Positions 1-64,000 of a stretch of DNA of 64,000 bases are shown piece after piece. The position numbers and the translations under genes are program-made. Position 1 is the first letter of the stretch. Every line of letters starts with the position of its first letter. The notes under the pieces were generated by a model. The model saw only the letters and a program-made list of their open reading frames with translations. It was not told the origin of the DNA and did no database searches. This DNA is from Flavobacterium undicola (lineage in GTDB: Bacteria; Bacteroidota; Bacteroidia; Flavobacteriales; Flavobacteriaceae): positions 1 through 64,000 of the forward strand of contig NZ_JAAAPM020000012.1 of assembly GCF_009909155.2 (NCBI RefSeq). The letters are read 5' to 3'.

Positions 1-95
1 TAAGCTTTGCAAGCTTCATCATTTGGCAATTCTTTTATAAAGTTTAGTATGCTTTGTCCTTCAAATACTTCCATAACGACTGTTTTTAAAGACAT
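1..95 (-). CDS. IS1595-like transposase, N-terminal fragment (cut by window edge)
   Basis: Reading the minus strand from the ATG at 95 gives about 31 residues without a stop, including the phrase EVFEGQSILNFIKELPND followed by EACKA. This is close to what I know of the N-terminus of IS1595/ISXO2-like transposases of Bacteroidota, which runs into a CxxC zinc ribbon and then a DDE-type domain; those parts would lie left of the window. An internal ATG at 74 is an alternative start. No terminal inverted repeat can be confirmed from the visible sequence. The identification rests on a short stretch and is moderate. Confidence 0.5.
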   Translation of the reverse strand, partial: MSLKTVVMEVFEGQSILNFIKELPNDEACKA

Positions 96-137
96 AAAAA
101 TACAGAAACTAAATGACTAACTCAATTCTTTTATTTT

Positions 138-195
138 GCCACAGATTAAAAAGATTAGCACAAATTAATCTGTTTAAATCTGTGTAATCCGTGGC
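138..195. repeat. Intergenic hairpin repeat (CACAGATT type)
   Basis: Imperfect inverted repeat: the left arm GCCACAGATTA matches the complement of the right arm TAATCCGTGGC at 10 of 11 positions, and the inner parts are also complementary. A related unit is at 31886-31998. It looks like a dispersed flavobacterial intergenic repeat rather than a terminator, because no T-run follows. Confidence 0.5.
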
Positions 196-240
196 TAAAA
201 AATAAAAACTAAAAGGAAAATGCAGTTTTAATTGTTTGTT

Positions 241-762
241 TTACCACAATTCGGCTACTTCATTTTTGATAAAAGCTAAAGCAGTATTACTTGGTGATGT
301 TTTATCAAATAACTCAGTTATAACAAGAGTTCTTAATTCATCAGCATTGGTTACTTTTTCATTTTTAGCTGCTGTGCGAATCGTTTGTATGATTGTATTT
401 TTGGCAGTTAAAATAATAGCCCAACACTTATCTGAAACATAAATTTGCTGCGCAATATTGTGTTCAAATTCCTGTTCGATTTGAGCAATTACATAATTCT
501 CATAATCGTTTTTATCATTAGAAATAGGATTGATACGTACCATTAATTGCGAAGGATTAATGCGCTCCATCAACAAAGCCATTCTTTCGTAGGCTTGCAA
601 TCTTAAAGGCAAAGCAATTTTTTGATTGTCTTTTTGCAGCAACCAACGTCGGGTGTTTTGTTGGTCTTTAAAATGGGAATTGAATAAAAAATAGGCAACT
701 CCGCCTGTTATTAATGAAGGAATTGTATAAGCTAGAATTTCTATGATTTTTGTTGAATCCAT
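241..762 (-). CDS. Conserved membrane-anchored hypothetical protein
   Basis: 173 residues from the ATG at 762; an upstream TTG at 786 would add eight residues and is less likely. One hydrophobic segment near the N-terminus (about residues 6-27, including TIPSLITGGVAYFLF) suggests a membrane anchor, followed by a basic stretch and a soluble, helix-rich domain with the phrase LPLRLQAYERMALLMERI. I recognise this as a family kept in many Flavobacteriaceae, but no function is known to me. It stands alone between repeat-rich spacers and is transcribed away from the helicase gene. Confidence 0.7.
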   Translation of the reverse strand: MDSTKIIEILAYTIPSLITGGVAYFLFNSHFKDQQNTRRWLLQKDNQKIALPLRLQAYERMALLMERINPSQLMVRINPISNDKNDYENYVIAQIEQEFEHNIAQQIYVSDKCWAIILTAKNTIIQTIRTAAKNEKVTNADELRTLVITELFDKTSPSNTALAFIKNEVAELW

Positions 763-820
763 TTTGGTGTAAAATTTTGAAAACAAAAATATACTTTTTG
801 TGTGTATGTAAAAAACTATT

Positions 821-950
821 ACGCAAAGATTCGCTAAGAAACACAGAGAGACACAAAGGATTTTAAGCTTTTTCTTTGTGAAACTTTGCGTATACTCTTT
901 GCGAATCTTTGCATTATATTTTTCAAGCTTTTTTAGCGAATCTCTGTGAA
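821..950. repeat. Intergenic inverted repeat (GCAAAGATTCGC type)
   Basis: The stretch ACGCAAAGATTCGC near 821 has its complement GCGAATCTTTGC at 901-912, and a second complement pair (AGATTCGCTAA with TTAGCGAATCT, about 829 and 933) overlaps it. The phrases ACACAGAG, ACACAAAG and CTTTGTG also recur. It lies in the 270-bp spacer upstream of the helicase gene and resembles multicopy flavobacterial intergenic repeats. Confidence 0.45.
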
Positions 951-1033
951 ATAAATCAATATAGTACTCTTTTTAAATCTGAGTCTATATTTAATTCTTA
1001 AATACTTATTTTTGCATAAATAGACAAAATACA

Positions 1034-3367
1034 ATGCAACAATATATATCCCAACTTAACGAAGCACAGCGCGAACCCGTATTACAAAAAGACGGGCCCA
1101 TGATTATTATTGCCGGTGCCGGTTCCGGAAAAACACGTGTACTGACTATTAGAATTGCCTATTTGATGCATCAGGGAGTTGATGCTTTTAATATTTTGTC
1201 GCTTACGTTTACCAATAAAGCGGCGCGTGAGATGAAAATCCGTATCTCGGATATTGTGGGCGCTAGCGAGGCTAAAAACCTTTGGATGGGAACTTTTCAC
1301 TCTATTTTTGCTAGAATTTTACGTTCGGAAGCAGATAAATTAGGGTATCCTTCGAATTTTACTATTTATGATTCTCAGGATTCGCTGCGTGCCATTTCGG
1401 GAATTATCAAAGAAATGCAATTGGATAGAGATGTTTATAAACCAAAACAAATCTTAAGCCGAATTTCGACTTTTAAAAATAGTCTGATTACGGTAAAAGC
1501 CTATTTTAATGATCCTGATTTACAGGAAGCCGATGCGATGTCTAAGAAACCTCGAATGGGCGAAATTTACCAAAATTATGTAGATCGTTGTTTCAAATCG
1601 GGAGCGATGGATTTTGATGATTTGTTGTTAAAAACGAATGAATTACTGACTCGTTTTCCGGAGGTTTTGGCTAAATACCAAAATCGTTTCCGTTATATTT
1701 TGGTTGATGAGTACCAGGATACCAATCATTCTCAATATTTGATTGTTCGCGCTTTATCGGATAAATTCCAGAATATTTGTGTGGTAGGTGATGATGCGCA
1801 GAGTATATATGCTTTTCGTGGCGCCAACATCAATAATATCTTAAACTTCCAAAAAGATTATCAAGGCGTAAAAACCTTTCGATTAGAACAAAATTACCGT
1901 TCGTCCCGAAATATTGTTGAAGCGGCAAATACTATTATTGATAAGAATAAAACAAAATTAGATAAGGTGGTTTGGACTGCCAATGAGTTTGGCCCAAAGA
2001 TAAAAGTGCATCGTAGTTTGACCGATGCCGAAGAAGGACGATTTGTTGCCAGTACCATTTTCGAACAAAAAATGCAAAACCAAATGACCAATGGCCAATT
2101 TGCTATTTTGTATCGAACCAATGCGCAATCACGCGCTATGGAGGATGCATTAAGAAAAAGAGATATTCCGTATCGAATTTATGGAGGTTTGTCTTTTTAC
2201 CAAAGAAAAGAAATAAAGGACGTTTTGTGCTATTTGCGATTGGTTATCAATCCAAAGGATGAGGAAGCCTTAATGCGTGTTATTAATTATCCAGCACGTG
2301 GAATAGGGGATACTACTGTCGAAAAACTGACTGTGGCCGCTAATCATTACAAAAGATCGATATTTGAGGTGATGCAGAATATTGATCGTATCGATTTGAA
2401 ACTGAATTCGGGAACCAAACAGAAATTGCAGGATTTTGTTACGATGATTCAGAGTTTTCAGGTGATTAACGAAAATCAAGATGCTTTTTATATTACCGAT
2501 CATGTTTCTAAAAAAACAGGATTGGTTCAGGAATTGAAAAAAGATGCCACCCCCGAAGGAATGGCAAAAATCCAGAATATAGAGGAATTATTAAACGGTA
2601 TTAAAGATTTTACCGAAGGTCAAAGAGAAATTGATGGCGCTCGTGGAGCATTATCTGAGTTTATGGAAGATGTAGCTTTGGCAACTGATTTGGATAAGGA
2701 TACCAGCGATGAAGATCGTGTGGCTTTGATGACGATTCACTTGGCAAAAGGATTGGAATTTCCTCATGTTTTTGTGGTGGGAATGGAGGAAGATTTGTTT
2801 CCGTCGGCAATGAGTATGAGTACCCGTTCGGAATTAGAGGAAGAACGTCGTTTATTTTATGTGGCTTTAACAAGAGCGGAACATCAGGCGTATTTAACAT
2901 ATGCACAATCGCGTTACCGTTGGGGAAAATTAACAGATAGTGAACCTTCGCGTTTTATTGAAGAAATTGATGCACAATTTTTAGAATATCTAACGCCTGC
3001 CGAAAGCAATTATCGTTTTAAACCCATGATTGATAAGGATGTTTTTGGCGATGTAGACAAGTCTAAATTACGCTTAGCTAAACCTTCGAATGCTACGCCA
3101 CCAAAATACATTACAAATAATCAGCCCAAACCTGAGTCAGTTGTTAGAAAACTAAAACCAGTTTCGACTAATGCGCCTTCAGGAGCAGCGAACTTATTTG
3201 ATAATAAATTGACCGCAGGAAATATTGTGATGCACGAGCGTTTTGGTCGTGGCCAAGTAATAAATTTAGAAGGTGTTGGTGCCGATAAAAAAGCAGAAAT
3301 CAAATTTGAAGTTGGAGGAATCAAGAAATTGTTATTGCGATTTGCTAAATTGGATGTGATTGGGTGA
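1034..3367 (+). CDS. uvrD: ATP-dependent 3'-5' DNA helicase, UvrD/PcrA family
   Basis: 777 residues, the usual length for UvrD/PcrA. All superfamily 1A motifs are visible: Walker A AGAGSGKT (27-34), motif Ia LTFTNKAAREM, Walker B DEYQDT (225-230), motif III GDDAQSIYAFRGA, motif IV LEQNYRS, motif V MTIHLAKGLEF and motif VI YVALTRA. The last 50 residues (GNIVMHERFGRGQVI to the end) match the Tudor-like C-terminal domain that ties PcrA/UvrD to RNA polymerase. The enzyme unwinds DNA in nucleotide excision and mismatch repair and clears stalled replication or transcription complexes. The start is the first ATG after a possible TATTTTTG -7 element. An HEPN-type gene begins 2 bp after its stop. Confidence 0.93.
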   Translation: MQQYISQLNEAQREPVLQKDGPMIIIAGAGSGKTRVLTIRIAYLMHQGVDAFNILSLTFTNKAAREMKIRISDIVGASEAKNLWMGTFHSIFARILRSEADKLGYPSNFTIYDSQDSLRAISGIIKEMQLDRDVYKPKQILSRISTFKNSLITVKAYFNDPDLQEADAMSKKPRMGEIYQNYVDRCFKSGAMDFDDLLLKTNELLTRFPEVLAKYQNRFRYILVDEYQDTNHSQYLIVRALSDKFQNICVVGDDAQSIYAFRGANINNILNFQKDYQGVKTFRLEQNYRSSRNIVEAANTIIDKNKTKLDKVVWTANEFGPKIKVHRSLTDAEEGRFVASTIFEQKMQNQMTNGQFAILYRTNAQSRAMEDALRKRDIPYRIYGGLSFYQRKEIKDVLCYLRLVINPKDEEALMRVINYPARGIGDTTVEKLTVAANHYKRSIFEVMQNIDRIDLKLNSGTKQKLQDFVTMIQSFQVINENQDAFYITDHVSKKTGLVQELKKDATPEGMAKIQNIEELLNGIKDFTEGQREIDGARGALSEFMEDVALATDLDKDTSDEDRVALMTIHLAKGLEFPHVFVVGMEEDLFPSAMSMSTRSELEEERRLFYVALTRAEHQAYLTYAQSRYRWGKLTDSEPSRFIEEIDAQFLEYLTPAESNYRFKPMIDKDVFGDVDKSKLRLAKPSNATPPKYITNNQPKPESVVRKLKPVSTNAPSGAANLFDNKLTAGNIVMHERFGRGQVINLEGVGADKKAEIKFEVGGIKKLLLRFAKLDVIG

Positions 3368-3368
3368 G

Positions 3369-4778
3369 ATGAAAAAATCAATTAAAAAAATATGTCGATT
3401 TCTGGATTCGGAAAAAGAGTTTGATTGTTGTTTTGAAGAGACTAATAATGGTAAAGAAATAATTCTTGAAGTTTATAATTCAGGTAATCAAGATTATGAA
3501 TTTCAATCATATTATGAAATAATTCATATTGAAGAGTATGGAACTTATTTTACTTTTTTTGGATGTCAATATTATGAGAAATCAAATAATATTTTTTATA
3601 AAATAGAAGGCTTTTTTAAAGATGTTTTGATAATTAATTTAGATGATATAAAAGTTAAAACTTATTCAATTCGATTGCCAAAGTATTTAAATCAAATTTT
3701 TGAATCTAAATCATTCATTGTAGATGATTTGAATTATTCTTATAAAGATTTATACAGTATAAATTAAAATCTTTCTATCCAATATAAATCATCTATAGAA
3801 GAATCGATAATAGGAAATTATTCAGTAACTTATGATCTACTTATTACTTTAAAATTTACTTATGATAAAGAAGTTGAACTGGAAGTTGTCTATAATGATT
3901 TAAATATATTAAAGCAGTTTTTCGATTTTAATTCTGGAATTTCAAATAGCATAATCCCTTATTCTTTAAAAATTCAAAAGACTGAAGAATTAAAAGTTTC
4001 AAGAAGAATTTCGAATTTTTCTGAAGAACAATGTTATTTATATTTATCACAATTTAATAGTAGATTCTTTATTAATGTTATTGATGATGAAAAAGAAATA
4101 TCTAAACATAACCTCAAATCGTTTTTTAAATCGAGACAGGACAAAAGGGAGGATATTTTTAGAATTATAAAAAAATGGTATGAAAATGAAAAATATAGTG
4201 TTATTTATCAATACTATATTGATTGTAATGATTGGTTACAAGATAGTAATCGATTAATATCAAATGTAATGTTTAATAATAAATTTTTGAATGTTATTCA
4301 AGCATTAGAAAATTATCACAGAATAACATTTGGTGATGAAACTAATAATAGTGATTATGAAATAGATTTTAGTAAAAAATTAAATTATTTAAATCTGATT
4401 TTAAAAAAGGAAAATAATGATGAATTAAAAAAATGGATTTGTAAGAAATTAAAAGGGGTAAACAAGGGAAAAAGAGATTTTACATTATCAGAGAGACTCG
4501 ATAAAATTAAAGATTCTTGTGATTTAATGAAAGACATAAATATTGTAGATTTTTCAATTAATTCCAAAAATAAGAGGGATAGCTTATCACATGGAAATAT
4601 TAATGAGGTTTTTCAGGGTAGGGAATTAGATATGTATTATAATTATTCATTGTTGTTATTATTATCTTCTATTTTTAAAACGTTAGATATTAAAGAAGAT
4701 AAATTGGAATATTTATTCCAAAATAACTTTCAAATTTTGTCTAAAAAAAATGTAATTAAAGGAAATTTAAATCAATAA
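3369..4778 (+). pseudogene. ApeA-like HEPN defence protein, interrupted by one in-frame TAA
   Basis: From the ATG at 3369 to the stop at 4776-4778 one reading frame is open for 470 codons except for a single TAA at 3765-3767 (codon 133). Without a readthrough or reinitiation event the product is split into a 132-residue N-terminal piece and a C-terminal piece whose first good ATG is at 4269 (169 residues). The C-terminal part holds the phrase NVIQALENYHRITF and, at 4575-4592, RDSLSHG, the R-x4-H signature of HEPN RNases. The layout (beta-rich N-terminus, C-terminal HEPN) resembles ApeA anti-phage proteins. The gene is clearly more AT-rich than uvrD and tsaC, which it is wedged between, with 2 bp on both sides, a sign of acquisition. 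The mutation may be natural decay or a sequencing error. Confidence 0.68.
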
Positions 4779-4780
4779 AA

Positions 4781-5401
4781 ATGGCAGAATTTATAAAAAT
4801 ATACGAAGACAAACCCTCTGAAGCAGCTATTGCTAAAGTGGTTAAGGTTTTAAGAGATGGTGGTTTGGTAATTTATCCTACGGACACTGTTTACGGTTTG
4901 GGTTGCGATATTACCAATTCAAGAGCTTTAGAACGCATTGCGAAAATTAAGGGAGTAAAGCTTGATAAAGCTAAATTCTCGTTCATTTGTCATGACTTGA
5001 GTAACCTATCCGATTATGTGAAGCAAATTGATACCGCTACTTTTAAAATTTTAAAGAGAGCCTTGCCAGGACCTTATACCTTTATTTTGCCGGGAAATAA
5101 TAATTTGCCAAAAGAATTCAAAAAGAAAACTACGGTGGGTATTCGTGTACCTGAAAATAATATTACTCTAGAAATTGTAAGACAACTTGGGAATCCAATT
5201 GTTACAACTTCTATTCGCGACGAGGATGATGTAGTAGAATATACTACTGATCCAGAACTTATTTTCGAAAAATGGCAAAATTTAGTAGATATGGTTATCG
5301 ATGGTGGTTATGGTGATAATGTGGCTTCTACTATTATTGATTTATCAGGACATGAAGCGGTTATAGTCAGGGAAGGAAAGGGAGATATTGATATTTTGTA
5401 A
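4781..5401 (+). CDS. tsaC: L-threonylcarbamoyladenylate synthase (TsaC/YrdC/Sua5 family)
   Basis: 206 residues, the length of a single YrdC domain without the extra Sua5 C-terminal domain. It condenses threonine, bicarbonate and ATP to threonylcarbamoyl-AMP, the first step of the t6A37 modification of ANN-decoding tRNAs. Seen in the sequence: IYPTDTVYGLGCD (substrate pocket), KR-type nucleotide-binding lysines around FKILKRALPGPYTF, VGIRVPEN and the late ASTIIDLS motif of the family. It starts 2 bp after the HEPN reading frame and is followed by a hairpin terminator at 5432-5480. Confidence 0.9.
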   Translation: MAEFIKIYEDKPSEAAIAKVVKVLRDGGLVIYPTDTVYGLGCDITNSRALERIAKIKGVKLDKAKFSFICHDLSNLSDYVKQIDTATFKILKRALPGPYTFILPGNNNLPKEFKKKTTVGIRVPENNITLEIVRQLGNPIVTTSIRDEDDVVEYTTDPELIFEKWQNLVDMVIDGGYGDNVASTIIDLSGHEAVIVREGKGDIDIL

Positions 5402-5431
5402 GAATAAGTCTTAGATTGTTTAGGATAATAG

Positions 5432-5480
5432 AAAATGGTTTGGTTAATTAGCATATAATTTAGCCAAACCATTTTTTATT
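5432..5480 (+). terminator. Terminator-like hairpin directly before a start codon
   Basis: AAAATGGTTTGG pairs with CCAAACCATTTT across a 20-nt loop and is followed by a T-rich run (TTTTTTATTTT). It fits a rho-independent terminator for tsaC, but its T-run ends only 2-3 bases before the ATG at 5483, so it would also sit in the leader of the next gene if that is read from upstream. Confidence 0.6.
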
Positions 5481-5482
5481 TT

Positions 5483-6520
5483 ATGAAAAACTTTTGTTTC
5501 TTTATATTCTTATTTCCTTTCTTTACTTTATTCTCTCAAAATGTTTTAAAAGGAAAAATTTTAGACAAAGATAATATTCCGCTAGATGGTGTAAATATTT
5601 ATATTGACGGAACTACATTTTCAACTATTTCGGATACAAACGGAAATTTTGCTATTAAGTACGAACCTAAAGCTAATACTATTTTAGTAATTAGCTCGAT
5701 GGGATATCAAACCCAATACCTTTCAGGTCTGGACGCTACTAAATTATTGAATGTTAGTATGTTGGTTTCGAAAAACGAACTTAAAGAAGTTGTGATTACC
5801 ACAAATGAATTATTTAGCAGAGAGCAGAAATTAAAACTATTTAGAGACTATTTTTTAGGTAAAACAAATAATGCAAAATCGACCATCATAAAAAACGAAT
5901 CAGATCTTCGTTTTAAATATGACAAAGAGAAATTAATTTTTACCGCTTCATCAGATAAACCTTTGACGATTGTAAATGCTTCTTTAGGATATAAAATTGA
6001 TTTTGAATTACTAGCTTTTGAAGTTGCTTTTGATAAATTAAGCATTAATTCTAATCATGTTATAAGAAACTTTTATGAAGGCGTAAGCAGTTTTGAAGAT
6101 ATTGATAATTCAGTCGCTGTTCAGGAACGAAGAGAAAAAACGTATCAGGGATCTCAAATTCAGTTTTTTAGAAATTTTGCTAAAAAAGATTGGGGAAAAA
6201 ATAAATTTTTATTGCTTTATGGCGATGAAAGTATCGATCCACTTAAAAGTTTTAGAATTATTGAAGAAAAAGATTTTGTAAAAGTTGAAATTTTACCACA
6301 ACCAAAAGGCGAAATTCAAAATGAAGATCTTAAAGATATCATAGCATTTTACAATATAGCCTTTGATAGAAACGAAAAATCCAGGGTTACTTTTCTAACG
6401 GATAGTTTTTACATTTATAAGTACGGAAATAATTCTAATATTGAAAGTATATTATTTTCAGGTAAAATTTCGGAAAAGAAAGTAGGCGATATGTTACCGC
6501 TTAACTATGGTATAAAGTAA
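5483..6520 (+). CDS. Secreted protein with CarboxypepD_reg-like domain
   Basis: 345 residues. A hydrophobic signal peptide (about residues 1-19, ending LFSQ) is followed by the beta-sandwich repeat typical of carboxypeptidase-regulatory-like domains, with LKGKILDKDNIPLDGVNIYI, the DTNGNF turn and SSMGYQ. In Bacteroidota this domain begins many outer-membrane or cell-surface proteins. The remaining 230 residues have no motif I recognise and no TonB-dependent barrel, so the role is unknown; a periplasmic or surface location is inferred from the signal peptide. It ends against a strong convergent terminator. Confidence 0.75.
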   Translation: MKNFCFFIFLFPFFTLFSQNVLKGKILDKDNIPLDGVNIYIDGTTFSTISDTNGNFAIKYEPKANTILVISSMGYQTQYLSGLDATKLLNVSMLVSKNELKEVVITTNELFSREQKLKLFRDYFLGKTNNAKSTIIKNESDLRFKYDKEKLIFTASSDKPLTIVNASLGYKIDFELLAFEVAFDKLSINSNHVIRNFYEGVSSFEDIDNSVAVQERREKTYQGSQIQFFRNFAKKDWGKNKFLLLYGDESIDPLKSFRIIEEKDFVKVEILPQPKGEIQNEDLKDIIAFYNIAFDRNEKSRVTFLTDSFYIYKYGNNSNIESILFSGKISEKKVGDMLPLNYGIK

Positions 6521-6531
6521 ATTTTTATGTT

Positions 6532-6567
6532 AAAAAAAAACGTCCCGAATTTTTCGGGACGTTTTTA
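6532..6567. terminator. Bidirectional rho-independent terminator
   Basis: The stem CGTCCCGA/TCGGGACG (6541-6561) is flanked by an A-run on the left and a T-run on the right, between two convergent genes. It can end transcription from either side. Confidence 0.88.
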
Positions 6568-6614
6568 TTATTATAAGGCAACTGAACACTAAAAACTGTT
6601 CACTGACCACTGTC

Positions 6615-7445
6615 TTATTTTTGTTTTTTCATCTCTTTTTCAACCATATCATAGAATTGGTCAATTTTAGGTAAAACAACGATACGAGTTCTTCTATTTC
6701 TAGCTCTGTTTTCAGCTGAACTGTTGTCAACTAAAGGTATGTAAGAACTTCTACCTGCAGCGATTAATTGCTCTGGTTTAACTCCTAATTCATTAGTTAA
6801 TACACGAACAATTGAAGTTGAACGTTTTACACTTAAATCCCAGTTGTCTAATAAGATATTGTTTCCTATATAAGGTACATTATCTGTATGTCCTTCTACC
6901 ATACATTCAAAATCAGGTTTGTCGTTTACCACTTTAGCTACTTTAGCTAAAACCGCTTTTGCTTTATCAGTTACATTATAGCTTCCGGATTTAAATAATA
7001 ATTTGTCAGCGATAGAAATAAACACTACTCCTTTTTCAACATTAATTTCGATATCTGGGTCATTTAAACCAACAGCACTTTTTAAACTGGTAACAACAGC
7101 TAGTGTAACACTGTCTTTCTTAGTTAATGCATCTTGCATTCTGCTAATTTTTAAGTCTTTTTCTTTGATAGATTCTAAAGCTTTTTCAATGTTTTCAGCA
7201 CCTTTTGTGGTTAAAATTGTCATTTCCTTAGAAGTATTGATCAATGTTTGATTGTGCTCTTTCAAACCTTCAACTCTGGCTGATAATCCTGCTTTTTCTT
7301 CAAGACAAGCATTTAATTTAACAGTAGCCGTATTTAATAAATCTTGAGTTTCTTTGTTTTTGGCTTCTAATGCAGTGTATTTCTTTTTAGATACACATGA
7401 AGTTAAAAGAGCTAGTACCGAAAGGGCAATTACAACTTTTTTCAT
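6615..7445 (-). CDS. OmpA-family peptidoglycan-binding lipoprotein
   Basis: 276 residues. The lipoprotein signal ends in the lipobox LLTSC with Cys17. Residues 22-110 form an alpha-helical, probably coiled-coil region (KKYTALEAKNKE, SRMQDALTKKD). The C-terminal OmpA domain (about 130-265) contains VEGHTDNVPY, LSVKRSTSIVRVL and RARNRRTRIVVLP, the residues that hold meso-diaminopimelate in the cell wall. The protein probably links the outer membrane to peptidoglycan; it resembles Pal/MotB-type domains, not a beta-barrel OmpA. It is a single gene with its own terminator. Confidence 0.88.
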   Translation of the reverse strand: MKKVVIALSVLALLTSCVSKKKYTALEAKNKETQDLLNTATVKLNACLEEKAGLSARVEGLKEHNQTLINTSKEMTILTTKGAENIEKALESIKEKDLKISRMQDALTKKDSVTLAVVTSLKSAVGLNDPDIEINVEKGVVFISIADKLLFKSGSYNVTDKAKAVLAKVAKVVNDKPDFECMVEGHTDNVPYIGNNILLDNWDLSVKRSTSIVRVLTNELGVKPEQLIAAGRSSYIPLVDNSSAENRARNRRTRIVVLPKIDQFYDMVEKEMKKQK

Positions 7446-7520
7446 ATATTTTATTAGTTTTTGAGTTTTTACAAATTTAGTTTTTAATGTTTAGAATGTA
7501 AATATAAATTAATGTTAAAA

Positions 7521-8510
7521 TTATTTTACAAAGATCTTGCCATTCTTCACATAGTAATCAATAACGATGCTTTTCAGTGTATAGTATTGTTTTGATTGAA
7601 AATTGTCTCTTTTTTTATAAGTTTTTGAAAATAAGGAATAAAAGGAAAAATGTGCTTTCAAAATGGCCCAACAATGACTAAATTTTCCTTGTGAAATAAA
7701 ATGAACTCCGGCTATTCCATCTAACAGCATTCGAACAATTAAGACTGAAAACAAACTTTCTTTGGGTAAATTTTTGACCAGCATTAATAATGAATTTCGA
7801 AAATTCAGAAAAGTTTTTTTTGGATTTCCTTGCTTCAAAGTAGCACCACCAACATGATAAACGACCGAATTTGGGTTGTATTTAATCTGATGTCCTTTGT
7901 TTTTGACACGCCAGCATAAATCAATTTCTTCCTGATGTGCAAAAAAATCATCATCAAAACCTTTTAAGTCATGGTATACTTTGCTTCGAATAAAAAAACA
8001 AGCTCCCGAAGCCCAAGTAATTTCACGAGCATCATTATATTGTCCGTTATCTTTTTCAATAGTTTCAAAAATGCGACCACGACAATAAGGATAACCGTAT
8101 TGGTCTATGAAACCACCGGCAGCTCCCGCATATTCAAAATATTCTTTGTTTTTAAAATCCAACAGTTTAGGCTGAATAATAGCTGTTTTAGCTTCGTTTT
8201 CGAAAGTTTCTAAAATAGGTTTTAACCAATTTTCAGTTACTTCAATATCCGAATTTACCAATGCATAAATTTCGGCATCAATATGTTGTAAAGCTTCGTT
8301 ATAGCCTTTGGCAAAACCATAATTCCCTGTGTTTTTTACAATTTTCACAGTTGGAAAATGTTCTTCAACAAAGGAAATAGAATCATCGGTTGAAGCATTG
8401 TCGGCAACATATATACTAGCTTCAGGCGAATATTGAACGACAGAAGGTAAAAATTGTTCTAATAATTGGATTCCATTCCAATTGAGGATAACAACGGCTA
8501 TTTTTTTCAA
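7521..8510 (-). CDS. Glycosyltransferase family 2
   Basis: 329 residues, GT-A fold. Seen: the N-terminal strand AVVILNWNG, the nucleotide-binding DNASTDDS, the metal-binding NSDIEV in the DxD position, GACFFIRS, and the acceptor-side FFAHQEEIDLCWR. It belongs to the rhamnosyltransferase-like GT2 group that extends surface polysaccharides. The start is a TTG at 8510: the family N-terminus begins exactly there and an in-frame stop lies 12 bases upstream, so no ATG is available. The gene follows, in the same direction, a small nuclease-fold gene. Confidence 0.88.
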   Translation of the reverse strand: MKKIAVVILNWNGIQLLEQFLPSVVQYSPEASIYVADNASTDDSISFVEEHFPTVKIVKNTGNYGFAKGYNEALQHIDAEIYALVNSDIEVTENWLKPILETFENEAKTAIIQPKLLDFKNKEYFEYAGAAGGFIDQYGYPYCRGRIFETIEKDNGQYNDAREITWASGACFFIRSKVYHDLKGFDDDFFAHQEEIDLCWRVKNKGHQIKYNPNSVVYHVGGATLKQGNPKKTFLNFRNSLLMLVKNLPKESLFSVLIVRMLLDGIAGVHFISQGKFSHCWAILKAHFSFYSLFSKTYKKRDNFQSKQYYTLKSIVIDYYVKNGKIFVK

Positions 8511-8528
8511 TGTATTTTATTTGTTTTC

Positions 8529-8972
8529 TTAGTTATAATCGGGAAGTTCAGCTAGAAATTGGTATTTTTCATTCTCATAATCCATTTGGCAAAAATAATG
8601 ATTCAATCCATTGCTTACCATCAAAAAACTAGATTTCATCGTCATATTGTAGCGTGCAATTTGGTCAAAAGTCCCTTGGGTGATTTTTACTTCGGGTGCT
8701 TTGCATTCGACTAAAATATGGATAGAGCCATCAGTATTAAACACGACTACATCGTATCTTTTTCTTAATCCGTTGACCAATAATACTTTTTCAACGTTAA
8801 TCAAGGATTTTGGATATTTTTTTTCTTCCAATAAAAACCGAACCACATGCTGACGAACCCATTCTTCAGGTGTGAGAATGATAAATTTTTTCCTGATTTC
8901 ATCAAAAATAGCCGTTTTATTTTCGCTATTTTTGAAACGAAAAGTATAAGCTTGAAAATTGAGTTTTTGCAT
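8529..8972 (-). CDS. HsdR_N-like PD-(D/E)xK nuclease-fold protein
   Basis: 147 residues from the ATG at 8972 (a longer frame exists upstream but would overlap the repeat and the holA promoter region). The core RYDVVVFNTDG followed by IHILVECKAPEV fits the D...ExK active site of restriction-type nucleases and matches the type I restriction enzyme R-subunit N-terminal family. It occurs as a stand-alone gene in many Flavobacteriaceae, with no hsdM or hsdS nearby here. The function is unknown; a DNA-processing or repair role is an inference. It diverges from holA. Confidence 0.78.
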   Translation of the reverse strand: MQKLNFQAYTFRFKNSENKTAIFDEIRKKFIILTPEEWVRQHVVRFLLEEKKYPKSLINVEKVLLVNGLRKRYDVVVFNTDGSIHILVECKAPEVKITQGTFDQIARYNMTMKSSFLMVSNGLNHYFCQMDYENEKYQFLAELPDYN

Positions 8973-8991
8973 GGAGCAAAAATAGTTATTT

Positions 8992-9058
8992 TGTTTATAG
9001 TTTATGGTTTGTTGTTTCGCAAATAAACCATAAACCATAAACTCCAAACTATAAACCA
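8992..9058. repeat. Inverted repeat in the divergent nuclease/holA promoter region
   Basis: GTTTATAGTTTATGGTTT on the left is complementary to AAACCATAAACT plus AAACTATAAAC on the right, giving a long AT-rich hairpin, with a duplicated AACCATAA unit. It fills the whole spacer between two divergent genes. Confidence 0.5.
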
Positions 9059-9063
9059 AAAGA

Positions 9064-10068
9064 ATGGACGAAGTCATAAAAATTGTAAACGATATAAAAG
9101 CGGGTAACATCAAACCTATTTATTTTTTGATGGGGGAGGAACCTTATTATATAGATAAGTTATCGGATTATATTGAAGAAAATATTTTGTCTGAAGACGA
9201 AAAAGGATTCAATCAAACGGTGATGTATGGCAGGGATGTATCGGTTGAAGATATTGTTTCGACAGCTAAGCGTTACCCAATGATGGCGGAGCGTCAGGTT
9301 GTGATTGTAAAAGAGGCTCAGGATTTGACTAAAACAATTGACAGATTAGAAAGCTATGCCGAAAACCCAATGACTTCAACGGTTTTAGTACTTTGTTACA
9401 AATACAAAACCCTGGATAAAAGGAAAAAAGTGACTAAGATGATTGCCAAATCAGGAGTGATTTTCGAAAGTAAAAAATTATACGAAAATCAGGTAGGCGA
9501 TTGGATTAAGCGTGTTTTGTCAGGAAAAAAATATGCTATTGAACCCAAAGCTTCGGCAATGTTAGTCGAATTTTTAGGAACTGATTTGAGTAAAATAAAC
9601 AACGAACTCGAGAAATTACAAATTATCTTACCGAAAGGAAGCACTATTTCTCCAAAAGATATTGAAGAAAACATTGGGTTCAGCAAAGATTTTAATGTCT
9701 TTGAATTGCGAAAAGCTATTGGAGAACGCAATCAATTAAGAGCGTACACCATTGCTGAAAATTTCGCCAATAATCCTAAAGAAAACCCGATGGTTGTTAC
9801 CACAAGTCTGGTTTTTGGATTCTTTATACAATTATTAAAATACCACGGATTAAAAGATAAAAATCCTAAGAATGTAGCAGCTGTTTTAGGAGTAAATCCC
9901 TTTTTCTTAAAGGAATACGACCTGGCTTTGAAAAATTACCCGATGCGAAAAGTAAGTCAAATAGTAGCTGCATTGAGAGAAATTGATGTTAAAAGCAAAG
10001 GAGTAGGAGCTAATGCCTTGTCTAATGCTGATTTATTGAAAGAAATGCTGTATCATATTTTTAATTAG
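9064..10068 (+). CDS. holA: DNA polymerase III subunit delta
   Basis: 334 residues, the standard HolA length. This clamp-loader subunit opens the beta sliding clamp. Seen: the N-terminal IKPIYFLMGEEPYYIDKL, a phrase conserved at the start of delta; RYPMMAERQVVIVKEAQ; the lid-like GTDLSKINNELEKL; and the C-terminal helical collar domain ending NADLLKEMLYHIF. The Walker A motif is degenerate, as usual for delta. A small membrane-protein gene follows. Confidence 0.9.
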   Translation: MDEVIKIVNDIKAGNIKPIYFLMGEEPYYIDKLSDYIEENILSEDEKGFNQTVMYGRDVSVEDIVSTAKRYPMMAERQVVIVKEAQDLTKTIDRLESYAENPMTSTVLVLCYKYKTLDKRKKVTKMIAKSGVIFESKKLYENQVGDWIKRVLSGKKYAIEPKASAMLVEFLGTDLSKINNELEKLQIILPKGSTISPKDIEENIGFSKDFNVFELRKAIGERNQLRAYTIAENFANNPKENPMVVTTSLVFGFFIQLLKYHGLKDKNPKNVAAVLGVNPFFLKEYDLALKNYPMRKVSQIVAALREIDVKSKGVGANALSNADLLKEMLYHIFN

Positions 10069-10114
10069 CATTATAAATTAACGATATTTGCATTTTAAAT
10101 AAAATACCAGAATA

Positions 10115-10297
10115 ATGGGAATGAATAAGAATACCATCTTAGGATGGGCTACTTTTATAATGATTGTAATGGGATTAATCTTAATTGCTCTAGGAATCTT
10201 CAAATACCGTGATGTTTCAGGTATTGGATTTGCTGCCGTGGGAATAGGATTTTTTGCTATTGCATGGGTTTTTAGTTCTCTAAAAGGAAGAGTTTAA
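10115..10297 (+). CDS. Small two-helix membrane protein (CAL67264-type)
   Basis: 60 residues with two hydrophobic helices, about 10-28 and 35-55, separated by a short polar turn (KYRDVSG). I recognise it as the small membrane protein family found next to holA in many Flavobacteriaceae. The function is not known. The ATG at 10115 is followed by a second in-frame ATG two codons later, either of which could be used. Confidence 0.7.
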   Translation: MGMNKNTILGWATFIMIVMGLILIALGIFKYRDVSGIGFAAVGIGFFAIAWVFSSLKGRV

Positions 10298-10332
10298 TGT
10301 AGTTTTTGGTTTGAAGTTAATAGTTTGTAGTT

Positions 10333-10722
10333 ATGGCAACAATATCAAAATTTGAAGAATTAGAGATTTGGCAAAAAGCAAGAGAAATTTGCCAATACGT
10401 TGAATTATTAATTCAGACTACAAATTTAAAATCAAATTTTTCTCTGAAAGATCAAATCGACAGAAGTTCAGGTTCTATAATGGACAACATAGCCGAGGGG
10501 TTTGAAAGGAATGGCAATAGAGAATTTATTCAGTTTTTAAGTATAGCAAAGGGTTCTGCTGGTGAAGCAAAATCACAATCTTATAGAGCTTTTGATAAAA
10601 AACTAATTTCAGAAGAACAACATTTGAAACTAAATGAAATGATTGAAATTGAAAAAAATAAAATAGGTTCGATGATGAACTATTTGAATAATTGTGAAAT
10701 TAAAGGATTAAAATTTAAATAA
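10333..10722 (+). CDS. Four-helix bundle protein (23S rRNA-intervening-sequence protein family)
   Basis: 129 residues. The phrases LEIWQKAREI, RSSGSIMDNIAEGFE and FLSIAKGSAGE with a C-terminal helix are diagnostic of this family. The first members were found encoded in intervening sequences within 23S rRNA genes, but most, as here, lie elsewhere. They form pentameric four-helix bundles of unknown role. The gene sits between two core genes and is flanked by short AT repeats with TTTGTAGTT and AACTATAAAC. Confidence 0.85.
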   Translation: MATISKFEELEIWQKAREICQYVELLIQTTNLKSNFSLKDQIDRSSGSIMDNIAEGFERNGNREFIQFLSIAKGSAGEAKSQSYRAFDKKLISEEQHLKLNEMIEIEKNKIGSMMNYLNNCEIKGLKFK

Positions 10723-10786
10723 TAAAAAGAGGAGTTTGTAATTGGCAAACTATAAACAACTAACAAAAAACAATAAACTTTAAATT

Positions 10787-12481
10787 ATGTCAGACGATAA
10801 GAAAGTAATATTCTCAATGCAAAAATTGAGTAAAACCTATCAGGGAGCAGATAAGCCAGTGTTAAAAAATATTTATTTGAGTTTCTTTTACGGGGCTAAA
10901 ATTGGTATCCTGGGTTTAAATGGTTCAGGAAAATCTTCACTTTTAAAAATTATTGCCGGAGTTGATAAAAACTATCAGGGTGATGTTGTTTTTCAACCGG
11001 GTTATACGGTAGGATATTTGGAACAAGAACCTATTTTAGATGATTCTAAAACTGTTATCGAAATTGTTCGTGAAGGAGCTGCGGAAACAATGGCAGTTTT
11101 AGAAGAATACAATAAAATCAATGATTTATTTGGTCTTCCAGAAAACTACGAAGATGCAGATAAAATGGACAAGTTAATGGATCGTCAAGCTGCTTTGCAG
11201 GACAAAATTGATGCTTTAGGAGCTTGGGAAATTGATACCAAATTAGAAATTGCAATGGATGCTTTGCGTACTCCAGACGGAGATACGCCAATCAAAAATC
11301 TTTCAGGAGGAGAGCGTCGTCGAGTAGCTTTATGTCGTTTGTTGTTGCAACAACCTGATGTATTGTTATTAGATGAGCCTACGAATCACTTGGATGCTGA
11401 GTCTGTACTTTGGTTAGAACAACATTTGGCACAATATGCAGGAACTGTAATTGCTGTAACGCACGATAGATACTTCTTAGATAATGTTGCGGGTTGGATT
11501 TTGGAATTGGATAGAGGAGAAGGTATTCCTTGGAAAGGAAATTATTCTTCTTGGTTAGACCAAAAATCAAGCCGTATGGCACAAGAAGAAAAAGTAGCTT
11601 CGAAAAGAAGAAAAACTTTAGAGCGTGAGTTGGAGTGGGTTCGTCAAGGAGCAAAAGGCCGTCAAACCAAACAAAAAGCACGTTTGCAAAACTACGATAA
11701 GTTGTTAAACGAAGACCAAAAACAATTGGATGAAAACTTGGAAATCTATATTCCAAATGGTCCAAGATTGGGAACTAATGTTATCGAAGCCAAGAATGTT
11801 GCCAAAGCCTTTGGAGATAAATTATTGTATGATAATTTGAATTTTACTTTGCCACAAGCAGGAATTGTTGGAATTATCGGGCCAAACGGTGCTGGTAAAT
11901 CGACTATTTTCAAAATGATTATGGGTGAGCAAAAAACGGATAGTGGTGAGTTTTCTGTTGGTGAAACTGTAAAGATCGCTTACGTAGATCAGGCGCATTC
12001 TAATATCGATCCTAATAAATCGATTTGGGAAAACTTTGCTGACGGACAAGAGTTGGTTATGATGGGAGGAAAGCAAGTGAATTCAAGAGCTTATTTATCT
12101 CGTTTCAACTTTGGTGGTGGCGAACAAAACAAGAAAGTATCGATGCTTTCTGGTGGAGAACGTAACCGTTTACACCTGGCAATGACTTTAAAAGAAGAAG
12201 GAAACGTATTGTTACTGGATGAGCCAACGAATGATTTGGACGTAAATACACTTCGTGCACTTGAAGAAGGTTTAGAAAATTTCGCTGGATGTGCTGTGGT
12301 TATTTCGCACGACAGATGGTTCTTAGACCGTATTTGTACTCACATTTTAGCTTTCGAAGGAAACTCTGATGTTTATTTCTTCGAAGGAAGTTTTACCGAA
12401 TATGAAGAGAATAAAAAGAAACGTCTTGGTGGTGATTTGACTCCGAAACGTTTGAAATACAGAAAGTTAATCAGAAGTTAA
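10787..12481 (+). CDS. ettA: Energy-dependent translational throttle protein EttA (ABC-F)
   Basis: 564 residues with two ABC ATPase domains and no membrane segment. Domain 1 has GLNGSGKSS, LSGGERRR and LLLDEPTNHLDAES; domain 2 has GPNGAGKST, LSGGERNR and LLLDEPTNDLDVNT. Between them lies the ABC-F linker rich in K/R/E (KRRKTLERELEWVR and neighbours). EttA binds the ribosomal E site and gates the first peptide bond according to the ATP/ADP ratio. The start at 10787 gives the usual N-terminus. A terminator follows at 12498-12534. Confidence 0.92.
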   Translation: MSDDKKVIFSMQKLSKTYQGADKPVLKNIYLSFFYGAKIGILGLNGSGKSSLLKIIAGVDKNYQGDVVFQPGYTVGYLEQEPILDDSKTVIEIVREGAAETMAVLEEYNKINDLFGLPENYEDADKMDKLMDRQAALQDKIDALGAWEIDTKLEIAMDALRTPDGDTPIKNLSGGERRRVALCRLLLQQPDVLLLDEPTNHLDAESVLWLEQHLAQYAGTVIAVTHDRYFLDNVAGWILELDRGEGIPWKGNYSSWLDQKSSRMAQEEKVASKRRKTLERELEWVRQGAKGRQTKQKARLQNYDKLLNEDQKQLDENLEIYIPNGPRLGTNVIEAKNVAKAFGDKLLYDNLNFTLPQAGIVGIIGPNGAGKSTIFKMIMGEQKTDSGEFSVGETVKIAYVDQAHSNIDPNKSIWENFADGQELVMMGGKQVNSRAYLSRFNFGGGEQNKKVSMLSGGERNRLHLAMTLKEEGNVLLLDEPTNDLDVNTLRALEEGLENFAGCAVVISHDRWFLDRICTHILAFEGNSDVYFFEGSFTEYEENKKKRLGGDLTPKRLKYRKLIRS

Positions 12482-12497
12482 TTTTTTGATTGAGACT

Positions 12498-12534
12498 AAA
12501 AAGGGATGATTTCTTGTAAATCATCCCTTTTTTT
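12498..12534 (+). terminator. Rho-independent terminator after ettA
   Basis: AAAAAGGGATGATTT pairs with AAATCATCCCTTTTT across a short loop and ends in a T-run; the arms are also flanked by A's, so it may act for both convergent genes. Confidence 0.88.
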
Positions 12535-12564
12535 ATTTGTTTCCACTCAAATATGTGTTCTACA

Positions 12565-13095
12565 TTACTTTTTATCTAATCGTCTCAGTATTATATCTGC
12601 TTGTTGTGAGATAGTTCTAAAATAGTTTGCATCTTTTTGAACTTCGTCAAAATGTTTATTCAATATTTCTCTTCGGTTTATTTCGCTGTCAAGTTCACTA
12701 TATTCAATTATATTGATTAATCGTTGTTTTTCATAGTATGGAAGATCGTAAAGTTGAATTTCGTTTAACTTGCTTATTAATTTTTGTCTATACTCGACAT
12801 CATGATATTGTTTATTGTCACGAAGTCTTAGACAAGCAGCAATTACTTCATCTTCATTCATAGAAGAAAGAACAATCTCTATTAACTCCTCGGTAGAAGG
12901 TTCAGGAAGTTGAATTAAGATGGCGTTTTCACCTCTATGGTATTCTGAATTAACTTGGGATTTTAACCAAAACTGTCCAGTTTTATTATCAAGATATTTA
13001 GTCGACAAACCATTTTCTAATGTCTCAACTTTTATTAATTCTTTTAAAAAGTTGGTAATTAAACTGTTGTTGGAGTATAATTTTCTAGGTTCCAT
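12565..13095 (-). CDS. Hypothetical protein
   Basis: 176 residues from the ATG at 13095; a GTG five codons upstream is possible. It is soluble, acidic and helix-rich with no signal peptide. The middle (TEELIEIVLSSMNEDEVIAA) and the following leucine-rich segment look like repeated helical hairpins, as in armadillo/HEAT-like proteins, but I do not recognise a family. It lies 22 bp downstream of the ABC exporter gene in the same direction and could be cotranscribed with it. Confidence 0.6.
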   Translation of the reverse strand: MEPRKLYSNNSLITNFLKELIKVETLENGLSTKYLDNKTGQFWLKSQVNSEYHRGENAILIQLPEPSTEELIEIVLSSMNEDEVIAACLRLRDNKQYHDVEYRQKLISKLNEIQLYDLPYYEKQRLINIIEYSELDSEINRREILNKHFDEVQKDANYFRTISQQADIILRRLDKK

Positions 13096-13117
13096 GTTTT
13101 GAACTTCCACTATTTAA

Positions 13118-14905
13118 TTATGAATGGCTAAACTGAAGGTTGCTTAAATTTTTATAAATTCCGTTTTCTAAGGCAATTAATTCTGAGTGTGTTCCTTGTT
13201 CACTAATGACACCATTATCAATTACTAAAATTTGGTCGGCAGAACGAATCGTTGATAAACGGTGCGCAATAATAATGCTTGTTCTTCCTTCCATTAAAAT
13301 TTCTAAAGCTTCCTGAACTAATTTTTCACTTTCACTGTCTAACGAAGAAGTAGCTTCGTCTAATATTAAAATACTTGGATTTTTAAGTAAAGCACGGGCA
13401 ATGGCAATACGTTGTCTTTGACCTCCAGAAAGTTTGATTCCTCTTTCTCCCACAACAGTTTCCATTTTTTCTGGAAAACTTTCGATAAAATTAATTGCGT
13501 TAGCTTGTTTGGCTGCCAATAGAATTTCGTCGTCAGTGGCATTTGGCTTTCCGTAAGCGATATTTTCTTTTATCGTTCCACCAAATAAAATCACATCTTG
13601 AGGCACAATACTCATGTTGCCACGAAGATTTTCCAAATCAAAATCATAGATGTTTTTATCATCGATTAAAATTTCACCTTTTTCAATATCGTAAAAACGC
13701 AATAATAAAGAAGCAATGGTTGATTTCCCAACACCACTAGGGCCTACAATAGCAATTTTTTGACCAAATTTAGCCGTGAAATTAACATCTTTCAATACTT
13801 GAATTTCTTTTCGGGATGGATAGCTAAAAGCAACATTTTTGAAAGTAACATTTCCTTTTATTTTTTCAATCGAAGCTGTATGTGGAGTTGCATTGATTTT
13901 TTCAGGAGTTTCTTCTAATAATTCGAAAACACGTTCTGTAGCTCCAATTGCTTTTTGAACCTGAGCATACAATTCGGCAATTCCACCCGAAGAAGCACCT
14001 ACATAACTGGAATATAAAATGAAAGTAAACAATTCACCCACAGTGATTTCACCACCAATACTTAATTGAACTCCATACCAAACCACAGCCACAATGGTTC
14101 CAAACAAACAAATGATAATAAAAGAAGCAAAATAACCTCTTAATTGCCCGCCTTTGATAGCAACTTTTACTACTTCTTTAATTTTTCCCTGATAACGGGC
14201 AATTTCGTACCATTCGTTAGCAAAAGCTTTTACAATACTAATTCCTTGCATGGTTTCTTCAACAACCACCTGACTTTCGGCAACCTGATCTTGTACTTTT
14301 TTGGAATATTTTCGAATAAAACGACCAAAAAATACCGCAGCAACTCCTACCAATGGCACCACAGAAACCATCATAATTGTTAACTTGATATTGATACTGG
14401 CAAGCATTACAAAACTTCCAATAATCAATATAAACTGACGTAGAAATTCAGCAATGGTAGTGGTTAAAGTATCCTGTATTTGGGTTATATCGTTACTGAT
14501 TCTACTGTTTAGTTCTCCAACTCTTTTTTGCGAAAAGAACGTCATAGGGAGTTTTACTAAATTAGTATACAATGCTAATCGAACATTAGCCAAGGTATTT
14601 TCGGTAAAGTTGACAAACAACGACAATCTAAAAAAAGAAAACACCGATTGTAATATTAAAACTAATCCCAATCCTAAGGCAATTTGGTTCGCTAAGCCGG
14701 CATCTTTTTTATTAACGCAGTCTACTAACATTCCCATAAATTTTGGAAAAGCCAATGCAGTTACACTGGTAAGCAGTAAAAAAATCAAACCGATATAAAA
14801 TTTCCAACTGTTGTTACCTGCATATTTAAAGATAATTTTTGCCTTATTAAGCGAGCTTGCCGTTATTTTTGATTTGGGTAAATCATTCTCTTTGTATCTA
14901 GCCAT
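13118..14905 (-). CDS. ABC exporter, MsbA-type half transporter (permease + ATPase)
   Basis: 595 residues. The N-terminal membrane domain (about 25-320) has six hydrophobic helices; the ATPase domain (about 350-590) has Walker A GPSGVGKST, signature LSGGQRQR, Walker B ILILDEATSSLD and the switch IIAHRL. It works as a homodimer, or a heterodimer if a partner exists elsewhere, pumping lipids, drugs or peptides outward across the inner membrane. The motifs are intact in this single subunit, favouring a homodimer. The substrate cannot be told from sequence; MsbA lipid flippase is one possibility. Confidence 0.88.
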   Translation of the reverse strand: MARYKENDLPKSKITASSLNKAKIIFKYAGNNSWKFYIGLIFLLLTSVTALAFPKFMGMLVDCVNKKDAGLANQIALGLGLVLILQSVFSFFRLSLFVNFTENTLANVRLALYTNLVKLPMTFFSQKRVGELNSRISNDITQIQDTLTTTIAEFLRQFILIIGSFVMLASINIKLTIMMVSVVPLVGVAAVFFGRFIRKYSKKVQDQVAESQVVVEETMQGISIVKAFANEWYEIARYQGKIKEVVKVAIKGGQLRGYFASFIIICLFGTIVAVVWYGVQLSIGGEITVGELFTFILYSSYVGASSGGIAELYAQVQKAIGATERVFELLEETPEKINATPHTASIEKIKGNVTFKNVAFSYPSRKEIQVLKDVNFTAKFGQKIAIVGPSGVGKSTIASLLLRFYDIEKGEILIDDKNIYDFDLENLRGNMSIVPQDVILFGGTIKENIAYGKPNATDDEILLAAKQANAINFIESFPEKMETVVGERGIKLSGGQRQRIAIARALLKNPSILILDEATSSLDSESEKLVQEALEILMEGRTSIIIAHRLSTIRSADQILVIDNGVISEQGTHSELIALENGIYKNLSNLQFSHS

Positions 14906-15052
14906 TCTTGAATTTTATTTTAGAATACAAATGTACTACTATAAGGCAGTGATAGCAAAAAAATATGCCAAGCCTGAGTTTGTTTAAAAGACTGTATTTG
15001 AGACTTAAAGAAAATAAGCCTGATTTTTTATTGATTTATTTTCAAATTTTGC

Positions 15053-15082
15053 TTGCAAATATAAAATCTAGCTGTATATTTG
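15053..15082 (+). promoter_or_regulatory. Bacteroidota-type promoter of tRNA-Val
   Basis: TTG at 15053-15055 and TATATTTG at 15075-15082 are separated by 19 bases, a full match to the primary sigma consensus of this phylum (TTG, about 19 nt, TAnnTTTG). It lies 38 bases before the tRNA. Confidence 0.82.
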
Positions 15083-15119
15083 CACTCGCAATCAGCAACG
15101 ATTGCAACCTAATAAAATA

Positions 15120-15197
15120 GGGCGATTAGCTCAGCTGGTTCAGAGCACCTCGTTTACACCGAGGGGGTCGGGGGTTCGAACCCCTCATCGCCCACCA
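15120..15197 (+). tRNA. tRNA-Val (anticodon TAC)
   Basis: The acceptor stem GGGCGAT/ATCGCCC, D arm AGCTCAGCTGGTTCAGAGC, anticodon stem CCTCG/CGAGG with loop TTTACAC (anticodon TAC) and T arm GGGGGTTCGAACCCC are all visible. A CCA end is encoded (15195-15197). Confidence 0.95.
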
Positions 15198-15200
15198 AGA

Positions 15201-15229
15201 AACTCCTTAAGAAATTAAGGAGTTTTTTT
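15201..15229 (+). terminator. Terminator after tRNA-Val
   Basis: AACTCCTTAA pairs perfectly with TTAAGGAGTT across a GAAA loop and is followed by seven T's, directly after the tRNA. Confidence 0.9.
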
Positions 15230-15365
15230 ATGTTTAATATTTAATAAATTCTTCTAGGCTAGGATTACCAGTCAAACTATCTGATTATTTCAAAATAATT
15301 AGCAAAATAATATTAGGATATAATTATTTGCGTTAATTTAGTTCATTGATGGTTTATTTAAACAC

Positions 15366-16349
15366 ATGATTTTCGAATTTACAACAGCTCCCGGCTTTGA
15401 CTTTATTAAATTTTTCGCAAAGCATATCAATGCTAATGTGAGAGATAACTATATGGAAATTCCAAATACACTGGGAGAAGGATATGTGCGTAAAGTTGGT
15501 TTTGGGAATGATTTCAAATTAACGATCCATCATTATACACTTAAGGAAGATTTGATTATTAAGCGCAATCCTTCCCCAGAAACAAGTAGCATACGCACTT
15601 TTTTCTTTTATAATAAAAAACAAAATCTTGAAGTTAAATATGAGAACGAGGAAAATGTACCTTTCTCACAAAAGAGTGATGCCTCTATACTCTTATCTAC
15701 AAATGACTTGAAGACAGAAATCCGTTTTCCTGCTGACATTAATATCCAATATGTAGTAGTTGCAATTGCGGCAGATAGACTACGCTCGATCTTATCGATT
15801 GATAATCCCAACAGCATAATAAAAACGATTACAGGGGAAAACGCTTCGTTTCTCTTCTTCGAAAGTCTGGATACTGAAATGCAATTGCTTCTTAAAAACA
15901 TTGTATCTGTTGACATGAATAATTCTATGAATAATTTTTATGTACAGATTAAGGTACAGGAATTAATGTACTTGCTTTTTAATAAGCTGTCGCTGAGGGA
16001 AAACACGACTTTTAGAAATGTAAATAGTAACGATGCCGAAAAACTTTTGGTCATTCGCAACGAAATATTGAGTGATCTTAGTACCCCGCCAATTTTAAGT
16101 GAATTAGCAATCATTGCTTTGATGAGCGAAACGAAACTCAAGCAGCTCTTTAAACAGACATTTGGAGATACAATTTATAATTATTATCAGAAGGCCAGGA
16201 TGGAAGAAGCCGCTTTTCTGCTGAAACAGGCGAAACATTCCGTTTCTGAGGTTGGCTACGAGTTGGGATTTTCAAACCTTAGCCACTTCAGCCGATTATT
16301 TGAGAAGCAGTACGGCATTACTCCCAAGAAGTTCTCCTATACTACATAA
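15366..16349 (+). CDS. AraC-family transcriptional regulator
   Basis: 327 residues. The C-terminal 100 residues form a double helix-turn-helix: LSELAIIALMSETKLKQLFK for the first and SEVGYELGFSNLSHFSRLF for the second, ending GITPKKF. The N-terminal 220 residues are a ligand-sensing part without recognisable motifs. It is the same direction as and 118 bp upstream of an old yellow enzyme gene, so it probably controls the following reductase pair in response to an electrophile or quinone-type signal; that is inference from context. Confidence 0.88.
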   Translation: MIFEFTTAPGFDFIKFFAKHINANVRDNYMEIPNTLGEGYVRKVGFGNDFKLTIHHYTLKEDLIIKRNPSPETSSIRTFFFYNKKQNLEVKYENEENVPFSQKSDASILLSTNDLKTEIRFPADINIQYVVVAIAADRLRSILSIDNPNSIIKTITGENASFLFFESLDTEMQLLLKNIVSVDMNNSMNNFYVQIKVQELMYLLFNKLSLRENTTFRNVNSNDAEKLLVIRNEILSDLSTPPILSELAIIALMSETKLKQLFKQTFGDTIYNYYQKARMEEAAFLLKQAKHSVSEVGYELGFSNLSHFSRLFEKQYGITPKKFSYTT

Positions 16350-16466
16350 CTTCTTTACTTAAAAATTAAACATTACCTGTCGGATAGGACTATTATTGCG
16401 TCTTTTTCGGTTATTTTACCCATTAAGTAACTTGTAAATTTGTCATATAATTTTAAATGTGATAAA

Positions 16467-17540
16467 ATGAAAAAGTTACTTATGCCTTTTGAGAAAGGCT
16501 CCTTGAAATTAAAAAATCATCTGGTAATGGCACCGATGACACGAAGCAGAGCCATAGGCAATCTTCCCAATGAAATAATGGCAACCTATTACGCACAACG
16601 CTCAGGTGCAGGTCTGATAGTTACCGAAGGTACTTCTCCAAGCCCCGAAGGACTGGGCTATCCACGTATTCCCGGAATTTATTCTGAAGCACAGGTTGCG
16701 GGCTGGAAAAAAGTCACGGATGCTGTTCATCAAAACGGATCAAAAATTTTCTTGCAGCTAATGCATACCGGACGTATCGCCCACGTTGCCAACCTGCCTG
16801 ACGGAATTCAGCCCGTAGGGCCTTCGGATATTAAGGCGGCGGGTGAAATTTTTACAGATTCCCTTGGCATGCAGGAACACTCCGTTCCGGTAGCCCTTAG
16901 TTTAGATGGCATAACCAGTGTTATTGCCGATTTTGTGAACGCTTCTAAAAATGCAATTCTTGCCGGTTTTGATGGGGTAGAGCTTCATGGTGCCAATGGA
17001 TATTTGCTGGAACAATTCTTGAACCCGAATGTAAATAACAGGGAGGACAAATACGGTGGGAACATAATAAACAGAAGCCGTCTTACATTAGAGATTACCG
17101 AAGCAATTACCGCTGCCATAGGCTCGGATAAAGTAGGTATTCGTTTTTCTCCGTTTTCCCAATTAAGTGATCAAGGGGCTTACGATACAGAAGAAGTGCA
17201 TCAAACATATACTTATTTAAGCAGTGAATTGGACAAATTAGGGATCGCCTATATCCATCTTTCGACCAATCTGGAAATTCCTGAAAAAACATATAAGGCA
17301 ATCCGTGCAGTATTCACGAATACTATCATAATCTGTAACGGCCTCACTCCGGAAACAGCAGAAGAAAAGCTGTTGGATAACTTTGCAGATCTTGTTGCCT
17401 TTGGGCGTGGATTCCTTGCCAATCCTGATTTTATTAGTCGTATCGAAAAAAATGTTCCCCAGAATGATGTAGACTACAATACATTGTATTCTCCAGGCGA
17501 AGCAGGCTACACTGATTATCCACTTTACACTTCAAAATAA
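16467..17540 (+). CDS. Alkene reductase, old yellow enzyme family
   Basis: 357 residues from the ATG at 16467 (a TTG further up is unlikely). A flavin TIM barrel that reduces activated C=C bonds with NAD(P)H. Seen: LMPFEKGSLKLKNHLVMAPM at the N-terminus, TRSRA, VTEGTSPSPEG, LQLMHTGRIAH, ELHGANGYLLEQFLNP (the His-x-x-Asn that binds substrate carbonyls) and the FMN phosphate site AFGRGFLANP. It resembles NemA and plant OPR proteins. Its stop overlaps the start of the next gene (TAATG), so the two are translationally coupled. Confidence 0.9.
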   Translation: MKKLLMPFEKGSLKLKNHLVMAPMTRSRAIGNLPNEIMATYYAQRSGAGLIVTEGTSPSPEGLGYPRIPGIYSEAQVAGWKKVTDAVHQNGSKIFLQLMHTGRIAHVANLPDGIQPVGPSDIKAAGEIFTDSLGMQEHSVPVALSLDGITSVIADFVNASKNAILAGFDGVELHGANGYLLEQFLNPNVNNREDKYGGNIINRSRLTLEITEAITAAIGSDKVGIRFSPFSQLSDQGAYDTEEVHQTYTYLSSELDKLGIAYIHLSTNLEIPEKTYKAIRAVFTNTIIICNGLTPETAEEKLLDNFADLVAFGRGFLANPDFISRIEKNVPQNDVDYNTLYSPGEAGYTDYPLYTSK

Positions 17541-18463
17541 TGAAAGCAATTCAATACAAAGACTATGGAAGTTCAGCTGTGATTGAACTGGTTGATGTTC
17601 CGATACCGTCGATCCAAAGTGAAAATGATGTTTTAATCCAGGTTAAGGCGGCAGGCGTGAATCCGATAGATATGAAAATACGCATGGGATTTATGAAGGA
17701 AACCCGTCCCGTGGAAATGCCCTTTATACCGGGCGGTGAAGCTGCGGGAATAATTGTTGCCGTTGGAGCGGGTGTATCTAAATTTAAAGTAGGTGACGAG
17801 GTCATTGCCCTTACAAGGAAAAATGCTTATGCTCAATATGTGACTGCAAACGAAAATTTTGTTTTGCTGAAACCGAAAAGTCTGTCCTTCGAAGAAGCGG
17901 CTTCAATAGTTGTCACTATAGGGACTGCACAATCAGTACTATTTACAGAAGGAAAATTAGAAAAAGGTCAAAAAGTTCTAATCCAGGGCGGTGCCGGTGC
18001 TGTTGGAGGTGCTATGGTGCAAATGGCAAAAGCTGTCGGCGCATACGTTATTGCAACAGCATCCGGAAATGGTTTGGCATTAGCAAAAAGCCTTGGTGCC
18101 GACGAAGTGATTGATTATAAATTGGAGGACGTGGCCAGTATTGCTAAAGATGTTGACTTGGTGGCAGATACCGTTGGTGGTGAAACTCAGAGAGAGCTTT
18201 TTCAGATTTTAAAGCCTGGTGGTAAACTATTGAGTATCGCCACGCCACCATCACAGGAGCTGGCGGGGCAATACAATGTGAATGCCTATTTTGTAGCTTC
18301 CGACATATCGCCTAAGACCTTGCAAAACGGAATTGACCTAATAAAAGCCGGGAAATTCCAAACAATTGTTTCCAAAATATTTAAGCTTGAAGAAGCGGCA
18401 ATAGCCCAGGATTTCTTAACGGCTGGCGGAGTAAATGGGAAGGTTATTCTCCTTGTAGAGTAA
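17540..18463 (+). CDS. Quinone oxidoreductase-like medium-chain dehydrogenase
   Basis: 307 residues. It has a GroES-like N-terminal domain (VKAAGVNPIDMKIRMG, PGGEAAGIIVAVG) and a Rossmann domain with the NADP site GGAGAVGGAMVQMAKAVGA. The cysteines and histidines that bind zinc in alcohol dehydrogenases are absent, as in zeta-crystallin/QOR enzymes, which reduce quinones and enones. It overlaps the alkene reductase by one base and probably shares its role in detoxifying electrophiles. Confidence 0.87.
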   Translation: MKAIQYKDYGSSAVIELVDVPIPSIQSENDVLIQVKAAGVNPIDMKIRMGFMKETRPVEMPFIPGGEAAGIIVAVGAGVSKFKVGDEVIALTRKNAYAQYVTANENFVLLKPKSLSFEEAASIVVTIGTAQSVLFTEGKLEKGQKVLIQGGAGAVGGAMVQMAKAVGAYVIATASGNGLALAKSLGADEVIDYKLEDVASIAKDVDLVADTVGGETQRELFQILKPGGKLLSIATPPSQELAGQYNVNAYFVASDISPKTLQNGIDLIKAGKFQTIVSKIFKLEEAAIAQDFLTAGGVNGKVILLVE

Positions 18464-18548
18464 AAGAAATAGCATTATTTAGCAAACAAAAAGACTGTCC
18501 TAAAAGGTTTTTTTTGTTTATAGACTTTTTTATAAGCAAATTTCATTA

Positions 18549-18607
18549 TTTCTTTAAAGAAAGTCCTCTTGGCTAATCACCTTCGTGAAGCACTATATCA
18601 GAATGTA
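18549..18607 (-). pseudogene. Remnant of an FAD monooxygenase 3' end
   Basis: This stretch matches 22812-22870, the last codons of the monooxygenase gene, at roughly 50 of 59 positions in the same orientation (both contain ACCTTCGTGAAGCACTATAT). Read in the minus frame it still gives PRG and LKK but has a stop where the intact gene has GAG, so it is a decayed fragment. Confidence 0.75.
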
Positions 18608-18806
18608 GAAAAAGTGTAAAAGTTGGTGATTAAGTCAATAAGTCCAAGGAATAAAGAGGAATATAATTGAGAAAACCTAAAAGCAAAAGGTGTTTTTTTT
18701 CTAAGACAAAATCCAAATAAAATTGATACAAAATTTATTTTCTGCAAAAAGCTACATCATAATAAAAGTTAAAATATTTATAAAAAGATTAAAACATTTT
18801 ATAAAA

Positions 18807-18822
18807 TAAACTTTTTAGTATA
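18807..18822. promoter_or_regulatory. TetR-type operator copy 1
   Basis: TAAACTTTTTAGTATA contains the palindrome ACT-N4-AGT and ends on the TATTTTTG -7 element (18821-18828) of the TetR gene, so a bound repressor would block its own promoter. Two more copies lie at 19455 and 19519. Confidence 0.72.
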
Positions 18823-18845
18823 TTTTTGCCCTGTAAAATAATATT

Positions 18846-19439
18846 ATGATGTTGACAAAAGCTGAAAGAACAAAACAATTTATCATAGAAACAGCGGCAC
18901 CAATTTATAATCAAAAAGGAATTTCAGGAGCTAATATTGATGATGTCCTGGATGCTACAAAATTGACAAAAGGCTGTCTTTATGGTCATTTTGAGAACAA
19001 AGAAGATCTCTCCCTGCAGGTTATTGATTATATGATTGAAAATAATTCCAAAAAATTAGTTTCAATGATCAGCAAAGAGAAAACAGCTAAAGGAAAAATA
19101 TTTACCTATTTTGATTTTTATAAAGATCCAATAGAAACTCATATTAAAGGTGGCTGTCCTTTAATTAATATGGCTGTTGAATCTGACGATAATTTTCCTG
19201 TTGTTAAGGAAAAAATAGCCGAAGTATTTAGACAAGGCCAAAATATGTTTGTTGAAATTTTAAAACAAGGTATTCAAAATGGAGAATTTTCTAACGACCT
19301 CTTACCTGAAATTTATGCTTTTAAAGCTGTTGCCGCAATTGAAGGAGCAGTTGTTATGTGCCGCATTATGAATACAGCAAAACCAATGCAGGGATTGATA
19401 AAAAGTTTAAAAGTTGAACTAGGAAATTATTCAGTTTAA
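18846..19439 (+). CDS. TetR/AcrR-family transcriptional regulator
   Basis: 197 residues. The N-terminal HTH covers about residues 7-50, with TKQFIIETAAPIYNQKGISG, IDDVLDATKLTKGCLYGHF and ENKEDL. The C-terminal domain has GCPLINMAVE, typical of the TetR subgroup that controls SDR and MDR reductase genes in Bacteroidota. Three copies of an ACT-N4-AGT palindrome flank the gene, one over its own promoter and two between it and the downstream operon, so it most likely represses itself and the four genes after it. Confidence 0.9.
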   Translation: MMLTKAERTKQFIIETAAPIYNQKGISGANIDDVLDATKLTKGCLYGHFENKEDLSLQVIDYMIENNSKKLVSMISKEKTAKGKIFTYFDFYKDPIETHIKGGCPLINMAVESDDNFPVVKEKIAEVFRQGQNMFVEILKQGIQNGEFSNDLLPEIYAFKAVAAIEGAVVMCRIMNTAKPMQGLIKSLKVELGNYSV

Positions 19440-19454
19440 TTTTTTACATTAAAA

Positions 19455-19470
19455 TATACTTTTTAGTCTA
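19455..19470. promoter_or_regulatory. TetR-type operator copy 2
   Basis: TATACTTTTTAGTCTA, same ACT-N4-AGT core with flanking TA, in the spacer between the TetR gene and the SDR gene. Confidence 0.68.
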
Positions 19471-19518
19471 TAGTTGATTGGTGAAAAAGCAGAAGAATAA
19501 GTGAAACAGCTTATAAAA

Positions 19519-19534
19519 TATACTAAAAAGTCTA
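19519..19534. promoter_or_regulatory. TetR-type operator copy 3
   Basis: TATACTAAAAAGTCTA, the same palindrome with the opposite spacer strand, 39 bp before the SDR start. Its distance of 64 bp from copy 2 is close to six helical turns, so both could be bound on one face. Confidence 0.68.
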
Positions 19535-19572
19535 AAAGTGATCTAAAAACTAATTTATAAAATAAAATAATT

Positions 19573-20370
19573 ATGAAACAAACAATTTTAATAACAGGTG
19601 CATCATCAGGTTTTGGTTTGCTAATTGCAAACGAGCTACACAAAAAAGGTTACAACGTAATTGGTACAAGCAGAAACCCGGAAAAGTATACATCATTACC
19701 ATTCAAAATGATAGCTTTAGACCTAGATTCAGAGCAATCCATAAACACTTTTTCTGAAAGAATTTTCAAGGAAATAAATCAATTAGATATTTTAATCAAT
19801 AATGCAGGTTTTTTAGTCTCGGGCATTGCAGAAGAAACACCAATTGAATTAGGAAGACAACAATTGGAAACCAACTTTTGGGGAACCATCAAGGTAACAA
19901 ACGCTGTATTGCCTTATTTTAGAAAACAAAAATTTGGCAAAATTATAACCGTGGGTTCAATTGTTGGGTTGGTATCATTCCCTAATGCTGCTTACTATGC
20001 CGCTTCTAAACACGCATTGGAAGGCTATTTCAAAGCATTGCGTTACGAATTGAATGGGTTTAATATTAACGTAGCTATGATTGAACCGGCTGCTTTTAAA
20101 ACAAACATTGTAGATAACTCATCATCACCAGTAAATAAAATTGAAGATTACAATGTATTAAGAGGAAAAATCGAAAATTTCACTAAGGATTTGGTAGAAC
20201 AAGCCGAAGACCCTTCAATGGTAGCAGAAAAAGTGCTTAAAGTAGTCCAGGCAAAAAATCCTAAATTTAGAAACATTGTTGGAAAGGGTACTTCTACGTT
20301 ACTGAATCTTCAACATTTCGCTTATGGGATTTTAGAAAAAAATGTTCTCAAAAAATTAAATAATTTTTAA
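19573..20370 (+). CDS. Short-chain dehydrogenase/reductase
   Basis: 265 residues, classical SDR fold. Seen: the NAD(P) site TGASSGFG (near residue 8), NNAG, the active-site Ser in TVGSIVG and the YYAASK pair of Tyr and Lys. Arg residues after the second strand (TSRNPEK) favour NADP. Start of a run of four genes behind two operator copies; the substrate is unknown. Confidence 0.9.
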   Translation: MKQTILITGASSGFGLLIANELHKKGYNVIGTSRNPEKYTSLPFKMIALDLDSEQSINTFSERIFKEINQLDILINNAGFLVSGIAEETPIELGRQQLETNFWGTIKVTNAVLPYFRKQKFGKIITVGSIVGLVSFPNAAYYAASKHALEGYFKALRYELNGFNINVAMIEPAAFKTNIVDNSSSPVNKIEDYNVLRGKIENFTKDLVEQAEDPSMVAEKVLKVVQAKNPKFRNIVGKGTSTLLNLQHFAYGILEKNVLKKLNNF

Positions 20371-20379
20371 AATAAAAAA

Positions 20380-21384
20380 ATGAAAGCATTTATAATAAAA
20401 AAATACAGTAAAAAAGAAAAATTACAACTTACCGAAGTAGCGGAACCAATTGTAAAAGGAAATGAGGTTTTGGTTCAAATTCACGCAGCAGGTGTCAATC
20501 TTTTAGATTCGATGATAAAGCGGGGAGATTTCAAACTCTTTTTGCCTTATAAGACCCCGCTCATAAATGGGCACGATATGGCTGGAACTGTAGTTAAAGT
20601 AGGCTTGGCTGTTAAGAATTTTAAAATTGGTGATGAAGTTTATTCAAGAGTAGGAGATTACAGAATAGGCACTTTTGCTGAATTTATTTCTGTAAATGTA
20701 AGCGATTTATCTTTGAAACCTAAAAATCTTACAATGGAAGAAGCCGCATCTATTCCATTAGTCGGATTAACTTCCTGGCAGGCTCTTGTTGAAATTGGAA
20801 AGCTAAAGAAAGGACAAAAAGTTTTCATTCAGGCTGGTTCCGGAGGTGTAGGTACTTTCGCAATTCAATTAGCGAAATACCTGGGAGCTTTTGTGGCAAC
20901 CACAACAAGTACAACTAATATAGATTTAGTAAAAAGTCTTGGTGCTGATTTAGTAGTTGACTACAAAAAAGAAGATTTTGAAACCAAACTTAAAGATTAC
21001 GATTTGGTGTTACATAGTAATCGTGACCCAAAAATTCTTGAAAAATCACTGCGCATTCTAAAATCCGGCGGACAATTAATTTCTCTAGTCGGACCACCAA
21101 CACCTGAATTTGCCGATGCACTTGGTTTGTCTTGGCCTTTAAAATTGGTGATTAACCTATTAAGTTTTAGTGCAAGAAAAAAGGCAAAGAAACAGAATGT
21201 ATCTTTTAAATTCCTGTTTATGAAAGCAGAAGGAAAACAATTAGAACAAATTACCCAGCTCATAGAGTCAGGTGTCATAAAACCAGTTATTGACAAAGTT
21301 TTTCCATTTGAACAAACCAACGATGCTATGGCTTATGTAGAATCGGGTAGAACTAAAGGCAAGGTGGTTATAAAAGTAAAATAA
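20380..21384 (+). CDS. NADP-dependent medium-chain oxidoreductase (QOR-like)
   Basis: 334 residues. The GroES-like part has QIHAAGVNLLDSMIKRGDF and PLINGHDMAGTVVKVG; the Rossmann part has QAGSGGVGTFAIQLAKYLGA. No zinc ligands are seen. It lies 9 bp after the SDR gene and 31 bp before a second, paralogous enzyme. It is related to both 17540-18463 and 21416-22363 but clearly diverged from them, so the three are not recent duplicates. Likely a quinone or enone reductase. Confidence 0.87.
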   Translation: MKAFIIKKYSKKEKLQLTEVAEPIVKGNEVLVQIHAAGVNLLDSMIKRGDFKLFLPYKTPLINGHDMAGTVVKVGLAVKNFKIGDEVYSRVGDYRIGTFAEFISVNVSDLSLKPKNLTMEEAASIPLVGLTSWQALVEIGKLKKGQKVFIQAGSGGVGTFAIQLAKYLGAFVATTTSTTNIDLVKSLGADLVVDYKKEDFETKLKDYDLVLHSNRDPKILEKSLRILKSGGQLISLVGPPTPEFADALGLSWPLKLVINLLSFSARKKAKKQNVSFKFLFMKAEGKQLEQITQLIESGVIKPVIDKVFPFEQTNDAMAYVESGRTKGKVVIKVK

Positions 21385-21415
21385 TCCTAAAAACAAAGTA
21401 ATCTTAAAAACAAAA

Positions 21416-22363
21416 ATGAAAGCAATAATCTTAAATGAAGCAGGCAGTGTTGATAATCTACAATTTGTAGATATTGTAAAACCAACAATTAAGGATAATG
21501 AAGTTTTGGTAAAAACAATTTCATTAAGTGTCAATCCAGTTGATTATAAAGTAAGATCAAGTGATGGAGCATTAAATTGGATTCTCGGTGCAGACAGACC
21601 AGCAATTATAGGTTGGGATTTGTCAGGAAAAATAGTTGAAGTTGGAGAAAACGTGACAGATTTCAAAATTGGTGATCCTGTTTTTGGAATGGCAAATTTC
21701 CCCGGAAAAGGAAATACTTATGCAGAATTTGTTGCAGTACCATCAGCACATTTAACCTTGAAACCTGCAAATGTTTCTCACCAGGAAGCAGCATCGGCTA
21801 CACTTGCAGCACTTACGGCCTGGCAAACTTTGGTAGAAAGAGGGAATGTGAAAAAAGGAGACAAAGTGTTAATTCACGCAGCATCGGGCGGCGTTGGACA
21901 CTATGCCACACAAATTGCTAAACATTTTGGAGCTTATGTAATTGGTACTTCATCAGCAAAAAACAAGGGATTTGTTTTACAAAATGGAGCAGATAAACAT
22001 ATAGATTATGCAACAGAAAATTTTCAAGACATAGTTTCAGACGTTGATTTTGTGTTAGATACCATTGGAGGTGATACTATTTTAAAATCATTAGATATAA
22101 CAAAACAAGGTGGAACAATTGTTTCAATTGCAAATAGCAATATTTCTAATGAAGAGCTTGAAAAAGCAAAATCAAAAGATGTGAATTTATCGTTTCTACT
22201 TGTACAGTCATCAGGTGATGATATGTTGCAAATTGCACAGTTAATGGAAAAAGGCATATTGAAATCGCACGTTTCCAAAACATTTTCTTTTGATGAGATT
22301 GGTGAGGCTCATTTGTATTTAGAAAAAGGCAGAACTGTTGGCAAAATTGTAATAAATATTTAA
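21416..22363 (+). CDS. NADP-dependent medium-chain oxidoreductase (QOR-like)
   Basis: 315 residues with VNPVDYKVR, IGWDLSGKIVEVGENV and the nucleotide-binding HAASGGVGHYATQIAKHFGA. Third enzyme of the set between 17.5 and 22.4 kb. It lacks zinc ligands. The substrate is not predictable from sequence; operon context suggests detoxification of reactive carbonyls under TetR control. Confidence 0.87.
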   Translation: MKAIILNEAGSVDNLQFVDIVKPTIKDNEVLVKTISLSVNPVDYKVRSSDGALNWILGADRPAIIGWDLSGKIVEVGENVTDFKIGDPVFGMANFPGKGNTYAEFVAVPSAHLTLKPANVSHQEAASATLAALTAWQTLVERGNVKKGDKVLIHAASGGVGHYATQIAKHFGAYVIGTSSAKNKGFVLQNGADKHIDYATENFQDIVSDVDFVLDTIGGDTILKSLDITKQGGTIVSIANSNISNEELEKAKSKDVNLSFLLVQSSGDDMLQIAQLMEKGILKSHVSKTFSFDEIGEAHLYLEKGRTVGKIVINI

Positions 22364-22400
22364 GTATAATTTTGAAACTGTTGATTAAAAAATAAAATAT

Positions 22401-22787
22401 ATGAAAAAAATAGTTAATGCTTTAGTAGCGCTAAGTATTATTACAGTATTATTATTAGGGGGCAAAAATATGTTTTTCCCTTCAGATACATTAGAATTGT
22501 ATGGTATAGATTTAAAGGGAGCATTAATCCATAATACATTTCGTGGAGCCATAAGTGGAACGCTTATAGGAATTGGGCTGATGTTACTTATGGGTTTGCG
22601 GACTAAAAATAAAACTTGGTATCAATCTGCTCTATTGCTTGTATCAGTAATACTTTTTGGCAGAATATATAGCATTATAGTTGATGGTTGGGCAGATGCA
22701 TTAATGCCACCAATAGTAGTAGAAGTTTTTTTAGTTGTTGTATTGTACTTTGCTTCTAAACAATTAAATGCTACTAAAAACAAGTAG
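22401..22787 (+). CDS. DUF4345-like four-helix membrane protein
   Basis: 128 residues with four hydrophobic helices (about 5-23, 45-68, 75-95, 103-122). The phrases LRGAISGTLIG-like (here FRGAISGTLIG) and FGRIYSIIVDG fit the DUF4345 family of small inner-membrane proteins often found beside redox genes. Last gene of the TetR-controlled set, 38 bp after the previous gene. Function unknown. Confidence 0.7.
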   Translation: MKKIVNALVALSIITVLLLGGKNMFFPSDTLELYGIDLKGALIHNTFRGAISGTLIGIGLMLLMGLRTKNKTWYQSALLLVSVILFGRIYSIIVDGWADALMPPIVVEVFLVVVLYFASKQLNATKNK

Positions 22788-22799
22788 AGTTGCTTACTT

Positions 22800-24248
22800 T
22801 TATTCGTCTTTTTTCTTTAAAAAACGTCCTCTCGGCTCATCACCTTCGTGAAGCACTATATCAGAATGTAAGAACTGTGCGGCATCGGCTGAATCTTTCA
22901 CTTTAGTAGCAGAGCGTTCTAACATTTCCGCTTCAAACTCACTTAATACACTTTCTCTTATTCCGGCTTTTCTCCATTCAGATAAAGGTCGGCATCCTTT
23001 AAAAATCCTGCGAGCCAGCTTGAGCGCATCCAGCAGTGCTTGATTTGCCCCTTGTCCTTTGAATGGACTCATGGGGTGAGCTGCATCTCCAATCAGAGTT
23101 GCTTTTCCTGCTTTCGATAATAATTCTGAACTGAGTAATTCCCGGTCATACACGGGATAGCCCGAAATTTGAGCTTCTAAAGTTGCCGCTAAAATTTCAG
23201 GTATAGGACTGTGCCACTGTGTTCTACGGAAGGCTTCTTCTTTGAGTGCTTGAGGTCCTTGAACACTTAATTCCTTTGCTGCATTTTCTGTCATTGGAAA
23301 GCTAAGCTGCCACATTACTGATTCTGAGTTGAAAGGCATGATGTAGATTCGTTCATTGCCATTGGCGGTTTGAAATACAGTAGCCGAGTCCAGTAAAGGA
23401 TTGTTAAGACCTTCGAGAGCACTCAAAGGACAAATACCCAAAATCACTATACAATCCAGATAACGCAAAGGAGTAGTCTCTTCACCAATCAATATTCTTC
23501 GAACCGAACTACGAATACCATCGGCTCCAACCACCAAATCTGCTTTGTAGCTTTTGATTTCACAGTTCACTTGAAAGTTGAGATTAACAGCTTCATCCTC
23601 AGATTCCTTAAAATCCACTAACTGGTGTCCCCAATGTACCATATTCTGTCCGCCAAGCTGTTGAAGTAATGTTAAACGTAAAGATTGTCGTGCGATATGC
23701 ACATTGGTACGTTTCTGAAAGGTTTTCGCATCTGAGGCTATCCACTTTCTGATACCCCATTCACCAATAACTTTTCCATCGGTAGTATGAACCAAATGTC
23801 TTGTGGAAATCACACCTTCTTCTAACGAAAAAATACCCAATCCCTCAATTGCCTTACTCGCTTGTTGTAGAGTGAGTCCATAGCCTTGAGATCGGGCTTC
23901 GAAGTTATTATCGCGTTCAAAAAGTGTAAAAGGGATTCCGCGGTGTAAACAAGCCACAGCCAGAGCTACACCGCCAATACCACCGCCAACAATAGCAACA
24001 TGCGGGTAGTTTTCTTTATCCGCTATAGGAGGACTGGCAGCGGGAATCAAACCGGATCCGGAACATTTAATGCAACTGTGTAAGTGTCCTTTAGGGCGAA
24101 CAGGAGTAATTCCTTCACCATTCGATTTTTCAAATTCATCTAATGCTTTCCGGTAGCGGAGTCGTGCTTTATCGCTGAGTCCACGACTTTTTTTGCCTCG
24201 TCCCTTACATTCGGGACAAATAGTCCAGCTTAGTTCTTTGTTTTCCAC
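22800..24248 (-). CDS. FAD-dependent monooxygenase with N-terminal double CxxC motif
   Basis: 482 residues. Residues 10-70 hold two DnaJ-like zinc motifs, CPECKGRG and CIKCSGSG, joined by a basic segment. From about residue 80 a class A flavin monooxygenase follows: the dinucleotide fold VAIVGGGIGGVALAVACLHRG, the DG motif VGADGIRSSVRR, and the second FAD site LIGDAAHPMSPFKGQGANQAL. Such enzymes hydroxylate aromatic or antibiotic substrates (compare TetX and salicylate hydroxylases). The start is a GTG at 24248, chosen because the zinc motif needs it and no ATG is nearby. The 3' end is duplicated at 18549-18607. Confidence 0.82.
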   Translation of the reverse strand: MENKELSWTICPECKGRGKKSRGLSDKARLRYRKALDEFEKSNGEGITPVRPKGHLHSCIKCSGSGLIPAASPPIADKENYPHVAIVGGGIGGVALAVACLHRGIPFTLFERDNNFEARSQGYGLTLQQASKAIEGLGIFSLEEGVISTRHLVHTTDGKVIGEWGIRKWIASDAKTFQKRTNVHIARQSLRLTLLQQLGGQNMVHWGHQLVDFKESEDEAVNLNFQVNCEIKSYKADLVVGADGIRSSVRRILIGEETTPLRYLDCIVILGICPLSALEGLNNPLLDSATVFQTANGNERIYIMPFNSESVMWQLSFPMTENAAKELSVQGPQALKEEAFRRTQWHSPIPEILAATLEAQISGYPVYDRELLSSELLSKAGKATLIGDAAHPMSPFKGQGANQALLDALKLARRIFKGCRPLSEWRKAGIRESVLSEFEAEMLERSATKVKDSADAAQFLHSDIVLHEGDEPRGRFLKKKDE

Positions 24249-24456
24249 TTTTTTCTTGATTTACAGCACAAAACTACTTTTTTCAAATTGAAAAGGAAAG
24301 GATTTATCAGCGCTATTTTATTGAAGTTTTCTTCAAATACTGTGAAAAATGGTTTGTAAATAGCTCTTTTTAAATTTTTAAGAATGACTATTAAAAGTTT
24401 TTTAATGTAAATTAGCTCCGTATTTGAGATACAAAACTTCCTTTATATTATTTTAA

Positions 24457-25305
24457 ATGAAATGGATTACTAGAGAAAGACCTAAAATAGACCGAATTGC
24501 CTGCCCTTGGTTAATTAAAAAATTTGTTGATCCGGAAGCTGAATTCATTTATGTCCCATTCAGCGATGTTTTAGATAAAGCAAAAGAATTAGACGCTATT
24601 CCTTTTGATATCCCCGATACCGAATACACGCATTATAACGAGCAAACTACCTTTGATTATATCATCAAAAAACATCAAATTGATGATGCAGCCGTTTTAA
24701 TTATTGCAGGAATTGTACGTGGTGCAGACACTGACCAACATGATATTGCACAAGAATCGGCGGGACTTTGGGCTATTTCTGCCGGACTTTCTTATAATAT
24801 TACCGATGATGCTAAATTGTTAGAAACAGGAATGGTTCTTTATGATGCGCTATACAGCTGGGCCACTCATCTATACAAACAGAATCATTTACAAAATAGT
24901 CCTTTTGAAAACTTATTACATCAGGTTTATAATAAGTTGTTGAATGAAAAAAAATCTAAAAACAAAAAAACACCTACTTGGGTCAAGGATTTAAAAGAAA
25001 TGATTCAGGATCAAATTGACACTCAATTTACATTTGATTTAAAACAAATTTCAAATGATTTGGAATTGAATCCTTCGTATTTATCCAGAGAGTTTTCTAA
25101 ATACTTCGAAGATTTAAATTTTGGTGATTATGTGCGGAAATTGCGAATTGAAAAAGCAATTAATCTAATTGAGAATTCATCGTATACACTAACTGAAATA
25201 GCCTATAGAACCGGTTTTTCAGATCAAAGTCATTTTACCAGAATTTTCAAATTGCATACCGGAAAAAATCCATCATCTTACCGTAAAAAAAACACAAAAA
25301 AGTAA
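24457..25305 (+). CDS. ChrB-type chromate sensor fused to AraC HTH
   Basis: 282 residues. Residues 1-135 match the chromate-resistance ChrB domain (ITRERPKIDRIACPWLIKKF, FDIPDTEYTHYNEQTTF, GIVRGADTD). Residues 175-280 are an AraC double HTH with LELNPSYLSREFSKYF and LTEIAYRTGFSDQSHFTRIF, ending GKNPSSYR. ChrB proteins regulate chromate efflux; here the sensor is linked directly to a DNA-binding domain, so the product probably activates the chrA gene 0.6 kb downstream. It reads divergently from the monooxygenase. Confidence 0.88.
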   Translation: MKWITRERPKIDRIACPWLIKKFVDPEAEFIYVPFSDVLDKAKELDAIPFDIPDTEYTHYNEQTTFDYIIKKHQIDDAAVLIIAGIVRGADTDQHDIAQESAGLWAISAGLSYNITDDAKLLETGMVLYDALYSWATHLYKQNHLQNSPFENLLHQVYNKLLNEKKSKNKKTPTWVKDLKEMIQDQIDTQFTFDLKQISNDLELNPSYLSREFSKYFEDLNFGDYVRKLRIEKAINLIENSSYTLTEIAYRTGFSDQSHFTRIFKLHTGKNPSSYRKKNTKK

Positions 25306-25383
25306 TTCAGATACAAAAGGTAAATACTATACTATTTCTACCTTTTTAGTATGATTAGTTTTGCATTCATAATAAATAACGTT

Positions 25384-25884
25384 ATGATACAAATTAGACA
25401 TGCTATTATTTTAGTTTTACTGGTATTGAGTACCACTGTTTTTTCACAAACCACTTATCCTAAAATTACAGGATACTTTGGTATATTGCATCCGTTAGTT
25501 TCGATTAATAAAGATGAAACGACGGTGAATTTTAGAGATTATTATGCTGTAGGTTTCCCAACAGGAATTAACATCTGGAAAAGTGAAAAAATCGGATTTT
25601 CTTTCGAAATTGTTCCTAGTATAAAAGACGATCAGGGAGTCAGTAAGGTAAACAATTTATTAATCCATCCTGGAGTTTTAGTAGCTTTAGGCCATGGATA
25701 TACCTTTGCAGGAAGAGTTGCATTCGAAACTAGTGGAAGATATGGTGTAACACCGGTATTTAATAAAACAATAAAGAAAAACGCCAATAGTAGTTACTTT
25801 GTAGCTGTGCCACTACCAGTTCGATTTGGTAATGACCACCCAGCAAGTTTTACGCTAGGTTTTCAATTTGGAATTGCCTTTTAA
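25384..25884 (+). CDS. Secreted or outer-membrane protein of the chromate locus
   Basis: 166 residues from the ATG at 25384 (the longer frame starting at 25351 would put the signal sequence out of place). A signal peptide ends near VFSQ. The remainder alternates polar and hydrophobic residues (TFAGRVAFETSGRYG, YFVAVPLPVRFG, SFTLGFQFGIAF) and ends in an aromatic residue, as small outer-membrane beta-barrels do. It lies between the ChrB-AraC regulator and chrA, 12 bp before the latter, and may form the outer-membrane part or a helper of chromate handling; this is context only. Confidence 0.7.
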   Translation: MIQIRHAIILVLLVLSTTVFSQTTYPKITGYFGILHPLVSINKDETTVNFRDYYAVGFPTGINIWKSEKIGFSFEIVPSIKDDQGVSKVNNLLIHPGVLVALGHGYTFAGRVAFETSGRYGVTPVFNKTIKKNANSSYFVAVPLPVRFGNDHPASFTLGFQFGIAF

Positions 25885-25896
25885 ATTATTTAGACT

Positions 25897-27060
25897 ATGA
25901 CTGAAAAACCAAAATATACATTAAGAGAATTAACTCTGTATTTCTTAAAATTGGGCACCATTGGATTTGGTGGCCCAGTAGCATTGATTGGCTACATGCA
26001 CCGTGATTTAGTTGAAGATCGAAAATGGATCTCAGAAGAGGAGTATAAAGAAGGCCTGGCTTTAGCACAATTAGCTCCGGGGCCTTTAGCAGCTCAATTA
26101 GGAATCTATTTAGGATTTGTTCATTATAGAATTTTGGGCGCTACACTGGTAGGCTTTGCATTTATACTGCCTTCGTTTATAATGGTCGTATTATTAGGGA
26201 TAATCTATAAATTATTTGGCGGCTTATTATGGATACAAGCTGTGTTTTATGGTGTTGGTGCAGCCGTTGTTGGGATTATAGCGCTGAGTTCTTATAAACT
26301 TACATTAAAATCAATTGGTAAATTCAATCTGGATTCTTTTAAATCGAAATGGATGTTGTGGTTGTTTTTTATTCTGGCTACAGTTATAACTTATGTAACT
26401 GAACAAGAACAAATTTTATTGTTTATAGCTGCCGGTCTTTTATATATGCTGGTAAAAGCTTGTCCTAAATGGTGGAATGTAAGTACAGTAAACTCTTTAG
26501 TTCTTGTTCCATTTGCTTTTTGGAGTTATGAAAGCACAACGCTAACAAAAATAGCTGTTTTCTTTACTGAAGCAGGTGCTTTTGTTTTTGGAAGCGGATT
26601 AGCCATTGTTCCTTTTTTACATTCAGGTGTAGTGGTAGAAAATCAATGGTTAACAGAACAACAGTTTCTGGATTCGGTTGCTGTAGCGATGATTACACCA
26701 GGTCCTGTTGTTATCACAGTGGGGTTTATTGGGTATTTAGTCGAAGGTTTCTCAGGAGCATTAGTGGCAGCTCTGGCTACATTTTTACCTTGTTATTTCT
26801 TCACCATTGCAATGGCTCCATATTTTAAAAAAATATCAAAAAATGAGCCTGTAAAAGCATTTGTAGAAGGTATTACCGCTGCAGTTGTAGGTGCTTTAGT
26901 AGGTTCGGTAATTGTAATAGCAAAAAGAAGTATAATTGATGTTCCAACAATAGTCATAGCTATTTTAAGCATTGCTGCTTTACTTTATTACAAGAAAATT
27001 CAAGAGCCTTATATCATTGCTGTTGCTGCCGTTTTAGGACTTATGATAAAACTAATATGA
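25897..27060 (+). CDS. chrA: Chromate transporter ChrA
   Basis: 387 residues, a long-chain CHR protein with two homologous halves. The first half has LGTIGFGGPVALIGYMHRDL and LAPGPLAAQLGIYLG; the second has GAFVFGSGLAIVPFLH and MITPGPVVITVGFIGYLV. About ten hydrophobic helices. It exports chromate across the inner membrane using the proton gradient. Its regulator is the ChrB-AraC fusion at 24457. Confidence 0.93.
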   Translation: MTEKPKYTLRELTLYFLKLGTIGFGGPVALIGYMHRDLVEDRKWISEEEYKEGLALAQLAPGPLAAQLGIYLGFVHYRILGATLVGFAFILPSFIMVVLLGIIYKLFGGLLWIQAVFYGVGAAVVGIIALSSYKLTLKSIGKFNLDSFKSKWMLWLFFILATVITYVTEQEQILLFIAAGLLYMLVKACPKWWNVSTVNSLVLVPFAFWSYESTTLTKIAVFFTEAGAFVFGSGLAIVPFLHSGVVVENQWLTEQQFLDSVAVAMITPGPVVITVGFIGYLVEGFSGALVAALATFLPCYFFTIAMAPYFKKISKNEPVKAFVEGITAAVVGALVGSVIVIAKRSIIDVPTIVIAILSIAALLYYKKIQEPYIIAVAAVLGLMIKLI

Positions 27061-27082
27061 AGTCAAAAATCAAGTTTTTTAT

Positions 27083-27133
27083 AAACACCCAATTGATTGT
27101 TAGTATTATACAATCAATTGGGTGTTTTTTTTT
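27083..27133 (+). terminator. Rho-independent terminator after chrA
   Basis: AACACCCAATTGATTG pairs perfectly with CAATCAATTGGGTGTT across an 11-nt loop and runs into nine T's. Confidence 0.92.
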
Positions 27134-27240
27134 ATTTCCAATACGAATGCATCGTATTTTAACTTCGTATTAGTATTTAATAGCATCAATAGCAATTTTA
27201 CAATTCTTACCTTTGTATATACAAATAAGAAGCTGCTTTC

Positions 27241-28245
27241 ATGACTACAAATACACTTTCCAAAATTAAAATATCCGTTCTCGATTTAGCAATAGTTAGA
27301 GACGGAGGAAATCCTGCCGACACTTTTAAAAACAGTTTAGACTTGGCTCAAAAGGTCGAAAAGTGGGGCTACAACCGATTTTGGTTAGCAGAACATCACA
27401 ATATGCAAGGTATTGCCAGTACTGCAACTGTCGTATTAATTGGTCACATAGCTGCTGGAACTTCAACCTTAAGAGTAGGTTCTGGCGGAATTATGCTTCC
27501 CAATCACGCTCCTTTGATAGTAGCCGAACAGTTTGGAACTTTGGCCACGCTTTTTCCTGACCGAATTGATTTGGGCTTAGGACGCGCGCCAGGAACCGAT
27601 CAGTTTACAGCTGCGGCTTTAAAAAGAGACGAACATGCCGCTATGGAATTCCCTTCTAATGTAGAAGAATTACAACGTTATTTATCTGAAGGCAACAAAA
27701 ATGGACGTGTTCGAGCCTTTCCCGGAGAAGGATTGGATATTCCAATTTGGATTTTAGGTTCCAGTACTGATAGTGCCTATTTGGCCGCTTCTTTAGGTTT
27801 GCCTTACGCTTTTGCAAGTCATTTTGCACCTGCTCAATTGCATAACGCATTAGCTATTTACAGGAGAAATTTCAAAGCATCAGTGCAATTAAAAGAACCT
27901 TATGTAATAGCTTGTGTGAATGTAATTGCTGCCGATACAGATTATGAAGCGGAGCGATTAGCGACTTCGTTTAAAAAATTATTCCTTGGAATCATCACTG
28001 GAAACAGGCAGCAACTAAAAGCACCAGAAGTACCTAATGAAGATTTTATGGATCCAATGGAAGAAGCAGCACTGCAACAAATGATTCAGTATACTTTTAT
28101 TGGTAGCCCTGAAAAAATTAAAAAAGAATTGGAAAACTTTATCGAAATTACTCAAGTTGATGAATTAATGGTTGCTTCTGCAGTTTACGAACACGAGGCG
28201 AGATTGCATTCGTATAAAATTTTAGGACAATTAAATAAAGGATAA
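27241..28245 (+). CDS. LLM-class flavin-dependent oxidoreductase
   Basis: 334 residues, luciferase-like monooxygenase TIM barrel of the MsnO8/YhbW group. Seen: [11 protein letters not shown] at the first strand, [38 protein letters not shown] and [11 protein letters not shown]. The family uses FMNH2 supplied by a reductase; its substrate here is unknown. A possible -7 element TACCTTTG lies at 27208-27215. Monocistronic between a terminator and a repeat. Confidence 0.9.
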
Positions 28246-28291
28246 TAGTTGACTTTCTATATATCAAACTACTATTATTTTGAGGTTCAAA

Positions 28292-28478
28292 TGTCCTTAG
28301 CTTCCGCAGTCGAGTGTCAAATGTTTGAAGAATGCGTAAAAAGAAAAGCTGTTTGATCCGCTGCGGCGGAGAGTTCTTTTCTTTTAGCATTCGAAAACTA
28401 ATTTGACCGACGAGGAAGTGTAAGACTTGATTTTTTTGTTTCTTTTTTGATCAAGCAAAAAAGAAAATTGATAAATCT
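28292..28478. repeat. Long dispersed repeat, copy 1 (inverted copy at 55115-55317)
   Basis: About 187 bp. Read in reverse complement it matches 55115-55317 over its whole length, including TCGAGTGTCAAATGTTTGAA, the GC-rich core GATCCGCTGCGGCGGA, and TTTCTTTTTTGATCAAGCAA. The other copy has an extra segment of about 35 bp. It contains no convincing gene. Confidence 0.85.
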
Positions 28479-28516
28479 AATTTTTCACTTTTAATAAAAA
28501 CGGTGTTAATAGTGTT

Positions 28517-29449
28517 TTAATTCAAAGTCAAAGCCCCCAGAATTTCTTCTGACATAAATGGTCCTCCGGGATATTTAGCAGTATAATCAAGGTTAAGCCA
28601 AATTTGATTGCGCTCATCAATGTGATAATGTAATTGTTTTCCATAGCTTTCTTTTACAAAAAGTTTGTTTTTAACTAAAAAATTGACCGTTTCAAGATCA
28701 TTCATAGCTCCAATTAGAATTTCCGGATAAATGTGTCCTTTGGTATGAATTAATCTTGGAGTTCCTCCAATAGCTCTAACGCAGGCAGCCATTAAAATCG
28801 AATGATCATCACAATCTCCGGATAAATATTCTAAAGATTCGCTGGCAGAGGCAATGTAATCACCATCTTTAGGATCGCTTACGTAATTCCAACGGCTATT
28901 GATTTCTTTAAAAATTGCAAAACACTGAATAACAGTGCGGTAATCAGAGTATCCTTTGGTATTTTTAAAATTTTTATTGACTGCCATTACAGCAAAATTA
29001 CGAACCTTAGGATTTTTGTATTCAATAGCATTAAGAATTTCCGATTTATTGGGAAAAGGCAATAGTTTAGAAATAATAATATCCTGAGGGTTTGGATTGT
29101 CTGACATAGTGTAAATCATAGAATCATAATCTTCATATACACTTTCGAAACCATAATTTCCAAATACACTACCGAAAAACAGAACAAAAATATAAACGAT
29201 AATACAGATGATAATTATCGTTCTAAGCGATCGTAGAACTAATTGTGTTGCAACTATAATAAAAAGAAACAATATAATTCGATCTAAATTGATTATCCAA
29301 TTTAATTCGATTAAATTTTCATGTGCAATGATAAATAAAGGAACGCTAATCAAAATGTTCAAAACAAAAATAATCACATCATCCCAGGGCTTCTTGACCT
29401 GAAGTTTTTGTTTAATATTTTGAGGAGTAAGATTTTTAAAGTTTATCAT
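28517..29449 (-). CDS. Membrane protein with transglutaminase-like domain
   Basis: 310 residues from the ATG at 29449. Residues 20-100 contain three to four hydrophobic helices (IIFVLNILISVPLFIIAH, IILFLFIIVATQLVL, IIIICIIVYIFVLFFG). The C-terminal part has the transglutaminase-like core SGDCDDHSILMAACVRAIGG (Cys nucleophile) followed by HIYPEILIG with the His. A downstream Asp is likely near LNLDYT. The family includes proteases and cross-linking enzymes that usually act in the periplasm; the substrate is unknown. It is 12 bp after the next gene upstream. Confidence 0.78.
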   Translation of the reverse strand: MINFKNLTPQNIKQKLQVKKPWDDVIIFVLNILISVPLFIIAHENLIELNWIINLDRIILFLFIIVATQLVLRSLRTIIIICIIVYIFVLFFGSVFGNYGFESVYEDYDSMIYTMSDNPNPQDIIISKLLPFPNKSEILNAIEYKNPKVRNFAVMAVNKNFKNTKGYSDYRTVIQCFAIFKEINSRWNYVSDPKDGDYIASASESLEYLSGDCDDHSILMAACVRAIGGTPRLIHTKGHIYPEILIGAMNDLETVNFLVKNKLFVKESYGKQLHYHIDERNQIWLNLDYTAKYPGGPFMSEEILGALTLN

Positions 29450-29469
29450 GCGAAGCAAAAAAGGTAAAA

Positions 29470-30321
29470 CTACACTGTTTTAACTATTTCATCAAAAGTA
29501 CCTATTTTATCAATAATTTTCAGTTCTAATAACTGATTTTGAATATTGTTTAACATTTCTTTAGATAATTGTCTTTGCGACCATTCCGTAAGCGAAAGCC
29601 ATTCTTGGATATCGGCTGTTTTTTGATGGTATTTTTGAGCTAAAATGCTATCAATATTTGGAATCGACTTAAATGAAGCTGTTTTTTTATTAATGATATT
29701 TAAAATTTTCTGAATTGCTTCTGGCTCTTTTTCTGAAATTTCATCGCGAACCGCAATTACAAAACAAGGCCAGGGAGTAGGGCAGTCGGCTATTTTTCTA
29801 AAAATACCTTTATCAACCAGCGGTTTGGTCATAAAACGTTCCCACATAAAATAATCGGCAGTTCCATTAGTTAAAGCTTCTACGGCTCCATCAATAGTAT
29901 TTACAATTTCAAATTGAAGAGAATTGGTTTCCCAACCTTGATTATTGGCGTTTACATAAGCCATTAATTGGGAGCCTGAACCCAAACGGGAAATAGCAAT
30001 CTTCGTGTTTTCAATATCAGCTAAGGTTTTATAATTGGATTTTGCTGCTACGTGTATTCCCCAAATTAAAGGCGAATCAACATAAACCTGTACAATTTTT
30101 GTTGGATTTCCAGCTAATATATCTTTTACAATTCCTTCGGTAAGAATTACAGCAATATCGGTTTCACCATCACGAAGCATCTGACACATTTTTCCTGTTC
30201 CTTCGGGAACATCTGTCCATAGTAAATCGATATTCTGACTTTCAAATTCTTTATTATCAATGCTTAAATACCAAGGCAAATTAAAATGTTCTGGTACACC
30301 TGCTATTTTTATCGTTTTCAT
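29470..30321 (-). CDS. NMT1/ThiY-like periplasmic-binding-fold protein without signal peptide
   Basis: 283 residues. The fold of ABC-transporter substrate-binding proteins is suggested by KIAGVPEHFNLPWYL, DIAVILTEGIV, KIAISRLGSGSQLMAYV and DYFMWERFMTKPLV. No signal peptide or lipobox is present and no ABC permease or ATPase is next to it, so it is probably cytoplasmic and may bind or convert a small molecule, as menaquinone-futalosine enzymes MqnA/MqnD of the same fold do. Which ligand is unknown. Confidence 0.72.
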   Translation of the reverse strand: MKTIKIAGVPEHFNLPWYLSIDNKEFESQNIDLLWTDVPEGTGKMCQMLRDGETDIAVILTEGIVKDILAGNPTKIVQVYVDSPLIWGIHVAAKSNYKTLADIENTKIAISRLGSGSQLMAYVNANNQGWETNSLQFEIVNTIDGAVEALTNGTADYFMWERFMTKPLVDKGIFRKIADCPTPWPCFVIAVRDEISEKEPEAIQKILNIINKKTASFKSIPNIDSILAQKYHQKTADIQEWLSLTEWSQRQLSKEMLNNIQNQLLELKIIDKIGTFDEIVKTV

Positions 30322-30332
30322 GTTATTTTTAA

Positions 30333-30563
30333 TTAAAAAGAGTCTAATGAAATAATGATGACGATAAAAACAAATATTCCAAGAACAAATCTTATGCCTT
30401 CTGATGAAAAACCAGTATTGTCATCTATTTTAAAATCCTCAAAAAGATAATATCCAATATCTGTTCTGTTATTTTTATGCATACAACTATTCATTAATAG
30501 TGCCCAAATCCATAACGCTAATCCTCCTAATGCTAAAAATATCTTTTGAATCAAATGTCCCAT
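30333..30563 (-). CDS. Small two-helix membrane protein
   Basis: 76 residues. Two hydrophobic helices (about 7-24 and 57-75) flank a polar loop with NSCMHKNNRTDIGYYLFEDF. No family recognised. It is 4 bp after the nucleoside phosphorylase gene and 11 bp before the binding-fold gene, so the three are probably one operon. Confidence 0.62.
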   Translation of the reverse strand: MGHLIQKIFLALGGLALWIWALLMNSCMHKNNRTDIGYYLFEDFKIDDNTGFSSEGIRFVLGIFVFIVIIISLDSF

Positions 30564-30567
30564 AATT

Positions 30568-31434
30568 TTATTTTGCTAATTTATCTAAAGTGTAACGGAT
30601 TAAATTATCAATCGTTTGATATGGATTTTTACTAAAACTTCCATCGGAACGATTGGCAATAATAGCATTTAACGAAATGGATTTATGCCCTAAAAGTGCA
30701 GCCAATCCATAAATGGCAGCAGTTTCCATTTCGAGATTTGTAATTTGGATTCCGTTAAAATCAAATTGATCCATTTTTCGATTCAAATCGGCATCTTGAA
30801 TATTCAAACGTAAAACACGTCCTTGAGGGCCGTAAAAACCACCAGCCGTTGCGGTAAATCCTTTTTGAATTTCAGTAGTATAGAAACGGTCTGCTAAAGT
30901 TTCGCTTGAAGAAATTACATAAGGTTTTCCTTTTTGTGTATCCCAATTCGTTTGCTCAATAAAAGCGGCTTCAATTTCAGTATTCGAAATTTCATCAATG
31001 CAATAGGAGCGAAGCATATTGTCCAGACCAATGGCATATTGACTCATAACAAAGCTGTCAACAGGAATAGCGGCTTGAAGTGAACCCGAAGTTCCTATTC
31101 GAATAATATTTAGTGATGTTAGTTTTTCTTTTACTTTTCGAGTCTTAAAATCGATATTAACCAAAGCATCTAATTCGTTCAGGACAATATCAATATTATC
31201 AGGACCAATTCCGGTAGAAATTACGGTGATTCTTTTGCCTTTATAGGTTCCTGTTTGTGTTTTAAATTCTCTTTTTTGAGTTGTGAATTCGATACTGTCA
31301 AAAAGTGCGGTGATTTTTCCAACCCGATCCTGATCTCCAACAAAAATAATATCTTGAGCAATTTGCCCGGGTTTTAGATTCAGATGATAAATACTTCCAT
31401 CTGCATTTAGAATCAATTCTGATGCTGCTATCAT
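30568..31434 (-). CDS. Nucleoside phosphorylase (uridine phosphorylase-like)
   Basis: 288 residues, NP-I family. Seen: the phosphate-binding FVGDQDRVGKI and RIGTSGSLQ, STGIGPDNIDIVLNEL, and the nucleoside/ribose site NLEMETAAIYGLAALLG. It cleaves a nucleoside with phosphate to base and ribose-1-phosphate; the specificity (uridine is most likely for this subgroup) is inference. First gene of a three-to-four-gene operon on the minus strand. Confidence 0.88.
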   Translation of the reverse strand: MIAASELILNADGSIYHLNLKPGQIAQDIIFVGDQDRVGKITALFDSIEFTTQKREFKTQTGTYKGKRITVISTGIGPDNIDIVLNELDALVNIDFKTRKVKEKLTSLNIIRIGTSGSLQAAIPVDSFVMSQYAIGLDNMLRSYCIDEISNTEIEAAFIEQTNWDTQKGKPYVISSSETLADRFYTTEIQKGFTATAGGFYGPQGRVLRLNIQDADLNRKMDQFDFNGIQITNLEMETAAIYGLAALLGHKSISLNAIIANRSDGSFSKNPYQTIDNLIRYTLDKLAK

Positions 31435-31479
31435 TTTTTCTTTGTAGGTTTCTAAGGTTTATAAAAATTCCAATTTTAA

Positions 31480-31522
31480 AAATTCCAAATTCCAAAAATG
31501 AATAATTGGAATTTGGAATTTA
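31480..31522. repeat. Hairpin repeat of AATTCCAA units
   Basis: AAATTCCAAATTCC pairs with GGAATTTGGAATTT across a 14-nt AT loop. It may stop transcription of the SUI1 gene, but the T-run is weak and the units repeat, so it is listed as a repeat. Confidence 0.5.
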
Positions 31523-31536
31523 TTTTTTGGAATTTA

Positions 31537-31869
31537 TCAACCTCCAACACGTTTGGTTTTAAAACCTTTTTCCTGTAAAATTTTCATGATTTTGTCACGA
31601 TAGTCTCCTTGAATGATAATCGCTCCATCTTTAAAACTTCCGCCTACACTTAATTTGGTTTTGATTTCTTTGGCAAGAATTTTAAAATCCTCCTCATCTC
31701 CTTCATAACCTTCGATTATAGTAGTTGGTTTCCCTTTTCTTTTTTCGAATTTACAAATCATAGGTTCTTTTTGAACGTATAATTCATGTGATGTTTCTTC
31801 TTTTTCTTCCGGTTCGTTGCTTGGAACGTGATCTGGGAAAAGGTTTTTTAATTGGTCTTGTAAATCCAT
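31537..31869 (-). CDS. SUI1/YciH-type translation initiation factor
   Basis: 110 residues. The C-terminal SUI1 domain has KFEKRKGKPTTIIEG, FKILAKEIKTKLSVGGS, and the closing DYRDKIMKILQEKGFKTKRVGG. It is the bacterial relative of eIF1; E. coli YciH influences initiation fidelity. The N-terminal 40 residues are acidic and low in complexity. Confidence 0.9.
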   Translation of the reverse strand: MDLQDQLKNLFPDHVPSNEPEEKEETSHELYVQKEPMICKFEKRKGKPTTIIEGYEGDEEDFKILAKEIKTKLSVGGSFKDGAIIIQGDYRDKIMKILQEKGFKTKRVGG

Positions 31870-31885
31870 AATTTATATTTTTTGG

Positions 31886-31998
31886 GAACACAGATGAAAC
31901 TGATTCGCTAAAGCGAAAACACAGATAAAACGGATTTTTAATTAATATAATCTGTTTTTTCTGTGTCTTTACAAAGTAAATCCGTTTTATCCGCGTCC
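31886..31998. repeat. Intergenic repeat, CACAGATAAAAC type
   Basis: ACACAGATAAAACGGATT and AATCCGTTTTATCCG are complementary, as are AATCTGTTTTTTCTGTG and ACACAGATGAAACTGATT. It resembles the unit at 138-195. The whole spacer between the SUI1 gene and the dioxygenase consists of it. Confidence 0.5.
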
Positions 31999-32003
31999 TA
32001 TTT

Positions 32004-32954
32004 TTATTTCTTAATCAATCCTAAATCCACTAATCGCTCATATAAAAAATCCCCTGCGGTAATATCTTCAAATTGTTTTGGGTTTTCATTATCAATACAA
32101 TTTTCTAAGCAATTTAATGGCATATCGCTTACCGGATGCATAAAAAATGGAACCGAATAACGTGAAGTTCCCCATAATTCTCTTGGTGGATTCACTACTT
32201 GATGAATCGTCGATTTTAATCTGTTGTTGGTATGTCTTGATAACATATCGCCCACATTAATTACCAATTCATCAGCTTCAGCAATAGCGTCAATCCATTC
32301 TCCATCGTGATTTTGAACCTGAAGTCCTTTGCCTTGAGCACCCATTAAAAGCGTTATCAAATTTATATCGCCATGCGCGGCTGCACGAATAGCATTTTCC
32401 GGTTCAGAGGTAATAGGTGGATAATGAATAGGTCTTAAAATCGAATTTCCCTCTTTGGCATAGTTATCAAAATAGAATTCGTCCAGTCCTAAACGCAAAG
32501 CCAATGCTCGCAATACATAGATTCCTGTTTTTTCAAGCATTTGATACGCTTGTTTTCCAACTTCATTAAAATGCGGCAATTCTTTTACTGTGACATTTTC
32601 AGGGTATTCAGAGGCGTATTTTGAATCTGCGGACACATATTGTCCAAAATGCCAAAACTCCTTTAAATCGCCTTCTTTTCTTCCCTTAGCGTGTTCTTTT
32701 CCAAAAGAAACATATCCTCTTTGTCCTCCCAGTTCAGGATTTTCATAGCTTTTTTTAATCTCTAGTGGTAAACTGAAAAATTGTCTGATTTCGCTATACA
32801 ATTCTTCAACTAATTGCTGGTCTAAAAAATGTCCTTTTAAGGCAACGAAACCAATATCTTCAAAAGCATTTCCAATTTCATTCACAAATTTTTGTTTGCG
32901 TGCTGGATCATCCGAAAGGAAGTCACGTAAATCAACACTAGGGATGTTTTGCAT
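32004..32954 (-). CDS. 2-oxoglutarate/Fe(II)-dependent dioxygenase (isopenicillin N synthase-like)
   Basis: 316 residues. The iron ligands are seen as HGDINLITLLMG (His-x-Asp) and STIHQVV (third His), and the 2-oxoglutarate anchor as RYSVPFF (Arg-x-Ser). The N-terminal helix region has DIGFVALKGH. Members hydroxylate or desaturate small molecules; bacterial relatives include ethylene-forming and gibberellin-oxidase-like enzymes. The substrate is unknown. Confidence 0.88.
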   Translation of the reverse strand: MQNIPSVDLRDFLSDDPARKQKFVNEIGNAFEDIGFVALKGHFLDQQLVEELYSEIRQFFSLPLEIKKSYENPELGGQRGYVSFGKEHAKGRKEGDLKEFWHFGQYVSADSKYASEYPENVTVKELPHFNEVGKQAYQMLEKTGIYVLRALALRLGLDEFYFDNYAKEGNSILRPIHYPPITSEPENAIRAAAHGDINLITLLMGAQGKGLQVQNHDGEWIDAIAEADELVINVGDMLSRHTNNRLKSTIHQVVNPPRELWGTSRYSVPFFMHPVSDMPLNCLENCIDNENPKQFEDITAGDFLYERLVDLGLIKK

Positions 32955-33061
32955 ATTGTACTATTTTATTTTATGTAACGTTAGTAAAGAGATTCTAGCT
33001 TCTCTTTACAAATGTATTTAATAGAATTTTAAAACAAAACAGTTGGTGAAAATTAGAGATA

Positions 33062-33091
33062 AAAAAAACGCTTCAATTTCTTGAAGCGTTT
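33062..33091 (-). terminator. Terminator after tRNA-Tyr
   Basis: On the minus strand AAACGCTTCAA pairs with TTGAAGCGTTT and is followed by a run of T's, just downstream of the tRNA. Confidence 0.87.
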
Positions 33092-33093
33092 CG

Positions 33094-33174
33094 TGGGGAG
33101 AGCAGGATTCGAACCTGCGAAGTTTACACAGCAGATTTACAGTCTGCCCTCGTTGGCCGCTTGAGTATCTCCCC
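33094..33174 (-). tRNA. tRNA-Tyr (anticodon GTA)
   Basis: Read on the minus strand: acceptor stem GGGGAGA/TCTCCCC with discriminator A, anticodon stem CAGA/TCTG enclosing the loop with GTA, a long variable arm (GCTGTGTAAACTTCGC) as expected for a class II tRNA, and T arm GCAGGTTCGAATCCTGC. CCA is not encoded. Confidence 0.94.
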
Positions 33175-33313
33175 GAAGCCTTTGAGTACAACAGTTGTTT
33201 GTTGTTGTTAGCGGTGCAAATATAGGAACACTTTTCGTTTCTGCAAACTAATTTGGGACTATTTTTGCAATATTTTGCATGGTTTATTTTAACATGTTGG
33301 TCTTGAATAAAAT

Positions 33314-33341
33314 AAAAAATCTCCACTAGGGAGATTTTTTA
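33314..33341 (-). terminator. Terminator after the TlpA-like gene
   Basis: AAAAAATCTCC and GGAGATTTTTT form a short stem with an A-run on one side and a T-run on the other, 22 bp past the stop of the interrupted TlpA-like gene. Confidence 0.8.
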
Positions 33342-33362
33342 TTTTTATGATATGAAACTGCT

Positions 33363-34547
33363 TTATTTAGCCAAAAGTTCTATGATTTTTGCTCTAAGTT
33401 CAGCACCTCTTAAGTCTCTTGCAACAACTTTTCCTGAAGCATCGAGTATAAAAGTGGCAGGAATAGCTTCAACTTTATATTGAGCGGCTATTGGTTCTTG
33501 CCAACCTTTTAAATTAGAAACCTGATTCCAAGTTAATTTATCTTTTGCAATTGCTTCTTTCCATTTGTTAGCGTCTTCGTCTAAAGATACTCCTATAATG
33601 TTAAGCCCTTTTGAGTGAAACTCTTTATAAATGGCTACAACATTTGGATTCTCTTTTCTACAAGGACCACACCATGAAGCCCAAAAGTCAACTATTGTAA
33701 CTTTTCCTAAACTTTCCTTAAGAGAAATTACTTTTCCTTCTGGATTAGGAGCAGAAAATTCGGTTCTTCATTTAGTAGCCGCTGGCGCTGGTGCAGCTCC
33801 TGGAGCCGCTGGTGCACCTGGTACAGAAGAGTTAATTGCAGTAAGTCTTTCTTTGATGGCTTTACCTGGCTTAGTGATTTTCAATTCTTCTTCAAATCCG
33901 TTAAAGATTTTTTCTGCTTTTTTGACATCTGCAGATGGATCTTGCAACATACTTTGAAGGATTAAAGCACTGATGAATGATTTTGGATGAGATTCAGCGT
34001 AAGCAACATATTTAGTTTTAGAATTAGTACCAACTTCTTCTTGAATTGTTTGGTATTGTTTCATTAAACTATTGATTACAGCAGTATCTTTAGCTTGTTG
34101 AGCTTGGTTCATTTTTAGCATATTAGCTGATTGGAAATCAATTAATTTCTTTTGAACCACTTTCATTTCGTCGTTAAATTTCACATACTCATCATTGTTG
34201 TAAGTACCTGAAACTTTAGATTTCTGAATGCTATCTTTGTTAACTTCGATGTTTATTTCTCCAGATTCCAAGATAAATGGGATTGGTTGATTAGCAGCTT
34301 CTAATTGAAGTATGTGGAATGAAGGCTCAGTAACTTTTCCTTTAATTTCAAATTTTCCATTTTCAACTTTTACAGTATCAATATTGATTAATCCACCCAT
34401 ACCGTTTGGATCCTGTGTTTGAAGAATGATAGTTTTTCCGTTTTCAATTCCTTTTGCAATACCAGTGATAATGTACTCGTCTTTACCAACTTTACTACAA
34501 GAAAATAGCACAGCAGACGCAGAAAGTAATAAAAATAATTTTTTCAT
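33363..34547 (-). pseudogene. TlpA-like thiol-disulfide lipoprotein, split by an in-frame TGA
   Basis: One reading frame runs 395 codons from the ATG at 34547 to TAA at 33363, broken only by TGA at 33768-33770 (codon 260). The N-terminal piece is a lipoprotein (VLFSC lipobox) with a DUF4369 beta domain (ITGIAKGIENGKTIILQTQD), a helical linker and an Ala/Pro-rich hinge ending PAATK. The part after the stop is a complete thioredoxin-fold TlpA/ResA domain: FSAPNPEGKVISLKE, VDFWASWCGPCRKENP with the CxxC active site, and the cis-proline IPATF. Intact proteins of this kind reduce periplasmic disulfides. The break falls exactly between lipoprotein part and catalytic domain, so the stable product lacks the active site. 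Confidence 0.82.
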
Positions 34548-34776
34548 TATTAATTAGTTAAATTAGTTAAGTCTGCAAAAGTATTTAAATTTATAAAATG
34601 GCAATAATTTAATTCGCTAAATTTTTGTTATAATTACTAATATTAATGGTTAAGTGGGAATGATTCTATATTCTAGTTAAAACAATAATGAAATAATAAT
34701 TTAGAAAGTCAGAGTTTGATAATTTGTTTTTGTAATCAGACTGATTTATTTTTGATAAAAAAATGAATACGGTTTT

Positions 34777-35001
34777 ATGAAGCGGTTAAAAGAAATACTA
34801 TTAATAAAAGATGCTACAATTAATAAGGTACAATTTGATAAAGAATGGTTTTTTAAACTTGACGACATGGCTTTTTACTTAAAAGAAGATTTGTCAGAAG
34901 TTGAGTTTGTTTATTTACCGATGTTGATTGAGGGAGAAAGAGAAATTGTAAAATGCAGTTCTTTTGAAGATATTCTTAGAGGCAGAAAAGAATTAAAATA
35001 A
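34777..35001 (+). CDS. Small hypothetical protein
   Basis: 74 residues, no signal peptide or membrane segment. The phrase EWFFKLDDMAFYLKEDLSEV has the feel of the BRO-N/antirepressor domain (aromatic-D-hydrophobic pattern before a helix), but it is far too short for the full domain and I make no assignment. Terminated by the hairpin at 35003-35029. Confidence 0.5.
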   Translation: MKRLKEILLIKDATINKVQFDKEWFFKLDDMAFYLKEDLSEVEFVYLPMLIEGEREIVKCSSFEDILRGRKELK

Positions 35002-35002
35002 A

Positions 35003-35029
35003 AAAGAGAGAAGGGTGACTTCTCTCTTT
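35003..35029. terminator. Bidirectional terminator
   Basis: AAAGAGAGAAG pairs with CTTCTCTCTTT between convergent genes. Confidence 0.75.
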
Positions 35030-35037
35030 CGAATGTA

Positions 35038-36582
35038 TTATCGGTTACTTAGTTTTGCTTTTTCTTTAATGATATCACTTATTTTTCGGTTTTCTATTTT
35101 ACTTTCCAGCCAGGAAATAATATCGAGATAAAGAAAGGCTCTTTTTTCATAAGTGCTTTGTTCTAATTCTATAAAGCGCTCTTTCATTTTAATAAATTCC
35201 TTTTTTATATCACTTGGATAAATTGAATTTAAGTTTTTTAAGAAACGAATGATCTCTTTTTGTACTTCATGCAAATCATTCATTTTGAGTAAAAACTTGT
35301 AGGTGTTTTTCAATTGACTTTCTAAGTAATAATCTTTTCCTAATTCATAATGCGCAATCAAACATAAAATACGAGCAAAGCACATCAAATCTTCGCGCAT
35401 ACTTAGGTTTTTGTTATTGATGATTTTTTCTAAATAGAAAATAGATTCATTGTATTTTTCAACTCCAAAATAAATACTGGCAATTTTATAGAAAAACAAC
35501 ATTTCGTGATGTTCGTCTAAATGCTCGTTGTGTATTTTTAGTTTGCTTAGAATATCAGGAATTAAATATTCGCTTTCCGCAAATGTTCCTTCCATAATAT
35601 GGTAATTCAATTTATTGTTATACACATACAGGAAAGCTAATGAAGCTATATTGTCATTAATAGGAAAACGATCGTCTTTTATAGTTTCTTCAAGCCGTGT
35701 CAGGTATTTTTTAAACTTGGTTTTATACTTTAACATGTATAAAGATTCCAATAAGTAATTATTTCCTTTTAAGAAAAACACAGGATTTAAAAAAATCATG
35801 TTTTCATTATCATAAAAAAGAGTCACCCATTTAGACGCAAATTTATAACTGGCTAAAAAATCCTGAACTAAGAAACTGCGCCAAAGATTAGCATTGTAAA
35901 ACCAATATTTTTCCCGGAATCCAAAGTTATTTTCGTCTAATTTAGAAATGTGTTTGTTGAAATAATCGTCAATATATTTATATTCCGTATCGCTTTTTAC
36001 ATAACCTGTTTTAAGCATGATTCCGTACAATTGTAGAGATAAATTAGATAATTTACTGGAAATTGTATTCTGATAATTCAATTCTTTGGCTTGAATTACC
36101 AATTCGTCAGCTCGTCCCTGAATACTTCGGGTAATGTATTGCGATTCGATTAATTTTTCGAATTCTACAATTTCATACGCCATTAATTTTTCGTCGTTTT
36201 CTATAGCCTGAGTTTTGGTTTTATCCAAAATCTTTAAGCTTTGCCTGTATAAACCTTTGTTGTATAGGATGGTAGCAAAATCAATTTGTTCTCTTAGTTG
36301 GTAACGGATGTTTTGACTTGGAATATTAAGGCGAATACTTACTAAAATTTGCTTGTATAAATATGATTTTAGATTCGATAATTGCACTTTTTTAATGATG
36401 CCACTTTTTAAAATAAGTTTTTCATCATAGCTCTCCGATTTGTCTAAAATATTGAACAGTTCAATGAATTTTGTATTCGAACTGGTCTCTAATCGACTCG
36501 CAAAAATCTTAAATTGTCGTTTTTCAGATTTAGATAAGGACTTAATTAGAACGAATAAAAAATCTTTTTGATGGTTAGCCAT
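35038..36582 (-). CDS. Large helical-repeat hypothetical protein (Bacteroidota-conserved)
   Basis: 514 residues, almost wholly alpha-helical, no signal peptide. The pattern of paired amphipathic helices (NKGLYRQSLKILDKTKTQA, FGVEKYNESIFYLEKIIN) is that of degenerate TPR repeats. The N-terminus (FVLIKSLSKSEKRQFKIF) is characteristic of a family I know only as conserved and uncharacterised in Bacteroidota. It is transcribed divergently from leuA. A scaffolding role is likely from the fold alone. Confidence 0.72.
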   Translation of the reverse strand: MANHQKDFLFVLIKSLSKSEKRQFKIFASRLETSSNTKFIELFNILDKSESYDEKLILKSGIIKKVQLSNLKSYLYKQILVSIRLNIPSQNIRYQLREQIDFATILYNKGLYRQSLKILDKTKTQAIENDEKLMAYEIVEFEKLIESQYITRSIQGRADELVIQAKELNYQNTISSKLSNLSLQLYGIMLKTGYVKSDTEYKYIDDYFNKHISKLDENNFGFREKYWFYNANLWRSFLVQDFLASYKFASKWVTLFYDNENMIFLNPVFFLKGNNYLLESLYMLKYKTKFKKYLTRLEETIKDDRFPINDNIASLAFLYVYNNKLNYHIMEGTFAESEYLIPDILSKLKIHNEHLDEHHEMLFFYKIASIYFGVEKYNESIFYLEKIINNKNLSMREDLMCFARILCLIAHYELGKDYYLESQLKNTYKFLLKMNDLHEVQKEIIRFLKNLNSIYPSDIKKEFIKMKERFIELEQSTYEKRAFLYLDIISWLESKIENRKISDIIKEKAKLSNR

Positions 36583-36693
36583 TGTAAAATAAATAGATTT
36601 AACTAATTGATTTTGAATAGTTTAAGTAGCCAATACTAGGCTTATAAACAGTATATTCGATTAAAATGAATTTTCTATTCAAACTAAAGAATA

Positions 36694-36701
36694 TATTTTT
36701 G
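36694..36701 (+). promoter_or_regulatory. Putative -7 element of leuA
   Basis: TATTTTTG matches TAnnTTTG, 30 bp before the leuA start; no clear TTG is found at -33. Confidence 0.45.
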
Positions 36702-36730
36702 TTATCAAGATGTGAAATTACATTAAATAA

Positions 36731-37912
36731 ATGAAAATGAATAGAGAGAAAGTCCAAATTTTTGATACCACTTTGCGAGATGGCGAACAAGTCCCAGGAT
36801 GTAAATTAGATACCAATCAGAAACTCGTTATAGCGGAACGATTAGACGGAATGGGGGTTGACATTATTGAAGCTGGTTTTCCGGTTTCTAGTCCTGGCGA
36901 TTTTTTATCTGTTACTGAGATTAGTAAACTTGTTCAAAATGCAACTGTTTGTGGTTTGACCAGAGCTGTGAAAAACGACATTGATGTAGCAGCGGCAGCC
37001 CTAAAACATGCTAAAAGACCACGTATTCATACTGGAATAGGAACTTCAGACTCTCATATATTACATAAATTACAAACAACAAGAGAAGATATTATAGCAA
37101 GAGCTAAAGCGGCTGTTGCTCATGCAAAATCTTATGTAGAAGATGTAGAATTTTATGCAGAAGACGCAGGAAGAACCGATAATGCTTTCTTGGCTCAAGT
37201 TTGTGAAGAAGTTATTAAATCAGGAGCTACAGTTTTAAATATCCCTGATACAACCGGTTATTGTTTGCCTGATGAGTATGGAGCAAAGATTAAATACTTA
37301 AAAGAAAACGTAAAAGGTATTGAAAATGTAACGATCTCTTGTCACTGTCATAACGATTTAGGAATGGCAACTGCCAATTCTATTGCTGGCGCTATAAATG
37401 GAGCAAGACAAATCGAATGTACTATTAACGGTATTGGAGAAAGAGCAGGAAACACAGCACTTGAAGAAGTGGTAATGATTTTCAAACAACATCCAGATTT
37501 GAATTTATATACTGATATCAATACAAGACAATTGAACGAAATGAGTCGTTTGGTTTCTGAAAGTATGGGTATGATGGTGCAACCTAATAAAGCAATTGTT
37601 GGAGCTAATGCTTTTGCTCATAGTTCTGGAATTCACCAGGATGGTGTAATCAAAAACAGAGCTACCTATGAAATCATCGATCCTTTAGATGTAGGAGTTA
37701 ATGAATCATCAATTGTTCTTACCGCCAGAAGCGGTAGAGCGGCATTGGCTTACCGAGCTAAAAAAGTAGGTTACGAGTTAACAAAAACGCAGTTAGATGT
37801 CGTCTACGTCGAGTTTTTGAAATTTGCTGACGTCAAAAAAGAAGTTTTAGACGATGATATTCATTTAATTATTGCTGCTTCAAAAATAGAAGGAGATTTA
37901 ATTAAGCGATAG
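36731..37912 (+). CDS. leuA: 2-isopropylmalate synthase (short form)
   Basis: 393 residues. Condenses acetyl-CoA with 2-oxoisovalerate, the first step of leucine synthesis. Seen: [16 protein letters not shown] with the DGEQ active site, SCHCHNDLG for the metal, and [10 protein letters not shown]. It ends after the catalytic barrel and subdomain I; the C-terminal leucine-binding regulatory domain (about 120 residues in the 510-residue form) is missing, so feedback inhibition by leucine would have to occur otherwise or not at all. A second in-frame ATG two codons on could also be used. leuB follows after 59 bp. Confidence 0.9.
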
Positions 37913-37971
37913 TTAGGGGTTAGGAGTTTTAAATTATTAAATTTGCAGCTTTTACTTAAAAAATTAATCTC

Positions 37972-39090
37972 ATGAACTTAAAAATTGCTGTATTATCGGG
38001 TGATGGTGTTGGTCCTGAAGTAATCTTACAGGCAAAAAAAGCTTTGTATGCTATAGGAGTGGTTTACGAACATGATTTTATTTTTGAAGATGCTCTTGTG
38101 GGAGCTATCGCAATAGATAAAGCAGGTTCTCCACTTCCGGAACAAACACTAAATCTATGTCTTAATACAGATGCTGTTTTGCTGGGTGCAATTGGTGATC
38201 CAAAATATGATACTGATTCTAATGCAAAAGTTCGTCCAGAGCAAGGATTATTGCGATTGAGAAAAGAGTTAGGTCTTTATGCTAATATCAGACCTCTTAA
38301 ACCTTTTAAAGGTTTGGTTGATGTTTCTCCTTTAAAAAGAGAAAAAGTAGAAGGGGTTGATTTTATTATTTATAGAGAGTTAACCGCTGGAATTTATTTT
38401 GGAGAAAAAAAATTAAACGAATCAGGAACAATTGCTTCTGATTTATGTGAATATACGGAAGACGAGATTTCAAGAATCGCTCATTTAGCATTTAAATCGG
38501 CTCAAAATAGAAGAAAAAAAGTAACCTTAGTTGATATGGCTAACGTTCTTGAAACTTCACGTTTATGGAGAAATGTGGTTAAAAATGTTGGAGCTAATTA
38601 TCCTGATGTAACTTTAGAATTTTTGTATGCTGATAATGCAGCAAAGCAAATTATATCTAATCCAAAGCAATTTGATGTAATATTGACCGAAAATTTATTT
38701 GGAGATATCTTGTCTGATGAAGCAAGTGTTATTACAGGTTCAATAGGAGTGTTAGCATCGGCTTCATTAGGAGAAAAAAATGTGTTGTTTGAGCCAGTTC
38801 ATGGTTCTTATCCTCACGCCAAAGGAAGGAATATTGCCAATCCTTTTGCAGCCATACTTTCAGCAGCGATGTTATTAGAACATTTTGGTCTTAACGAAGA
38901 AGCTAAGAAAGTATATCAAGGTGTAGAAAAAGCGATTGAATTCAATGTTGTTACAATAGATTTAAATCCAGATTCAAAATTTGGAACCAATGAAGTTGGA
39001 GAATTTATTTCCAATTTTATTTTGAATAAAGATGACTTGATGTATTTTAATAATGATAATGTACATTTAGGTCAGTCAACAATAGTATAA
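37972..39090 (+). CDS. leuB: 3-isopropylmalate dehydrogenase
   Basis: 372 residues. Oxidative decarboxylation of 3-isopropylmalate to 2-oxoisocaproate, using NAD. Seen: LSGDGVGPEVILQAKKAL, LLGAIGDPKYD, RPEQGLLRLRKELGLYANIRP (split here for length), TENLFGDILSDEAS with the Mg-binding aspartates, and EPVHGSYPHAKGRNIANP. leuC and leuD, which encode the isomerase between LeuA and LeuB, are not in this cluster. Confidence 0.93.
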   Translation: MNLKIAVLSGDGVGPEVILQAKKALYAIGVVYEHDFIFEDALVGAIAIDKAGSPLPEQTLNLCLNTDAVLLGAIGDPKYDTDSNAKVRPEQGLLRLRKELGLYANIRPLKPFKGLVDVSPLKREKVEGVDFIIYRELTAGIYFGEKKLNESGTIASDLCEYTEDEISRIAHLAFKSAQNRRKKVTLVDMANVLETSRLWRNVVKNVGANYPDVTLEFLYADNAAKQIISNPKQFDVILTENLFGDILSDEASVITGSIGVLASASLGEKNVLFEPVHGSYPHAKGRNIANPFAAILSAAMLLEHFGLNEEAKKVYQGVEKAIEFNVVTIDLNPDSKFGTNEVGEFISNFILNKDDLMYFNNDNVHLGQSTIV

Positions 39091-39175
39091 TACACTATTT
39101 TGATAGATAATTGAGGTTAATGGTAAGAAATCCATAAAATTTTATTTTTTATTTTTTTAGATATAAAGGTTTTTA

Positions 39176-39183
39176 TACTTTTG
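39176..39183 (+). promoter_or_regulatory. Putative -7 element of the ilv leader
   Basis: TACTTTTG fits TAnnTTTG, placing a transcription start about 12 bases before the leader peptide ATG. No clear TTG at -33. Confidence 0.5.
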
Positions 39184-39201
39184 TTCCATCAAAAAAAGAA
39201 A

Positions 39202-39264
39202 ATGAAAAATTCAATAGTATTAGTTTCTGTCGTTAATGTCATTGTTGTATCAACAAATGCATAA
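39202..39264 (+). CDS. ilv operon leader peptide
   Basis: 20 residues, MKNSIVLVSVVNVIVVSTNA. Ten of its 20 residues are branched-chain amino acids, in the order I-V-L-V, V-V, V-I-V-V. It is preceded by an A-rich AAAAAAAGAAA leader and followed, 38 bp after its stop, by a strong terminator and then ilvD. This arrangement is the classic control of ilv operons by ribosome stalling on Val, Ile and Leu codons. Too short for usual gene calling; the composition is very unlikely by chance. Confidence 0.8.
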   Translation: MKNSIVLVSVVNVIVVSTNA

Positions 39265-39330
39265 GGGAAGCTATTAATATAATTGAAAAATAATATTATA
39301 TAACTCCCAGTAAATTGGGAGTTTTTTTTT
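39265..39330 (+). promoter_or_regulatory. Transcription attenuator of ilvDBNC
   Basis: The terminator is AACTCCCA (39302-39309) paired with TGGGAGTT (39316-39323) plus T's to 39330. A competing stem is possible: GGGA directly after the leader stop (39265-39268) with TCCC in the terminator's left arm, and TAATATAATT near 39275 with the AT-rich stretch ATAATATTATA near 39290, which would stop the terminator forming. A ribosome that completes the leader covers GGGA and lets the terminator form; one stalled at Val/Ile/Leu codons leaves it free. Confidence 0.75.
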
Positions 39331-39366
39331 GGAATTATATTACACAAAAAATAAATAAAAAATACG

Positions 39367-41040
39367 ATGGAATTAAACAAATATAGCAAGACAATTACTC
39401 AGGACGAAACACAACCGGCTTCTCAAGCGATGTTTTACGGAATTGGATTGACAGAAGAGGATCTTAAAAAAGCTCAGGTAGGAATTGTAAGTATGGGTTA
39501 CGACGGAAATCCGTGTAACATGCACTTAAATGATTTGGCTAAAGATATTAAGACTGGAGTCTGGAAAGAAGATTTAGTAGGATTGATTTTTAATACTATC
39601 GGTGTTAGTGATGGTATTTCAAATGGGAATGATGGAATGCGTTTTTCTTTAGTTTCTCGCGATGTAATTGCCGATTCTATCGAAACAGTTATGGGTGCAC
39701 AATGGTACGATGGTATGATTGCTGTTCCAGGTTGTGATAAAAATATGCCAGGAGCTCTAATGGCTATGGGAAGAGTAAATCGCCCTTCTATTATGGTTTA
39801 TGGAGGATCGATTCACCCAGGAAAATGGAAAGGTCAGGATTTGAATATTGTTTCTGCATTTGAAGCCTTAGGGAAAAAAATCAGCAACACAATTACGCCG
39901 GAAGATTTCAAAGGTGTAATTCAAAATGCTTGCCCAGGCGCAGGTGCTTGCGGTGGAATGTACACTGCTAACACTATGTCATCGGCAATTGAAGCATTAG
40001 GAATGAGTTTGCCTTACAGTTCTTCTAACCCTGCTTTAAGCCCGGAAAAAAAACAAGAATGTGTTGATGCCGGAAAAGCGATCAGAATATTATTAGAAAA
40101 AGATATTAAGCCTAGAGATATTATGACTCGTAAAGCTTTCGAAAATGCTATTACAATGGTAGCTGTTTTAGGAGGTTCTACAAATGCAGTAATGCACTTA
40201 ATTGCAATGGCTCATTCTGTAGGTATTGAATTAACATTAAAAGATTTCCAGGATATCAGCGATAAAACACCATTATTAGCCGACTTGAAACCAAGTGGTA
40301 AATACTTAATGGAAGATTTACATAATGTAGGTGGTGTTCCTGCAGTAATGAAATATTTATTAAAAGAAGGTTTCTTACACGGTGAATGTTTGACTGTAAC
40401 AGGTAAAACAATTGCTGAAAATTTAGCTTCTATTCCTGATTTACACGATGGTCAGGAAGTAATTTTTGAAATCCAAAAAGCATTAAAAGCAACTGGAAAT
40501 ATCCAAATTTTATACGGAAATATTGCTTCAGAAGGTTGTGTGGCAAAAATTAGTGGAAAAGAAGGAGAATTTTTTGAAGGTACAGCTGTAGTTTTTGAAG
40601 GTGAAAAAGATGTAATCAGAGGAATCCAAGCAGGTGAAGTAAAACCAGGTAATGTCGTCATTATCCGCTATTGCGGCCCAAAAGGTGGTCCTGGAATGTC
40701 TGAAATGTTGAAACCAACCTCTGCTATTATGGGAGCTGGTTTAGGAAATACTGTAGCTTTGATTACTGACGGACGTTTCTCTGGAGGTTCTCATGGTTTT
40801 GTAGTTGGACATGTTACTCCGGAAGCTTACGAAGGTGGAGGAATTGCTTTAATCGAAAACGGAGATGTTATTACAATTGATGCTGTGAAAAACACTATTG
40901 ATATGAAAATCTCTGATGAAGAATTCGCAAAACGTAAAGCTAACTGGAAACAACCAGAATCACCAATCAAACAAGGAGTTTTACTTAAGTATATGCGTTC
41001 AGTATCCAGTGCATCTGAGGGATGTGTTACTGACAAATAA
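39367..41040 (+). CDS. ilvD: Dihydroxy-acid dehydratase
   Basis: 557 residues. Dehydrates dihydroxyisovalerate and dihydroxymethylvalerate to the keto acids of valine and isoleucine. Iron-sulfur cysteines are in PGCDKNMPG and [13 protein letters not shown], with PCNMHL upstream; [12 protein letters not shown] is the C-terminal signature. First structural gene of the ilv operon behind the attenuator, 36 bp after its T-run. Confidence 0.94.
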
Positions 41041-41150
41041 TAAATAACAATATCAATTGGAATATCAATGAAAATATGAATAATCAGTTTACTATTGAAA
41101 TTGATTTTTGACATTGCCATTGACATTGATTTTTTGAAAAAAAATAAAGT

Positions 41151-42839
41151 ATGAAAATATCAGGAGCAGAAGCAGTTATCAGATGCTTATTAGCCGAAGG
41201 AGTTGACTTAGTTTATGGATACCCTGGAGGTGCCATAATGCCGGTTTACGACGAATTATATAAATTTCAAGATCAATTGCACCACGTATTGGTGCGTCAC
41301 GAACAAGGTGCTGCTCATGCTGCACAAGGTTTTGCCAGAGCTACCGGAAAAGTAGGGGTTGCTATTGCAACTTCTGGACCAGGAGCAACAAACTTGGTTA
41401 CAGGTATTGCCGATGCTCAAATCGATTCTACTCCAATGGTATGTATCACTGGACAGGTAGGGAAACATTTATTGGGTTCTGATGCTTTTCAGGAAACAGA
41501 TATTATTGGAATTTCGACTCCGGTAACAAAATGGAATTACCAAATTACTGAGGCTGATGAAATTCCTGAAATTATGGCAAAGGCATTTTATATTGCCCGT
41601 TCAGGACGCCCGGGACCAGTATTAGTTGATATTACTAAAAATGCACAGTTTGATACTTTAGATTTTAGTTACAAAAAATGTACTGATATCAGAAGTTACC
41701 ACCCAAAACCGGTTCTAAAAATAGAAAAGGTTGCGGCAGCGGCTGAAATAATCAATAAGGCTAAAAAGCCGATGATTATTTTTGGTCAGGGAATCATTCT
41801 TAGTAAGGCTGAAGAAGAATTGAAAGCATTGATTGAAAAATCAGGAATACCAGCAGCCTGGACTATATTAGGTCTTTCTGCTTTGCCTACAGAACACGAA
41901 TTGAACGTAGGAATGGTTGGAATGCACGGAAATTACGGACCGAATGTTTTAACTAACGAATGCGATGTTTTAATTGCGTTAGGAATGCGTTTTGATGACC
42001 GTGTTACTGGAAATCTAGCTACTTATGCTAAACAGGCTAAGGTGGTTCATTTCGAAATTGACCCGGCAGAAATTGATAAAAACGTAAAAACTGAGGTGGC
42101 TGTATTAGCTGATTTAAAAGAAGCTTTAACAGCATTATTGCCTCTTATTGAAAAGAATTCTCACGAAGAATGGCATAACGAATTCAAGAAGAAATACGAA
42201 ATTGAATTAGATGCGGTTATCAATGAAGAATTGGCTCCAACGAATGGAAAAGGAATTTCAATGGGGGAAACTATCGAAATGATTAACAAACACTCGAAAG
42301 GGGATGCAATAATGGTTTCTGATGTTGGTCAACACCAAATGTTTGCTTGCCGTTATGCTAAATTTAACCAAACTAAAAGTAATGTAACTTCAGGAGGTTT
42401 AGGAACAATGGGATTTGCTTTACCGGCTGCAATTGGAGCTAAAATGGGTAGACCGGATCGCGAAGTTGTTGCAATTATTGGTGATGGTGGTTTCCAGATG
42501 AATATTCAGGAATTAGGAACTATTCATCAAACTAAGGTACCGGTAAAAATTGTGGTATTGAACAACGAATTTTTAGGAATGGTAAGACAATGGCAAGAAT
42601 TGTTTTTTGACTATAGATATGCTTCTACAGTGATGACAAATCCTAACTTTTGTGCTATTGCCGAAGGTTATTATATCAAAGCCAGAAAAGTAACTAAGAG
42701 AGAAGAATTAGATGAAGCAATTGCTGAAATGATGGCTTCTAAAGACTCTTATTTCCTTGAAGTTATGGTTGAAAAAGAGAACAATGTATTCCCAATGATT
42801 CCAACAGGAGCTTCGGTTTCTGACATCCGATTAAGTTAA
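41151..42839 (+). CDS. ilvB: Acetolactate synthase, catalytic subunit
   Basis: 562 residues, thiamine-diphosphate enzyme. Seen: YGYPGGAIMPVYDEL, VRHEQGAAHAAQGFARATGK with the catalytic Glu, the FAD-binding middle domain (GMRFDDRVTGN), and the Mg/ThDP motif GDGGFQMNIQEL. Condenses pyruvate with pyruvate or 2-oxobutyrate. Separated from ilvD by 110 bp that contains short direct repeats (GACATTG) but no terminator. Confidence 0.94.
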   Translation: MKISGAEAVIRCLLAEGVDLVYGYPGGAIMPVYDELYKFQDQLHHVLVRHEQGAAHAAQGFARATGKVGVAIATSGPGATNLVTGIADAQIDSTPMVCITGQVGKHLLGSDAFQETDIIGISTPVTKWNYQITEADEIPEIMAKAFYIARSGRPGPVLVDITKNAQFDTLDFSYKKCTDIRSYHPKPVLKIEKVAAAAEIINKAKKPMIIFGQGIILSKAEEELKALIEKSGIPAAWTILGLSALPTEHELNVGMVGMHGNYGPNVLTNECDVLIALGMRFDDRVTGNLATYAKQAKVVHFEIDPAEIDKNVKTEVAVLADLKEALTALLPLIEKNSHEEWHNEFKKKYEIELDAVINEELAPTNGKGISMGETIEMINKHSKGDAIMVSDVGQHQMFACRYAKFNQTKSNVTSGGLGTMGFALPAAIGAKMGRPDREVVAIIGDGGFQMNIQELGTIHQTKVPVKIVVLNNEFLGMVRQWQELFFDYRYASTVMTNPNFCAIAEGYYIKARKVTKREELDEAIAEMMASKDSYFLEVMVEKENNVFPMIPTGASVSDIRLS

Positions 42840-42843
42840 TATT

Positions 42844-43371
42844 ATGGAAAATAAAACATTCACCATTTCTGTATATTCAGAAAACAACGTTGGCTTATTG
42901 AACAGAATATCCGGGATATTCTTAAAACGCCACATCAATATATTGAGTTTAAATGTATCCGAATCGGAAATTGAAAACGTTTCCCGATTTGTAATTGTAG
43001 TGGATACTACTGAAAAATGGGTACAAAATATTGTTGGTCAAATCGAAAAACAAATTGAAGTAATTAAAGCGTTTTATCACGTAGATGAAGAAACTATCTT
43101 CCTGGAAAGTGCTTTATTCAAAATCAATTCGAGTTTATTATTTGACGAAAGACAAATTCAAAACATTATCAAAGAAAGTCATTCCGAAATTGTAACTGTA
43201 TCCAGAGACTTTTTTGTGATTTCAAAATCAGGAAGACGTTCAGAAATTGAAGAACTACATTCTAAATTAAAGCCTTTTGGAATTATGCAGTTTGTACGTT
43301 CAGGAAGAATATCAGTTTCCAAAGAAAAAATGGAAGTGACAAGTTTATTATTAGAAGAATTAAAATCATAA
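42844..43371 (+). CDS. ilvN: Acetolactate synthase, regulatory subunit
   Basis: 175 residues. The N-terminal ACT domain has FTISVYSENNVGLLNRISG and RHINILSLNVSESE, which bind valine for feedback inhibition; a C-terminal ilvH-type domain has GRRSEIEELHSKLKPFGIMQ (one residue may differ by frame of reading, length as given by the gene). It starts 4 bp after ilvB. Confidence 0.92.
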   Translation: MENKTFTISVYSENNVGLLNRISGIFLKRHINILSLNVSESEIENVSRFVIVVDTTEKWVQNIVGQIEKQIEVIKAFYHVDEETIFLESALFKINSSLLFDERQIQNIIKESHSEIVTVSRDFFVISKSGRRSEIEELHSKLKPFGIMQFVRSGRISVSKEKMEVTSLLLEELKS

Positions 43372-43386
43372 ATTAAATATTAGAAA

Positions 43387-44859
43387 ATGGCAAATTATTT
43401 CAATTCATTACCACTTAGATTACAATTAGAACAATTAGGCGTTTGCGAATTCATGGATCAATCAGAATTTGCTAATGGAATCGAAGCTTTAAAAGGTAAA
43501 AAAGTAGTTATCGTTGGTTGTGGTGCTCAAGGTTTGAACCAAGGTTTAAACATGAGAGATTCAGGTTTAGATATTTCTTATGCATTACGTCCTGAAGCTA
43601 TTGCTCAAAAAAGAGCTTCTTTCATGAACGCTGCTGATAACGGTTTCAACGTGGGAACTTATGAAGAATTAATTCCAACTGCTGATTTAGTATGTAACCT
43701 TACACCAGATAAACAACACACTGCTGTAGTTACTACAATTATGCCATTAATGAAGCAAGGAGCTACTTTAGCTTACTCTCATGGTTTTAATATTGTAGAA
43801 GAAGGAATGCAAATCCGTAAAGACTTAACAGTTATTATGTGTGCTCCTAAATGTCCGGGATCTGAAGTACGTGAAGAGTACAAAAGAGGATTTGGTGTAC
43901 CTACATTAATCGCTGTTCACCCTGAAAATGATCCAAACGGTTTAGGTTTAGATCAGGCAAAAGCTTACGCAGTTGCAACAGGAGGAAACAGAGCAGGAGT
44001 TTTACGTTCATCTTTCGTAGCTGAAGTAAAATCTGATTTAATGGGAGAGCAAACTATCCTTTGTGGATTGTTACAAACAGGATCTATCTTATGTTTTGAT
44101 AAAATGGTTGCTGAAGGTGTTGATGCTGGATATGCTTCTAAATTAATCCAATACGGATGGGAAACTATCACTGAAGGATTGAAACATGGTGGTATCACTA
44201 ACATGATGGACAGATTGTCTAATCCTGCTAAAATCGCTGCATTTAAAGTTGCTGATGAATTAAAAGACATCATGCGTCCATTGTTCCAAAAGCACATGGA
44301 TGATATCATCTCTGGAGAATTCTCTAAAACTATGATGGAAGACTGGGCTAATGACGATAAAAACTTATTAACTTGGAGAGCTGCTACTGAAGCAACTAAC
44401 TTCGAGAAAACTCCGGCTGGAGATGTTGAAATCTCTGAGCAAGAGTACTACGATAACGGAGTATTAATGGTAGCTATGGTAAAAGCTGGTGTTGAATTAG
44501 CTTTTGAAGCTATGACTGATTCAGGAATTATCGAAGAGTCTGCTTACTACGAGTCATTACACGAAACTCCACTTATTGCTAATACAATTGCAAGAAAGAA
44601 ATTGTTTGAAATGAACCGTGTAATCTCTGATACAGCTGAGTACGGATGTTATTTGTTTGATCATGCTGCTAAGCCATTAATCGCTGAGTACGTTAAAAAT
44701 GCACCATCTAACTTAGTTGGACGTCCATTTGGTAACGGAACAAATGGTGTTGATAACAAAGAATTAATCGAAGTTAATTCAATTATCAGAAACCACCCTG
44801 TTGAAGAAGTAGGAGCTTGGTTGAGAGAGTCTATGACTGCAATGAAAAAAATCGTTTAA
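43387..44859 (+). CDS. ilvC: Ketol-acid reductoisomerase, class II
   Basis: 490 residues, the long class II form (class I is about 330). The Rossmann part has [21 protein letters not shown]; the duplicated C-terminal knotted domain has [14 protein letters not shown] with metal ligands and DEL/ETxxE-type residues further on. It converts acetolactate or acetohydroxybutyrate to the dihydroxy acids, using NADPH. Last gene of the operon, followed by a terminator. Confidence 0.95.
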
Positions 44860-45311
44860 TCACGATATTTTAATAAAGAAAAGAAAGCGGAGTAAATAAT
44901 TACTCCGTTTTTTTTGTGCCCAGATTTTTAGGAGCAGAACTCTTTCGGTATTCAATAGCGTATGCTCCCGCTTTTCGCTACAATCTTTTCTTTTTTAAGA
45001 AAAAAAGAAAAGGATTTCCACTACAATCGGGGCTAAGAAACACGAATAGTTTCATAATAAACACCCAATATAGTCATTGAGAGTTCCGATAGCTATCGGA
45101 ACGACGCAATCACATTAGCTAGAAAATAATTATTTATAAGATAAATTTTATATATTTGATAAAAGCAAAAATAATAACGACAATTTTAAAATTGGCATTG
45201 TGTTTTTTATGTTTTCGAAATAGAATAATTAAAATCAATAAAGTAAATATATTTCAACTTTTGAAGTTGCGTATATAACAAATTAGCTGTAAGGCTTAAA
45301 TACCCAAATAT
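44860..45311. other. Gene-free spacer with terminator and dispersed repeats
   Basis: 452 bp. It begins with the ilvC terminator, then holds a repeat-like block (about 44930-45120) with GCTCCCGCTTTTCGCTACAA, an AAGAAAAAAAGAAAAGG stretch, CACTACAATCGGGGC and the palindrome TTCCGATAGCTATCGGAA. Such blocks recur in Flavobacterium genomes. The last 190 bp are AT-rich and probably carry the promoter of the DUF4238 gene. No ORF is convincing. Confidence 0.55.
44888..44915 (+). terminator. Terminator after ilvC
   Basis: CGGAGTAA pairs with TTACTCCG across ATAA and is followed by eight T's. Confidence 0.9.
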
Positions 45312-46298
45312 ATGGCAAAGGAACACGTAAGACAACATTTTATTCCTCAATGCTACTTGAGAAACTTTTCCGAAAATGAAAAATTTGTTTTTGTTTATAG
45401 CAAAACAAACAAAAACAAAGGCTATCCGCAAAGCATTGCTAAAACTGCCTATAAAGACAATTTTTACGCAATTCCCGAAAAATATTTAAATCGGGGATTT
45501 TCGGAAGACATAGATAGTAATTTCATTGAGAAAAAAGTATTAGCAGAAAATATTGAAAGCCTACACTCTGAGCTTTTAAATAAAATAATTAAAGCAGCAT
45601 CAGTGTGGACTAATCATAAAGAAACATTAGAGATTTTTAACAATAAAGAACGTGACCTATTTGCTGTTCTAATAGCCATACAATATTTGAGAATGCCCAA
45701 TATTAGAGATATGTATTGGGATGCTCAACAAAAAGCACAAAAAGAAAGAAACGAGGTTGTATCTGCAATGAAAAAAAAATACGAAGACATTGACTGTAGC
45801 GAAGCCACTGCCCTTAATAGGGAAAGCGATTTTGCCCCTGTTTTACATTCGGAGATATTCTTAGATGAAAAACTAATTGCAGACATACAAGACCAATTAA
45901 TTAAAAAAATATGGAAATATAAAATTGCTACAAACAACACCGTTTTCACGTCAGATAACCCAATTATATTAAAGCCGCATCTCAAAAATCAAACTGCTTT
46001 CTATGACGGATTTGGTATGAAAGGAGTTGAAATAATTTTTCCTATTAGCAAAAACATCATCTTGACAATATGGGACGACGAAGTATTTTGTGACGACAAA
46101 ACTGAAAATAACAAATTCAAAATTTTAACAGAGCTAGAATTAAGACAATATAATTGTTCTCAATATATTTTGGCTAACGACGAAGTATATTCTTCAAAAA
46201 AGGACTTCAAATTAATAGAGAAGCTTAAATTGGCTAATGGGGACATAAATAAAGAAATATCAATAGAACGAGCGACAATTAAAGTTAATGGAAAATGA
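45312..46298 (+). CDS. DUF4238-domain protein
   Basis: 328 residues. The opening HVRQHFIPQCYLRNFS is the hallmark of DUF4238, followed by FAVLIAIQYLRMPN and a central NPIILKP. The family is patchy across bacteria and found in accessory regions; some authors suspect a role in defence, but nothing in this sequence shows an activity. AT-rich and single, next to a pair of short repeats, which suggests acquisition. Confidence 0.8.
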   Translation: MAKEHVRQHFIPQCYLRNFSENEKFVFVYSKTNKNKGYPQSIAKTAYKDNFYAIPEKYLNRGFSEDIDSNFIEKKVLAENIESLHSELLNKIIKAASVWTNHKETLEIFNNKERDLFAVLIAIQYLRMPNIRDMYWDAQQKAQKERNEVVSAMKKKYEDIDCSEATALNRESDFAPVLHSEIFLDEKLIADIQDQLIKKIWKYKIATNNTVFTSDNPIILKPHLKNQTAFYDGFGMKGVEIIFPISKNIILTIWDDEVFCDDKTENNKFKILTELELRQYNCSQYILANDEVYSSKKDFKLIEKLKLANGDINKEISIERATIKVNGK

Positions 46299-46306
46299 TA
46301 GTTCCT

Positions 46307-46352
46307 CTGGTTCTCTTTTGCAACGAGAACCTACTTGCTTTTAAAAACAAAA
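46307..46352. repeat. 46-bp repeat, copy A
   Basis: Matches 47359-47404 at 43 of 46 positions in the same direction. It contains the inverted pair GGTTCTC/GAGAACC and ends CTTTTAAAAACAAAA. Confidence 0.88.
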
Positions 46353-46556
46353 TGGCTTCCATTAGGAATATCAATAATTGCAGTTTTTGTTACCATCATT
46401 TTTGGATTAAAAGATACTTCTAAAAACAATGAATTAGAAGAACGCATATTAAACCTAGAACAGAAATTAGAATTGTTAAAAAATGATGCCAAACCTTTAA
46501 AGATGTATCCCAAGGAAGTGGTTGAAAAAGTAGCAACAAAAAAAACGACACTTTAA
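46335..46556 (+). CDS. Small membrane/coiled-coil protein, possibly N-terminally truncated
   Basis: About 73 residues if started at the TTG at 46335, inside repeat copy A; there is no ATG and an in-frame TAG lies upstream. One hydrophobic helix (WLPLGISIIAVFVTIIFG) is followed by a charged coiled coil (NNELEERILNLEQKLELL). The absence of a normal start suggests the gene lost its 5' end when the repeat or its cassette arrived. No family recognised. Confidence 0.45.
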   Translation: MLLKTKWLPLGISIIAVFVTIIFGLKDTSKNNELEERILNLEQKLELLKNDAKPLKMYPKEVVEKVATKKTTL

Positions 46557-46656
46557 AAAAAACTTTACCATAATAGTATAATTTTAAAAATCATTCACTT
46601 AAAAAGACGGAATGAATAAACCCGAAAACCTTTAATCCTAAAAAACAAACCTTAAT

Positions 46657-47343
46657 ATGAAAAAAATAGCTTTTATAATTTTTATGTTGTTTATTTTTTC
46701 TTGTAAAGAAAAAGAAATGACTGATGCAGAAATAGATAGAATAGATAAGTTAGCAGATAGCATTGTAAATTCTGAAAATAAAAATAAAAAAATGCCAGAC
46801 AGTATTGTCCTTACCGAACAAGAAAAAGTGATTGGAGATATAAAATTTGGAGACTCAGAAAAGGAAACAAAAAAAAAACTTGAAGATTTTATAAAAAAAA
46901 GTAAAAGAAAAGAATATTCAAACTCAGACTTTCCTGATTGTTTTATCGGAAATTATAAGTTTAGTGAATACGGACTATATGGTTTATATTATAAATCAAA
47001 ACTATACCTATTACACATTTATGGAACCCCAATTCACTACGACGAATATGAATCTGAAATTCCAAGACAAATTGAGTTTCTTAAATCCGTAATTTCGGAA
47101 AAGTATAAAGAACCCTATACTAGCAATACAATTCCCGAAAGTTTTGAAACCAAAAAAGGTTATAGTTATGAAGTTTATAGTTGGAACATTGGCACAAAGA
47201 GAATTGAAATCCGATTAAAAGATAGGGGTGTTTATTATTCAGTTGATATTGAAATTTACCAACCAAATATTGTGAAAATATTAGAAAATGCTCAATTAGA
47301 AGAAGATAAAAATATGACAAATAAAGATAAAAATACTTTCTAA
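46657..47343 (+). CDS. Lipoprotein of unknown function
   Basis: 228 residues. The signal peptide ends in IFSC with Cys16 as the lipid attachment site, followed by KEKE and an acidic stretch. The body is polar, with a repeated aromatic pattern (FSEYGLYGLYYKSKLYLLHI). No known domain. It lies between the two copies of the 46-bp repeat. Confidence 0.65.
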   Translation: MKKIAFIIFMLFIFSCKEKEMTDAEIDRIDKLADSIVNSENKNKKMPDSIVLTEQEKVIGDIKFGDSEKETKKKLEDFIKKSKRKEYSNSDFPDCFIGNYKFSEYGLYGLYYKSKLYLLHIYGTPIHYDEYESEIPRQIEFLKSVISEKYKEPYTSNTIPESFETKKGYSYEVYSWNIGTKRIEIRLKDRGVYYSVDIEIYQPNIVKILENAQLEEDKNMTNKDKNTF

Positions 47344-47358
47344 AAAACATATCCCAAT

Positions 47359-47404
47359 CTGGTTCTCATTTACAACGAGAACCTACTTACTTTTAAAAAC
47401 AAAA
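47359..47404. repeat. 46-bp repeat, copy B
   Basis: Direct copy of 46307-46352 with three differences; together the copies flank the lipoprotein gene and the truncated membrane ORF. Confidence 0.88.
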
Positions 47405-47466
47405 CAAAGCGTTTGCAATGCGGCTTATTAAAGAGCCACTTGATGAGATGACAAAAAAATAAAAAA

Positions 47467-47877
47467 ATGACACAAAAACTACCACTTCCGCCGTTTAATT
47501 TTGAAACTGCAACTCAGAAAGTACGAATGGCGGAAGATGCCTGGAATACTAAAGACCCTGAAAAAGTTTCATTGGCTTACACCATTGATACGGAATGGAG
47601 AAATAGAGATCTTTTTATTAATGGAAGAGAAGAAGTAAGGCAATTTTTGACTGCCAAATGGGAAAAAGAATTGGATTATAAACTCAAAAAAGAACTTTGG
47701 GCTTTTACCGATAACAAGATTGCGGTTCGTTTTGAATATGAATGGCGTAATAATAATGGACAATGGTTTCGTTCTTACGGTAATGAAAATTGGGAATTTG
47801 ACGAAAATGGGTTTATGAAAAAACGCTTTGCAAGTATTAACGATTTAGCAATAAACGAAACAGAAAGAAGATTGTAA
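47467..47877 (+). CDS. NTF2-like protein (DUF1348 family)
   Basis: 136 residues. The whole protein fits the DUF1348 group of NTF2-fold proteins: [60 protein letters not shown]. The cone-shaped fold binds small molecules; its ligand is not known. Followed by a terminator at 47909. Confidence 0.87.
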
Positions 47878-47908
47878 TTGAGACTTGACATACAATTAAC
47901 GTTAATTC

Positions 47909-47946
47909 AAAAAAGGCGAAGTAATAATCTATTTCGTCTTTTTTGT
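47909..47946 (+). terminator. Terminator after the NTF2-like gene
   Basis: AAAAAGGCGAA-GTA pairs imperfectly with TA-TTTCGTCTTTTTT and ends in T's. Confidence 0.65.
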
Positions 47947-48102
47947 TTTTGTAAATTTGGTGTTTTTAAACGGGATTTTGAATAATTTGCATTTTTATTA
48001 GGATTGGATTTCATTATTTTAATTAAATTGCACTGATTTATGATTTATTTTGTTTTAAAAATAGAATCAGATTTAATACATTTATACAAAATATAAACAG
48101 GG

Positions 48103-50010
48103 ATGAGTTACTATAAAGTTGATAATTTAGAGCAATATTTTAAGCATTACAATAAGTCGATTCGTGAACCAAGAAAATTTTGGGGAAAAATAGCAGAAGA
48201 AAATTTCACATGGTACCAACCATGGGATAAAGTCGTTGAATTTGATATGGCAGAAGCTGAAGTTCAATGGTTTGCCGGTGCTAAAGTAAATATGACTAAA
48301 AACTGTATTGACAGGCATTTAAATAAAAGAGGGGAGAAGACTGCCATCATTTTCGAACCTAACAATCCAGACGAAGAAGCATTACACATCACCTATAATG
48401 AATTACACCAACGCGTGTGTAAGATGGCTAATGTATTGCGTGAGCAAGGAATTAAAAAAGGAGATCGTGTTTGTATCTACTTACCAATGATTCCTGAATT
48501 AGCTGTATCTATTTTAGCTTGTGCCAGAATTGGAGCAATACACTCAGTTGTATTTGCAGGATTTTCATCTAAAGCTCTAGCTACCCGAATCAATGATAGT
48601 GATAGTAAAATGGTAATTACTTCTGATGGAGGTTTCCGCGGAAATAAAACAATTGAATTAAAAGAAATTGTTGATGATGCATTAGATAAAAGTCCATCTG
48701 TTAGTACTGTTTTAGTGGTGAAAAGAACCAACACTGCGGTTAACATGAAAGAAGGCAGAGACATTTGGTTACAACCTTTATTAGATGAAGCTTCAGATAA
48801 TAGTGTTGCCGAAATAATGGATGCCGAAGATCCTTTGTTCATTCTTTACACTTCTGGTTCTACCGGGAATCCTAAAGGAATGGTGCATACTACAGCGGGT
48901 TATATGGTTTTTACAGCCTATACTTTCAAAAATGTTTTCAGCTATGAAGAGAATGATATTTTCTGGTGTACCGCCGATATTGGTTGGATAACAGGTCATT
49001 CTTATATTTTATACGGTCCATTGTTGAATGGGGCTACAACTGTAATATTCGAAGGCGTACCTTCTTACCCAGACCACAGTCGTTTTTGGGAAGTAATTGA
49101 AAAACATAAGGTGAGTCAATTTTATACGGCGCCAACTGCTATTAGAGCCTTGGCAAAAGAAAAATTGGAATACGTTCAAAAATATCCTTTAAAAAGTTTA
49201 AAAGTAATTGGATCAGTAGGAGAACCTATCAATGAAGAAGCCTGGCACTGGTTTAATGATCATGTAGGAGGTAAAAAATGTCCTGTAGTTGATACTTGGT
49301 GGCAAACTGAAACGGGAGGAATTATGATTTCGCCATTGGCTTTCATCACACCTACAAAACCTACTTATGCTACTTTTCCATTACCTGGAATCCAAGCGGT
49401 TTTGATGGATGATAAGAGAAATGAAATCGAAGGAAATCAAGTAGTAGGAAGTTTGTGTATTAAATTTCCTTGGCCAGGAATGGCTAGAACGATTTGGAAT
49501 GATCACCAACGTTATAAGGATACTTATTTTTCTCAATATCCGGGTAAATATTTTACTGGAGACGGCGCTTTACGTGACGAAGTAGGTTATTACAGAATCA
49601 CAGGTCGTGTGGATGATGTGATCATTGTTTCAGGTCATAATTTAGGTACGGCTCCAATTGAAGATGCTATTAATGAGCATCCTGCAGTTGCTGAAAGTGC
49701 TGTAGTAGGATTTCCACACGATGTAAAAGGGAAAGCTTTGTATGGTTATGTAATATTGAAAGAAACAGGTGAAATTAGAAATAAGGAAAACCTTTTTATC
49801 GAAATAAACCAACATATAACCGATCACGTAGGTCCAATTGCAAAATTAGATAAGATTCAATTTGTTTCAGGATTACCAAAAACGCGTTCAGGAAAAATTA
49901 TGCGTAGAATCCTTAGGAAAATTGCCGAAGGTAATTTTACAGATTATGGTGACACGAGTACTTTATTGAATCCAGAGATTATTGAAGAGATTCAAAACGA
50001 AAAAAAATAA
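48103..50010 (+). CDS. acs: Acetyl-CoA synthetase
   Basis: 635 residues. Activates acetate via acetyl-AMP. Seen: the AMP-binding loop LYTSGSTGNPKGM, DTWWQTETGG, the hinge and adenosine site YFTGDGALRDEVGYYRITGR, and the C-terminal PKTRSGKIMRRILRKIA whose lysine is the known site of regulatory acetylation. Single gene with a strong terminator. Confidence 0.95.
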   Translation: MSYYKVDNLEQYFKHYNKSIREPRKFWGKIAEENFTWYQPWDKVVEFDMAEAEVQWFAGAKVNMTKNCIDRHLNKRGEKTAIIFEPNNPDEEALHITYNELHQRVCKMANVLREQGIKKGDRVCIYLPMIPELAVSILACARIGAIHSVVFAGFSSKALATRINDSDSKMVITSDGGFRGNKTIELKEIVDDALDKSPSVSTVLVVKRTNTAVNMKEGRDIWLQPLLDEASDNSVAEIMDAEDPLFILYTSGSTGNPKGMVHTTAGYMVFTAYTFKNVFSYEENDIFWCTADIGWITGHSYILYGPLLNGATTVIFEGVPSYPDHSRFWEVIEKHKVSQFYTAPTAIRALAKEKLEYVQKYPLKSLKVIGSVGEPINEEAWHWFNDHVGGKKCPVVDTWWQTETGGIMISPLAFITPTKPTYATFPLPGIQAVLMDDKRNEIEGNQVVGSLCIKFPWPGMARTIWNDHQRYKDTYFSQYPGKYFTGDGALRDEVGYYRITGRVDDVIIVSGHNLGTAPIEDAINEHPAVAESAVVGFPHDVKGKALYGYVILKETGEIRNKENLFIEINQHITDHVGPIAKLDKIQFVSGLPKTRSGKIMRRILRKIAEGNFTDYGDTSTLLNPEIIEEIQNEKK

Positions 50011-50041
50011 CAAAAAACTATAAATATAAGTAACCAATTGG

Positions 50042-50075
50042 AAAAGCTGTTTCGTCATGAAGCAGCTTTTTTTTT
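50042..50075 (+). terminator. Terminator after acs
   Basis: AAAAGCTG(C/T)TTC pairs with GAAGCAGCTTTT and runs into nine T's. Confidence 0.85.
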
Positions 50076-50121
50076 ATCAAAAAAGTTTTTTTTGAAAGAA
50101 ATAGCCTAAATTAGTGATTCT

Positions 50122-51261
50122 ATGGAAAAAGAGAAAGCGATACTAATTGTAGGTGGCGGATTAGCGGGACTTACCGCTGCTATTCATTTATCTAAAATTG
50201 GTTTGAAAGTTATTTTGATCGAAAAGAATGAATTCCCAAAACATAAGGTTTGTGGTGAATACATTTCAAATGAAGTGCTGTCGTATTTGAATTGGTTAGA
50301 TGTAGATTGTGAAGATTTAAAACCAACGCACTTAACTAAATTTCAGTTTTCTTTTCTTGATGATAAAATCCTCGATAGTGATTTGCCTCTTGGAGGTTTT
50401 GGTGTCAGCAGGTATTTATTGGATGAATTTTTATGCAAAAAAGCAATAGAAAATGGATGCGAAATCATTCCCGATTCAGTTGAAAATATTTCTTTTTCAG
50501 AAAATCAATTTACCGTAACTACTGCAAAAAATGCTGTTTTAAAATCTGAAATTCTAATTGGAGCTTTTGGCAAACGGTCTAATATTGATCAAAAATTAGG
50601 TAGAGATTTTATTCATAAAAAAGCGCCATGGTTAGCGGTAAAAGCTCATTATTCAGGTGTTTTTCCAAATGATTTAGTTGGATTACATCATTTTAAAGGA
50701 GGCTATTGCGGTGTTTCTAAAGTGGAGAATGAAAGAATTAATATTTGTTACTTAGCCGATTACAAAACATTCAAACAGTACAAGAATATTGAAGAATATC
50801 AAATGAATGTAATTTCTAAAAATCCTCATTTAAAGTCGATTTTGGATAATTGCCTGCCGTTATTTGAAAAACCTTTAACGATAAGCCAAATTTCTTTTGA
50901 TAAAAAAAAAGCGGTAGAAAATCATATTCTGATGATTGGTGATACCGCCGGATTAATTCATCCATTATGCGGAAACGGAATGGCCATGGCGATACATAGT
51001 GCAAAAATTGTATCGGAATTGATTGGGGAATATTTCAATCACAAAATTAAATCACGACTGGAATTAGAAACCAAATACCAAAATGAATGGAATCGTAATT
51101 TTAGTAACAGATTAAAAATGGGACGCTTGTTAGCTGCTGTTTTACAAAGGCAAAAGTTAGCGGCACTAATTATGCGTATAATAATCAAATTTCCTTTTTT
51201 ACTGTCAATTATAATAAAACATACACACGGCAAACCCATTAATATCCATCCAAAATGTTAA
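50122..51261 (+). CDS. FAD-dependent oxidoreductase of the type III PKS cluster
   Basis: 379 residues, geranylgeranyl-reductase/aromatic-hydroxylase fold. Seen: the FAD site LIVGGGLAGLTAAIHLSKIG, the substrate-side HKVCGEYISNEVL, and GDTAGLIHPLCGNGMAMAI. Its place before a methyltransferase and a type III PKS mirrors the srsA-srsB-srsC phenolic-lipid operon of Streptomyces, in which a flavoprotein oxidises the alkylresorcinol to a quinone. Such a role is inferred here. Overlaps the next gene by 7 bp. Confidence 0.86.
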   Translation: MEKEKAILIVGGGLAGLTAAIHLSKIGLKVILIEKNEFPKHKVCGEYISNEVLSYLNWLDVDCEDLKPTHLTKFQFSFLDDKILDSDLPLGGFGVSRYLLDEFLCKKAIENGCEIIPDSVENISFSENQFTVTTAKNAVLKSEILIGAFGKRSNIDQKLGRDFIHKKAPWLAVKAHYSGVFPNDLVGLHHFKGGYCGVSKVENERINICYLADYKTFKQYKNIEEYQMNVISKNPHLKSILDNCLPLFEKPLTISQISFDKKKAVENHILMIGDTAGLIHPLCGNGMAMAIHSAKIVSELIGEYFNHKIKSRLELETKYQNEWNRNFSNRLKMGRLLAAVLQRQKLAALIMRIIIKFPFLLSIIIKHTHGKPINIHPKC

Positions 51262-51968
51262 TCAGTACTAAATATAGAACAGAGAAGTCTGAAATCATGG
51301 ATGATTTTACGTTGGAAGGGGAAATTTTGCGTGATGCATTGGATAAAATTGCCAAAATCAATCAACTTTTGGGAGGAAACAAGCTAACTTTACTAGGTGT
51401 CAAAACCTTATTAAAAAATGTTCCTATTGATACTGAAATTACAATTGTAGATATAGGTTGCGGCAATGGCGATATGTTGAGAACTCTGGCTGATTACGGT
51501 TTTCAAAACAATTTAAAATTAAAACTAATTGGTATCGATGCCAATAATTTCACCATAAATCATGCGATTCATTTATCAAAAAAGTATTCCAATATAAGCT
51601 ATCGATGCGAGAATGTATTTGACGAAGCTTTTACTGAATTAAAATATGATATTGTGCTATCTACCTTGGTGTTGCATCATTTTAAAGAAGATGAAATTAT
51701 TGAAATATTGACTGTTTTTTATACTAATGCATGTCTTGGGATTGTTATTAATGATTTACAAAGAAGCCCCATTGCGTATCGATTATTTCAGTTGTTGTGT
51801 TTTGTTTTCCGATTGAATTCAATGTCTAGGAAAGATGGATTAATTTCGATTTTAAGAGGTTTTAAAAAGGAAGATTTAATACGGTTTTCTAAAAAATTAG
51901 ATTTTAAAAAATATACCATTCACTGGAAATGGGCTTTTCGTTACCAATGGATAATATCAAAAATATGA
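51255..51968 (+). CDS. Class I SAM methyltransferase of the type III PKS cluster
   Basis: 237 residues. The SAM pocket is seen as IVDIGCGNGDMLRTL, followed by LKLIGIDAN and the motif IV region YDIVLSTLVLHHF. The start at 51255 keeps the family N-terminus (MDDFTLEGEILRDALDKI follows after 14 residues). Likely O- or C-methylates the product of the type III PKS. Its last bases overlap the PKS start (ATGA). Confidence 0.86.
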   Translation: MLISTKYRTEKSEIMDDFTLEGEILRDALDKIAKINQLLGGNKLTLLGVKTLLKNVPIDTEITIVDIGCGNGDMLRTLADYGFQNNLKLKLIGIDANNFTINHAIHLSKKYSNISYRCENVFDEAFTELKYDIVLSTLVLHHFKEDEIIEILTVFYTNACLGIVINDLQRSPIAYRLFQLLCFVFRLNSMSRKDGLISILRGFKKEDLIRFSKKLDFKKYTIHWKWAFRYQWIISKI

Positions 51969-53017
51969 GTGTAAAAATACATACAGTTGCAAAACAACTG
52001 CCTAAATATTCAAGGACTACAGCCGAAATTATTCCGTTTTTGGATGCGTGGTTAGAAGGTCAGGAGGAACGTTTTATTCGGAAAGTAAAAAAAATATTTG
52101 AAGGTGCAGCAGTAGACAAACGTTATTCTGTTATGGATCCCATTGAAGTTTTTACCAATACTTCTTTTGAAGATAGAAATGATATTTACGTTCGTGAGGT
52201 GATTGATTTAGGTGAAAAAGTCTTAAAAAAAGCTTTGCTGAAGTCAAAATGGAAACCAGAAGATTTAGATTATATTATCACGGTAAGTTGTACCGGAATT
52301 ATGATTCCGTCATTAGATGCTTATTTGATTAATAAGCTGCAATTAAGGCAGGATATTGTGCGGCTTCCTGTGACCGAAATGGGGTGCGCAGCAGGAATTT
52401 CGGGGATTATTTATGCTAAAAACTTCTTGCAGGCCAATCCTGGGAAACGTGCAGCAGTAATAGCTGTTGAAAGTCCAACGGCTACCTTTCAACTAGATGA
52501 TTTTTCGATGGCCAATATTGTGAGTGCCGCTATATTTGGTGATGGTGCTGCCTGCGTTTTGCTTTCTTCACATGAAGACGATGACGGCCCGGAAATACTA
52601 GCCGAAGAAATGTATCATTTTTATGATAATGAACACATGATGGGTTTTAAACTGACTAATTCAGGCTTGCAAATGGTTTTGGATATCGAAGTTCCGGATA
52701 CAATTATGGCTCATTTTCCAGCTATCATTCACCCATTTTTAGAGAAAAACAACTTGAAAATAGCAGACATTGATCATTTAATATTTCATCCCGGAGGAAA
52801 AAAGATAGTACAAACCGTTGAAGATTTATTTTCTGATTTAGGTAAAAATATAGACGATACTAAAGAAGTATTGCGTTTGTATGGGAATATGTCCAGTGCT
52901 ACCGTTTTATATGTTTTAGAACGTTTTATGGATTCTAAACCTGAAAAAGGTTCTACAGGACTAATGCTGAGTTTTGGTCCCGGATTTTCGGCTCAACGGG
53001 TTTTATTGCGGTTTTAA
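51965..53017 (+). CDS. Type III polyketide synthase
   Basis: 350 residues from the ATG at 51965, which overlaps the preceding stop. Chalcone/stilbene-synthase family with the catalytic triad Cys141 (VTEMGCAAGISG), His275 (LIFHPGG) and Asn308 (LYGNMSSAT), and a GFGPG-like loop (SFGPGFSAQ) at the end. Homodimeric, in the cytosol, extending a starter (probably a fatty acyl thioester) with malonyl units and cyclising it to a pyrone or resorcinol. The starter is probably made by the ketosynthase, ACP and dehydratase genes that follow. Confidence 0.92.
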   Translation: MSVKIHTVAKQLPKYSRTTAEIIPFLDAWLEGQEERFIRKVKKIFEGAAVDKRYSVMDPIEVFTNTSFEDRNDIYVREVIDLGEKVLKKALLKSKWKPEDLDYIITVSCTGIMIPSLDAYLINKLQLRQDIVRLPVTEMGCAAGISGIIYAKNFLQANPGKRAAVIAVESPTATFQLDDFSMANIVSAAIFGDGAACVLLSSHEDDDGPEILAEEMYHFYDNEHMMGFKLTNSGLQMVLDIEVPDTIMAHFPAIIHPFLEKNNLKIADIDHLIFHPGGKKIVQTVEDLFSDLGKNIDDTKEVLRLYGNMSSATVLYVLERFMDSKPEKGSTGLMLSFGPGFSAQRVLLRF

Positions 53018-53032
53018 AATAAAAATAGAACA

Positions 53033-53464
53033 ATGACGAATCAAAATATTTTATCCAAATTACCGTATTCCAAGCCTTTTTTGTTTGTCGATGAAATCAT
53101 TCGTATTGATGAAAATGGAGTGGAAGGCTGTTATACTTTTGATAAAAACCTAGATTTTTATAAAGGTCATTTTAAAGATAATCCCATTACTCCAGGTGTG
53201 ATTTTGACCGAAGTCATGGCGCAAATAGGAGTAGTGTGTTTGGGTATATTTCTGTTAAATGATACACTTAATAATAATACCGCAATTGCTTTAACATCAA
53301 CGGATATCGAATTTTTAAAAGCGGTTTGGCCAAATGAAAAAGTAACGGTAATTTCAGAAAAAATCTATTTTAGATTCGGGAAATTAAAATGCAAGGTGAC
53401 GATGAAAAACGAAAAAGAGGAAGTTGTTTGCAGTGGAGAAATTGCAGGAATGATAACTTCTTAA
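53033..53464 (+). CDS. Hotdog-fold 3-hydroxyacyl-ACP dehydratase (FabZ/FabA-like)
   Basis: 143 residues. The FabZ-type pattern LPYSKPFLFVDEIIRID, GHFKDNPITPGVILTEVMAQ is present. The central helix lacks the usual FabA Asp but has Glu in the FabZ position. Likely dehydrates the beta-hydroxy intermediate on the ACP encoded two genes on. It lies 15 bp after the PKS gene. Confidence 0.88.
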   Translation: MTNQNILSKLPYSKPFLFVDEIIRIDENGVEGCYTFDKNLDFYKGHFKDNPITPGVILTEVMAQIGVVCLGIFLLNDTLNNNTAIALTSTDIEFLKAVWPNEKVTVISEKIYFRFGKLKCKVTMKNEKEEVVCSGEIAGMITS

Positions 53465-53503
53465 ATTTAGTTTTGGGAAACATTTAATTCAAATTCAGTA
53501 AAA

Positions 53504-54778
53504 ATGGAAAAACGTGTCGTAATAACAGGATTAGGTATAGTAGCTCCAAATGGAGTAGGACTTGATGCATTTACAAACGCCATTAAAAATGGAATTTCTG
53601 GTGTTAAAAAAGATGCCGAGTTAGAACGATTACAGTTTTCTTGTCAAATCTCTGCTAAACCTGAAGTTTCGACTGAATTAGCATTGGGTTATTTTTCGGA
53701 ATTAGAACTGAGAAATTTTAATTCTTCAGGGATTTTATATGGTGTTATTGCTGGAATGGATGCCTGGAAAGATGCCGGTTTATCGATAGAAAATAATGAA
53801 GAACCCGATTGGGATAGCGGAACTATTTTTGGAACAGGGACATCGGGAATTGATAAATTTCGCGAAAGCATTTATAAAATTGATGAATTACAAACGCGTA
53901 AATTAGGTAGCACTGCTGTAGCCCAAACCATGAACAGCGGAATTAGCGCTTATTTGGGTGGAAAATTAGGATTAGGAAACCAAGTGACAACTAATTCATC
54001 AGCCTGTACCACAGGAACCGAAAGTATCATGATAGCTTACGATCGTATTAAATCAGGACAAGCCAAACGGATTTTAGCAGGTAGTACCAGCGATTCCGGG
54101 CCTTATATTTGGGGCGGATTTGACGCAATGCGAGTGTGTACTTTTAAATACAATGAAACTCCGGAACAAGGATCCCGACCTATGAGTGCCAGTGCATCTG
54201 GATTTGTGCCCGGAAGTGGTGCAGGAGCAATGATTTTGGAAGATTTAGAAGCAGCTTTGGCGAGAGGTGCACGAATTTATGCTGAAGTCTTAGGCGGAAA
54301 TATCAATTCAGGAGGACAGCGTGGATTAGGAACGATGACTGCGCCAAATCCAATTGCGGTACAAAAATGCATTACAGATGCTATTGAAAATGCTGGAATT
54401 AATGCAGATGAAATCGATGCCATAAACGGGCATTTAACGGCCACTTCAAAAGATAGTTTAGAAATACAAAATTGGAGTGAAGCTTTAGGTCGAAAGGGAA
54501 ATAATTTTCCGTATATTAATTCCTTGAAATCCATGGTTGGTCATTGTTTATCGGGAGCGGGTAGTGTTGAAAGTGTTGCTACAGTGTTGCAATTGTATCA
54601 AGGATTTATTTTTCCAAATAGCAATTGTGAAGACTTGCATCCTGAAATAACTAATCTAATTGATGCGTCCAGAATTCCGCAACAATTGATTGAAACCGAA
54701 TTGAATATTATTGCCAAAGCCAGTTTTGGTTTTGGAGATGTGAATGGATGTGTTATTTTTAAGAAATTTAAAAATTAA
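53504..54778 (+). CDS. Beta-ketoacyl-ACP synthase (FabF/KAS II type)
   Basis: 424 residues. The Cys-His-His triad is visible as NSSACTTG, INGHLTATSKDS and KSMVGHCLSGAG. N-terminus VVITGLGIVAPNGVG. The second histidine motif has GHLTATSKD rather than the GTGT common in FabF, suggesting a specialised member. Probably elongates the acyl chain that primes the type III PKS. Confidence 0.9.
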   Translation: MEKRVVITGLGIVAPNGVGLDAFTNAIKNGISGVKKDAELERLQFSCQISAKPEVSTELALGYFSELELRNFNSSGILYGVIAGMDAWKDAGLSIENNEEPDWDSGTIFGTGTSGIDKFRESIYKIDELQTRKLGSTAVAQTMNSGISAYLGGKLGLGNQVTTNSSACTTGTESIMIAYDRIKSGQAKRILAGSTSDSGPYIWGGFDAMRVCTFKYNETPEQGSRPMSASASGFVPGSGAGAMILEDLEAALARGARIYAEVLGGNINSGGQRGLGTMTAPNPIAVQKCITDAIENAGINADEIDAINGHLTATSKDSLEIQNWSEALGRKGNNFPYINSLKSMVGHCLSGAGSVESVATVLQLYQGFIFPNSNCEDLHPEITNLIDASRIPQQLIETELNIIAKASFGFGDVNGCVIFKKFKN

Positions 54779-54791
54779 ATAAAAACAAACT

Positions 54792-55046
54792 ATGAATAAA
54801 CAAGAAATAATAGAGCATTTAAAAGTAATTGTAAAACCGTATATCCAAGATCAGCTAGCCTTTGATTCATTAACGGAAGAAACTGATTTTATTAATGATT
54901 TAAAGATAAATTCGGCTAATCTGGTGGATGTAATTTTAGATATTGAAGAAAAATTCGATATCATAATTGACAACCAGGCGATGGAAAAAATGTTTAATGT
55001 TAAGGCTGCAATAGAAATTATTGAAACGCATTTATCTGAAAAATAA
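54792..55046 (+). CDS. Acyl carrier protein
   Basis: 84 residues. The phosphopantetheine site is in LKINSANLVDVILDIEE, where a Ser sits in the DSL position (here N-S-A, not D-S-L). It lies 13 bp after the ketosynthase and belongs to its pathway. The changed motif may narrow the choice of PPTase. Confidence 0.82.
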   Translation: MNKQEIIEHLKVIVKPYIQDQLAFDSLTEETDFINDLKINSANLVDVILDIEEKFDIIIDNQAMEKMFNVKAAIEIIETHLSEK

Positions 55047-55397
55047 GTATGATAATTATAATTGTTGGATGTAATTAGTTTTTGATGATGATTTTGTCTG
55101 TTCGAGGTATTTTTAGATTTACCAATTTTCTTTTTTGCTTGATCAAAAAAGAAACAAAACCTTCCTCGTCGGTCAAATTAGTTTTCGAATTAGCTTCGCT
55201 CTGTTCGCCTTCGGCTCGAGTCTAAAAGAAAAGAACTCTCCGCCGCGGCGGATCAAACAGCTTTTCTTTTACGCATTCTTCAAACATTTGACACTCGACT
55301 GCGGAAGCTAAGGACAGTTGAAAATCGAAAACAACAGTATTTTGTTTTATAAATAATACAAATTATTGAATTAACTGTTTTGTAGCAAATTGAAAAA
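55047..55397. other. Spacer filled by long dispersed repeat
   Basis: 351 bp between the ACP and phosphopantetheinyl transferase genes, mostly made up of repeat copy 2 (55115-55317). No ORF looks real, and no terminator is clear. Confidence 0.6.
55115..55317. repeat. Long dispersed repeat, copy 2 (inverted relative to copy 1)
   Basis: Reverse complement of 28292-28478 over about 190 bp, with an extra GC-richer segment (TTCGCTCTGTTCGCCTTCGG) of about 35 bp. Shared parts include CTCCGCCGCGGCGGATC (one base different) and TGACACTCGACTGCGGAAGC. Confidence 0.85.
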
Positions 55398-55898
55398 ATG
55401 ATAGGAAACGACATTGTAGATTTGGCTTTAGCCCAAAAAGAAAGCAACTGGAAGCGAAAAGGTTTTTTAGATAAAATATTTACCCAAGAGGAGCAATCGC
55501 TTGTCGCCAATGCCGAAAACCCTGAAGTTATGGTCTGGAATTTATGGTCTAGAAAAGAAGCAGCCTATAAAATTTACAATCGGGAAACGGGAATTCGGGG
55601 ATATATTCCGTTGCAATTAGTTTGTTTTTACGAAAGTGAAACAACAGGAACGGTTTCTTGCAATGGACGCATTTATTATACAGAAACTATTGTTACAAAT
55701 GATTTTGTGTACACTATAGCTGCAGTCAAAACAGATTTATTCAGTCAGATAAAAAAGATTAATTTGGATGAAAAAATCAGTAAAACAAATGGACTTCCTT
55801 TTATAATTGATGCTCAAACAACTATTTCAAATCCCGTTTCTATTACGCATCATGGGCATTTTTGGGAAGGAATAACACTATATATAAATCTACTTTAG
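55398..55898 (+). CDS. 4'-phosphopantetheinyl transferase
   Basis: 166 residues, AcpS/Sfp-type core. Seen: MIGNDIVDLALA (Mg-binding Asp) and WNLWSRKEAAYKIY (Glu and Lys of the active site). It activates the carrier protein encoded upstream. Shorter than Sfp, with no long N-terminal half. Its end overlaps by 9 bp the end of the convergent exonuclease-like gene. Confidence 0.87.
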   Translation: MIGNDIVDLALAQKESNWKRKGFLDKIFTQEEQSLVANAENPEVMVWNLWSRKEAAYKIYNRETGIRGYIPLQLVCFYESETTGTVSCNGRIYYTETIVTNDFVYTIAAVKTDLFSQIKKINLDEKISKTNGLPFIIDAQTTISNPVSITHHGHFWEGITLYINLL

Positions 55899-56489
55899 TC
55901 CTAACTTAAATTTCAATTTTAAGAATAGTAAAGCAATTTTATATGCTTTTTCAGTAGTTGAATTTGTATGTGTTTTTTGAATTTTATAATAATCCGTAAG
56001 CTCTTCTAAAGACAATTCTTTATCATCGTTAATCTCATTTAATTTCCGATGCATGATATCAATATCTAAAGCTTCGTTGCGCAATTTTCCGCATTCTAAT
56101 CTTTCTAAGGAGGCATTAATCATGGCAACATCAGATTGTATTTGATGCCCTACAAGGATTCCATTCCCTAAATATTCGATGAAAGTTTTTAAAGCTTCTG
56201 GTTCTGACAATTTGAGTAATCTACTTTCAATAATATATTCATTTGAAAGATGGTTGTCATGCATAAAACGATACTGTAGCAATATCGTTTCAAAACTATC
56301 TTTGATAGAAATAGAATCATTCACTACCGCAAAAGCACTAATAAAGGTAATGACATCTTTTTCAATTGAATCCCCAGTGGCTTCAGTTGATAAAATGACA
56401 TATCGATTTGATTTTTTGCTGAATTTAGCTAAGTATTCTTTCCAAAATTCAGGATGTTCCTTATTGATATTTTTTAACCAGTCTAACAT
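55890..56489 (-). CDS. DnaQ-like exonuclease-fold protein with degenerate active site
   Basis: 199 residues. Recognisable as an epsilon/PolC-type 3'-5' exonuclease by VGHQIQSDVAMINASLERL and the flanking strands, but motif I reads LSTEATG instead of L-DTETTG (Asp to Ser) and motif III (normally H-x4-D before the last helix) reads THTNSTTEKAYK, without the Asp in place. Three of the four acidic residues thus cannot be found in register, so exonuclease activity is doubtful. The gene follows the cNMP/CBS/DUF294 gene by 4 bp; such pairs are common in Proteobacteria and Bacteroidota with an intact exonuclease. Confidence 0.82.
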   Translation of the reverse strand: MLDWLKNINKEHPEFWKEYLAKFSKKSNRYVILSTEATGDSIEKDVITFISAFAVVNDSISIKDSFETILLQYRFMHDNHLSNEYIIESRLLKLSEPEALKTFIEYLGNGILVGHQIQSDVAMINASLERLECGKLRNEALDIDIMHRKLNEINDDKELSLEELTDYYKIQKTHTNSTTEKAYKIALLFLKLKFKLGLK

Positions 56490-56493
56490 AAAT

Positions 56494-58398
56494 CTATGAG
56501 AATTGGGTGAGTTGAAACTTATCTTTAATTAATTCTTCTAATTCTTTCATTGGAATCAGGGCATTCTTCAATTTTTCCCTGTCATTTTTCGAAAGTTCCT
56601 CTAAGTTAATATATTGTCCTGAATTTTCATTTTTTATACCTTCCAAAGTTCTGATTCTGGTTAAAAATAAATAGGCTTCGGCACAATTCAGATAAATTTC
56701 TGAATGTTTAGGATCGGCTATAGCCAGTTGCTTAAATCGGGTATAAGTATTGTTGATTCCTTTGATTTCATGACTCAAAGTAAAGAGTCTGGCACTATCA
56801 ATTAAAGGCATCAACGCTCGGGTTTTAATGTCAAATTTGTCTTTATGGATTCCTTCTTCTTCAACTATAAATTTTTTGAAGAAACTTAAAGGAGAATTTT
56901 TTCTCAAAGCATCATTCCCCAGAAAATCAAAAAACAAATTATTGTTATAGGCATTTTCAGAAATAATATTATTGATAGCACTTTCAATTTTCAACTCTCC
57001 AATAACCAACTCACAATCAAAGAAAATACTACTTAAATTATCTGTATTTTCTCTTGTAGTATTCATCCAATTGTTATATTGTTTAATCCAGTCAGTCAAA
57101 GACTTACACCACAACATATTACTTGCCATGTGTCCGTTTGGACATAATCCGTAACCTATTTTTTCTAAGGTTGCGGTTGTCTTTTTCCCAAGCTTTAAAA
57201 AGTAATCTTTTACTTCAATATATTTATCCTGAGCAACATCTTCAAATACTAAAATACTATCTTGATCAGTTAATAAAAGTTGTTCTTTACGTCCTTGACT
57301 ACCAATACTCAACCAGGCAAATCGAGCAGGAGGGGAGCCTAATTCTAAAATTGATAATTCAACAGCACGTTTTAAAACAGCAAAATTAATTTCACTGGCA
57401 ATATTGGTAATATGTGTTAGTGGAATGTTTTTTTGAATCGAAGATTGAATTAAATTAGTCAATCGGGCGCGAATTTCTTTAAGCTCATTTGATGATAAAG
57501 AACGTTTTACTTCTTTGATCAATACACCTGGATTACTTGCTTGAGCAGCAATTAAATCGTGCTCAGAAATCACTCCTTTAATAGTTGATTTATCAGTTCC
57601 GTCAACGGTTACACATAAATGCGTAACATTGTTTTTAAGCATTAGTAATTGGGCTTCCGCCAAAGAAACATTTTCTAAAACAGTCACTACCGGAGAAGAC
57701 ATAATATTGCTTACCGGAATATTAATAGGATAGCGCCCTGTAGCAATTTTTGAAGCCAAATCAGCATGAGTTACAATTCCGATAGGGCCGCTTTTTTCAA
57801 AAATAATAACGTTATTCTTTAACGATTCAGCCATTAATTGGGCAACTTCCTGTGCGGTATTATCAGAAGTAGCTAATAAAGGGGTGGTGTTGTACGCTAA
57901 AGTTTGGAAAAACTGGGCTTCCGATTGTTTTTCAGAATAAAAACCGTCCGAAGCAATATTTCCTTCTGAGGAACGATCTTCAGGTAAATTACTGGCAAAA
58001 TTTTCCAAAAGAAAGTTTAAAACCTCCGAATTATTTGCCAATAAAGGTTTGAAAACTGCAATAGGGATGGCATATACCAAACTTTCTTCTCTGGCTTTAG
58101 CAGTTGTTTTGTATTTATTTTTAGCAAAAAACGGACGCAATCCAAAAATAGTTCCTTCGTGGCATTTATTAATGACACTTTCTTCGGCGTCAGCAATTAC
58201 TGATACGTTGACAACACCAGAAGCGACAACATAAAAACTGTCATGCAGTGTTTCGTTAATCTTGAATAAAGTTTGCTTTTTTTCTAAATTAATTACACGA
58301 ATATTGTTAGCAATCTCAGCTAATTGATCTGATGTAAGCTGATTAAAAGGTGCGTAATTTTTTAAAAAATCGGCAATTTGTCCCGCAATTATATTCAT
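56494..58398 (-). CDS. cNMP-binding/CBS/DUF294 nucleotidyltransferase-like protein
   Basis: 634 residues, four parts. Residues 10-125: cyclic-nucleotide-binding fold (LFKINETLHDSFYVVASG). About 165-290: two CBS domains (NNVIIFEKSGPIGIVTHADL; VSEHDL-like VISEHDL). About 320-450: GlnD-like nucleotidyltransferase (SIGSQGRKEQLLLTDQDSIL, the GS...D-x-D pattern intact). From 470: DUF294 C-terminal helical domain. Suggests a cytosolic protein that senses adenylates and transfers a nucleotide. Start at the ATG 58398. Confidence 0.88.
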   Translation of the reverse strand: MNIIAGQIADFLKNYAPFNQLTSDQLAEIANNIRVINLEKKQTLFKINETLHDSFYVVASGVVNVSVIADAEESVINKCHEGTIFGLRPFFAKNKYKTTAKAREESLVYAIPIAVFKPLLANNSEVLNFLLENFASNLPEDRSSEGNIASDGFYSEKQSEAQFFQTLAYNTTPLLATSDNTAQEVAQLMAESLKNNVIIFEKSGPIGIVTHADLASKIATGRYPINIPVSNIMSSPVVTVLENVSLAEAQLLMLKNNVTHLCVTVDGTDKSTIKGVISEHDLIAAQASNPGVLIKEVKRSLSSNELKEIRARLTNLIQSSIQKNIPLTHITNIASEINFAVLKRAVELSILELGSPPARFAWLSIGSQGRKEQLLLTDQDSILVFEDVAQDKYIEVKDYFLKLGKKTTATLEKIGYGLCPNGHMASNMLWCKSLTDWIKQYNNWMNTTRENTDNLSSIFFDCELVIGELKIESAINNIISENAYNNNLFFDFLGNDALRKNSPLSFFKKFIVEEEGIHKDKFDIKTRALMPLIDSARLFTLSHEIKGINNTYTRFKQLAIADPKHSEIYLNCAEAYLFLTRIRTLEGIKNENSGQYINLEELSKNDREKLKNALIPMKELEELIKDKFQLTQFS

Positions 58399-58746
58399 GT
58401 TTTTTCGATAAAATAGTAAAACAAAATTAGTAAATAAATTAGTTACAATTTGTACTTATTAATTTTAATATAATAGATTTATTTAAATGAAACATTTTGC
58501 AATTTATTGTTAGAGAATCTGTTTTTTTTCGAAAAAAAGTTTTCATTTTAATAGATTGAAATTAGGAAACAATAGAAATAACTAGTTGTGTAATTGAAAT
58601 AAACATAGTTTTAATAATCATTTAGATAGAATGAAAAATTATGAGAATTAAATGTTTTCAGAAGAAGTAGCCTTAATTAAATAAAAGTTCTATTTTACAT
58701 AATATAAATTATAGTTCATTGCTTTACATAACTGATTCTAAAAGAG
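58399..58746. other. Gene-free junction between chromosome and prophage-like element
   Basis: 348 bp, about 80 percent A+T, between the divergent cNMP/CBS gene and the phage initiator gene. It contains the dif-like site at 58692-58719, a second TTTACATAA 29 bp further on, and a TTTTTTTTCGAAAAAAA palindrome near 58521. No ORF is supported. Confidence 0.6.
58692..58719. other. dif-like XerC/XerD recombination site (candidate attachment site)
   Basis: ATTTTACATAA, then the 6-bp centre TATAAA, then TTATAGTTCAT: two 11-bp arms with inner halves CATAA and TTATA. The E. coli dif site has the same design (GGTGCGCATAA, 6 bp, TTATGTTAAAT). It lies just before the first phage gene, where integration by host XerC/XerD would place it. 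The second copy expected at the other end would lie beyond the window. Confidence 0.55.
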
Positions 58747-58752
58747 TTGATT

Positions 58753-59880
58753 ATGGAAGCTAAAAAAATCCCTATTAATATACCGTTAACGGATTCGTTC
58801 AGTCTTAAGATACCTTTTCACTTATGTGAAGTCGTAGACTTACGTTTAACAAGCCAAACGGCTGTTTATTATGAATCTTTGGACGCTGTAGATTGCGAAC
58901 TTTTTCCGCCAAAACCTCTAAAATTTGAAATCAACGGAATGACTATAAGAATCGGACTTTGTGAAATTCCGATTTTTGACAATGAAACTAAAGAAAAGAA
59001 TCAAACGAAATTCATTAACCTTACAGTTTCTTCTAAGTTACTCAAGTACAGGTATTTTGAGGGGATAAACAAAAATAACATCGAAATACTCTATAAAGAA
59101 TTTTTAGATTTTAAGGTCTTTACTTGCAGTTTTGAAACGTTCTTAAGCGGGTATATTTCAGACGTTGATATTTGTATTAATCGCTATTCAAATTCACCGC
59201 AATGTTTTGAAGATGCTTTACACGTATTAACGGCTCAATGTGGCAATAAGCAAAAACATCTACATTTTGTAAGCCAACCAAACAATTTAGGATTGGCATT
59301 TAATAAGCGTGATTATGCTAAACCCTCAATCCCATTTATAAAATTCTATCATAAAGAATTCGAACTTATTTCTAAATCAGCAGAATTTTACAACTTTTAT
59401 CTTTTCCCTCAGTATTACCACGCTATTAAAAACCTTACGAGAATTGAGGTAACTATAAAAAACTACGCTCACAAAGAGAGACTTAAAAAGTTTGGGGTCT
59501 GCCCGCAATTTAAAACCTTAGAGGAATATTTACAGATTTCCCAAAAGGATCTGTACAATGTTGTAATTTTTTCTATAAACTCCTATATCGAGAATAAAGC
59601 AAGGCAAAAAGCCCCCAATTTAAGCCCTACAGACCACCTTATTTACGAGTTAATCCAAAATTGCGTTTTCAAAGGCTATGACTATAAAGCATTGCTTCCT
59701 ATAGTGGATTCCTTTAAAGGTGCAAACGCTCAGTCTACAGAAGTCGCAAAATCCCGAATGAGAAAAAAAGTAAAAGAACTTTTTGACTTATTGATTCATA
59801 AAGACGTAAAAATTCAGAGCGAAGTACGTCACAACGCCCACGTATTAGAATATTTAAACTTTATAAATTTTAAATTATGA
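58753..59880 (+). CDS. Phage replication initiation protein (gene II/X-type, rolling circle)
   Basis: 375 residues from the ATG at 58753 (a TTG two codons up is less likely). The pattern matches the replication initiators of filamentous phages and related plasmids: a strand region with SDVDICIN (137-142), FIKFYHKEFEL (195-205, compare F-Y-D-K-x-x-E of the family) and RIEVTIKN (230-237, the R-x-E motif). These nick one strand at the origin to start rolling-circle replication of ssDNA genomes. The C-terminal third is helical and basic (KSRMRKKVKELFDLLI). First gene of the element; ATGA overlap with the next small ORF. Confidence 0.75.
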   Translation: MEAKKIPINIPLTDSFSLKIPFHLCEVVDLRLTSQTAVYYESLDAVDCELFPPKPLKFEINGMTIRIGLCEIPIFDNETKEKNQTKFINLTVSSKLLKYRYFEGINKNNIEILYKEFLDFKVFTCSFETFLSGYISDVDICINRYSNSPQCFEDALHVLTAQCGNKQKHLHFVSQPNNLGLAFNKRDYAKPSIPFIKFYHKEFELISKSAEFYNFYLFPQYYHAIKNLTRIEVTIKNYAHKERLKKFGVCPQFKTLEEYLQISQKDLYNVVIFSINSYIENKARQKAPNLSPTDHLIYELIQNCVFKGYDYKALLPIVDSFKGANAQSTEVAKSRMRKKVKELFDLLIHKDVKIQSEVRHNAHVLEYLNFINFKL

Positions 59881-60020
59881 AAAAACAACACTTTTTAAAT
59901 CACTACTACAGACTGTTAACAGTGCATCAAAAAATCAATTTAAAAGCCTTTTTTATAAAGAATTTGAGCTTTAATTACGCAATATCCGAATTTGAATTTT
60001 TGTGTATAACTGAGCCTTAA
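59877..60020 (+). CDS. Small phage protein
   Basis: 47 residues, ATG overlapping the stop of the initiator gene (ATGA), a strong sign of translation. Basic N-terminus (MKKQHFLNHYYRLL), rich in Phe, Asn, Lys; no recognised domain. It could be a small DNA-binding protein. Confidence 0.55.
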   Translation: MKKQHFLNHYYRLLTVHQKINLKAFFIKNLSFNYAISEFEFLCITEP

Positions 60021-60053
60021 AAAGGCTAAAAAACTAAATTATCAAGTCACGGA

Positions 60054-60083
60054 AAAAGCCGACCTATGATAGTCGGCTTTTCT
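60054..60083 (+). terminator. Terminator-like hairpin
   Basis: AAAAGCCGAC pairs perfectly with GTCGGCTTTT across an 8-nt loop; a T follows. It ends the initiator transcript or marks an RNA processing site. Confidence 0.72.
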
Positions 60084-60112
60084 TAACAAATATGTTAATT
60101 TACTCTTACAAA

Positions 60113-60310
60113 ATGAACTCACAAATTCCTACAAAAACAGACCCCCCTCCGACCCCTGACTTTCGAGAGAAGTTCACGGAGTATAAGCTACAGACTTCTA
60201 AAGAAATTTTAGTATTGAAAGTAGAAAGTTTTGAAGCTGCAATACGTCCCAAAGGCGAAAATTATTCGAGAGACAATAAAAGAATACATAATCAATTATC
60301 AATTTTTTAA
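60113..60310 (+). CDS. Small phage protein
   Basis: 65 residues from ATG 60113 (a start seven codons earlier is possible). Pro-rich N-terminal stretch (KTDPPPTPDF) then a charged helical segment with no known domain. Not homologous to anything I recognise. Confidence 0.5.
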   Translation: MNSQIPTKTDPPPTPDFREKFTEYKLQTSKEILVLKVESFEAAIRPKGENYSRDNKRIHNQLSIF

Positions 60311-60312
60311 TT

Positions 60313-60340
60313 GGGGCGGTAATCCCTACAATCCCGCCCC
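60313..60340. other. GC-rich hairpin in the phage early region
   Basis: GGGGCGG (60313-60319) pairs with CCGCCCC (60334-60340) around a 14-nt loop. In a region of about 30 percent GC this stands out. No T-run follows, so it is not a normal terminator; it might be an origin hairpin for nicking or second-strand start. Confidence 0.6.
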
Positions 60341-60356
60341 GCTAAAATCAATACCA

Positions 60357-60530
60357 ATGCAAATAACAGAAATGAAACCTACAACCGCACTAGATGCAAA
60401 AATGATTCAAAGCTTATTAGAAAACATTACTTACAGAACGGCACAGTACTATTTGACTGATATTAAAAAACAATATAATACAAAGTGTGTGCTATACTGT
60501 CATTTTAAAAATTATTTTAACATAATTTAA
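60357..60530 (+). CDS. Small phage protein, possible HTH
   Basis: 57 residues from ATG 60357. The stretch LDAKMIQSLLENITYRTAQY and YLTDIKKQYN has the helix-turn-helix pattern of small regulators (DAKMIQSLLE / TYRTAQYYLTDIKK). If real it would be the phage repressor or control protein. A longer frame upstream (60231) overlaps the preceding ORF and is unlikely. Confidence 0.5.
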   Translation: MQITEMKPTTALDAKMIQSLLENITYRTAQYYLTDIKKQYNTKCVLYCHFKNYFNII

Positions 60531-60537
60531 CACAAAA

Positions 60538-60567
60538 TACGTAAAACTACGCAAAACTACGCCAAAC
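60538..60567. repeat. Three 10-bp iterons
   Basis: TACGTAAAAC, TACGCAAAAC, TACGCCAAAC in tandem, one helical turn apart, immediately before a terminator and the capsid gene. They could bind the initiator or the small HTH protein. Confidence 0.7.
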
Positions 60568-60595
60568 CGCAAAATTCACTTTTTGCGGTTTTTTT
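60565..60595 (+). terminator. Terminator between early and late regions
   Basis: AACCGCAAAA pairs perfectly with TTTTGCGGTT and ends in T's. The late gene block begins 51 bp further on, so a promoter may lie in between or the stop is partial. Confidence 0.82.
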
Positions 60596-60645
60596 ATTGC
60601 CAAAATTTGTCACAGATAAAATTATTAATTCATTTAAAAAACATT

Positions 60646-61392
60646 ATGGCACAAATTTATAATGCTACAAACAAGACTAAATCGGATGTAATAGAAGTCT
60701 CTAAAGGCTTTGCACATTTAGCAATTGGTACTGATGGTGCGTTAACTGACATTACAACGGAAACAATCACTTTGTACGTTGAAAGAAAAGGAGACACAGC
60801 AGACATCGCAAGAGAAATGCTCTTAATCGATTTCATCGCTTTAGGTACAGAGGGTCAGGATGCAATTGTTTCAATGGGTACTTTGAAATGTGTTGCTTGT
60901 TGCGACTTAACCGTAAACGGTGGTAACGTCAAATTAGGCGAAAACGAAAAAATCAAAGTTCAGTTGACCAATTTGAAAACGGCAAAAACGTATCAAATGA
61001 ACACAATTGAAAGTTCTTTCGAAGATTCAGAGTTGCAAGATTACACACGTAAAACTATGGCTTCTGAAACCCTTAACCAAGATTTTGATGTAAGAGGTCA
61101 CGACCTTTTAAGCTTGCAAAAAGATGATTCTATTACAGAAATCAACTTTACTTATGACAACGGACACGTTGCCAAAATGGATGCTTTCGAAGCGGAACTT
61201 TTCCACAAGACACTTGACCCAGTTGTAGCAATCAACGAGGCGGGAGTTGTTCAATCAGGTTTCCCTACAAGATTAGTTTTCCTTTTGACAGGAATTACAA
61301 ACGTAAACATTAGAAAATCGGCAGGGGTATTATTGAATTTCTCAACGAGAATCAACGCAGACGATGCCCTATTGTATAACGTAAAACGCTAG
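60646..61392 (+). CDS. Candidate major capsid protein
   Basis: 248 residues from ATG 60646 (upstream frame extends but the phrase MAQIYNATNKTKSD is the plausible start; A-rich leader precedes). Mostly beta strands, with repeated hydrophobic-polar alternation (ETITLYVERKG, VSMGTLKCVACCDLTVNGG, TRLVFLLTGITNVNI, GVLLNFSTRIN). No signal peptide, no helix-rich domain. Its place after the early genes and before a set of membrane proteins and a lysin is that of the major capsid protein of tailless ssDNA or PM2-like phages. This is inference; a jelly-roll fold is expected if right. Confidence 0.5.
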   Translation: MAQIYNATNKTKSDVIEVSKGFAHLAIGTDGALTDITTETITLYVERKGDTADIAREMLLIDFIALGTEGQDAIVSMGTLKCVACCDLTVNGGNVKLGENEKIKVQLTNLKTAKTYQMNTIESSFEDSELQDYTRKTMASETLNQDFDVRGHDLLSLQKDDSITEINFTYDNGHVAKMDAFEAELFHKTLDPVVAINEAGVVQSGFPTRLVFLLTGITNVNIRKSAGVLLNFSTRINADDALLYNVKR

Positions 61393-61395
61393 AAA

Positions 61396-61836
61396 ATGGG
61401 TTTAAAAATCTCAAAATTCCTTAAGAAAAACGTCAATTTTAAAAGTGCTGTAAAATTGGCGGGAACTATTGTTCCGGGAGTGGGTGGCTCAATCATCCAA
61501 GGGCTTCAAGCCTCAGCCGAAGGAAAAAAACAAGCTAGAGACCAAGCCGCTCAAGAACAGGCAAACCAAATGGCTCAAGATGTTGGCGCACAAATCGGAA
61601 GCTATGGCGGTACGGTTGCAGGAAATGTTATCCAAGGAGCAACTAAAAAGATACTTGCAGGGGCTTCAAACGGCGTAAACCAAGCTTCTGGAATGGTTGG
61701 CGCACAGGTGGTAGATAATACCATTAAAGAGTGGTTCACTAAGCATAAATCTATCGTTTTAGGTGTTTTAGGCTCTGTAGTATTGTTCTTTGTGTTTTTC
61801 AGAAAAGCTGGTAATCATTCAAGACGCAGACGATAA
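61396..61836 (+). CDS. Phage membrane protein with C-terminal anchor
   Basis: 146 residues. Ala/Gln/Gly-rich, hydrophilic N-terminal region (EGKKQARDQAAQEQANQMAQ), then one hydrophobic helix (SIVLGVLGSVVLFFVFF) and an Arg-rich tail ending HSRRRR. Positive-inside rule puts the tail in the cytosol or capsid interior. Its stop overlaps the next start (TAATG). It is 3 bp after the capsid gene. Confidence 0.62.
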   Translation: MGLKISKFLKKNVNFKSAVKLAGTIVPGVGGSIIQGLQASAEGKKQARDQAAQEQANQMAQDVGAQIGSYGGTVAGNVIQGATKKILAGASNGVNQASGMVGAQVVDNTIKEWFTKHKSIVLGVLGSVVLFFVFFRKAGNHSRRRR

Positions 61837-61997
61837 TGGTAAATACTGTCTTAACTGCATCGTCAGGAATTGGGGCTGTTGAACTGGTGGAACAAATTCC
61901 GCCAGTTAGCCCAAAAATCGAAGTAATTAAATTAATCATTCAGCTTGCAATTGGTGTTGTAGCCTTGCTAAGACTGAGAAAACCAAAACAGCAATAG
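61836..61997 (+). CDS. Small phage membrane protein
   Basis: 53 residues: short N-terminal segment, EVIKLIIQLAIGVVALLRLR as a single helix, basic end (RKPKQQ). TAATG overlap with the previous gene and the next ATG follows directly, so it is translated as part of a coupled block. Confidence 0.65.
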   Translation: MVNTVLTASSGIGAVELVEQIPPVSPKIEVIKLIIQLAIGVVALLRLRKPKQQ

Positions 61998-62477
61998 ATG
62001 GACTTATTCGACGGAAACGGCAAAAAAATTGGTTACACAGACAAGAACGGAAAAACCGTTTTGTTTAGCAACAACCAAAGTACTTCAACTTCATCAGGTC
62101 AAAAGAAAACTTACGAAAGTAAGTCTCACGCAGAATTACAAACAGTGATTCCAAAGGCTGACCAAAAGAAATTCGACCCATTCCATACCATTTGGGCTTG
62201 GAAAACTACAAAGAGATTCGGGCTTATTTCAGTGAACGCACGTAAGCAATTAGATCAAAAAAATCTTGACGGCTCACACGTTAAAGATGGTTTCGAAAAG
62301 TGGGTTATCAAATTGAAAACAGCCACAGACAGCCAAACTATTTTTGGCATGTATTCAGTGAGAAAAGGATGTTTGTTTTTTGATATGGGTACAACAAAAT
62401 GTTGTGTAAACCACAAGAAAGGATTTTTCTCATTCATTCAACCCGATTTCGTAACCAATAAAAATAAGCGTAAATAA
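61998..62477 (+). CDS. Phage protein of unknown function
   Basis: 159 residues, no hydrophobic helix. The N-terminal MDLFDGNGKKIGYTDKNGKT has two Gly-Asn-Gly-Lys/Lys-Asn-Gly-Lys turns as in short beta repeats; the C-terminal half contains WAWKTTKRFGLISVN and a Cys pair in GTTKCCVNHKKG. A structural or receptor-binding protein is possible from the place in the operon; no family recognised. Confidence 0.58.
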   Translation: MDLFDGNGKKIGYTDKNGKTVLFSNNQSTSTSSGQKKTYESKSHAELQTVIPKADQKKFDPFHTIWAWKTTKRFGLISVNARKQLDQKNLDGSHVKDGFEKWVIKLKTATDSQTIFGMYSVRKGCLFFDMGTTKCCVNHKKGFFSFIQPDFVTNKNKRK

Positions 62478-62626
62478 TGAAAAACGTAACTTCTATAATT
62501 TCGGTAGTAAAAATGCTCGCTAAGTATGGGGCTTACGTAATCGTCATTATTGACGGCTTAAGCTTCATTGCTGACGGCTTAGAGCGAGTGGATAACGAGA
62601 AAAATTCAAAAAATGAAAGTAAGTAG
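62477..62626 (+). CDS. Small phage membrane protein
   Basis: 49 residues: one hydrophobic segment (MLAKYGAYVIVIIDGLSFIA) and an acidic end. Overlaps the previous stop (TAATG) and runs 14 bases into the transglycosylase gene in another frame. Confidence 0.6.
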   Translation: MKNVTSIISVVKMLAKYGAYVIVIIDGLSFIADGLERVDNEKNSKNESK

Positions 62627-63206
62627 CTTTTTTACACAAAAACTTCCTGAAAGGCACGTAAGTAAGGTAATTGAGGTCGCTCAGAAACTTAAAATAGATG
62701 CTAATTCATTGCTTGCAGTAATGTATTTCGAAACTGCAAAGACTTTCAGCCCACAGAAAACGAACTCAATCGGTTCTGTGGGATTAATTCAATTCACGGC
62801 AGATGTTGGAACTCCAAAACAAAAGAAAATCAACGGAAAAGTTTATTCTTTGGCTTACATTAAGAGTCTATCTTTTATCAAACAAATGGATTTGGTTTAT
62901 GAATATTATAAGCCCTATACTGGTAAAATGAGCAACTTTTTAGATGTTTACCTAGTGACTTTCTTTCCTGCTGCACTTTCTAAGTCGGATTCATTTGTAC
63001 TGAAAACATCAAGCTTAAGCGCTTCTTTGATTGCGTTACAAAATCCGATTTTTGACACTAACAAGGATAAACAAATCACACGTCAAGAAATAACGGATTT
63101 CTTTAAAAAGTGGTACACTCCAAGTGTTTTTCAAGAGATTCAAAAGGGCTTCGACTTGAAAATACCGTTAATGCTATTAGCCCTATTATTTTTAATCAAA
63201 TTTTAA
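62613..63206 (+). CDS. Lytic transglycosylase with EF-hand loop and membrane anchor
   Basis: 197 residues. The SLT-type catalytic site is seen as LLAVMYFETAKTF (Glu40), followed by GSVGLIQFT (54-62). Residues 148-159, DTNKDKQITRQE, form a canonical EF-hand calcium loop (D, N, D, Q, I, T, E at the binding positions). Residues 184-196 are a hydrophobic anchor (IPLMLLALLFLIKF). It would cut peptidoglycan during phage entry or release. Confidence 0.85.
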   Translation: MKVSSFFTQKLPERHVSKVIEVAQKLKIDANSLLAVMYFETAKTFSPQKTNSIGSVGLIQFTADVGTPKQKKINGKVYSLAYIKSLSFIKQMDLVYEYYKPYTGKMSNFLDVYLVTFFPAALSKSDSFVLKTSSLSASLIALQNPIFDTNKDKQITRQEITDFFKKWYTPSVFQEIQKGFDLKIPLMLLALLFLIKF

Positions 63207-63216
63207 AATTTACATT

Positions 63217-63315
63217 ATGCAAAAATTACAAGACTTTTATACAGAACACAAGAAATCAATTTTAATCGGTCTAGCCGTTTTGGGAGTGTTTTTCTTCCTT
63301 AAAAGACGTCAATAG
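63217..63315 (+). CDS. 32-residue phage membrane protein
   Basis: MQKLQDFYTEHKK, then one helix ILIGLAVLGVFFFL, then KRRQ. Short, but bounded closely by neighbours (10 bp before, 2 bp after) and with the same layout as the other one-helix proteins here. Confidence 0.58.
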   Translation: MQKLQDFYTEHKKSILIGLAVLGVFFFLKRRQ

Positions 63316-63317
63316 TT

Positions 63318-63890
63318 ATGTTGTCGAGATATAGTAAAAACAAGCTTATGAATAGTAAGCTTGTTTTGTTCTTTCAGAATAACGCTGTCTATATTGTAGC
63401 AGTACTATTTGCAATACCCTACATCATTAGATACTTTAATTCTCAGGAACAAAAGGACAGCTCACAGGCTTTAGATTTAGCAGTAAAACAGAACAGTGCG
63501 GAAAATGCGAAATCTTCTCCAACCATCATAAACGATAAAGCAAAGGTTATTAATAAAAAGTATCCAAATTTAAAATCAAAAGATTCAGACAGATTGAAAA
63601 CCATTGCACAGAAAATCGCCTTTTCGCTTGGTACGAATCCTGAAGACAATCACATTATTTTTAATGGTTCTGTTGAACTTTTTAATATTAGAGCCTTAGT
63701 AGAAGACGAAAATACAGTAGTTAAACTTTTAAAGACAACTACAGGAACTTTCCCAATTGTAGAAGATTACTACTATTCCCTATTCACCCGATCACGTAAT
63801 TTAAAAACAGACCTTTATAAATATCTCTCAGCTGAGAACATATCACAGCTTCGAGTTGCTTACAAAAAGGCAAATAAAAATTGGATTTAG
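63318..63890 (+). CDS. Phage membrane-anchored protein
   Basis: 190 residues. One helix near the N-terminus (AVYIVAVLFAIPYIIRYF, about 24-41) and a soluble, basic C-terminal domain with no known motif (a second ATG at 63348 is an alternative start). Probably a virion membrane protein; inference from position. Confidence 0.6.
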   Translation: MLSRYSKNKLMNSKLVLFFQNNAVYIVAVLFAIPYIIRYFNSQEQKDSSQALDLAVKQNSAENAKSSPTIINDKAKVINKKYPNLKSKDSDRLKTIAQKIAFSLGTNPEDNHIIFNGSVELFNIRALVEDENTVVKLLKTTTGTFPIVEDYYYSLFTRSRNLKTDLYKYLSAENISQLRVAYKKANKNWI

Positions 63891-63892
63891 AA

Positions 63893-64000
63893 ATGAAAAC
63901 ATTAGTTTATATAACAGAAAACAAGAAACTGTATACCAAGGATTTTACAGATATGACCGATTATGAACAAGTCGAAATTTCAGAGCCTTATTTAATCGTA
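63893..64000 (+). CDS. Phage ORF, cut by window edge
   Basis: Open from ATG 63893 to the end of the window (36 codons): MKTLVYITENKKLYTKDF followed by TDMTDYEQVEISEPY and further residues. No known domain in the visible part. The start is 3 bp after the previous stop. Confidence 0.5.
   Translation, partial: MKTLVYITENKKLYTKDFTDMTDYEQVEISEPYLIV

Follow-up and report, generated by a model that had tools for sequence, protein, structure and literature searches.

An apparently intact ΦCjT23-like prophage at the dif site of Flavobacterium undicola

We analyzed an element close to the right edge of a 64,000-nucleotide stretch of Flavobacterium undicola DNA (the window; positions 1-64000 of contig NZ_JAAAPM020000012.1, here C4). 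The element spans C4 58,697-65,340, with 6,643 bp between its terminal repeats, and looks complete; its final 1.3 kb lie beyond the window. The original prediction had placed it at 58692-64000, but its right end proved to lie farther out, at a second dif-like site (C4 65,340). The predicted ORF layout was borne out, with a replication initiator gene (58753-59880), small ORFs, a capsid gene (60646-61392) and a tightly packed block (61396-63890). The features are as follows.

58692..58719, plus strand: attL, a complete chromosomal-type dif site with core TATAAA; XerC arm ATTTTACATAA and XerD arm TTATAGTTCAT, which we assign presuming analogy with E. coli dif
58753..59880, plus strand: replication initiator (Rep) of type T2 with a Rep_trans-like predicted fold, putatively initiating rolling-circle replication
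59877..60020, plus strand: 47-aa ORF whose first 4 nt lie within rep; searches gave no relative
60092..60310, plus strand: small ORF, 72 aa, with homologues in two relatives (L095 and L097)
60539..60596, plus strand: three short near-repeats (TACGYMAAAC type), then a hairpin with a T-run, from the sequence
60646..61392, plus strand: major capsid protein, 248 residues, double jelly roll of the ΦCjT23 type, from sequence and predicted fold
61396..61836, plus strand: orf146, probable minor structural protein with a C-terminal hydrophobic stretch (iterated profile)
61836..61997, plus strand: small protein, 53 aa, one hydrophobic stretch; homologues in 9 other prophages
61998..62477, plus strand: 159-aa protein, positioned roughly as ΦCjT23 gp07 is; a single relative found (L062)
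62477..62626, plus strand: orf49, small protein with one hydrophobic stretch (iterated profile)
62613..63206, plus strand: tg197, probable lytic transglycosylase of the FLiP type with a C-terminal hydrophobic tail (iterated profile)
63217..63315, plus strand: orf32, a ΦCjT23 gp11 homologue (iterated profile, 2e-16), short and with a single hydrophobic stretch
63318..63890, plus strand: orf190, N-terminally anchored (iterated profile)
63893..64000 in the window and on to C4 64,852, plus strand: putative spike gene, by position only
C4 64,877-65,176, beyond the window: orf99, 99 aa, matching phi12:2 gp13, a Cellulophaga-phage structural protein (iterated profile, 8.6e-17)
C4 65,258-65,326, minus strand: hairpin unit, on the inner side of attR
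C4 65,340-65,363, beyond the window: attR, the partner of attL and right end of the prophage

The two ends carry a 24-nt direct repeat (58697-58720 and 65340-65363; 96% identity). Across the 4.27-Mb genome, a 22-mer of this repeat is matched perfectly at just two places, the two prophage ends. Only these exact matches were counted, because at up to three mismatches the backwards control gave four matches and the pattern itself three. The cumulative GC skew along the contig reaches its maximum at 55,792, 2.9 kb from attL; such a peak is expected near the chromosome terminus. A related genome (G005) contains an empty site, with the attL-adjacent host gene (91%) and one exact dif, and has neither a downstream-type dif site nor the capsid gene; because its right flank differs, it shows the left boundary only. 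The second attachment site that had been expected to the right was found there, together with the spike-position ORF and the Cellulophaga-phage structural homologue, and no conjugation or mobilization gene was recognized in this flank.

No recombinase or integrase gene was recognized inside the prophage; therefore, integration by the host XerC/XerD is most likely. The best XerD match in the host genome (329.9 bits) lies just above the NCBIfam cut-off of 329.6, and no host gene reaches the 335-bit cut-off for XerC, for which the same gene scores best (293.9) and the next one reaches 285. The circular replicative form would bear a dif-like attP, which host XerC/XerD would recombine with the chromosomal dif. 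A crossover at the TATAAA core would leave attL as a complete host-type dif, preserving chromosome dimer resolution, and attR as a hybrid with a degenerate XerC arm. As a side observation, a small virus in dormant form thus occupies dif, the place at which copies of the chromosome are parted in the cell.

Both sequence and predicted fold identify the 248-residue protein as a major capsid protein of the ΦCjT23 type, a double jelly roll. It is 33.8% identical to the ΦCjT23 capsid protein (tblastn, 3e-34), matches PDB entry 7zzz by sequence (E=1.9e-37) and falls among virion structural proteins in PHROGs (1.7e-30). The check for a jelly roll suggested by the original prediction came out in favor of one: the AF2 model (pLDDT 93.8) found 7zzz as its best Foldseek match (TM 0.91), with the FLiP capsid protein (5oac) second. 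The two refuting conditions named in the original prediction, a non-capsid fold and a right flank with plasmid genes in place of virion genes, both failed to refute it. Scans with this single protein gave zero matches in both the viral-contig and the genome-contig collections.

The block behind the capsid gene is tightly coupled, with TAATG overlaps at 61834-61838 and 62475-62479 as claimed, and the translations show by eye a single hydrophobic stretch in five short or terminally anchored proteins (starting at 61396, 61836, 62477, 63217 and 63318), in agreement with the five or more single-helix membrane proteins predicted. In iterated profile searches, orf146 matched ΦCjT23 gp06 (L003_720_1226, 5e-49) as well as FLiP_3992_4363 (2.7e-6), the structural protein encoded right after the FLiP capsid gene, and orf49 matched ΦCjT23 gp09 and Cellulophaga-phage structural proteins (4e-24, 9e-16 and 3e-14). 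The orf190 profile matched ΦCjT23 gp12 (1.3e-57) and a Cellulophaga-phage structural protein (3.5e-24), and profiles of such membrane-helix genes drift, those of orf32 and orf190 also matching ΦCjT23 gp06. The putative spike has no sequence match to ΦCjT23 gp13 and occupies the same position; its N-terminal ~95 aa align with those of two relatives (L060 and L061). Altogether, orf146, orf49, tg197, orf32, orf190 and orf99 match genes of isolates (ΦCjT23, FLiP or Cellulophaga phages) in the same cyclic order by iterated profiles. The region from 60646 to C4 65,176 would provide the capsid, membrane proteins, spike and transglycosylase, the last of which probably aids passage of the virion across the cell wall.

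The membrane-anchored transglycosylase had also been predicted correctly. By eye tg197 ends in a hydrophobic tail, and it matches the putative lytic enzyme of FLiP (2.8e-57 by iterated profile, 34% identity) with E40 and GLIQF conserved; it did not match the ΦCjT23 gene at the corresponding place, and its Pfam SLT match (0.044) is under the cut-off. This enzyme, the FLiP counterpart of the protein after the capsid gene and the second-best fold of the capsid model would suit the reading of the original prediction, a relative of FLiP (Finnlakeviridae) integrated in the chromosome. However, the FLiP capsid protein was absent among the tblastn matches of the prophage capsid protein, resembling it by fold alone; FLiP, at 9.17 kb, has no dif-like site (best, 7 mismatches of 22); and FLiP does not integrate, according to the available text of PMC13269007. 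We consider such a relative very improbable and reject membership in the FLiP family on the missing capsid sequence match and dif-like site. What stands of the proposal is kinship with membrane-containing ssDNA phages, in an integrated state, and the closest relative is ΦCjT23 rather than FLiP.

The replication initiator belongs to a sequence group, T2, that holds 11 of the 47 Rep sequences in our BLASTP grouping and shows no significant similarity there to the ΦCjT23 Rep. VIA-align placed its AF2 model (pLDDT 77) nearest to 4cij (Z 9.4, rmsd 4.9, 203 aligned), followed by 4cwc (8.5) and 4cwe (8.4), with the next row at 5.5; the model shares its fold with solved Geobacillus and Staphylococcus Rep_trans initiators. 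T2 Rep is therefore likely, though not proven, to be a Rep_trans-type rolling-circle initiator, because the assignment is based on VIA-align of a model of this pLDDT. By sequence, 0/11 T2 members match Pfam Rep_trans, in contrast to the Reps of ΦCjT23 (2.9e-5) and phi12:2 (5e-7); hhalign gave probabilities of 13% and 3% against T1 Reps, and neither a PDB search with the T2 profile nor plain Foldseek (below 0.001) returned a match. In PHROGs, phrog_702 'replication protein' was hit by one of the 11 members (7.5e-4), a Rep other than that of the window. The gene II/X-type initiator of the original prediction found no support, and we rejected a gene II-type protein since the filamentous-phage replication family, presumably Phage_CRI in Pfam, was unmatched by all 11 members, the window Rep included, at E up to 1. 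The initiator would launch rolling-circle replication from the circle.

The T3 Rep of sister elements is a plasmid-type Rep_1 in 2/5 tested, which might suggest a mobilizable plasmid or another integrated rolling-circle element whose beta-rich and membrane proteins serve some other function. The capsid identity argues against this, no mobilization or conjugation genes were recognized among the ORFs scanned, and a search of the plasmid collection (E up to 1e-3) gave nothing for the window Rep; the probability of such an element is negligible, and the capsid match rules out a plasmid or conjugative element in practice. The window Rep also had no match in the phage collection and zero in the viral-contig collection; the Rep alignment profile found matches in two named hosts in the genome-contig collection.

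Taken together, the element is almost certainly a prophage of the ΦCjT23 type, and apparently an intact one. It would be the double-stranded, integrated state of a small phage whose circular ssDNA genome is predicted, from the genes, to be enclosed by a double-jelly-roll capsid with a membrane inside. The original prediction had offered a new family of temperate membrane-containing ssDNA phages as an alternative. The element is not a new family, since Kejzar et al. described in 2022 the temperate ΦCjT23 together with 57 putative prophages of Flavobacterium that have dif sites; their available text (PMC9719478) gives prophage lengths of 6,021-8,407 bp, a range that includes our 6,643 bp. The present element belongs to that group as another, rather mosaic representative and may itself be among the 57. 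As in ΦCjT23-like prophages, the capsid gene follows close behind rep, the initiator being recognized here by predicted fold, not by sequence.

The capsid gene was found in 45/398 Flavobacterium genomes sampled, the present one included, and in 41 of these 45 loci the capsid gene is flanked on either side by dif-like sites on its own strand, allowing up to 4 of 21 mismatches; therefore, the group is common. Two of the remaining four are cut by contig ends (L081 and L103), and two show no dif-like sites on the capsid strand (L094 and L096), the second att site of L096 not being found. A base-shuffled control of 318,818 bases gave one dif-like site, and a wider dif pattern (one mismatch, 31 genomes) that matched many non-dif places was excluded from the counts. 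The upstream copy reads TATTTTACATAA in 41/41 and the downstream copy CATAC in 36/41, as does the single site of ΦCjT23. A homologue of the attL-adjacent host gene (51-100% identical) occurs in 43/45 fetched stretches.

A decayed or domesticated remnant would share this identity and differ in activity, having lost excision and particle production. No repressor or immunity gene was recognized in the prophage, which would fit a remnant, but all 13 ORFs tested are open throughout without internal stops, their order is preserved and both att sites are intact, so that we regard decay as unlikely. In-frame stops in three of the 45 capsid matches (G235, G386 and G288) fall, as far as ORF coordinates tell, where a full-length capsid ORF terminates and are therefore no sign of decay.

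The apparently intact prophage shares with ΦCjT23 and its prophages (PMC9719478, available text) the capsid protein, the minor-protein block and its order, a dif-type attP and integration at dif. It differs in size (6.64 kb compared with 7.64 kb), in a Rep of another sequence group, another lytic enzyme and a spike-position protein without sequence match, in its att-proximal stretch and in having no counterpart of gp14 and gp15 among the 13 ORFs compared. The Cellulophaga phages phi12:2, phi18:4 and Omtje (Obscuriviridae, a family for which genome-wide clustering by six methods was used according to the available text of PMC12451628) have a capsid protein ~32% identical to that of the prophage and share three further structural proteins and orf99 (profile), and the phi12:2 and Omtje_1 genomes carry a dif-like site. 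In contrast, these phages have an annotated glucosaminidase at the place of the enzyme (Pfam match for phi12:2) and a T1 Rep, and they are known as free phages. Filamentous phages of the CTXφ type have virions and genes unrelated to those of a ΦCjT23-like element. They are alike in the use of dif for XerC/XerD integration (PMC9719478, available text).

Rep genes among the related prophages fall into three types, two of which were exchanged between sister capsids; in the tree with Rep labels, L081, which ends without a Rep at its contig end, was set to T1 by default. In elements with a T2 or T3 Rep, the minus strand on the inner side of attR contains a covarying hairpin that bears a σA-like TAnnTTTG box; by eye, this box has no obvious -33 partner. 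Rfam at E up to 1 gave one match (L002 2600-9500, E 0.46), below the gathering score and taken as chance. We tentatively propose that this unit beside attP might give rise to a regulatory small RNA or serve as a single-strand origin primed by host RNA polymerase, and that it was kept while the initiator was swapped between unrelated-looking types (Rep_trans-like fold and HUH-motif Rep_1). If so, a fixed element for second-strand synthesis or lysogeny control would be separable from the replication start, giving membrane-containing ssDNA phages a modular replication system. In the available text of PMC9719478, we found no mention of the three Rep types with exchange, the FLiP-type lytic enzyme or the covarying hairpin; the same text discusses ΦCjT23 and FLiP as models of the ssDNA-to-dsDNA step among double-jelly-roll viruses. 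With the present element, the group gains a member that differs from ΦCjT23 in Rep and lytic enzyme, and unlike initiators combined with closely related capsids and a constant hairpin make the sequences needed for second-strand synthesis and dormancy testable.

Upstream of the capsid gene, the iterons of the original prediction correspond to short direct repeats at ~60539-60568 that directly precede the other hairpin. Judged from the sequence, these repeats may bind Rep, and the hairpin after them is possibly a terminator. Of five relatives shown, at least L060, L061 and L097 have, by eye, repeats of different sequence at the corresponding position.

Overall, we conclude that the element is a real prophage of a described kind, and it is probably complete. 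The original prediction had left open an integrated relative of FLiP or a new family; a real prophage agrees with it, while novelty of kind does not, this kind having already been described. What the element adds is the mosaicism of its Rep (replication initiator) and lytic enzyme and a hairpin close to the attachment site. In the region, a Rep gene, small ORFs and a capsid gene are accompanied by a compact gene block whose products are small and mostly anchored in the membrane. The contig is 127,614 bases long, the window being its first 64,000, and the element extends beyond the window end. A search to the right for the second attachment site, as had been proposed, located it in the downstream copy of a dif-like repeat that bounds the element.

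58697-58720 and contig 65340-65363: 24-nt direct repeat, enclosing 6,643 bp
56494-58398, minus strand: gene adjoining attL, which we take to encode a cNMP/CBS-domain protein

In a search of the 4.27-Mb genome, a 22-mer of the repeat (one free position) matched without mismatch only at both element ends; a third place had 3 mismatches, and a backwards control gave four places at 3 mismatches or fewer. No recombinase was recognised among the ORFs of the element, and the eight tyrosine-recombinase matches in the genome all lie on other contigs.

The 248-residue protein, for which a jelly-roll had been expected, was searched by tblastn against 50,697 phage records, of which 14 matched. One was the ΦCjT23 major capsid protein (33.8%, 3e-34); the others were 11 Cellulophaga records and two Pseudomonas records at chance level. 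A double jelly roll fold is well supported by the PDB sequence match to 7zzz (1.9e-37) and by an AlphaFold2 model (pLDDT 93.8), whose structural matches were 7zzz (TM 0.91), then FLiP 5oac and proteins of PR772 and PM2. Within the genus, 45 of 398 sampled genomes carry the capsid gene; across the family, it occurs in 3 of 299 genomes drawn from 236 genera. Both counts include F. undicola.

The other genes were compared by iterated profiles against 1,556 ORFs, with the following matches (ORFs named by residue length).

orf146: ΦCjT23 gp06
orf49: ΦCjT23 gp09
orf32: ΦCjT23 gp11
orf190: ΦCjT23 gp12
orf99: phi12:2 gp13 and an Omtje structural protein

The first four stand in the same order as their counterparts in the ΦCjT23 record, and orf47, orf72, orf53 and orf159 had no match in the isolates. 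The lytic enzyme is of the FLiP type: the transglycosylase matched the FLiP enzyme at 2.8e-57, as well as four other prophages. In contrast, it did not match gp10, the ΦCjT23 gene at that position, whose best PHROG matches also differ from its own. ΦCjT23 gp13 was not matched by the ORF at the spike place, which aligns with the ORFs of two related loci, L060 and L061, over its first ~95 residues and varies beyond them; the L061 ORF is short (113 aa). This pattern would suit a base with a swapped tip.

BLASTP divided 47 Reps (44 from prophages and three from isolates; locus L081 has none) into T1 (31, including ΦCjT23 and two Cellulophaga phages), T2 (11, including the window Rep) and T3 (five). 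T3 corresponds to Pfam Rep_1, which the two members examined matched at 7.5e-15 and 2.5e-15. Compared with the window Rep, the capsid relatives L060-L066 and L099 include a Rep_1-type initiator with an HUH-like HPHLH motif. The T2 model was nearest to 4cij, a Geobacillus initiator, and the ΦCjT23 paper (Kejzar et al. 2022, PMC9719478) gives a Geobacillus rolling-circle initiator as an HHpred hit of that phage's Rep; T1 and T2 may therefore share a fold without clear sequence kinship. On the capsid tree, T2 and T3 labels are interleaved, requiring four and three changes, respectively. L061 (T2) and L060 (T3) are sisters (support 100/99), and the window element's locus, L002, joins both at 100/98, although its long branch makes its exact place less sure. 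The L002 Rep is 74% identical to that of L061 and 76% to that of L095, despite the L095 capsid lying in another branch. The simplest reading is an exchange of Rep genes between elements with closely related capsids.

In 41 of the 45 fetched capsid loci, the element is flanked by dif-like sites on its own strand. L081 and L103, which lack the pair, stop at contig ends. L094 and L096, both with T1 Reps, look inverted relative to the host dif, because beyond the element each has an exact host-type dif on the opposite strand; a weaker partner site (6 of 26 mismatches) was additionally found for L094, and none for L096. All 41 loci have a host-type upstream copy (TATTTTACATAA), and in 36 of them the downstream copy carries CATAC, as in ΦCjT23; the window element fits this pattern, with A at 58702 and C at the equivalent place in attR. 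Given this arrangement, attL would hold a complete dif after recombination at the core. A homologue of the attL-adjoining gene occurs in 43 of the 45 fetched stretches (51% identical in L102, where some 3.8 kb separate it from the dif-like site), so this gene is a stable dif neighbour in Flavobacterium. Sampled genome G005 has the flanking gene (91% identical) and one exact dif at that place, and neither a downstream-type copy nor a noteworthy capsid match; because its right flank is unlike that of F. undicola, it maps only the left end. The right host flank is common to L060, L069 and L100 from 9470-9484 of L002 onward. Single dif-like sites in the Cellulophaga phages phi12:2 (L004 5144) and Omtje_1 (L005 1126), with 2 and 3 mismatches, respectively, in 22 positions (7-8 at the next-best places), suggest that these could integrate at dif too.

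Immediately inside attR, twelve elements share some 69 nt.

Contig 65,258-65,326 (L002 9258-9326), minus strand: hairpin unit

Read on the minus strand, TAnnTTTG is separated by about 18-21 nt from a two-helix hairpin of 11 pairs, which is followed by a T-run. The box is TATATTTG or TATCTTTG, only the second n varying; according to PMC9723704, σA of a Flavobacterium has TAnnTTTG as its -7 consensus. In the alignment, none of the 132 pair cells is broken and 12 show changes on both sides (0 of 500 shuffles as high), and sliding by 1-3 columns leaves 35-75% paired. RNAalifold returned the same hairpin. Other counts speak against covariation: three pairs with double changes and six further pair types were often equalled by the shuffles (199 and 179 of 500, respectively); the structure was taken from one of the aligned rows, and kinship among rows inflates these covariation counts. 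Pairing is likelier on the minus strand, since six sequences carry a G-U there at pair 31-67, and its plus-strand counterpart would be C-A.

With a covariance model, 14 of the 49 sources searched gave E below 1e-3, namely the 12 used, L101 (4.7e-7; about 105 nt inside attR) and L099 (4.2e-6; adjoining attR). L102 (0.85) and L097 (4.7, scoring better elsewhere) gave weak matches adjoining attR, and both have box, hairpin and T-run by eye; the unit is thus present in 14 to 16 of 16 T2/T3 elements. Among T1 elements and isolates the best E was 1 (L090, L036), and under stricter filters 150 genomes yielded three matches, all capsid-positive. The words "hairpin" and "small RNA" are absent from the main text of PMC9719478. 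The unit could serve as a single-strand origin or a terminator, or encode a small RNA.

At the same place, T1 elements share by eye a different stretch.

Last ~100 bases before attR (e.g. L003, which is ΦCjT23, and L070): T1 shared stretch, between a terminator-like hairpin and attP

It contains GTTGTTAACAT- and TTATCAACA-like words, also seen by eye, and possibly binds DnaA or Rep.
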